Source: Chloroflexota bacterium
GTDB taxonomy: Bacteria; Chloroflexota; Anaerolineae; SpSt-600
Direction: 5' to 3'
Assembly: GCA_011041825.1 (NCBI GenBank)
Contig: DRAO01000308.1
Location: 1 to 21,976 of the forward strand
DNA length: 21,976 bases
The notes under the pieces are model-generated. The model had not been told where the DNA came from, made no database searches, and worked only from the letters and a program-made list of their open reading frames with translations. The position numbers and the translations under genes are program-made. Shown piece after piece: positions 1 through 21,976 of this stretch (the first letter of the stretch is position 1; every line of letters starts with the position of its first letter).

Positions 1-24
1 ACAGACTCAATCCACGAACGTCAT

Positions 25-53
25 TTGCACCCCTGGCTAAACTGTGCTATAAT
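25..53 (+). promoter_or_regulatory. Sigma-70-type promoter of rpsO-pnp
   Basis: The -35 box TTGCAC (25-30) and the perfect -10 box TATAAT (48-53) are separated by 17 bp. TG one base before the -10 (45-46) makes it an extended -10. Transcription should start near 60, leaving a leader of about 70 nt before the rpsO start. Read directly from the sequence; not tested. Confidence 0.85.
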
Positions 54-76
54 GAAGGCGAATTTTAGAGTGCTAT

Positions 77-97
77 GGCGGCTGCTTCTCAGCCGCC
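77..97 (+). promoter_or_regulatory. Hairpin in the rpsO 5' leader
   Basis: GGCGGCTG (77-84) pairs perfectly with CAGCCGCC (90-97) around a 5-nt loop. It lies between the promoter and the Shine-Dalgarno sequence. S15 represses its own translation through leader RNA structure in several bacteria, so this is a candidate S15 operator. That role is inferred; a general mRNA-stabilising hairpin is equally possible. No T-tract follows, so it is not a terminator. Confidence 0.5.
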
Positions 98-129
98 TAA
101 ATTTTGAGTTTCCGAAGGAGGGAGAGGAA

Positions 130-399
130 GTGCCCTTGGATAAACAGAAGAAGCAGGAAATAATAGAAAAATTCCGCCTTCATTCCAGCGATACGGGCTC
201 TCCCGAAGTGCAGATAGCGTTGCTTACTGAACGAATCAATCACCTTGTGGAACACTTGAAGGTGCACAAGCATGATGAGCATTCCAGGAGAGGTCTCCTA
301 AAGCTGGTGGGAAGGAGGAGGCGTTACCTGAATTACCTTCAGGAAAAAGATTATAGACGTTATAAAAACTTAATCCAGCGCCTAGGATTGCGCAAGTAA
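130..399 (+). CDS. rpsO: 30S ribosomal protein S15
   Basis: Primary 16S rRNA-binding protein of the small subunit platform. The GTG at 130 gives exactly 89 residues, the usual S15 length, and is preceded at 7 nt by AGGAGGG (116-122). An in-frame start further upstream (25) would lie inside the promoter and is rejected. The protein shows the S15 hallmarks: N-terminal [13 protein letters not shown], the [19 protein letters not shown] motif in the 16S-binding helix region, and [20 protein letters not shown] in the basic helix. It is the first gene of an rpsO-pnp operon, an order conserved in many bacteria. Likely regulated by the leader hairpin at 77-97. Confidence 0.98.
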
Positions 400-423
400 A
401 GGGCCATTCCTCTTACAAAACCA

Positions 424-522
424 GGCGAGGTCGGGAAATGAGGCGCAGGAATTGGAAAGCAGGGCCTTGTTTCAGGACAAGGAGTTGCTTTCCAGTCCCT
501 GGCCTCTAAGCCTGACCTCGCC
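424..522 (+). promoter_or_regulatory. Extended 99-nt hairpin between rpsO and pnp
   Basis: The intergenic RNA folds almost end to end. Stems are 424-435/511-522 (12 bp, one G-U), 440-444 plus 446-449 with 498-506 (9 bp, one bulge at 445), 451-461/486-496 (11 bp, one G-U), and 465-470/477-482 (6 bp) around a 6-nt loop. No T-tract follows, so it does not look like an intrinsic terminator. In E. coli the rpsO-pnp interval carries an RNase III-cleaved stem-loop through which PNPase represses its own synthesis. A similar processing site is inferred here from position and structure. Confidence 0.75.
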
Positions 523-574
523 GAAGGGTGTTGCGTATTTCCTAGGCGAGCAGGGTTAGAGGAGGGATACGATT

Positions 575-2773
575 ATGAGCAGTACATTTGAAATCCAAAT
601 AGGCAGTGAGAGATTCATCATCGAGACGGGGAAAGTCGCCTTCCAGGCTGGGGGAGCCGTAACCGTAAGATGGGGAGAGACGGTAATACTGGCTACGGCT
701 ACCGCTTCCAGGGAACCCCGAGAGGGGATTGACTTCTTCCCCCTGACAGTGGACTTCGAAGAACGCCTCTATGCAGCCGGGAAAATCCCCGGCAGCTTTT
801 TCCGGCGTGAAGGCCGTCCTAGCGAATCGGCCATCCTCCTGTGCCGCCTTGTGGACCGCCCCATAAGGCCCCTTTTCCCAAAGGGTATGAGGAACGATGT
901 CCACATAGTGATTACCGCCCTTTCCTCTGATGGGGAACACTCCCTAGACATACCGGCTATGATAGGGGCCTCTACCGCTTTAACCATCTCCGACATCCCC
1001 TTCAATGGCCCTATCGGAGCGGTCAAAGTGGGCTACATTGACGGTGAATTCGTCATCAACCCCACCAATTCCCAAATGGAGCACAGTCTCATTGACATAA
1101 AAGTGGCGGGGACGGAAGACGCCGTCCTGATGGTTGAAGCCGGGGCTAAGGAAGCCCCCGAGGATTTGATTGTAGAGGCCATCAAGGTGGGGCATAAGGC
1201 TTTACAGGATTTCATCAAAATCCAGCGGGAAATGGCCGAGCAGGTAGGCAAGCCGAAGAGGGAACCGGTTATCCACGAATTGCCAGAAGAGACCCGCCAG
1301 GCTGTAGCTGCCTATCTCGATGGCCGTCTGGAAGAGGTGCTGGACAAGAACCCCATCAAGGCCGAGCGCAATGAAGCCCTCGATGCCCTGTTGGAGGAAT
1401 TGATGGCTGAACTCGGCGAAGAGCATTCCCCTGAAGATATAAGGGAAGCCTTCACCGAGACCCTAAAGGCGCTGGTCAGGAAACGCATCCTCGAAGAAGG
1501 AAAGCGCCCCGATGGCAGAGGGTTCAAAGAGATACGACCCATAAGCTGCGAGGTTGGCATCCTCCCCCGCACCCACGGTTCAGGGCTTTTCACCAGGGGT
1601 GAGACTCAGGTGCTCACCATTGCCACTTTGGGGACGCATGGCGAGGAGCAAATCCTCGATGGCCTCACACCTGAGGAATCCAAACGCTTCATCCACCACT
1701 ATAACTTCCCACCCTACTGCACTGGTGAGGCCAAACCGATAAGGGCTCCCAGCCGCCGGGAAATCGGCCATGGTGCCCTGGCCGAAAGGGCCTTGGTGCC
1801 GGTAATCCCTCCTGAGGAGGAATTCCCTTACACAATTCGCCTGGTCTCGGAAGTGCTTTCCTCCAATGGTTCCACCTCAATGGCTTCGGTGTGTGGCTCT
1901 ACCCTTGCCCTTATGGATGCAGGGGTGCCCATTAAGGCTCCGGTGGCAGGCATAGCTATGGGCCTTGTCAAAGAGGACAACCGCTACGCCATCCTTACCG
2001 ACATCCAGGGTATGGAGGACCACCTGGGGGATATGGACTTCAAAGTAGCTGGGACGGCGAATGGCATCACCGCCCTCCAGATGGACATAAAAATCCCCGG
2101 CATCTCCTACGATATCATTGCTCAGGCTCTGTCCCAAGCCCGTGAAGCCCGCCTCTTCATCCTGGACAAGATGCTCTCCGTGATTGACAAGCCACGCTCT
2201 CACCTCTCGCCTTATGCGCCACGCATCACCGTGCTCAAGATTGACCCTGAAAAGATAGGGCTGGTGATAGGGCCTGGTGGTCGCACCATCCGTCACATCA
2301 TTGATGAAACCAAGACACAAATAGACATCGAGGATGACGGGACCATCTACATAGCGGGGACCAATGGTGCTGATACGGAAAAAGCAGCCCAGCTCATAAA
2401 AGGGCTTACGGAGGAGGCGGAGATAGGTAAAATCTACCTGGGCAAGGTGGTCCGCATCACTGATTTCGGAGCTTTTGTGGAAATCCTCCCCGGGAAAGAG
2501 GGCCTTGTCCACAAATCCCAGCTAGCTGATTATCGGGTATCCCGGGTGGAGGACGTGGTCAGGGAAGGCGATGAGATAATGGTGATGGTGATTGACATAG
2601 ACAAGGACGGCAAGATAAAGCTCTCCCGCCAGGCTGTCTTGGAAGGTTGGACACCCGAGGAAGCCAGGGCACACGAACGCCAGACCAAGAGGAAGACACC
2701 TTCCCGGCGCCCTAGACGCAAATCCCCAACCAGCATAGGGGCACGGGTGCGGATTCGCCACCGACCAAGATAG
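575..2773 (+). CDS. pnp: Polyribonucleotide nucleotidyltransferase (PNPase)
   Basis: Phosphorolytic 3'-5' exoribonuclease of mRNA turnover, acting as a trimer, often with the degradosome. 732 residues, normal for the family. Domain order is RNase PH-like 1 (about 12-145), all-helical linker (about 236-318), RNase PH-like 2 (about 320-550), KH (about 553-612) and S1 (about 620-690). The second core has the catalytic [12 protein letters not shown] motif at 482-493; D482, D488 and K490 align with E. coli D486, D492 and K494 as I recall them. The KH loop reads VIGPGGRTI. After S1 a very basic tail of about 40 residues probably adds RNA affinity. The ATG is 8 nt after GGAGGG (561-566). Second gene of the rpsO operon, ending at a strong terminator. 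Confidence 0.98.
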
Positions 2774-2918
2774 GGAAGTGGTTTGGGTTTTTGATTCCAG
2801 GGCCGAAGAGCAGGTTCCCACCCTTTGGCGGAAGAGTTTGCCCTCTCCGGCAGAGAAGTGGGCTCAAGGCAAGCAGTGAGGCTGCTGGATTTCAGCATTA
2901 TCAAGAAGGAGGCAAAGG

Positions 2919-2949
2919 GGCCCCGCCTTTTGCAGGCGGGGCCTTCTTT
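2919..2949 (+). terminator. Intrinsic terminator of rpsO-pnp
   Basis: GGCCCCGCC (2919-2927) pairs perfectly with GGCGGGGCC (2935-2943) around a 7-nt loop and is followed by TTCTTT. It lies about 145 nt after the pnp stop and just before the next promoter. The rest of 2774-2918 holds no supportable gene. Confidence 0.9.
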
Positions 2950-2956
2950 GGAGAAG

Positions 2957-2985
2957 TTGCCAAAACCGGAGAAAGGTTTTATAAT
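2957..2985 (+). promoter_or_regulatory. Sigma-70-type promoter of ppdK
   Basis: TTGCCA (2957-2962), a 17-bp spacer and a perfect TATAAT (2980-2985) lie directly after the pnp terminator. The predicted start near 2992 gives a leader of about 100 nt that contains the hairpin at 3024-3052. Confidence 0.85.
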
Positions 2986-3023
2986 CCTGAGCAAATGATT
3001 TGCTAAAAGGCCATCAACCCGTT

Positions 3024-3052
3024 TTTCGACGGCAGCGACGCTGCCATCGAAA
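3024..3052 (+). repeat. Intergenic imperfect palindrome, copy A (ppdK leader)
   Basis: TTTCGA-C-GGCAGC (3024-3036) faces GCTGCC-A-TCGAAA (3040-3052) with one mismatch and a 3-nt loop. It shares the order TTTTC...GACGG..GC, 3-nt loop, GCTGCC[A/G]TC...GAAA with 7582-7632 and partly with 15358-15389. It lies in the untranslated leader of ppdK and may also affect mRNA stability or translation. Confidence 0.6.
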
Positions 3053-3091
3053 GCTAACAGAACTAATCTCTTTCGAGGAGGGAGAGCAGCT

Positions 3092-5791
3092 ATGGCTAAG
3101 AAGTGGGTATATATGTTCAGCGAAGGCAGCGAGAAAATGCGCAACCTGCTCGGCGGCAAAGGGGCGGGATTAGCAGAAATGACCAGAGCCGGGCTCCCTG
3201 TACCCCCAGGCTTCACCATCACCACCGAGGCCTGCAACGAATATTTCAAACACAATAAGCAATTTCCCGAAGGGATGTGGGAGCAAACCCTGGAAGCCCT
3301 CAAGAAAGTCGAGGAAATGACCGGCAAGAAATTCGGCGACCCCAAGAACCCCCTGTTGGTCTCCGTCCGTTCGGGAGCCAGGGTTTCGATGCCTGGGATG
3401 ATGGACACCGTCCTTAACCTGGGCCTTAACGAGGAAACCCTCAAGGGTTTGGCTGAACTCACCCAGAACGAGCGCTTTGCCTACGACGCCTACCGCCGCT
3501 TCATCCAGATGTTCGGACGCATCGTGATGAAGGTGCCCGGCGAGAAATTCGACGAGGCCTTTGAACGCATCAAAAAGAAGTATGGCGCCAAGCAGGATAC
3601 CGACCTTGATGCCGAGGCCCTCAAGGAAGTGGTGGCCGAGTTCAAGAAGATTTACAAGGAGCACGTCGGCGAAGATTTCCCCGAGGACCCCTACGAACAA
3701 CTGCGCAAAGCCATCGCTGCTGTGTTCGACTCCTGGTTCGGAAAGCGGGCTGTTGATTACCGCAACTTCCACGGCATCCCTCACGATTGGGGCACCGCCG
3801 TTAACGTGGTCACGATGGTCTTCGGCAATATGGGCGATGACTCCGGCACCGGCGTGGCCTTCACCCGTGACCCCGCCACCGGCGAGAAAATCCTCTGGGG
3901 CGAGTACCTCCCCAATGCGCAGGGCGAGGATGTGGTTGCCGGCATCCGCACCCCGATGAAAATCCACGAACTCAAGGAGCAGATGCCCGAAGTCTACAAG
4001 CAATTTGTCAAGGTGGCGGAGCTCTTGGAGAAGCATTACCGGGATATGCAGGACCTGGAGTTCACCGTCGAAAGGGGCAAGCTGTGGATGCTCCAGACCC
4101 GCACCGGTAAGCGCACTGCCAAGGCAGCGGTAAAAATTGCCGTGGATATGGTCAACGAGGGCATCATCTCCAAGGAAGAAGCCATTATGCGGGTTACCCC
4201 CGAACAGGTAGACCAGCTTCTGCACCCTCGCTTTGATGAGAAAGCCAAGGATGCAGCCAGGAGCGAAGGGCGTTTCCTGGCAAAGGGCCTTAATGCCTCA
4301 CCCGGTGCGGCCACAGGAATCGCCGTATTTGATGCCGATACCGCCGAGAAGCTCGGGAAAGAAGGGGAGAGCGTCATCCTGGTGCGCCCTGAGACCTCCC
4401 CCGATGACGTGCACGGTATGCTTCAGGCCAAGGGCATCCTGACCCAGCACGGCGGCGCTACATCCCACGCTGCTGTTGTGGCCCGTGGTCTGGGCAAGCC
4501 CTGCGTGGCCGGGTGCGAGGCCATCCGCATTGACCTCAGCCGTCGCCTCTTCAGCGTCAACGGCCATATAGTGAAGGAAGGCGATGTTATCTCCATTGAT
4601 GGCTCCACCGGTGAAGTGTTCATCGGCGCTATCCCCACCATCGAGCCCAAGCTGGAGGAAGAGAAGGAATTGCTCACCCTCCTCTCCTGGGCCGATGAAA
4701 TCCGCAAGCTGGGCGTTTGGGCCAATGCCGATTATCCCAGAGATGCGCAGCGGGCCAGGGCCTTTGGCGCCGAGGGAATTGGTCTCTGCCGCACCGAGCA
4801 TATGTTCTTCGAAGAAGACCGGTTGCCCATTGTCCATCAGATGATTTTGGCCGAGACCAAAGAAGAGCGTGAGGCAGCTTTGGAGAAACTCCTCCCCATC
4901 CAGCGGGAAGACTTCAAAGGCATCCTCAAGGCGATGGAAGGGTTGCCGGTCATCATCCGCCTCATTGACCCGCCTCTCCACGAGTTCCTGCCTAAATATG
5001 AGGAGTTGGTATCCGAGGTTGCTGAACTACGCACCCGCATCGAGTATGAGGGTGAGAAGCCGGAACTCAAAGCCAAACTGGCTGAGAAGGAAACCCTCCT
5101 GCGCAAAGTTGCTGCTATGCGGGAAGCTAACCCAATGCTCGGCTTCCGGGGCGTGCGTCTGGGCATCCTCTGGCCCGAAATCAACAAGATGCAGGTGCGG
5201 GCTATCTTAGAGGCGGCCTGTGAGCTGACCAAGGAGGGTGTTGAAGTACACCCTGAAATTATGATCCCGGTCACTGCCAACGCCAATGAGCTTAAGATAA
5301 TGAGGGAACTCCTGGAAGAAGTCGCCAAGCAGGTGATGGAGGAGCAGGGCGTCACCGTGGATTACAAGTTCGGCACGATGATTGAGATACCTCGGGCTGC
5401 CCTCACCGCCGATGAATTCGCCAAGTATGCTGAGTTCTTCTCCTTCGGAACCAATGACCTGACCCAAACCGTGTACGGGATCTCCCGTGACGACGCCGAA
5501 GGGAAGTTCCTCCTGCAATACGTGGAGAAGGGCATCATCCCGGCCAACCCCTTCCAGGTGCTCGACCGGGACGGTGTGGGCAAGATTATGAAGATGTGCG
5601 TGGAGGCAGCCCGTAAGGTGCGCCCCGACATCGAAATTGGCATCTGCGGCGAGCACGGTGGTGACCCCGAATCCATCGAGTTCTGCCACATCCTGGGCCT
5701 CAATTACGTCTCCTGCTCTCCCTTCCGGGTGCCCATCGCCCGGTTGGCCGCAGCTCAGGCGGCCCTGAAGCACAAGTATGGGCGGGAATAG
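3092..5791 (+). CDS. ppdK: Pyruvate, phosphate dikinase
   Basis: Interconverts pyruvate + ATP + Pi and phosphoenolpyruvate + AMP + PPi in the cytosol, serving gluconeogenesis or PPi-linked glycolysis. 899 residues, typical of PPDK (about 870-900). The N-terminal ATP-grasp nucleotide-binding part (about 1-350) begins with WVYMFSEGS and has SVRSGARVSMPGMMDTVLNLG. The swivelling phosphohistidine domain carries GGATSHAAVVARG with the catalytic His at 459. The C-terminal PEP/pyruvate TIM barrel ends in GICGEHGGDPESIEF with the catalytic Cys at 852. These signatures separate it from PEP synthase and enzyme I of the PTS. The ATG is 9 nt after AGGAGGG (3076-3082). It has its own promoter and may be co-transcribed with trmI. 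I see no adjacent PPDK regulatory kinase. Confidence 0.98.
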   Translation: MAKKWVYMFSEGSEKMRNLLGGKGAGLAEMTRAGLPVPPGFTITTEACNEYFKHNKQFPEGMWEQTLEALKKVEEMTGKKFGDPKNPLLVSVRSGARVSMPGMMDTVLNLGLNEETLKGLAELTQNERFAYDAYRRFIQMFGRIVMKVPGEKFDEAFERIKKKYGAKQDTDLDAEALKEVVAEFKKIYKEHVGEDFPEDPYEQLRKAIAAVFDSWFGKRAVDYRNFHGIPHDWGTAVNVVTMVFGNMGDDSGTGVAFTRDPATGEKILWGEYLPNAQGEDVVAGIRTPMKIHELKEQMPEVYKQFVKVAELLEKHYRDMQDLEFTVERGKLWMLQTRTGKRTAKAAVKIAVDMVNEGIISKEEAIMRVTPEQVDQLLHPRFDEKAKDAARSEGRFLAKGLNASPGAATGIAVFDADTAEKLGKEGESVILVRPETSPDDVHGMLQAKGILTQHGGATSHAAVVARGLGKPCVAGCEAIRIDLSRRLFSVNGHIVKEGDVISIDGSTGEVFIGAIPTIEPKLEEEKELLTLLSWADEIRKLGVWANADYPRDAQRARAFGAEGIGLCRTEHMFFEEDRLPIVHQMILAETKEEREAALEKLLPIQREDFKGILKAMEGLPVIIRLIDPPLHEFLPKYEELVSEVAELRTRIEYEGEKPELKAKLAEKETLLRKVAAMREANPMLGFRGVRLGILWPEINKMQVRAILEAACELTKEGVEVHPEIMIPVTANANELKIMRELLEEVAKQVMEEQGVTVDYKFGTMIEIPRAALTADEFAKYAEFFSFGTNDLTQTVYGISRDDAEGKFLLQYVEKGIIPANPFQVLDRDGVGKIMKMCVEAARKVRPDIEIGICGEHGGDPESIEFCHILGLNYVSCSPFRVPIARLAAAQAALKHKYGRE

Positions 5792-5795
5792 GGTT

Positions 5796-5831
5796 GTATT
5801 TGTGCGGCGGCTTTCGCCGCCGCACAAATAC
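5796..5831 (+). other. Perfect 16-bp hairpin between ppdK and trmI
   Basis: Positions 5796-5811 pair without mismatch with 5816-5831 around the tetraloop TTTC. No T-run follows (GATTAAGG, then the trmI Shine-Dalgarno), so efficient intrinsic termination is doubtful. More likely a 3'-end stabiliser or partial terminator that separates ppdK and trmI expression. Confidence 0.65.
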
Positions 5832-5845
5832 GATTAAGGAGAAAG

Positions 5846-6694
5846 ATGGTGAGGGAAGCGAAGGAAGGCGACCTAATCCTCCTGTTGGACAAGAGAGGCA
5901 AGCGCTTCCTCATACGCCTTACCTCCGGCAAACGCTTTGAAAGCCATTACGGCATAATCCCCCATAATGACCTCATCGGTCAACCCCTGGGCCGAGAGGT
6001 GCAGACCCACTTAGGGCGCAAGTTCCTCGTGCTCGAACCTTCCACCCTTGACCTTATCCAGGCCACGCCTCGCATCACCCAGATTATCTACCCCAAGGAT
6101 GCAGGCTACATCCTGCTGCGGCTCAATTTGATGCCTGGTAAGAGGGTAGTGGAAGCAGGCACCGGGAGCGGGGCTCTAACACTGGTGTTTGCCAGAGCAG
6201 TGATGCCCACCGGACGGGTTTACTCATACGAAATCAGGCCTGAAATGCTCCGGCTGGCCCGCCATACCTTGGAACGGGCAGGAGTGCTGGATTATGTGGA
6301 GCTTAAGGAACGGGACATTGCCGAAGGCTTTGACGAGAAGGATGCCGATGCCCTCTTCCTCGACCTGCGCACCCCTTGGGAATATCTCTCCCAGGCCAGG
6401 GAAGCCCTGAAGCCAGGTGGTTTCTTCGGCGCCCTGGTCCCCACGACTAACCAGGTGGTAAACCTGCTGGAAGGGCTTTCGGAGCACGGATTCGTGGACG
6501 TAGAAGTGGAAGAATTACTGCTCCGTCCCTACAAGGTTGTGGCCGAGCGCCTCCGCCCCGATGATAGGATGGTGGCTCATACCGGCTACCTCATCTTCGC
6601 CCGCAAGGGTGAAGGAGCTGACCTTAAGGCCTGGTTCTCGTTCCGGCGAGGGCGGGCCTGGAAATACAAAGCGGACGATGAGGATGAAGGCTGA
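5846..6694 (+). CDS. trmI: tRNA (adenine-N1)-methyltransferase, TrmI family
   Basis: SAM-dependent enzyme that makes m1A58 in the T-loop of tRNAs, a modification linked to thermostability in thermophiles. 282 residues, within the family range. The N-terminal beta domain (about 1-75) precedes a Rossmann methyltransferase with motif I VVEAGTGSGAL (101-111), acidic motif YSYEIRPE (126-133) and FLDLRTPWEY (171-180), where D173 is the likely active-site Asp. The C-terminal MVAHTGYLIFARK strand is typical of the family. The ATG follows AAGGAG (5836-5841) at 4 nt. It lies 54 nt after ppdK and may be read from the same promoter; a terminator follows at once. Confidence 0.93.
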   Translation: MVREAKEGDLILLLDKRGKRFLIRLTSGKRFESHYGIIPHNDLIGQPLGREVQTHLGRKFLVLEPSTLDLIQATPRITQIIYPKDAGYILLRLNLMPGKRVVEAGTGSGALTLVFARAVMPTGRVYSYEIRPEMLRLARHTLERAGVLDYVELKERDIAEGFDEKDADALFLDLRTPWEYLSQAREALKPGGFFGALVPTTNQVVNLLEGLSEHGFVDVEVEELLLRPYKVVAERLRPDDRMVAHTGYLIFARKGEGADLKAWFSFRRGRAWKYKADDEDEG

Positions 6695-6736
6695 TAACCT
6701 CCCGCAGGCCTGATGGCTTGCAGGAGGTTATTGTTT
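6694..6736 (+). terminator. Terminator after trmI, between convergent genes
   Basis: Positions 6694-6710 pair with 6715-6731 (16 bp with one C/A mismatch and one G-U) around TGAT, then TTGTTT. The hairpin starts at the last base of the trmI stop codon. On the opposite strand the same structure lies just after the ABC permease but lacks a clear T-tract there. Confidence 0.85.
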
Positions 6737-6737
6737 C

Positions 6738-7559
6738 CTAACCGCTCCTCTTGAGCTTACCCGCCTTCTTGGCATATCCCTCAGCTATACTGAAAATCCA
6801 GACCCCCAGAGGCAGAAAGACCACCCCCATTGTTCCTAACAAGATTACAATCCCCAGTAATTCGGCAGTCGAAGCCCCTTCTAGGAAAGCCCTCCGCATA
6901 CCGCAGAGCACGTACGTGGCCGGGGAGAACCTAGCTGCCATCTGAAGCCATTTTGGCAGCACCTCGACAGGATAGTAAATACCCGAGATGAGCAGGAATA
7001 CCGCCTGGATTACGTGCGTCATCTGAGCGCCTCTCTCCGGGAACAGCAGTGGCAGCACCGCTCCGATGATGCCCAATCCGATGAAGGATATGCTTCCAGC
7101 CAGGAGCACCAATCCTCCCCCCAGCAGGTTGGCTTTGCTCAAGTCAATGTGGAAGAAGATGCTCACTATCCCCAGGATTATGCCCGTGTGCAAGACCCCG
7201 TACAGCAAGGAGAACAGGCAAGTTCCCACCATATGCACGAAGCGGTGGACGGGGGCCATAAGGGTGTATTCGATGGTGCCCTCCCATCGCTCCCAAGCTA
7301 TCATCTCGCTCACGTTGTCGAAAACCAGGGCCAGGTAATGCCAAACCAGAGCTCCCGTAAGCAGATAGAGGATGAGGTAATCGGCTTGGAAAGGCTTGCC
7401 GCTTATCTTCTCCACCCCTGCCCCTATGTAGGTGATAGCCAAGGTGTTGGCGATGGAATAAGTCAACCACACTATCTCCCAGCCCCAGTAACGCTTAACC
7501 AGGTTAAAATTTCGTTCCACAAAGGCATAAGTTGCCCTCAGATGATATGGGATGCACAT
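6738..7559 (-). CDS. ABC-2 type exporter, permease subunit
   Basis: Integral membrane half of an export ABC transporter. 273 residues from the ATG at 7559, which has a GGGAGGG Shine-Dalgarno about 9 nt upstream. The longer reading frame from 7640 would translate through the 7582-7632 hairpin and is rejected. About six hydrophobic segments are visible, for example the stretches beginning WEIVWLTYSI, YLILYLLTGALVW, LFSLLYGVLH, GGGLVLLAGSISFIG, AVFLLISGIYYP and GIVILLGTMGVVFLP. The segment SGIYYPVEVLPKWLQMAARF followed by SPATY is characteristic of ABC-2 permeases of the drug, polysaccharide and antibiotic-export groups. The substrate cannot be told. Second gene of an operon with the ATPase at 7637-8452. 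Confidence 0.9.
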   Translation of the reverse strand: MCIPYHLRATYAFVERNFNLVKRYWGWEIVWLTYSIANTLAITYIGAGVEKISGKPFQADYLILYLLTGALVWHYLALVFDNVSEMIAWERWEGTIEYTLMAPVHRFVHMVGTCLFSLLYGVLHTGIILGIVSIFFHIDLSKANLLGGGLVLLAGSISFIGLGIIGAVLPLLFPERGAQMTHVIQAVFLLISGIYYPVEVLPKWLQMAARFSPATYVLCGMRRAFLEGASTAELLGIVILLGTMGVVFLPLGVWIFSIAEGYAKKAGKLKRSG

Positions 7560-7581
7560 AGGTCTTTCCCTCCCGGTAAAG

Positions 7582-7632
7582 AACTGGGTTTTCCCAGACG
7601 GTGGCAAAGCTGCCGTCTGAGAAAACCTGGTT
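7582..7632 (-). repeat. Intergenic imperfect palindrome, copy B (between the ABC genes)
   Basis: Positions 7582-7605 pair with 7609-7632 in a hairpin of about 24 bp with few mismatches or wobbles and an AAA loop. It fills the gap between the ATPase stop and the permease Shine-Dalgarno. It shares the 14-nt core GTGGCAAAGCTGCC with copy C (15365-15378) and the outer TTTTC...GAAAA arms with copy A. It could set the ratio of the two ABC subunits by blocking 3'-5' decay. Confidence 0.65.
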
Positions 7633-7636
7633 AAAG

Positions 7637-8452
7637 TCATCCTCCTTCTAACCGCTTACCCGTAAGGGCTATGAAGACGTCCTCCAGGGTCGGTTCAGAG
7701 CCATTGGAAGCTACCTTCTCCTTCAGCTTGCGGGGCTCATCCATAGCCACGATGCGCCCTTCATCCAGGATTGCCACCCGATCACAGAGGGTGTCGGCTT
7801 CAACCATATCGTGGGTGGTGAGCAAGATAGTGGTGCCGTGTTCCTCCCGTAGCTCCCTCACCAGAGCCTGAACCTCCCGCTTGGAGCGGGGGTCCAACCC
7901 TGTGGTAGGCTCATCCAAGAGCAGCAGGGAGGGGTTAGAGAGGAAGGCACGGGCCAGGGCTACCTTTTGCTGCATCCCCCGTGACATCTCCTCCATCGGC
8001 TGGAAGATTTCCTCCCGCTTTAATCCCAGGCGGATGAGGATTTCCAGGATTCGGGAGCGGGCTTCCCTGCCATTTAACCCGTATAGCCTGGCCCCATAGA
8101 GCAGGTTCTCCATAGGTGAGAGCTTTTTGAAGAAGGAGGCCTCTACCGAGACCCGGTTTATGAGCCATTTCACAATCTGCTCCTCTTTGCGTACATCATA
8201 GCCGAAAACCTTGATGGTGCCTGAATCCGGGATGAGGAGGGTGGCTATCAGGCGCACCAAGGTGGATTTGCCGGAACCGTTAGGCCCCAACACCCCGAAG
8301 ATTTCACCTGGCCTCACGGTGAAGGAGACGTTGTTAACGGCCAGCACCTCTCGTTTAGCTCCCCAGGGTAGCGGGCTACCGGTTATGAACTTCTTGGTGA
8401 CGTTGATGACCTCCAAAGCGTAGTGGCTTTTGGGCTTCACACGCACGCTCAT
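7637..8452 (-). CDS. ABC-2 type exporter, ATP-binding subunit
   Basis: Cytoplasmic ATPase that powers the permease encoded downstream. 271 residues from the ATG at 8452, which has GGAGG about 8 nt upstream; an in-frame start at 8605 would lie in the terminator region of the leader and is rejected. Motifs: Walker A GPNGSGKST (56-64), Walker B LLLLDEP (177-182), D-loop GLDPRS, switch His H214 in LTTHDM. Two departures from the usual pattern are visible. The signature reads MSRGMQQK (156-163) instead of LSGGMxQR, and the usual Q-loop glutamine is replaced within VSVEASFFKKLSPMENL (101-117). The overall pattern resembles daunorubicin/NodI-type export ATPases. Expression is probably controlled by the attenuator at 8522-8791. 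Confidence 0.93.
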   Translation of the reverse strand: MSVRVKPKSHYALEVINVTKKFITGSPLPWGAKREVLAVNNVSFTVRPGEIFGVLGPNGSGKSTLVRLIATLLIPDSGTIKVFGYDVRKEEQIVKWLINRVSVEASFFKKLSPMENLLYGARLYGLNGREARSRILEILIRLGLKREEIFQPMEEMSRGMQQKVALARAFLSNPSLLLLDEPTTGLDPRSKREVQALVRELREEHGTTILLTTHDMVEADTLCDRVAILDEGRIVAMDEPRKLKEKVASNGSEPTLEDVFIALTGKRLEGG

Positions 8453-8521
8453 CAGTCTAACCTCCGGAAAAGGTTTTGTTTCCTCGGGGACAATGCTGCT
8501 GAAGAAACAGCGCCTTAACTT

Positions 8522-8553
8522 AAAAAGGCCGTGGAGGAAGCCCACGGCCTTTT
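8522..8553 (-). terminator. Second tandem terminator (T2) in the ABC operon leader
   Basis: Read on the minus strand, GGCCGTGG (8549-8542) pairs with CCACGGCC (8534-8527) around a 7-nt loop, extended by AAAA/TTTT and ending in five T (8526-8522). It lies 69 nt before the ATPase start. The A- and T-runs make it potentially bidirectional. Confidence 0.8.
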
Positions 8554-8576
8554 GGATTTCAGGGATTTTGGGGATT

Positions 8577-8609
8577 AAAAAAGCCGTGGGCGCTGGTGCG
8601 CCCACGGCT
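8577..8609 (-). terminator. First tandem terminator (T1) in the ABC operon leader
   Basis: On the minus strand GCCGTGGGCGC (8608-8598) pairs perfectly with GCGCCCACGGC (8593-8583) around ACCA and is followed by six T (8582-8577). The T-run is only on the minus-strand side, so the terminator acts on leftward transcription, although no large gene lies upstream on that strand. Confidence 0.88.
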
Positions 8610-8621
8610 CAGGCTCGTTAC

Positions 8622-8705
8622 TTAACATAAATTAAACAGAAGTGGGCGCACCATCCCCCTGTGGAGAAGATAACCACCTTGATAAGTGAAAACAGGGAGA
8701 AACAT
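8622..8705 (-). CDS. Putative 27-residue leader peptide of the ABC exporter operon
   Basis: A short open frame starts with ATG at 8705, 5 nt after a strong AAGGAGG (8717-8711), and stops with TAA at 8624-8622, 13 nt before the T1 hairpin. The peptide begins MFLPVFTYQGGYLLHRG and is hydrophobic and aromatic-rich. Its 3' part, GGTGCGCCCAC (8652-8642), is exactly complementary to the 5' arm and loop of T1. Inside the frame, CTCCCTGT (8699-8692) can pair with ACAGGGGG (8662-8655). I propose it works in cis as a translation sensor, not as a protein. It could still be a chance frame, but Shine-Dalgarno, position and complementarity agree. Confidence 0.6.
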   Translation of the reverse strand: MFLPVFTYQGGYLLHRGMVRPLLFNLC

Positions 8706-8753
8706 AACGCCCTCCTTCCGAAATTTACCGATTGCGCAGCAAAGATAACCACC
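8667..8753 (-). repeat. 12-nt direct repeat in the attenuator leader
   Basis: GGTGGTTATCTT occurs at 8753-8742, just before the 3' arm of the 5' hairpin, and again at 8678-8667 inside the leader peptide frame, 75 nt apart. Its role is unknown; it may let two parts of the leader compete for the same partner. Confidence 0.5.
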
Positions 8754-8795
8754 ACGATGCTAAAACCGCTTGGCGCTCAATTGCTGCGCAAGCTA

Positions 8796-8824
8796 ATTAT
8801 ACACCGGGTGGAGGAGGTTGTCAA
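8796..8824 (-). promoter_or_regulatory. Consensus promoter of the ABC exporter leader
   Basis: On the minus strand TTGACA (8824-8819) and TATAAT (8801-8796) are separated by exactly 17 bp. Both hexamers match the sigma-70 consensus in full. Transcription should start near 8790, at the base of an 11-bp hairpin, giving a leader of about 340 nt before the ATPase start. Confidence 0.9.
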
Positions 8825-8872
8825 CTTCGCTCCGGCGAGGGCAGGTTAAGGAGTTTTTCAACACCCTCCACG

Positions 8873-8901
8873 TTGACAATTAGCCAAATTTGTTATATGC
8901 T
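8873..8901 (+). promoter_or_regulatory. Probable promoter of the STAND/cyclase module
   Basis: TTGACA (8873-8878) is perfect. With a 17-bp spacer the -10 would be TATGCT (8896-8901), 4 of 6 matches. The predicted start near 8908 leaves a leader of about 135 nt containing the small hairpin AGCTCC-AAA-GGAGCT (8981-8995). The promoter is divergent from the ABC leader promoter, about 50 bp away. I see no gene between 8825 and 9043. Confidence 0.6.
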
Positions 8902-9043
8902 GATAAGAGCAAGCCATCTTTAGCAGGAACTTCACTGGCGCAAGCACACACCGGGATAAAATGCGCTCCCTCGCCTTTCAAGCTCCAAAGGAGCTCACAA
9001 CCGGGTGTTTAGGTGTGAACAAAACCTTTAGAGAGGGCAAGTA

Positions 9044-10348
9044 ATGGAAGCTAATGTCTATCCGTTTGCAGCCAGGAATTTTGTGGATGCCTATGCTAAC
9101 ACAGACTACAGGATGCCCCTCCACGATAAACAACTCGACCATTTCTACGTCTCTCGAGATGACGAAGGTTCCCGTCTGGAGCTGCTCAAGAAGGAGATAA
9201 GGTGGGGTGCTGAGAGGGGACTCGTCACCAAGTTCCTCCTCTCGGGGCATGTGGGCTGCGGTAAATCCACAGAACTCAACCGCCTGGTGAGAGAGATAGA
9301 GCAGGACCAGGAGACCAGAGATAACCTCTTCGTCGTCTCCTACTCCATAAACGAGATCCTGGACCTGCAAGGTGTGGATTACACCGACATCGCTTTCTCC
9401 GTGGTGGTGGCCATCTACAACAAACTCCAGGAATTTGACATCGCCTTCCCCGAAGAGGACATCCAGAAGATTTCAGACTGGATAAATAAGGAAGTGGAGA
9501 TTTTCACCCGCAAGACCCTGGAAGCCGACATAGAAGTTGGCACGGGGAGCGGGTTGGGGAAGCTCCTAAACCTCCTGACTTTGATAGGCATTAACGTGAA
9601 AGGCACGGGCCAGAAAGTCGAGGAAGCCCGCATCCGCATCAAGAAGAGGGCCCCTGACTTACGAGACCTCGTGAATAACATAATCAACCGGGTGAAGGAG
9701 ACGAGCGGCAAGAATGTGCTCATCGTCATAGACGATTTGGACAAACTGCCTCGGATGGAAGCCCTCCAGGTTTTCAAGGAAGAAGGCCCCTTCCTGGCGC
9801 TGCTCGATTGTATGGCCATCTACACCGCTCCCGTCTCATTGATGTATGAACTGGCCGATTCCCCGGCTCTGGAGCCTTATAAAGCATATCCGGTGCCGAT
9901 GTTCAAGGTTTACGAGAAGGAAGCCCGTAAGGTTAACGAGAGGGGTGTGAGCAAACTGGAGGAGATGATTTACCGACGGGTTTCGCCTGAGCTCTTCGAA
10001 GAAGGGACAGCCCGCCGTTTGGCCTTAGCCAGCGGGGGAGTGGCCCGCCACCTCATCAAAATGGTGCAGGATAGCTGCCTTTACTGCGCTGCCTTTAACA
10101 TCCCTCGCATAAACGATAACGTCGTGGATTGGGTTATAAATGAGTTCAAGAAGGATTTCTCCCGCCGTCTCGGACACAACGATTACGTCACTTTGAAGAA
10201 AATCCACGCCCAGAAGGAATGCCACGACATTGAAAATGCCTGGGAATACCTGCAATCCCTCTGTGTGCTGGAATATTCCAATGGCAATTACTGGTACGAT
10301 GTACACCCCATCGTCGAACTCCTCCTGCAAGAGCGAGGTATGCTGTAG
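9044..10348 (+). CDS. STAND/AAA-type P-loop ATPase
   Basis: 434 residues; no established gene name known to me. Walker A GHVGCGKST (68-76) follows the strand KFLLS, and Walker B VLIVIDD (225-231) is followed by LDKLP, a pattern of Orc1/Cdc6-like and STAND ATPases. The C-terminal third contains RRLALASGGVARHLIKMVQD (sensor/lid-like helices), and the last about 80 residues (YVTLKKIHAQ... to the end) look like a winged helix. The start has GAGAGGG (9031-9037) 6 nt upstream. It lies 53 nt before the NACHT-cyclase gene on the same strand, so the two probably form an operon. Plausible roles are an oligomerising sensor or a loader for its partner; no substrate can be named. Conflict-system membership is inferred from architecture. 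Confidence 0.8.
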   Translation: MEANVYPFAARNFVDAYANTDYRMPLHDKQLDHFYVSRDDEGSRLELLKKEIRWGAERGLVTKFLLSGHVGCGKSTELNRLVREIEQDQETRDNLFVVSYSINEILDLQGVDYTDIAFSVVVAIYNKLQEFDIAFPEEDIQKISDWINKEVEIFTRKTLEADIEVGTGSGLGKLLNLLTLIGINVKGTGQKVEEARIRIKKRAPDLRDLVNNIINRVKETSGKNVLIVIDDLDKLPRMEALQVFKEEGPFLALLDCMAIYTAPVSLMYELADSPALEPYKAYPVPMFKVYEKEARKVNERGVSKLEEMIYRRVSPELFEEGTARRLALASGGVARHLIKMVQDSCLYCAAFNIPRINDNVVDWVINEFKKDFSRRLGHNDYVTLKKIHAQKECHDIENAWEYLQSLCVLEYSNGNYWYDVHPIVELLLQERGML

Positions 10349-10401
10349 ATGCAAAGGGAACCCCTATGGTTCAGGGAGATTATGGTGGGAAGGAGGAAAC
10401 A

Positions 10402-13400
10402 GTGGCCGACATAAAAGTGGTACAGCCCCAATTACCCGTGCAGGAGAGGAAAGCGAGCGAGGAGTTAGATGATGAGATAGCCCGTCGCTATCCAGAGCAG
10501 GTCAAGCTCCTCCTCTCTATGCTCCGCCTTAGCAAATGGGGTGGCATCGCCACTGTGGAATGTGATGACCTGGAGTTACGTGAGCGCCTCTTCCGCTATT
10601 TTGAAAAGCAACTCCGCCAGATGAACATCTACCTCTACCCCGTGGAAGTCACCGAAGAAGACCTGAACCTCGTCCGAGTGCTTAGGAACCTCACCGACCG
10701 GGCAGGCTTCAAGGATTTGGAGCTCCTGGGCCGATACGATAACATCGTGTTCTTCGTCTACGGAATGGAAAAGTACAATGAGGAGCAACAGGAGAAATTC
10801 CTCCTCTGGCTCAACCTCTTCCGTGATGCCACTACCCTCATCCGCCAGCCCATCGTGCTCTGGGCTACCAGCGACTTCATCAACAAGATGGCGAAGGAGG
10901 CCCCTGACTTCTGGGCCTGGAAGGGGATGCTCTTCCGCTTTGAGAGCACCCCCTCGGGGGTTATCCGCCGGGTCAAACTGCCCCCCCTGAGACGCTACCT
11001 CCAGTCCATTATTGAAGACCCCGATTTCTCAGTGTGGAGCGAACTGTACGTGCCCCTTAGAGCCACCCCCCTTACCGGCCTTAAAGCCACCGATTGGAGG
11101 GAAGCCTTCCTGCAAGCCTTCCTCCCTAAGGCCAAGGAAAGGGGGGATGAGGCTAAGGATGTTATATCGTTGGTGAAGCAAAAGGAGCAAATCGTCATCC
11201 TGGGGGAGCCAGGCTCCGGCAAGACCACGGTCCTGAAATACCTGACCTGGAGCCTGGCCCGGGAGGCAGCCGACCGCTGGGATGAGGATAGCCGCAGAAA
11301 GCAGCTTGTGATACCCATATTTGTGCGGCTCCATCAGCTACGCCGTACCCGAGATGTGGAAGAAGTGATATGGTCACAATTCCAGTCCCACGGCGTCCAG
11401 GAGATAAAGAGCAAGGAGGAGTTGCGAAAAGTCCTCTCTATGGCTCCGGAGGTCTCTGATATAATTGAGGACCGCCGCCTGCGATTTATGATTATGCTCG
11501 ATGGATTGAACGAGATGCCTCCGGAGAACCGCCCTGTCTTGGAGGAATTCCTGTATCGCTATAAGGACCATTACCTCATAATCACAAGCCGCTTCTATGA
11601 AGAGGATTTGCTCTCCCGCTATCCCGTCGTGGTCCTCAACGAGCTCAGCGATGAGGATATAGAGCGATATGCCACAGCTTACCTGGGCGAGCACAGAGGC
11701 CAGAGGCTTGCCGAGCAAATCCGTCAAGACCCGCTGTTAAGGGAATTGAGCCGTAACCCCCTGGCTCTGTATATGTTTACCAAAGTGGCTACCGAGAAGG
11801 AAAGCCCCCTCCCTCACAACAAGGGCATCCTCTTCCAGCGCTTCACCGAGAACCTCCTCCGGCGCACGGAAACCGAGTGGTGGATGCTCTTCGGGCGTTC
11901 CAAGAGCAAGGTGGCGGCGGAGATAAGCCGGGAAGCCCTCGCTTACCTGGGCCTGACGATGCAGCGGGAGAAGGCCGAGGTCATAAACCGGGAAAGAGCC
12001 TACTGGCTGATAAGGGAAACAACCTTTGGGATGTCCATAAGGGCCTCGGCGCAGGACATTTTCGAGGGCCTCATCTACAGCGGACTGATACGCCTCTCCC
12101 GGGACAGGACAGCGGTGGGGTTTATGCACCACGCCGTGCGGGAGTACTTCGCTGCGGCGGGGCTCCTGAAGCGAGGGGAACCCATCTCCTGGTACCTCAC
12201 CACCCCCGAAGACCTGGCTCATTGGTCCGGAACCGCCGTCCTGCTCTTCGGCATTAGCTCCGAGAAATCCCTCGTCTACTGGGATGTCGTACAGGATGGC
12301 GAAAACTACAATCGCCTGTGGCTGGCTGCCCGCTGTTTGACCAACATCCTGTTCGACAATGAGGAAATGCGCAGGCTGAAGGCCGAGGTAGCTCAAACCC
12401 CGAAGGCAGAAGGCACCTTCCAGCTGGTATGGGGTATGGCTTGCGAGCTGATGGGCGACCTGGCTGAAGCGGCAGAGCATCTGGAGGAGGCTTTACGGCT
12501 GGATTCAAACCTCGTCTTCGCCTATTACGAACTCGGCTGGATATACAGACAACTGGGAGAGCGCCAGAAAGCTGTCGAAGCCCTGAAGGAAGCCATCAAC
12601 CTGGCTCCAAGCTTTATAGATGCCCACAACCAGCTTGGCATCACCTATTATGAGGAAGGTGAATACGCCAGGGCGTTAATGTGCTTCCAAAGGGCCTTGG
12701 CCCTCGAACCCTATAACCCCCACCATTACTACAATATAGGGATGGTGCACAAGGTGTTGGGGGAATACGACAGGGCAGCCGAGGCTTTCAGCAAGGCCCT
12801 TAATATTAAGCCCGATTACGAGGATGCGAGGGTGCAATTGGAAATAGTGCAGAAGGCTATGGCCACCCCTGCCTTGAAAGTCCTCGACCGGGTTTACTTC
12901 CTTCAGGGCTTATCCCTTGAGCAGCGCCTCCAGATTGCCGAAAGGCTGACCCCTGTGGAATATGAGGCCGGGGAATCCATCATAAAGCAGGGCGAGGAAG
13001 GCTCCACCTTCTACATCATAGAAGAAGGCGAAGCCGAAGTATATACCCAGGACGTGGAAGGCAACAAGATAACCCTTGCCATCCTGAGAGAAGGGGATTA
13101 CTTTGGGGAGATAGCCCTGCTGGAGGACACCCCTCTGCGAACCGCCTCGGTGGTGGCCCGCACCCACGTTAAACTCCTGAGCCTGAACAAAGCGGATTTC
13201 GATGAAGTAACCTCACGCTTCCCCTCCATCACCGAACAACTGGTGCAAACCAGGAACGAGCGCCTGCAAAGGGACATCAAGAGGGCCCTTGAGGAAAACG
13301 CCCGTTATTCACCCCTCTCCCAGCTTCTTGCCTCCCTCCCCGAGAGGGCTATGGAACTCAAGACCGAACAGACGCTTACCGTACTGATAGCGGACATCCA

Positions 13401-13950
13401 CTCCTCTACGGAATTGGCTGGGGTTCTGGGGCCTCGTTCGATGCTTCGATTCCTACGGGAGTTCTACCTGGAGATGATAAAGGCGGTGGGAAGGCAAGGC
13501 GCCGTCAAGCAATACACCGGTGACCAGGTTCTCGTCATCTTTGATGACCCCAAAGCGGCCATCAATTCAGCAATAGCGATGCAGCAGGCTTTCCAGTACC
13601 TGGCCGACCGATGGAAACAGAGGTACCCCGAAATCAAAGAGATGGGCATCGGCATCGGGATAAGCACCGGGCCTGTAGCTCTGGATACAACTCGCTTTGA
13701 GCACGCCATAGCGGGGGCTCCTGTAATCCTGGCGGCCCGCCTCTCAGCCAGGGGGAAGGTGACGGGGGAAATCTTTATGGATGAGGCCACTTACAACCTG
13801 GTGAAGGGGCACTTCCCTCTACATCCTGTCCCCCACCCTCTTATCATCAAAGGCTTCGACAAGCCCATCCGAACCTACAGGCTGACCTTGCCTTTCCCAA
13901 AGGATTGGGATGAGAAGAAGGCCCTCAGCTCGGCAACTTCTTTAACCTGA
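10402..13950 (+). CDS. NACHT-TPR-cNMP-binding-nucleotide cyclase fusion protein
   Basis: Multidomain signalling protein of 1182 residues from a GTG at 10402 with AAGGAGG (10390-10396) 5 nt upstream; an in-frame ATG at 10366 is the alternative. In order: residues 20-170, an alpha/beta domain without Walker A, ending in IVLWATSDF and APDFWAWKGMLFRF; NACHT ATPase about 260-520 with Walker A GEPGSGKTT (268-276) and Walker B LDGLNE (366-371); helical region to about 670; about four TPRs (674-820); cNMP-binding domain (830-955) with cassette FGEIALLEDTPLRTAS (901-916); class III cyclase (about 985-1170). The cyclase has metal Asp D998 and D1041, Lys K1036 in KQYTGD and R1113 in AARL, but Ile 1109 where the transition-state Asn is expected. 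No signal peptide or membrane segment is evident. The 3' end overlaps the convergent gene by 26 nt. Confidence 0.88.
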   Translation: MADIKVVQPQLPVQERKASEELDDEIARRYPEQVKLLLSMLRLSKWGGIATVECDDLELRERLFRYFEKQLRQMNIYLYPVEVTEEDLNLVRVLRNLTDRAGFKDLELLGRYDNIVFFVYGMEKYNEEQQEKFLLWLNLFRDATTLIRQPIVLWATSDFINKMAKEAPDFWAWKGMLFRFESTPSGVIRRVKLPPLRRYLQSIIEDPDFSVWSELYVPLRATPLTGLKATDWREAFLQAFLPKAKERGDEAKDVISLVKQKEQIVILGEPGSGKTTVLKYLTWSLAREAADRWDEDSRRKQLVIPIFVRLHQLRRTRDVEEVIWSQFQSHGVQEIKSKEELRKVLSMAPEVSDIIEDRRLRFMIMLDGLNEMPPENRPVLEEFLYRYKDHYLIITSRFYEEDLLSRYPVVVLNELSDEDIERYATAYLGEHRGQRLAEQIRQDPLLRELSRNPLALYMFTKVATEKESPLPHNKGILFQRFTENLLRRTETEWWMLFGRSKSKVAAEISREALAYLGLTMQREKAEVINRERAYWLIRETTFGMSIRASAQDIFEGLIYSGLIRLSRDRTAVGFMHHAVREYFAAAGLLKRGEPISWYLTTPEDLAHWSGTAVLLFGISSEKSLVYWDVVQDGENYNRLWLAARCLTNILFDNEEMRRLKAEVAQTPKAEGTFQLVWGMACELMGDLAEAAEHLEEALRLDSNLVFAYYELGWIYRQLGERQKAVEALKEAINLAPSFIDAHNQLGITYYEEGEYARALMCFQRALALEPYNPHHYYNIGMVHKVLGEYDRAAEAFSKALNIKPDYEDARVQLEIVQKAMATPALKVLDRVYFLQGLSLEQRLQIAERLTPVEYEAGESIIKQGEEGSTFYIIEEGEAEVYTQDVEGNKITLAILREGDYFGEIALLEDTPLRTASVVARTHVKLLSLNKADFDEVTSRFPSITEQLVQTRNERLQRDIKRALEENARYSPLSQLLASLPERAMELKTEQTLTVLIADIHSSTELAGVLGPRSMLRFLREFYLEMIKAVGRQGAVKQYTGDQVLVIFDDPKAAINSAIAMQQAFQYLADRWKQRYPEIKEMGIGIGISTGPVALDTTRFEHAIAGAPVILAARLSARGKVTGEIFMDEATYNLVKGHFPLHPVPHPLIIKGFDKPIRTYRLTLPFPKDWDEKKALSSATSLT

Positions 13951-15250
13951 CCTTCACAATCCTGGGGCCTTTCATCTCGGTTACCGTTATGAGCAGGTTG
14001 TTATAGCGAAATTCCTCCCCTTCCCTGGGGATGCGTTGCCAACGGGTGTATATGAAGCCAGCAAGGGTCTCGTAATCCTCCCCCTCCGGCAGGTTCAACC
14101 CCAATTCTTCGTTAAGCTCATCAACCCGCAGCCTGGCATCCACGTAATAAACCCCTTCGTCAACCTGTTCCAGCGGCAGCTGTTCCACTGCTGTTTCATC
14201 GCTGACCCGCCCCACTATCTCTTCCAGAAGCTCCTCTAACGTTACCAACCCAGCCGTGCCACCGTATTCATCAATGACCACCGCCATCTGAAGGTGATGG
14301 GTTCGCATCTCCACCAGCAACTCATCCACAAACTTGCTTTCAGGGACGATGTAAGCAGGGCGTACTAAATCTCGCATTTTCTTCTGGAAGCATTCCAGGG
14401 ACTCGTTTATGTTCAACAGCACGTCTTTTATGGCCACAAAGCCTATGATGTTATCCAGATTGCCCTCATAGACAGGGTAGCGGGCATGGCGGGAGCGTTT
14501 GAACTCCCGCAGGAAGTCTGCTATGGTGGCATCGGCCTCTATGCCCACGATTTCCGTCCGGGGTATCATCACCTCCTTTACCGTCCGCTCACCGAAGTCA
14601 AACACCCGGGAGAGCAATTCCTCCTCCATTTCCTCCAGCAAGCCCCTCTCGTAGCTCTCCTTAACCAGCATCCGGAGCTCTTCAACGGTATGCACCGAAC
14701 GAATCTCTGTCCCTACGGGAACACCAAAGGGCCTGAGCACCAGCGCCGTGCTTCGGTCGAGCAGCCATATGAAGGGGCGAAAAGCCATATAGAACCAGTG
14801 AATGGGGAGAGCCGAGAGGAGCCCTATCCTTTCGGGCATCCTGAGGGACACGCTCTTGGGCACCTGTTCGCCCAGGACTATGTGGAGGAAGGTAATGGTG
14901 CCGAAGGAAAGTATAAGGCCAACGCCGTGGGCTATCGGAATGCCCAGTTTCCCCAAGGCTTCTGCGAGGGGAGGGATGAGCAAAGAGGCAACGGTTTCCT
15001 CTCCCACCCAGCCGAGGGCAAGGCTGGCCATAGTTATCCCCAGTTGCACGGTGGCAATAAACCTGTCGGGGTTGTTGAGGAAACGAACCGCCGCAAGAGC
15101 AGCACGATTGCCCTCACGAGCTTTCTTCTCAAGGGCGGCTTTTTTCACCAGCACCAAAGCAAATTCCGCACTTACAAAGAAGGCATTGAGGCCAATGAAG
15201 AAGAACACAAACAGCACCTTCACCAAGATTGATAAGGAACTTTCTTCCAT
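13925..15250 (-). CDS. CorC/HlyC family CBS-domain membrane protein
   Basis: Membrane protein of the CNNM/CorC group, implicated in Mg2+/Co2+ efflux or resistance; hemolysin is a historical name only. 441 residues from the ATG at 15250, with AAGGAGG 7 nt upstream; a start at 15301 has no such site. The N-terminal DUF21 region has about four hydrophobic segments (ILVKVLFVFFFIGLNAFFVS; FIATVQLGITMASLALGW; GLILSFGTITFLHIVLGEQ with the VPKS turn; HWFYMAFRPFIWLL). Two CBS domains follow (from VMIPRTEIVGI, and from AYIVPESKFVDELL to VVIDEYGGTAGLVTLEELLEEIVG), then the C-terminal CorC/HlyC domain (YYVDARLRVDELNEELG). It is the last gene of the leftward cluster, 143 nt after recJ, tail to tail with the cyclase gene. 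Confidence 0.93.
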   Translation of the reverse strand: MEESSLSILVKVLFVFFFIGLNAFFVSAEFALVLVKKAALEKKAREGNRAALAAVRFLNNPDRFIATVQLGITMASLALGWVGEETVASLLIPPLAEALGKLGIPIAHGVGLILSFGTITFLHIVLGEQVPKSVSLRMPERIGLLSALPIHWFYMAFRPFIWLLDRSTALVLRPFGVPVGTEIRSVHTVEELRMLVKESYERGLLEEMEEELLSRVFDFGERTVKEVMIPRTEIVGIEADATIADFLREFKRSRHARYPVYEGNLDNIIGFVAIKDVLLNINESLECFQKKMRDLVRPAYIVPESKFVDELLVEMRTHHLQMAVVIDEYGGTAGLVTLEELLEEIVGRVSDETAVEQLPLEQVDEGVYYVDARLRVDELNEELGLNLPEGEDYETLAGFIYTRWQRIPREGEEFRYNNLLITVTEMKGPRIVKVRLKKLPS

Positions 15251-15291
15251 AAATCCCCCTCCTTCTCCCTTTCGGGATGCTGTTAAGTTAG

Positions 15292-15314
15292 GCACAGGCA
15301 TAGAGTGCCCGTGC
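15292..15314 (-). other. Small hairpin upstream of the CorC/HlyC gene
   Basis: In minus-strand RNA, 15314-15307 pairs with 15299-15292 (8 bp, one G-U) around 7 nt. It lies in the 143-nt recJ-corC interval beside palindrome copy C and has no T-run. Function unknown. Confidence 0.4.
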
Positions 15315-15357
15315 TACACACATTACAACCCCATAAATAGGGCTTTAGGTGGTTCCA

Positions 15358-15389
15358 CTGGGCAGTGGCAAAGCTGCCATCCAGAAAAA
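15358..15389 (-). repeat. Intergenic imperfect palindrome, copy C (recJ-corC gap)
   Basis: CTG (15358-15360) with CAG (15382-15384) and GGCAG (15361-15365) with CTGCC (15374-15378) form a hairpin; an alternative register uses the GTGGC-AAA-GCTGC core. It shares GTGGCAAAGCTGCC with copy B, followed by [A/G]TC and a GAAAA run. It lies 4 nt after the last base of the recJ stop codon in transcript direction. Confidence 0.55.
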
Positions 15390-15393
15390 CACT

Positions 15394-17109
15394 TCATACT
15401 TCTGAGGGACGTATATCCTTTACACAGAGCTGCAACCGTCTCTCCCCACCCCAGTTATCGGCTTTCAAGGTGTACACTACATCTACGTAATCCCCAAGGG
15501 AAGAGATTCTATCGCCCATCTTGAAAGCGATGGCATTCCAGAGCCTAGAGCCTTTGGGATCAGCGAGGGTTAACCTCAGATGATTGGCATCCTCCCCTAC
15601 CAGTTTAGAACTCTGGACCCTGACCCCTCGGCTTAAGAAAAGGGGCTCTGGGTTTGCGTAGCCGAAGGGCTCCATCTTGCTCAGGTGGAAATATACATCC
15701 CAATTCAACTTGGCCAGGGACACTTCGGCATCAATGAAAAGGGTGGGCTTCAAATCCAATGCCCCCAGGGTTTGCTCAGCAATCTCCTCGATGCGCTCCT
15801 GGAACTCCGGGAGTTTGTGGGTATCAATCGTGAGCCCTGCCGCTGCCGAGTGTCCTCCGTATTTGCGCAGGAGGCTGGCGCATTGGTCCAGGGCTGCGGT
15901 AATGTTGAATTCCGGGATGCTCCGGGCGGAACCCCGGCTTCTTTCCGGGCCCAGCTCCATCACGATTGCCGGGCGGTAGAATTCCTCCACCAGCTTGCTG
16001 GCCACCAACCCCACGATGCCAGGGATGAATTCCCTATCGGCGACCAGAATCACCATCCTCTTCTCCATCTCATCCAGGGCCTTCTGGCGGGCTTTCTCCA
16101 AGGCCTGGTTCATCAGCTTCTGGCGACGGCGGTTCCACTGATCAAGCTGGCGGGCAAGTTCCAGGGCCTCCCTTTCATCCTGGGACATAAGGAGGCGCAA
16201 GCTGAGCATAGCACTGGAGAGGCGTCCCGGGGCATTCAGCCGAGGCCCCAGGATGAAGCTGATGGCAGTGGAATCAACGCTGCCAGGAGCTAACCCTGCC
16301 ACCTGCATAAGCGCCCTTATGCCTGGGCGTCTGGGGGAATTGAGGCACCTAAGCCCCTTTATTACCATACTCCTGTTTTCCCCCAAGAGGGGCACCATAT
16401 CCGCCACCGTGCCCAAAGCTACCAAGTCGTAGAATGCTTCTTCTTCCAAAGCCGTGGAGCGAGCCTTCAGGGGGACCTGGCTGTTGCTCAGGAGGAGGGC
16501 TTGGGCCAGTTTAAATGCCACCCCCACCCCTGCTAATTCTCCAAAGGGATAGAGGCAATCCTCCTGCTTGGGGTTAATAACGGCCACGGCTTGGGGGATT
16601 TCCGGCCCTATGGAGTGATGGTCTGTGATGATGAGGTCAAGGCCTATCCGCCGGGCATATTTAGCTTCTTCCACCGAACGGATGCCGCAATCGGCTGTGA
16701 CCACGACCTTTATGCCTTTGTGGGCTAAGGAATGGAGGGCCATCTTGTTAAGGCCGTAGCCTTCTCGCACCCGGTCCGGTATGTAGGGGATTACGTGTCC
16801 CCCAAGGGCCCGCAGGGTTTCGACAAGGATAGCCGTGGCGGTAACTCCATCTACATCGAAATCCCCATATACGGCGATAGGTTCACCGTGCCTGATGGCT
16901 TTGCGTATCCGGGTTACCGCCTGACTCATACCCTTCAGACGGAAGGGATTATGAAATTTCTCCTCCCCTTCTAAGAAGGCTTTCACCTCTTCAGGGGAGG
17001 TGATGCCCCGATTATACAAGACCTGTACCACAAGAGGAGGTAGGTGAGGAAATCGAGCCAGGTGCAGTGGCGGGGGCGGGGGTGCGACAACCCATTTGTA
17101 TAGACTCAC
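15394..17109 (-). CDS. recJ: Single-stranded-DNA-specific exonuclease RecJ
   Basis: 5'-3' ssDNA exonuclease of recombination and mismatch/base-excision repair, Mn2+/Mg2+-dependent, cytoplasmic. I start it at GTG 17109 (571 residues, usual RecJ size), with AGGAG 10 nt upstream; an in-frame start at 17217 would add 36 residues unlike RecJ. The N-terminus then reads MSLYKWVVAPPPPP, a common RecJ opening. DHH-family motifs: YGDFDVDG (81-88), VVTADCG (136-142, D140), ITDHHS (161-166), ALGTVADMVPLLGENR. The DHHA1 domain shows RGSARS and KYGGHSAAAGL, and a C-terminal OB-like part follows. It sits 127 nt after the GYD gene and may have its own promoter at 17235-17262. Confidence 0.95.
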   Translation of the reverse strand: MSLYKWVVAPPPPPLHLARFPHLPPLVVQVLYNRGITSPEEVKAFLEGEEKFHNPFRLKGMSQAVTRIRKAIRHGEPIAVYGDFDVDGVTATAILVETLRALGGHVIPYIPDRVREGYGLNKMALHSLAHKGIKVVVTADCGIRSVEEAKYARRIGLDLIITDHHSIGPEIPQAVAVINPKQEDCLYPFGELAGVGVAFKLAQALLLSNSQVPLKARSTALEEEAFYDLVALGTVADMVPLLGENRSMVIKGLRCLNSPRRPGIRALMQVAGLAPGSVDSTAISFILGPRLNAPGRLSSAMLSLRLLMSQDEREALELARQLDQWNRRRQKLMNQALEKARQKALDEMEKRMVILVADREFIPGIVGLVASKLVEEFYRPAIVMELGPERSRGSARSIPEFNITAALDQCASLLRKYGGHSAAAGLTIDTHKLPEFQERIEEIAEQTLGALDLKPTLFIDAEVSLAKLNWDVYFHLSKMEPFGYANPEPLFLSRGVRVQSSKLVGEDANHLRLTLADPKGSRLWNAIAFKMGDRISSLGDYVDVVYTLKADNWGGERRLQLCVKDIRPSEV

Positions 17110-17234
17110 CCTTAAACTGCTCCTACAAAGTGATGGACAAACTAGCCACTCGACGCTTTTTGCTGAACAAGCTGGGACACGACTGCCTGTCCTCTCGTAT
17201 TTGGACACCCTAAGCATTGATTAAAGTGCCCGGT

Positions 17235-17262
17235 ATTATATGGTCTCCACCAGCTCAGTGAA
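17235..17262 (-). promoter_or_regulatory. Possible recJ promoter overlapping the GYD gene stop
   Basis: On the minus strand a perfect TATAAT (17240-17235) contains the TAA stop of the GYD gene, with a weak -35 TTCACT (17262-17257) at a 16-bp spacer. The predicted start near 17228 would give a recJ leader of about 120 nt. The -35 is poor, so this is tentative. Confidence 0.4.
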
Positions 17263-17532
17263 CTTTTTAAAGGGGATGGCTGTGAGGGTTTGGGTTGTAG
17301 TGGTTCCAAAGGAATTAAGGATAAGGGCTGCCTTTGCTGCCGAATAGGCGTCAGGAGCTTCGATTATGTGCAGGAAATCATAAGCTCCCAGGAGGGCATA
17401 ACTGGCAACCCGCTTAACCTCAGGGCAGGTTTCCTTCAAGCGCTCTTCAAATTCCCTTTCCATCTCGCTCAGGTTTTTGAGCTCTTTAGCGCCTGTGGTG
17501 GAGACCTTGGAGAGGATAACATATGTAGTCAT
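17236..17532 (-). CDS. GYD domain-containing protein
   Basis: Small cytosolic protein of 98 residues, start at ATG 17532 with GGAG about 10 nt upstream (a GTG at 17541 is too close to it). It begins MTTYVILSKVSTTG and contains YALLGAYDFLHIIEAPD and SFGTTTTQTLTAIP. This matches the GYD family pattern (TYV-L--L...G-YD-----EAPD...LG---T-TL-A), a ferredoxin-like small domain of unknown function. An AsnC/Lrp-type ligand-binding dimer is an alternative with a similar fold. It lies 18 nt after tdk, so it is probably in the same transcript. No substrate can be named. Confidence 0.8.
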   Translation of the reverse strand: MTTYVILSKVSTTGAKELKNLSEMEREFEERLKETCPEVKRVASYALLGAYDFLHIIEAPDAYSAAKAALILNSFGTTTTQTLTAIPFKKFTELVETI

Positions 17533-17550
17533 AGCTTTCACGCTCCATTT

Positions 17551-18129
17551 TCAACTTTTGAACACCTTATGGCACCGACGGCAACGGGGCTCGTACACCT
17601 CCTTTGCTCCCACCATTATAATGGGGTCGTTATACGAAGCCGGGCGTCCATTTATAAGCCGCTGGGTCCTGGTGGCGGGAGCACCACACACCACACATAC
17701 AGCCTGGAGCTTATCCACTTGCTCAGCCTGGGCCATAAGCAAAGGCACCGGTCCAAAGGGTTCCCCCCGGAAATCCATATCCAACCCGGCCACTATCACC
17801 CGGATCCCCCTATCAGCCAACTCATTGCATACATCCGCTATGGCCCAGTCGAAGAATTGGGCTTCATCTATGGCCACCACCTCGGTATCGGGCTCCAAGA
17901 GCTCAAGGATTTGACGGGCTTCCCGGACCGGGATGGCCTCCATATCAGCTCCGCTGTGGGAGGTCACCTTCTCAGCATCGTACCTGTCATCAAGGCTGTG
18001 TTTGAAAACCTGGACCTTCTGCTTGGCAATGCGAGCCCGCTTTACCCGGCGGATAAGCTCCTCGGTCTTGCCGGAGAACATCGGGCCACATATTACTTCA
18101 ATCCATCCGCTTTCATAACGAGGGTGCAT
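17551..18129 (-). CDS. tdk: Thymidine kinase (type II)
   Basis: Phosphorylates thymidine to dTMP with ATP in pyrimidine salvage. 192 residues, typical of the tetrameric type II enzyme. P-loop GPMFSGKT (15-22), Walker B and catalytic Glu in AIDEAQFF (E89), a zinc site from C145/C148 and C183/C186, and the thymidine-binding lasso around [18 protein letters not shown]. The ATG at 18129 follows a GAGGGG site. It sits 20 nt after rpmE; rpmE-tdk adjacency is common in bacteria. Likely part of the rplU-rpmA-rpmE-tdk-GYD transcript. Confidence 0.97.
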
Positions 18130-18149
18130 CTGGAAAGTCCCCTCATCTC

Positions 18150-18422
18150 TCAGCTTTCTGTCTGGGATTCCTCAGCGGCTTTCTCCTCCTCCCTCTCCTT
18201 CCGGGCCTTAGCTATTTCCTCAGCTCGCTCCACCTTCCTCATAAAGCGCTCCACCTGCCCCGCCGTGTCCACGATACGCTGCTCACCGGTGAAGAACGGA
18301 TGACAAGCCGAACAGACGTCGGTCCTAATCACTTTCTTGGTGGAGCCCGTTATAAACGTATTGCCACAAGCGCATATAACCTTGGCATCCGTATAAAACT
18401 TGGGATGTATCCCCTTCTTCAT
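18150..18422 (-). CDS. rpmE: 50S ribosomal protein L31 (zinc-binding type)
   Basis: Large-subunit protein that bridges to 30S. 90 residues. It carries the four cysteines of the zinc-containing form: C17 and C19 in VICACGN, C37 and C40 in [14 protein letters not shown] and the RV..F region are conserved. After about residue 65 there is a charged Lys/Glu-rich tail ([20 protein letters not shown]) longer than in short L31 proteins. AAGGAG lies 9 nt before the ATG. Since zinc-type L31 is exchanged for a Cys-free paralogue under zinc limitation in some bacteria, a second copy may exist elsewhere. Confidence 0.97.
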
Positions 18423-18466
18423 CTACACCAACTCCTTTGCTCAGGATTTAGGCAGCGAAAGGCCGG

Positions 18467-18727
18467 TTAAGCCACCGCTATCGGATAGACGCTAACCCTC
18501 TTCCTCTTGCCCGCTTTCTCAAATTTCACGAAGCCGTCAATGAGGGCATAGAGGGTGTAATCGTTTCCCACACCTACATTCTTACCGGGCTTTATCTTGG
18601 TGCCCCGCTGCCGGACGATAATCGTCCCGGCCCTCACAAGCTGGCCGTCATAACGCTTTACCCCTAGCCGCTTGGAGTGGCTATCTCTCCCGTTACGGCT
18701 GGAACCTCCTCCCTTCTTATGTGCCAT
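18467..18727 (-). CDS. rpmA: 50S ribosomal protein L27
   Basis: Large-subunit protein whose N-terminus reaches the peptidyl-transferase centre. 86 residues. It starts [20 protein letters not shown] with no Firmicutes-type cleavable extension and contains [15 protein letters not shown] and [24 protein letters not shown] site precedes the ATG. It lies 15 nt after rplU; rplU-rpmA order is near-universal. Confidence 0.98.
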
Positions 18728-18742
18728 CTTAACTCACCCCCT

Positions 18743-19054
18743 TCACGCAATAATCTCTTTTATCAGCAATCTGGTGTAGAGCTGGCGGTGTCCCTTCTTA
18801 CGGCGGTATCGCTTCTTGGGCTTATATTTGAAGACGATAATCTTAGGGCCTTTTATCTGAGCTTGCACCAGAGCCTTAACTTTAGCCCCTTCAAGGAAAG
18901 GCTGCCCCACCCGGACACCGTTATCATCCACCACCATAAGAACCTTATCGAGCTCAACTTCCTCCCCTACGCTTACGGGCAGCTTCTCGACTTCTATGAC
19001 CATACCTTCAGAAACCTTGTATTGCTTGCCTCCGGTTTCTATTACGGCATACAT
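18743..19054 (-). CDS. rplU: 50S ribosomal protein L21
   Basis: Large-subunit 23S-binding protein. The start at 19054 gives 103 residues, the standard length, beginning [14 protein letters not shown], with GGAGGGG 7 nt upstream. Upstream in-frame codons to 19165 translate the structured leader and are rejected. [20 protein letters not shown] is the conserved basic C-terminal segment. First gene of the leftward ribosomal protein cluster. Confidence 0.98.
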
Positions 19055-19229
19055 CTCCTTTCCCCTCCCAATTATCGAAGAGCTTGCGCTCTCCAGCGCA
19101 GGCTTTTGCTCGGATAGAAACCCTGATGCTCCGCCAACACAAGGTTGGCGGTATCCTGATCCCACATTAACACGTTACCGGTGAGATATGGGGAACCAAG
19201 CCCCAGGGTAAGTGTTACCTCCTAGCGGC
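19055..19229 (-). promoter_or_regulatory. Structured 5' leader of rplU
   Basis: The roughly 175-nt leader between the promoter and rplU holds several hairpins in minus-strand RNA: CCGCCAAC/GTTGGCGG (19151-19144 with 19138-19131, 8 bp perfect, 5-nt loop), GCGCT/AGCGC (19099-19095 with 19090-19086), GGTAA/TTACC near the 5' end, and TGGGG/CCCCA. L21 leaders with autoregulatory structure are known in other phyla. I cannot assign this one to a known family, so regulation by L21 is inferred. Confidence 0.5.
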
Positions 19230-19235
19230 TAACCA

Positions 19236-19263
19236 ATTATACCTGTTCCTGCGCTTTTGTCAA
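19236..19263 (-). promoter_or_regulatory. Consensus promoter of rplU-rpmA-rpmE
   Basis: On the minus strand TTGACA (19263-19258), a 16-bp spacer and TATAAT (19241-19236). Predicted start near 19229. It is divergent from the foldase promoter at 19279; the two -35 boxes are 15 bp apart. Confidence 0.88.
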
Positions 19264-19278
19264 GGGAAATTGACAAGT

Positions 19279-19307
19279 TTGCATAAAATCATCTCTACCT
19301 GTATAAT
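19279..19307 (+). promoter_or_regulatory. Promoter of the foldase lipoprotein gene
   Basis: TTGCAT (19279-19284), a 17-bp spacer and TATAAT (19302-19307). A better-looking TTGACA at 19270-19275 is 26 bp from the -10 and too far to pair with it. Predicted start near 19314, about 65 nt before the gene. Confidence 0.75.
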
Positions 19308-19379
19308 AAAGTCACATTCTCTTTCCAGCCATTGCTTTGCCATCGCCCAAAAGCAACTTCAGAAGAGGAGCCCGAGGTT

Positions 19380-20297
19380 ATGAAAAGATTGTTCCCTGTG
19401 CTCTTTATATTGCTCATCCTCGCCTCTGCCTGTGCGGAAAAGACGCTTCCACCCGCTACGCCTACCCTCCCTGAAGCTATCCCTAGCCCCACCCCTTCGC
19501 CTTCTGGAGAAGTAGCCGCTCTAGTCAACGGTCAGCCTATTTATGTCAAGACCCTGGAAAAGCGAGTAACCCAGTTCGAGAAGGCTTTCGCCAGCCAAGG
19601 GATTGACTTGCAGAGCGAAGAAGGCCAAAAGACGATGGCCCAAGTGCGCCGCCAGGTGCTGGAAGGACTTATAGACCAGGTCATTATGGAACAAGCCGCT
19701 GCCCGGATGGGCATCACCGTAACCGATGAAGAGCTGGAAGCCCACATTCAGAAGAGCATCCAAGAAGGAGGGGGACGGGAAAGCCTGGAAAAGTGGCTGG
19801 ATGCTAACAACCTTACCTGGGAAGAATTCCGGGAGATGACGAGGGCTCAACTCTTAAGCGAGAAGCTCTTTGAAAAGGTGGTTCCACCCCCTCCTGAGAC
19901 GATGGAGCAAGTTCACGCACGCCATATCCTTTTGAATTCAGAGGAGGAAGCCAACCAGGTCCTGGAGAAGTTACGCAGAGGGGAGGATTTTGCCCAGCTC
20001 GCCAGGCAATTCTCCCTGGATAACTTCACCAGGGAAAGCGGTGGGGACTTGGGGTTCTTCCCCAAGGGGCTCTCAGCATTGCCCCCAGAGGTGGAAGATG
20101 CGGCCTTTTCCCTTGAGCCCGGGCAGATTAGCGGGGTGATAAAAAGCTACTTCGGATACCACATCATCCAAGTTCTGGAGAAAGACCCGAATCACCCCCT
20201 TTCGGAGGAAATGAAAAGGGCCTTTCGGGAGCAGAAATTCCGGGAGTGGCTTGAGCAGGAAAAGGCCAAGGCTAACATCCAGAGGTTTGTCAAATAA
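19380..20297 (+). CDS. Parvulin-type peptidyl-prolyl isomerase lipoprotein (PrsA/SurA-like)
   Basis: Extracytoplasmic foldase of 305 residues, starting at ATG 19380 with GAGGAG (19365-19370) 9 nt upstream. The N-terminus MKRLFPVLFILLILASACAE is a lipoprotein signal peptide with C18 as probable lipidated Cys. A Pro/Thr-rich linker (about 22-42) leads to a SurA_N-like helical chaperone region (about 45-170) and a single PpiC parvulin domain (about 178-268) with ARHILL, FAQLARQFS, ESGGDLGFFPKG and FGYHIIQV. The single domain and lipid anchor resemble PrsA more than the two-domain SurA. The stop overlaps the next gene's start (TAATG), which suggests coupling. Confidence 0.9.
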   Translation: MKRLFPVLFILLILASACAEKTLPPATPTLPEAIPSPTPSPSGEVAALVNGQPIYVKTLEKRVTQFEKAFASQGIDLQSEEGQKTMAQVRRQVLEGLIDQVIMEQAAARMGITVTDEELEAHIQKSIQEGGGRESLEKWLDANNLTWEEFREMTRAQLLSEKLFEKVVPPPPETMEQVHARHILLNSEEEANQVLEKLRRGEDFAQLARQFSLDNFTRESGGDLGFFPKGLSALPPEVEDAAFSLEPGQISGVIKSYFGYHIIQVLEKDPNHPLSEEMKRAFREQKFREWLEQEKAKANIQRFVK

Positions 20298-21595
20298 TGT
20301 TTAAAAAACGCAAGAGGGCCCTGGGAATTCTGCTAATAATACTTGGCATCCTGCTCCTGGTGGGAGTTGTTTACCTTGGGCTCCATTACTGGCATCTATA
20401 CAGACCTTTCGAGCTCTACCCGGAATCTGACCCGCTCTTGGCTTTCAAGCCCAAGGCTATTAACGGGGCTATCGCCTTGCTCTCTCTGGCCGGTCAGGAT
20501 GATGCCCCGGTCTTCGAGCAGGCTGTGGACAAAGGGGAATTGGAAACCGCCTATGTGACCCTGGCGTTTTCCACCTCAATGGCTGACAAGGAGCGGCTGG
20601 GCCACTGGCTCTTGCTCGCCCGTGCTTATGCTCAGGCGCACGGTAAGAAGAAGGCCATTTTATGCTACGGTCAGGTTTACAAATTAGCCATCCTGAGCCC
20701 CTTCCTTTCGGATTTTGAGCGGGCTGATGCCCTGCTTATGGCAGCTAAAGGGCTTCAGGAGATAGGGGAGCGAGAACGTGCCCTCTTCGTATACAAGCAG
20801 GCGGGCCTCTTGATAACCCGGAGCCCTTACCTGAAAAAGGCCCAGCGGGTCATCCTGGCAGACAGGCTTAAGGAAGGCTACCGGAGTCTCAAGGCGCAAT
20901 CTCATCTCGAAGAACTGGAGGAGGCCCTCGCTTCCCTGCCCGAAACCGCATCAGCGCCGGAGCCATTGTTAACGGAATTCATCACCTTGCCGGAGGAGAA
21001 TTACACCAACCCCGAAAGGTTGGAAAAGGCCCTGACCTTGAGCAAAGCTCTGGAGGCAAAGCCCAAGGAGATTCCTGAAGCCCCTGTCAAGGAGCTGGCC
21101 GAGATTTTAAAGGAGGAAGACAAAGCCAGGATGCAGTTCTACGACGAGAAGCTGGCTTCGGAAGAGCGCCTTTCCTATCGGGCTGGATGGCTTTGGGCGA
21201 GGATTAATTGGCTTACCCTGAAGTACAGGATAGCCGTCAGGGGCTTTGGCGTAAGCCTGGTCCCCGAATGGGAAGAGAGAACCGATGAAATACGTTCGCA
21301 ACTCAGCCAAGCTTACGAAGCCCTTTACTCTTTGTATACCGAAGAGGCTGTGGCCCTCCCCCAGCAACACCAGATAGATAGAGCCTGGGTGGAGATTTAC
21401 CGGGATGAAGCCTGCAAGGCTCTGTTAGGGCTATATGCAAATGCTCCATTGGATAAGCTGGCCGCAGGGTTGGAGAAGGCAATGGATACGGCTAGGGCGT
21501 CCGGGAAAGGGTACGCCCTGCGGATTGGAACCTTGGAAGAGGGCAGCTATATATTCATCTTTCAGCCCTTTGAGCCGAAAGAGTCCGGTACTTAG
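20297..21595 (+). CDS. Membrane-anchored helical-repeat protein, function unknown
   Basis: 432 residues; I do not recognise a named family. Basic N-terminus MFKKRKR, then one hydrophobic helix (about 9-32), placing the rest probably outside the membrane. The soluble part is alpha-helical with TPR-like stretches, for example LGHWLLLARAYAQAHGKKKA and ADALLMAAKGLQEIGERERA, a Pro/Glu-rich middle and a Glu/Lys-rich C-terminal half. Its ATG shares one base with the foldase stop, so the two are probably translated together, which suggests an envelope role. TPR detection is by eye. Confidence 0.75.
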   Translation: MFKKRKRALGILLIILGILLLVGVVYLGLHYWHLYRPFELYPESDPLLAFKPKAINGAIALLSLAGQDDAPVFEQAVDKGELETAYVTLAFSTSMADKERLGHWLLLARAYAQAHGKKKAILCYGQVYKLAILSPFLSDFERADALLMAAKGLQEIGERERALFVYKQAGLLITRSPYLKKAQRVILADRLKEGYRSLKAQSHLEELEEALASLPETASAPEPLLTEFITLPEENYTNPERLEKALTLSKALEAKPKEIPEAPVKELAEILKEEDKARMQFYDEKLASEERLSYRAGWLWARINWLTLKYRIAVRGFGVSLVPEWEERTDEIRSQLSQAYEALYSLYTEEAVALPQQHQIDRAWVEIYRDEACKALLGLYANAPLDKLAAGLEKAMDTARASGKGYALRIGTLEEGSYIFIFQPFEPKESGT

Positions 21596-21615
21596 GACCT
21601 GTCCAATTTGTGCAA

Positions 21616-21629
21616 TCTTGTAAACAAGA
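21616..21629 (+). promoter_or_regulatory. Short palindrome between membrane-protein genes
   Basis: TCTTGT-AA-ACAAGA is a perfect inverted repeat in the 133-nt gap between 21595 and the next start. It could be an operator or chance. I found no convincing -35/-10 pair in this gap. Confidence 0.25.
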
Positions 21630-21728
21630 GCGAAAAATTCAAAATCCATAAGCTTCGGCAGGATACTGTAATCCGGGCATCGGACGCTTTCGGTCTGGAG
21701 TTTTCCTGGGAGAGGAGGAGGGCATCAT

Positions 21729-21976
21729 ATGCTCAAACAGGTGAAGGTAAGCGAATCATTGTTGCGGGGCCTGACCCTTATTTTCCTGGTGCTTACTCTG
21801 CTGGTGGGCGCTGTTTACCTCATCATCTTCATCAACCCTTATGTGCCCTTAAATCCCTTTCCTCCGTCCCCTCAGCCTGAAATAGCCCTTCAGCCTACGC
21901 CAGCGGAAGTCCCACTGGTCATCACCTTCCCGCCCACCTGGACCCCTACGCCTACCAGCACCCCTACCTCCACGCC
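21729..21976 (+). CDS. Membrane-anchored Pro/Thr-rich protein, 5' part only
   Basis: Partial gene running off the window after 82 codons. It starts at ATG 21729 with GGAGGAGGG (21714-21722) about 6 nt upstream. It begins MLKQVKVSESLLRG, followed by one hydrophobic helix (about 14-36: LTLIFLVLTLLVGAVYLIIF) and a Pro/Thr/Ser-rich low-complexity stretch ending TWTPTPTSTPTSTP. This anchor-plus-linker design is common in extracytoplasmic proteins of Chloroflexota. The functional domain lies beyond the window. A different frame open over 21608-21880 has no ribosome-binding site and is rejected. Confidence 0.8.
   Translation, partial: MLKQVKVSESLLRGLTLIFLVLTLLVGAVYLIIFINPYVPLNPFPPSPQPEIALQPTPAEVPLVITFPPTWTPTPTSTPTST

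Follow-up and report, generated by a model that had tools for sequence, protein, structure and literature searches.

A candidate ribosome-mediated attenuator with two terminators in series ahead of an ABC exporter and other genes in Chloroflexota

Two intrinsic terminators that lie between a promoter and its gene raise the question of how the gene is ever transcribed. This arrangement is found ahead of an ABC exporter in a stretch of 21,976 nucleotides from a Chloroflexota bacterium (contig DRAO01000308.1), hereafter called the window. A preliminary description of the window listed a promoter, a short frame led by a Shine-Dalgarno sequence, two terminators and an ATPase gene in this order, and all of them could be confirmed on the minus strand. 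The promoter (TTGACA-17-TATAAT, 8796..8824) matches the consensus at 12 of 12 positions. It is followed by a leader ORF of 27 codons plus stop (8622..8705; ATG at 8705, stop codon ending at 8622; MFLPVFTYQGGYLLHRGMVRPLLFNLC) with the Shine-Dalgarno sequence AAGGAGG (8717-8711). Terminator T1 (8582..8609) consists of arm 2 (8609-8598), a loop (8597-8594) and arm 3 (8593-8582), and has a stability of -27 kcal/mol. Terminator T2 (8523..8553) consists of arm 4 (8553-8541), a loop (8540-8536) and arm 5 (8535-8523), and has a stability of -20 kcal/mol. Both are followed by a T tract. After a gap of 70 nt, T2 is succeeded by the gene for a DrrA-like ABC ATPase (7637..8452; PF00005; TIGR01188 with 248.5 bits, below the cut-off of 312.45) and by that for an ABC-2 type permease (6738..7640; PF01061), which overlaps the stop codon of the ATPase gene. 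The ATPase frame is open further upstream (8605-8452, minus strand), through T2 and most of T1, and the list of ORFs contains a GTG at 8605 in frame with it. The ATG at 8452, which is preceded by a Shine-Dalgarno sequence, is the likelier start, and automatic annotation may call the start of the ATPase gene too early. In the window, the interval from T2 to the ATPase gene yielded no promoter-like site on the minus strand. On the plus strand, a promoter-like site (8873-8901, 10/12) is directed at the divergent gene starting at 9044.

The RNA between the promoter and the exporter genes contains sequences that could pair with more than one partner. Segment 1 (8642..8652), the putative antiterminator and protector strand, is located within the 3' part of the leader ORF. 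The proposed complementarities of 8652-8642 to 8605-8595 and of 8591-8583 to 8548-8540 are exact over 11 bp (12 bp in the longest version) and 9 bp, respectively. The partner of segment 1 comprises the inner part of arm 2 and three loop bases of T1, and a match of 11 bp to the 5' arm and loop of T1 arose in only 5 of 20000 dinucleotide-shuffled leaders. Moreover, segment 0, the ribosome-binding site of the leader ORF (8708..8719), is predicted from the MFE fold and pairing sums to pair with segment 1 at about 8648-8639. The RNA from 8789, the inferred transcript start, to 8522 has a folding z of -6.96, and none of 200 shuffles folded equally well. The window RNA may be written as a chain of helices, 0:1 (protector), 1:2 (antiterminator), 2:3 (T1), 3:4 and 4:5 (T2).

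For a comparative analysis, ATPase orthologs were gathered from genomes of the class to which the window belongs, as well as from a GTDB contig set, whose labels mainly name Anaerolineae, orders of these or Chloroflexi; some Bipolaricaulota and Ktedonobacteria are also represented. Once duplicates and matches below 55% identity had been dropped, 124 ortholog loci were left; in 6 of them, the available upstream sequence is shorter than 400 nt. In 65 loci, the ATPase gene is preceded by a strict pair of strong terminators at a short distance from each other, and all of these loci except L129, L159 and L162 were used (62 loci). The leader start was set by hand for L122, L123 and L059, and L075 kept its automatic start. 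The swap test and the comparison of 3:4 with 2:5 in the 62 loci preceded these settings; the counts of Arg-X-Arg, other-gene leaders, run lengths, representatives and ORF presence came after them. Kinship is ignored in the counts of Arg codons, other-gene leaders, run lengths, promoters, T2 and ORFs, and a thinned set contains 34 representatives that share under 70% identity with one another when aligned leniently. In 56 of the 62 orthologs, the 100 nt preceding the leader start contain a promoter with at least 9 of 12 consensus matches, as compared to 16 of 310 shuffles. An ATG-initiated ORF led by a Shine-Dalgarno sequence and ending near segment 1 was detected in 97 of 120 loci versus 17 of 360 shuffles, and T1 is paired in 95.7% of cells across the 62 relatives, with changes on both sides in 6 of 9 pairs. 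The leader peptides of the 62 orthologs differ widely. Judged by sequence comparison, the relatives keep the anatomy of promoter, leader ORF and two terminators. The preliminary description had made its reading depend on relatives retaining the leader frame and the complementarity of segment 1, and both are kept.

The element is not confined to the exporter. A covariance model spanning segment 1 to T1 (R1) was built from the 62 sequences, including that of the window; its E-values are rough because the models were only shortly calibrated. In the window's genome, R1 matches one copy (E 1.2e-11); further matches have E-values of 0.12 and 0.15, the latter on the opposite strand of T2, and no second leader copy was found by DNA comparison or by R1 in this assembly, which is 84.69% complete. 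Matches with E ≤0.001 occur in 222 of 396 class genomes, the sources of the training sequences included, and an ABC ortholog at E ≤1e-90 in only 64 of the 396. In the phylum, matches were obtained in 40/301 at E ≤1e-4, with 17 outside the class, and many are weak. Among the 124 ortholog loci, 86 have a full-length match (the 62 used for training and 24 of the other 62), and 38 are without one, some through contig ends. None of the 8 ortholog loci labelled Bipolaricaulota/Acetothermia and the 3 labelled Ktedonobacteria/Ktedonobacterales gave an R1 match.

Furthermore, 61 copies away from the listed ABC-2 loci were examined, which were taken from the better-scoring matches in class genomes. As the downstream ORF, the longest same-strand ORF with a start no more than 900 nt away was chosen; since 17 of the 61 start more than 300 nt after T1, some of these starts will be internal and some targets are uncertain. 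The ORFs were assigned by Pfam or NCBIfam scans, and similarity clusters filled two assignments. GNAT acetyltransferases are the largest group (26 of 61; 25 by match, L201 by similarity), followed by ABC exporters with an ABC_membrane domain (13), HAD hydrolases (4; 3 by match, the fragment L178 by similarity) and ABC-F proteins (3; L181, L192 and L206, all incomplete). For L192 and L181, the best model is the ribosomal-protection model NF000355, with scores below its cut-off, and for L206 the EttA models score slightly better. DrrA-like ATPases (L187, L203), ABC-2 permeases (L172, L215) and MFS proteins (L214, L225) were found twice each and a RIO-domain protein once (L186); 8 ORFs had no match. 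L203, L172 and L215 represent the window's own exporter type (ATPase 64.5%, permeases 65 and 70% identical). L178 and L205 are without T1 by the criterion used, which leaves 59 loci. L181, L192 and L206 were omitted from the leader counts because their leader starts are unclear, leaving 56 leaders, of which 46 have both a leader and T2. The leaders of these three ABC-F loci have a weak Shine-Dalgarno sequence, which sets them apart from most family members. A promoter lies ahead of 47 of 55 other-gene leaders (18 of 275 shuffles). A second terminator follows T1 in 48 of the 59 further loci, as compared to 14 of 295 shuffles and 32 of 851 other windows; as T2 lies outside the R1 model, this is the best independent check that the matches are real. 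By these matches, the element family seems to precede several kinds of genes, many of which belong to types familiar from drug resistance. The preliminary description had presented an exporter attenuator, which fits the genes downstream in the window but is too narrow for a multi-gene family.

The pairing chain was evaluated by a swap test, in which the segment duplexes of each locus were compared with those formed with partners from other loci in 5000 permutations. For the 62 loci, 0:1, 1:2, 2:3, 3:4 and 4:5 were better than all 5000 permutations, and 1891 permutations were as good for the control pairing 0:3. The same preference for the chain was observed for the 34 representatives (0:3, 1519 of 5000) and for the 46 other-gene leaders, in which 0:5 (375 of 5000) was null and 0:3 slightly in excess (27 of 5000). 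A direct pairing of segment 1 with T2 (1:4), which also served as a control, was rejected, as it showed no self preference in the 62 loci, the representatives and the other-gene leaders (4410, 2720 and 839 of 5000 swaps as good). The comparison shows that the chain is conserved. The preliminary description had proposed 1:2, 2:3, 3:4 and 4:5, all of which are kept against sequence change in the 62 loci, and it had missed 0:1. The helices 1:2 and 2:3 share arm 2 and are hence mutually exclusive, and both are maintained. In the E. coli trp attenuator, a protector (1:2), an antiterminator (2:3) and a single terminator (3:4) are combined with Trp codons that sense tryptophan. These three helices correspond to 0:1, 1:2 and 2:3 of the present element, which would thus be a trp-like set of protector, antiterminator and terminator with a domino to a second terminator.

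The two upstream helices were also assessed individually. The pairing 0:1 is formed with quite different sequences in L153, L146, L122 and L124, and Watson-Crick runs of at least 8 are present in 24 of 118 loci (6.2 expected). As the MAFFT alignment A2, which extends from the Shine-Dalgarno sequence on, is too ragged at the latter, the evidence for 0:1 consists of the duplex and run-length tests. For 1:2, runs of at least 8 occur in 13 of 118 loci (5.4 expected) when the short stretch around segment 1 is used. The mean run in the 62 ABC-2 loci, a weak test, is lower in self (5.40) than in the best permutation (5.48). In fixed columns, 87.7% of the 1:2 cells are paired versus 28-58% when the columns are slid, and 5 of 8 pairs have changes on both sides; column shuffles reached the observed paired percentage in 7, the pairs in 15 and the double-changed cells in 89 of 500 cases. 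A hexamer contingency test for 0:1 and 1:2 is poor because the core hardly varies (TGCGCC in 78 of 118). With TGCGTC, the hexamer GACGCA in segment 0 is clearly shifted (5 of 15 vs 5 of 103), and GGCGCA, the complement of the core, is not commoner in T1 in loci with a TGCGCC core (18 of 78 vs 13 of 40 others).

The coupling of the two terminators depends on 3:4, and T1 and T2 of the window share the stem GCCGTGGGC. If T2 resembled T1 by duplication alone, 3:4 and its mirror 2:5 would be about equally strong. This caveat had already been raised for the window and turned out to be justified in part. On the one hand, 3:4 is stronger than 2:5 in 48 of the 62 loci (equal in 1, weaker in 13), in 26 of the 34 representatives and in 34 of the 46 other-gene leaders, so that 3:4 withstands this objection. 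On the other hand, 2:5, which has no role in the proposed switch, is also better in self than all 5000 swaps in all three sets, suggesting that shared ancestry or concerted change of the stems contributes. R1 also matches T2 on the same strand in L198 (396-437), L206 (377-411) and L189 (1633-1673), which shows the close likeness of T2 to T1. The signal of 2:5 and the shared stem would suit an attenuator acting at T1 only, with T2 as a leaky back-up from hairpin duplication and an idle 3:4, and so would L009 and L141, in which 3:4 is weak (-10 and -12 kcal/mol). This reading is at odds with the excess of 3:4 over 2:5, and an unrelieved T2 would shut the gene, for which no minus-strand promoter-like site was found beyond T2 in the window. 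We therefore consider it unlikely. In the preferred reading of coupled terminators, the family would provide a comparative case in which one event opens two terminators via the release of a strand.

The location of segment 1 relative to the leader ORF suggests how the switch may be operated. Segment 1, anchored by a scored consensus with the core CGNAGTGCGCC, is a conserved element in alignment A3. In the 62 leaders, the core is read in frame 2 (46 leaders), frame 0 (13) or frame 1 (3, including that of the window), which argues that segment 1 is kept as RNA and the surrounding ORF as an ORF. The other-gene leaders have one frame for segment 1 in 51 of 56 cases, and one frame is kept though the distance from the start codon to segment 1 spans 41-92 nt. 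The core begins before the stop codon in 59 of 62 leaders, and the ORF stops right at the core in L068, L076 and L127 (frame 0). Thus, the antiterminator strand lies within or next to the leader ORF, as is characteristic of a ribosome-mediated attenuator. Promoter, leader ORF and terminator all precede the structural gene, and the Shine-Dalgarno sequence, the frame and the conservation of Arg codons suggest that the ORF is translated. In 29 of 62 orthologs and in 33 of 56 other-gene leaders, the stop codon ends 19 nt after the start of the core, which would place segment 1 under a ribosome at the stop codon. The window departs from this spacing with 29 nt, and a ribosome of the assumed footprint would barely touch segment 1 at its stop codon.

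The leader peptides themselves point to a signal for part of the family. Arg-X-Arg is a macrolide/ketolide arrest motif of leader peptides (PMC8298421). It occurs before segment 1 in 36 of the 62 ABC-2 leaders (within-peptide shuffles: mean 8.0, s.d. 2.4, maximum 19), in 19 of the 34 representatives and in 14 of the 56 other-gene leaders (shuffles 4.9, maximum 12), which amounts to 50 of 118 leaders altogether. L079, for instance, has such a leader (MSGNSLHLFTMRLR...), and L083 of Anaerolinea thermolimosa has a leader without the motif. The distance from the second Arg codon to the core is 33-42 nt in 33 of the 36 leaders and exactly 39 nt in 19. The second Arg is codon 10-18 in 31 of the 36, so that the constant distance is the one to segment 1. 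Counted from segment 1, Arg peaks at codons -16 and -14 (26 of 61 and 35 of 62 in the ABC-2 set; 13 of 53 and 20 of 55 in the other-gene set); shoulders are visible at -15 and -13, and Arg is seldom found from -11 to -5. The peak at -2 (40 of 62 and 44 of 56) arises from the CGN within segment 1. Different synonymous codons are used for Arg (CGC, CGA, CGT, CGG, AGG); as nearly all of them begin with CG, some share of the conservation may be at the RNA level. Arg-X-Arg is absent from the window leader, from 26 of the 62 ABC-2 leaders and from 42 of the 56 other-gene leaders, and a macrolide-type signal is therefore proposed for part of the family only. PP and P[PG] are not enriched in the leaders. 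In an exploratory count, aromatic-X-X-Arg/Lys was enriched in the ABC-2 set (23 vs 11.1) and not in the other-gene set (12 vs 8.8; 278 of 2000 shuffles). The position of an arrest peptide, with Arg-X-Arg about 13 codons before segment 1, would thus be tied to an RNA switch with comparative support, which makes ribosome position and RNA refolding quantitatively testable.

Arg codons at two fixed positions could also mean that the leader responds to arginine starvation or slow translation and not to a drug, with ribosomes stalling when charged Arg-tRNA is short. No known arrest motif precedes segment 1 in the window leader, for which slow translation would be the only possible signal. However, the two Arg codons are one residue apart and do not form a run, and no family of arginine synthesis or transport is found among the 61 further downstream ORFs, of which 8 are without a match. 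In our opinion, this alternative to a drug signal is distinctly improbable. We regard it as very improbable that a riboswitch or protein-binding attenuator is present and that the short ORF is incidental. Switching between terminator and antiterminator does not need a ribosome per se, and the strongly conserved segment 1 might be a binding site. Nevertheless, the window and 16 related loci had no match in Rfam 15 at the gathering threshold, including Trp_leader and Chloroflexi-1 (RF01698), which is listed in PMC2864571. Sub-threshold matches up to E 1 were not credible (FsrA, 22.9 of 80 bits; Trp_leader, 17.8 of 41 bits). An incidental ORF is also hard to reconcile with its frequency near segment 1 compared with shuffles, with the single frame over varying distances and with the Arg positions conserved despite synonymous codons. 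Ordinary tandem terminators that shield the exporter from upstream transcription are scarcely credible: gene ends often carry two strong terminators in tandem, but here they sit after a perfect promoter and before its gene, the upstream neighbour is divergent (9044, plus strand), and the arrangement with the leader ORF is kept in relatives.

The arrangement and its conservation are best explained by a ribosome-mediated transcription attenuator with two terminators in series, an interpretation that we hold to be highly probable; the switch is probably thrown by a ribosome stalled on the leader gene. Segment 1 has two alternative partners, the ribosome-binding site of the leader (0:1) and the 5' arm of T1 together with its loop (1:2). 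Arm 3 can pair with arm 2 (T1) or with arm 4 (3:4), and arm 4 otherwise with arm 5 (T2). According to the model, 0:1 would form first without a ribosome, and then both terminators. During unhindered translation, the ribosome would move over segment 1 towards the nearby stop codon, and both terminators would likewise form. If the ribosome stalls early, segment 0 would be covered by the stalled or a queued ribosome and segment 1 would be free. The latter could capture arm 2 before arm 3 is made, causing T1 to fail, and arm 3, left single, could capture arm 4, so that T2 would fail as well and the exporter genes would be transcribed. In the 50 of 118 leaders with Arg-X-Arg, the nascent peptide may set the stall about 13 codons before segment 1 in response to a signal of the macrolide/ketolide type. 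The window leader may answer another translation inhibitor or slow translation in general.

Folding with masking had been suggested in the preliminary description as a check. In folds with masked ribosome footprints, the helix 1:2 prevails only as long as arm 3 is missing, and even without a ribosome it outcompetes 0:1 at that stage (7.3 vs 2.6 expected pairs). Once transcribed, T1 and T2 win at equilibrium in every simulated ribosome state, and equilibrium folding with masked footprints did not reproduce antitermination. Since 1:2 loses at equilibrium, the switch would have to be kinetic and set during transcription. Within T1, the 1:2 duplex occupies the inner arm along with some of the loop and leaves only the foot, which is transcribed last, as a toehold; this late toehold may keep 1:2 protected long enough.

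Several known attenuators share individual features with the element. The ermK attenuator controls an rRNA methylase in Firmicutes, and its leader peptide is presumably of the R-X-R type. The window has neither an R-X-R leader nor an rRNA methylase downstream, where the ABC ATPase and permease genes are located instead, and the likeness of the element to ermK is one of description. It consists in two adjacent terminators under one leader peptide: the ermK leader peptide of Bacillus licheniformis is described as controlling two adjacent Rho-independent terminators (PMC4335068). This precedent weakens the earlier notion that coupling two terminators through one upstream switch is unusual. In ErmDL, an R-X-R arrest in the leader uORF likewise triggers refolding of the mRNA; its Arg-Leu-Arg occupies residues 6-8, and it works on the ErmD methylase, which sets it apart (PMC8298421). 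The bmrB-bmrCD system of B. subtilis, which is induced by ribosome-targeted antibiotics, has a leader ORF, a terminator, a predicted antiterminator and anti-antiterminator and an ABC exporter for drugs (PMC4191407). It differs in having one terminator, which lies within the bmrB coding region, and the part of the text available mentions no R-X-R geometry or multi-gene family (PMC4191407).

Efflux genes of S. pneumoniae, mef(E)/mel, are also preceded by a leader peptide and macrolide-inducible attenuation; here, a second terminator was considered and rejected by the authors (PMC4335068). The ABC-leaders of Naville and Gautheret (2010) combine premature terminators and antiterminators before ABC transporter genes, and some rimP-leaders have a second tandem terminator (PMC2965389). 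In contrast to the present element, no two-terminator chain with a leader peptide is described for exporters in the accessible main text, in which the string 'Chloroflex' is absent (PMC2965389). The toiL uORF of E. coli is similar in that a single uORF responds to multiple classes of antibiotics directed at the ribosome through stalling at different sites, but it acts through translation and Rho-dependent termination instead of two intrinsic terminators (PMC12121999).

No description of the two-terminator leader family was found in the titles and abstract openings of the papers listed on leaders, attenuation and structured RNAs of Chloroflexi, Chloroflexota or Anaerolineae, which covered mostly papers outside subscription, nor in those of the papers listed on tandem-terminator leaders and attenuated resistance genes. 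The elements would form a widespread and apparently undescribed family of ribosome-mediated attenuators. If this holds true, the phylum, for which the literature searched contains no such switch, would have a large family of sensors for translation inhibitors, and the family would point to genes that environmental bacteria use against ribosome-targeting drugs. A more far-reaching idea, to which we lean less than to its opposite, is that one RNA chassis of promoter, SD-pairing segment 1 and domino-coupled terminators stands ahead of many unrelated resistance-type genes throughout the Chloroflexota, with leader peptides exchanged or retuned so that every copy senses another ribosome-targeting drug, which would constitute a class-wide and undescribed antibiotic-sensing regulon made of exchangeable arrest peptides.

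Two further features of the locus are worth mentioning. At the extreme 5' end of the leader transcript, the minus strand encodes a strong hairpin (8735-8789; GCGCAGCAA...TTGCTGCGC), possibly an RNA stabiliser. On the plus strand, two adjoining genes (9044-13950) encode a P-loop ATPase with a KAP_NTPase match and a protein of 1194 aa with NACHT, TPR, cyclic-nucleotide-binding and adenylate/guanylate cyclase domains, an unusual pair that looks signalling- or defence-like.
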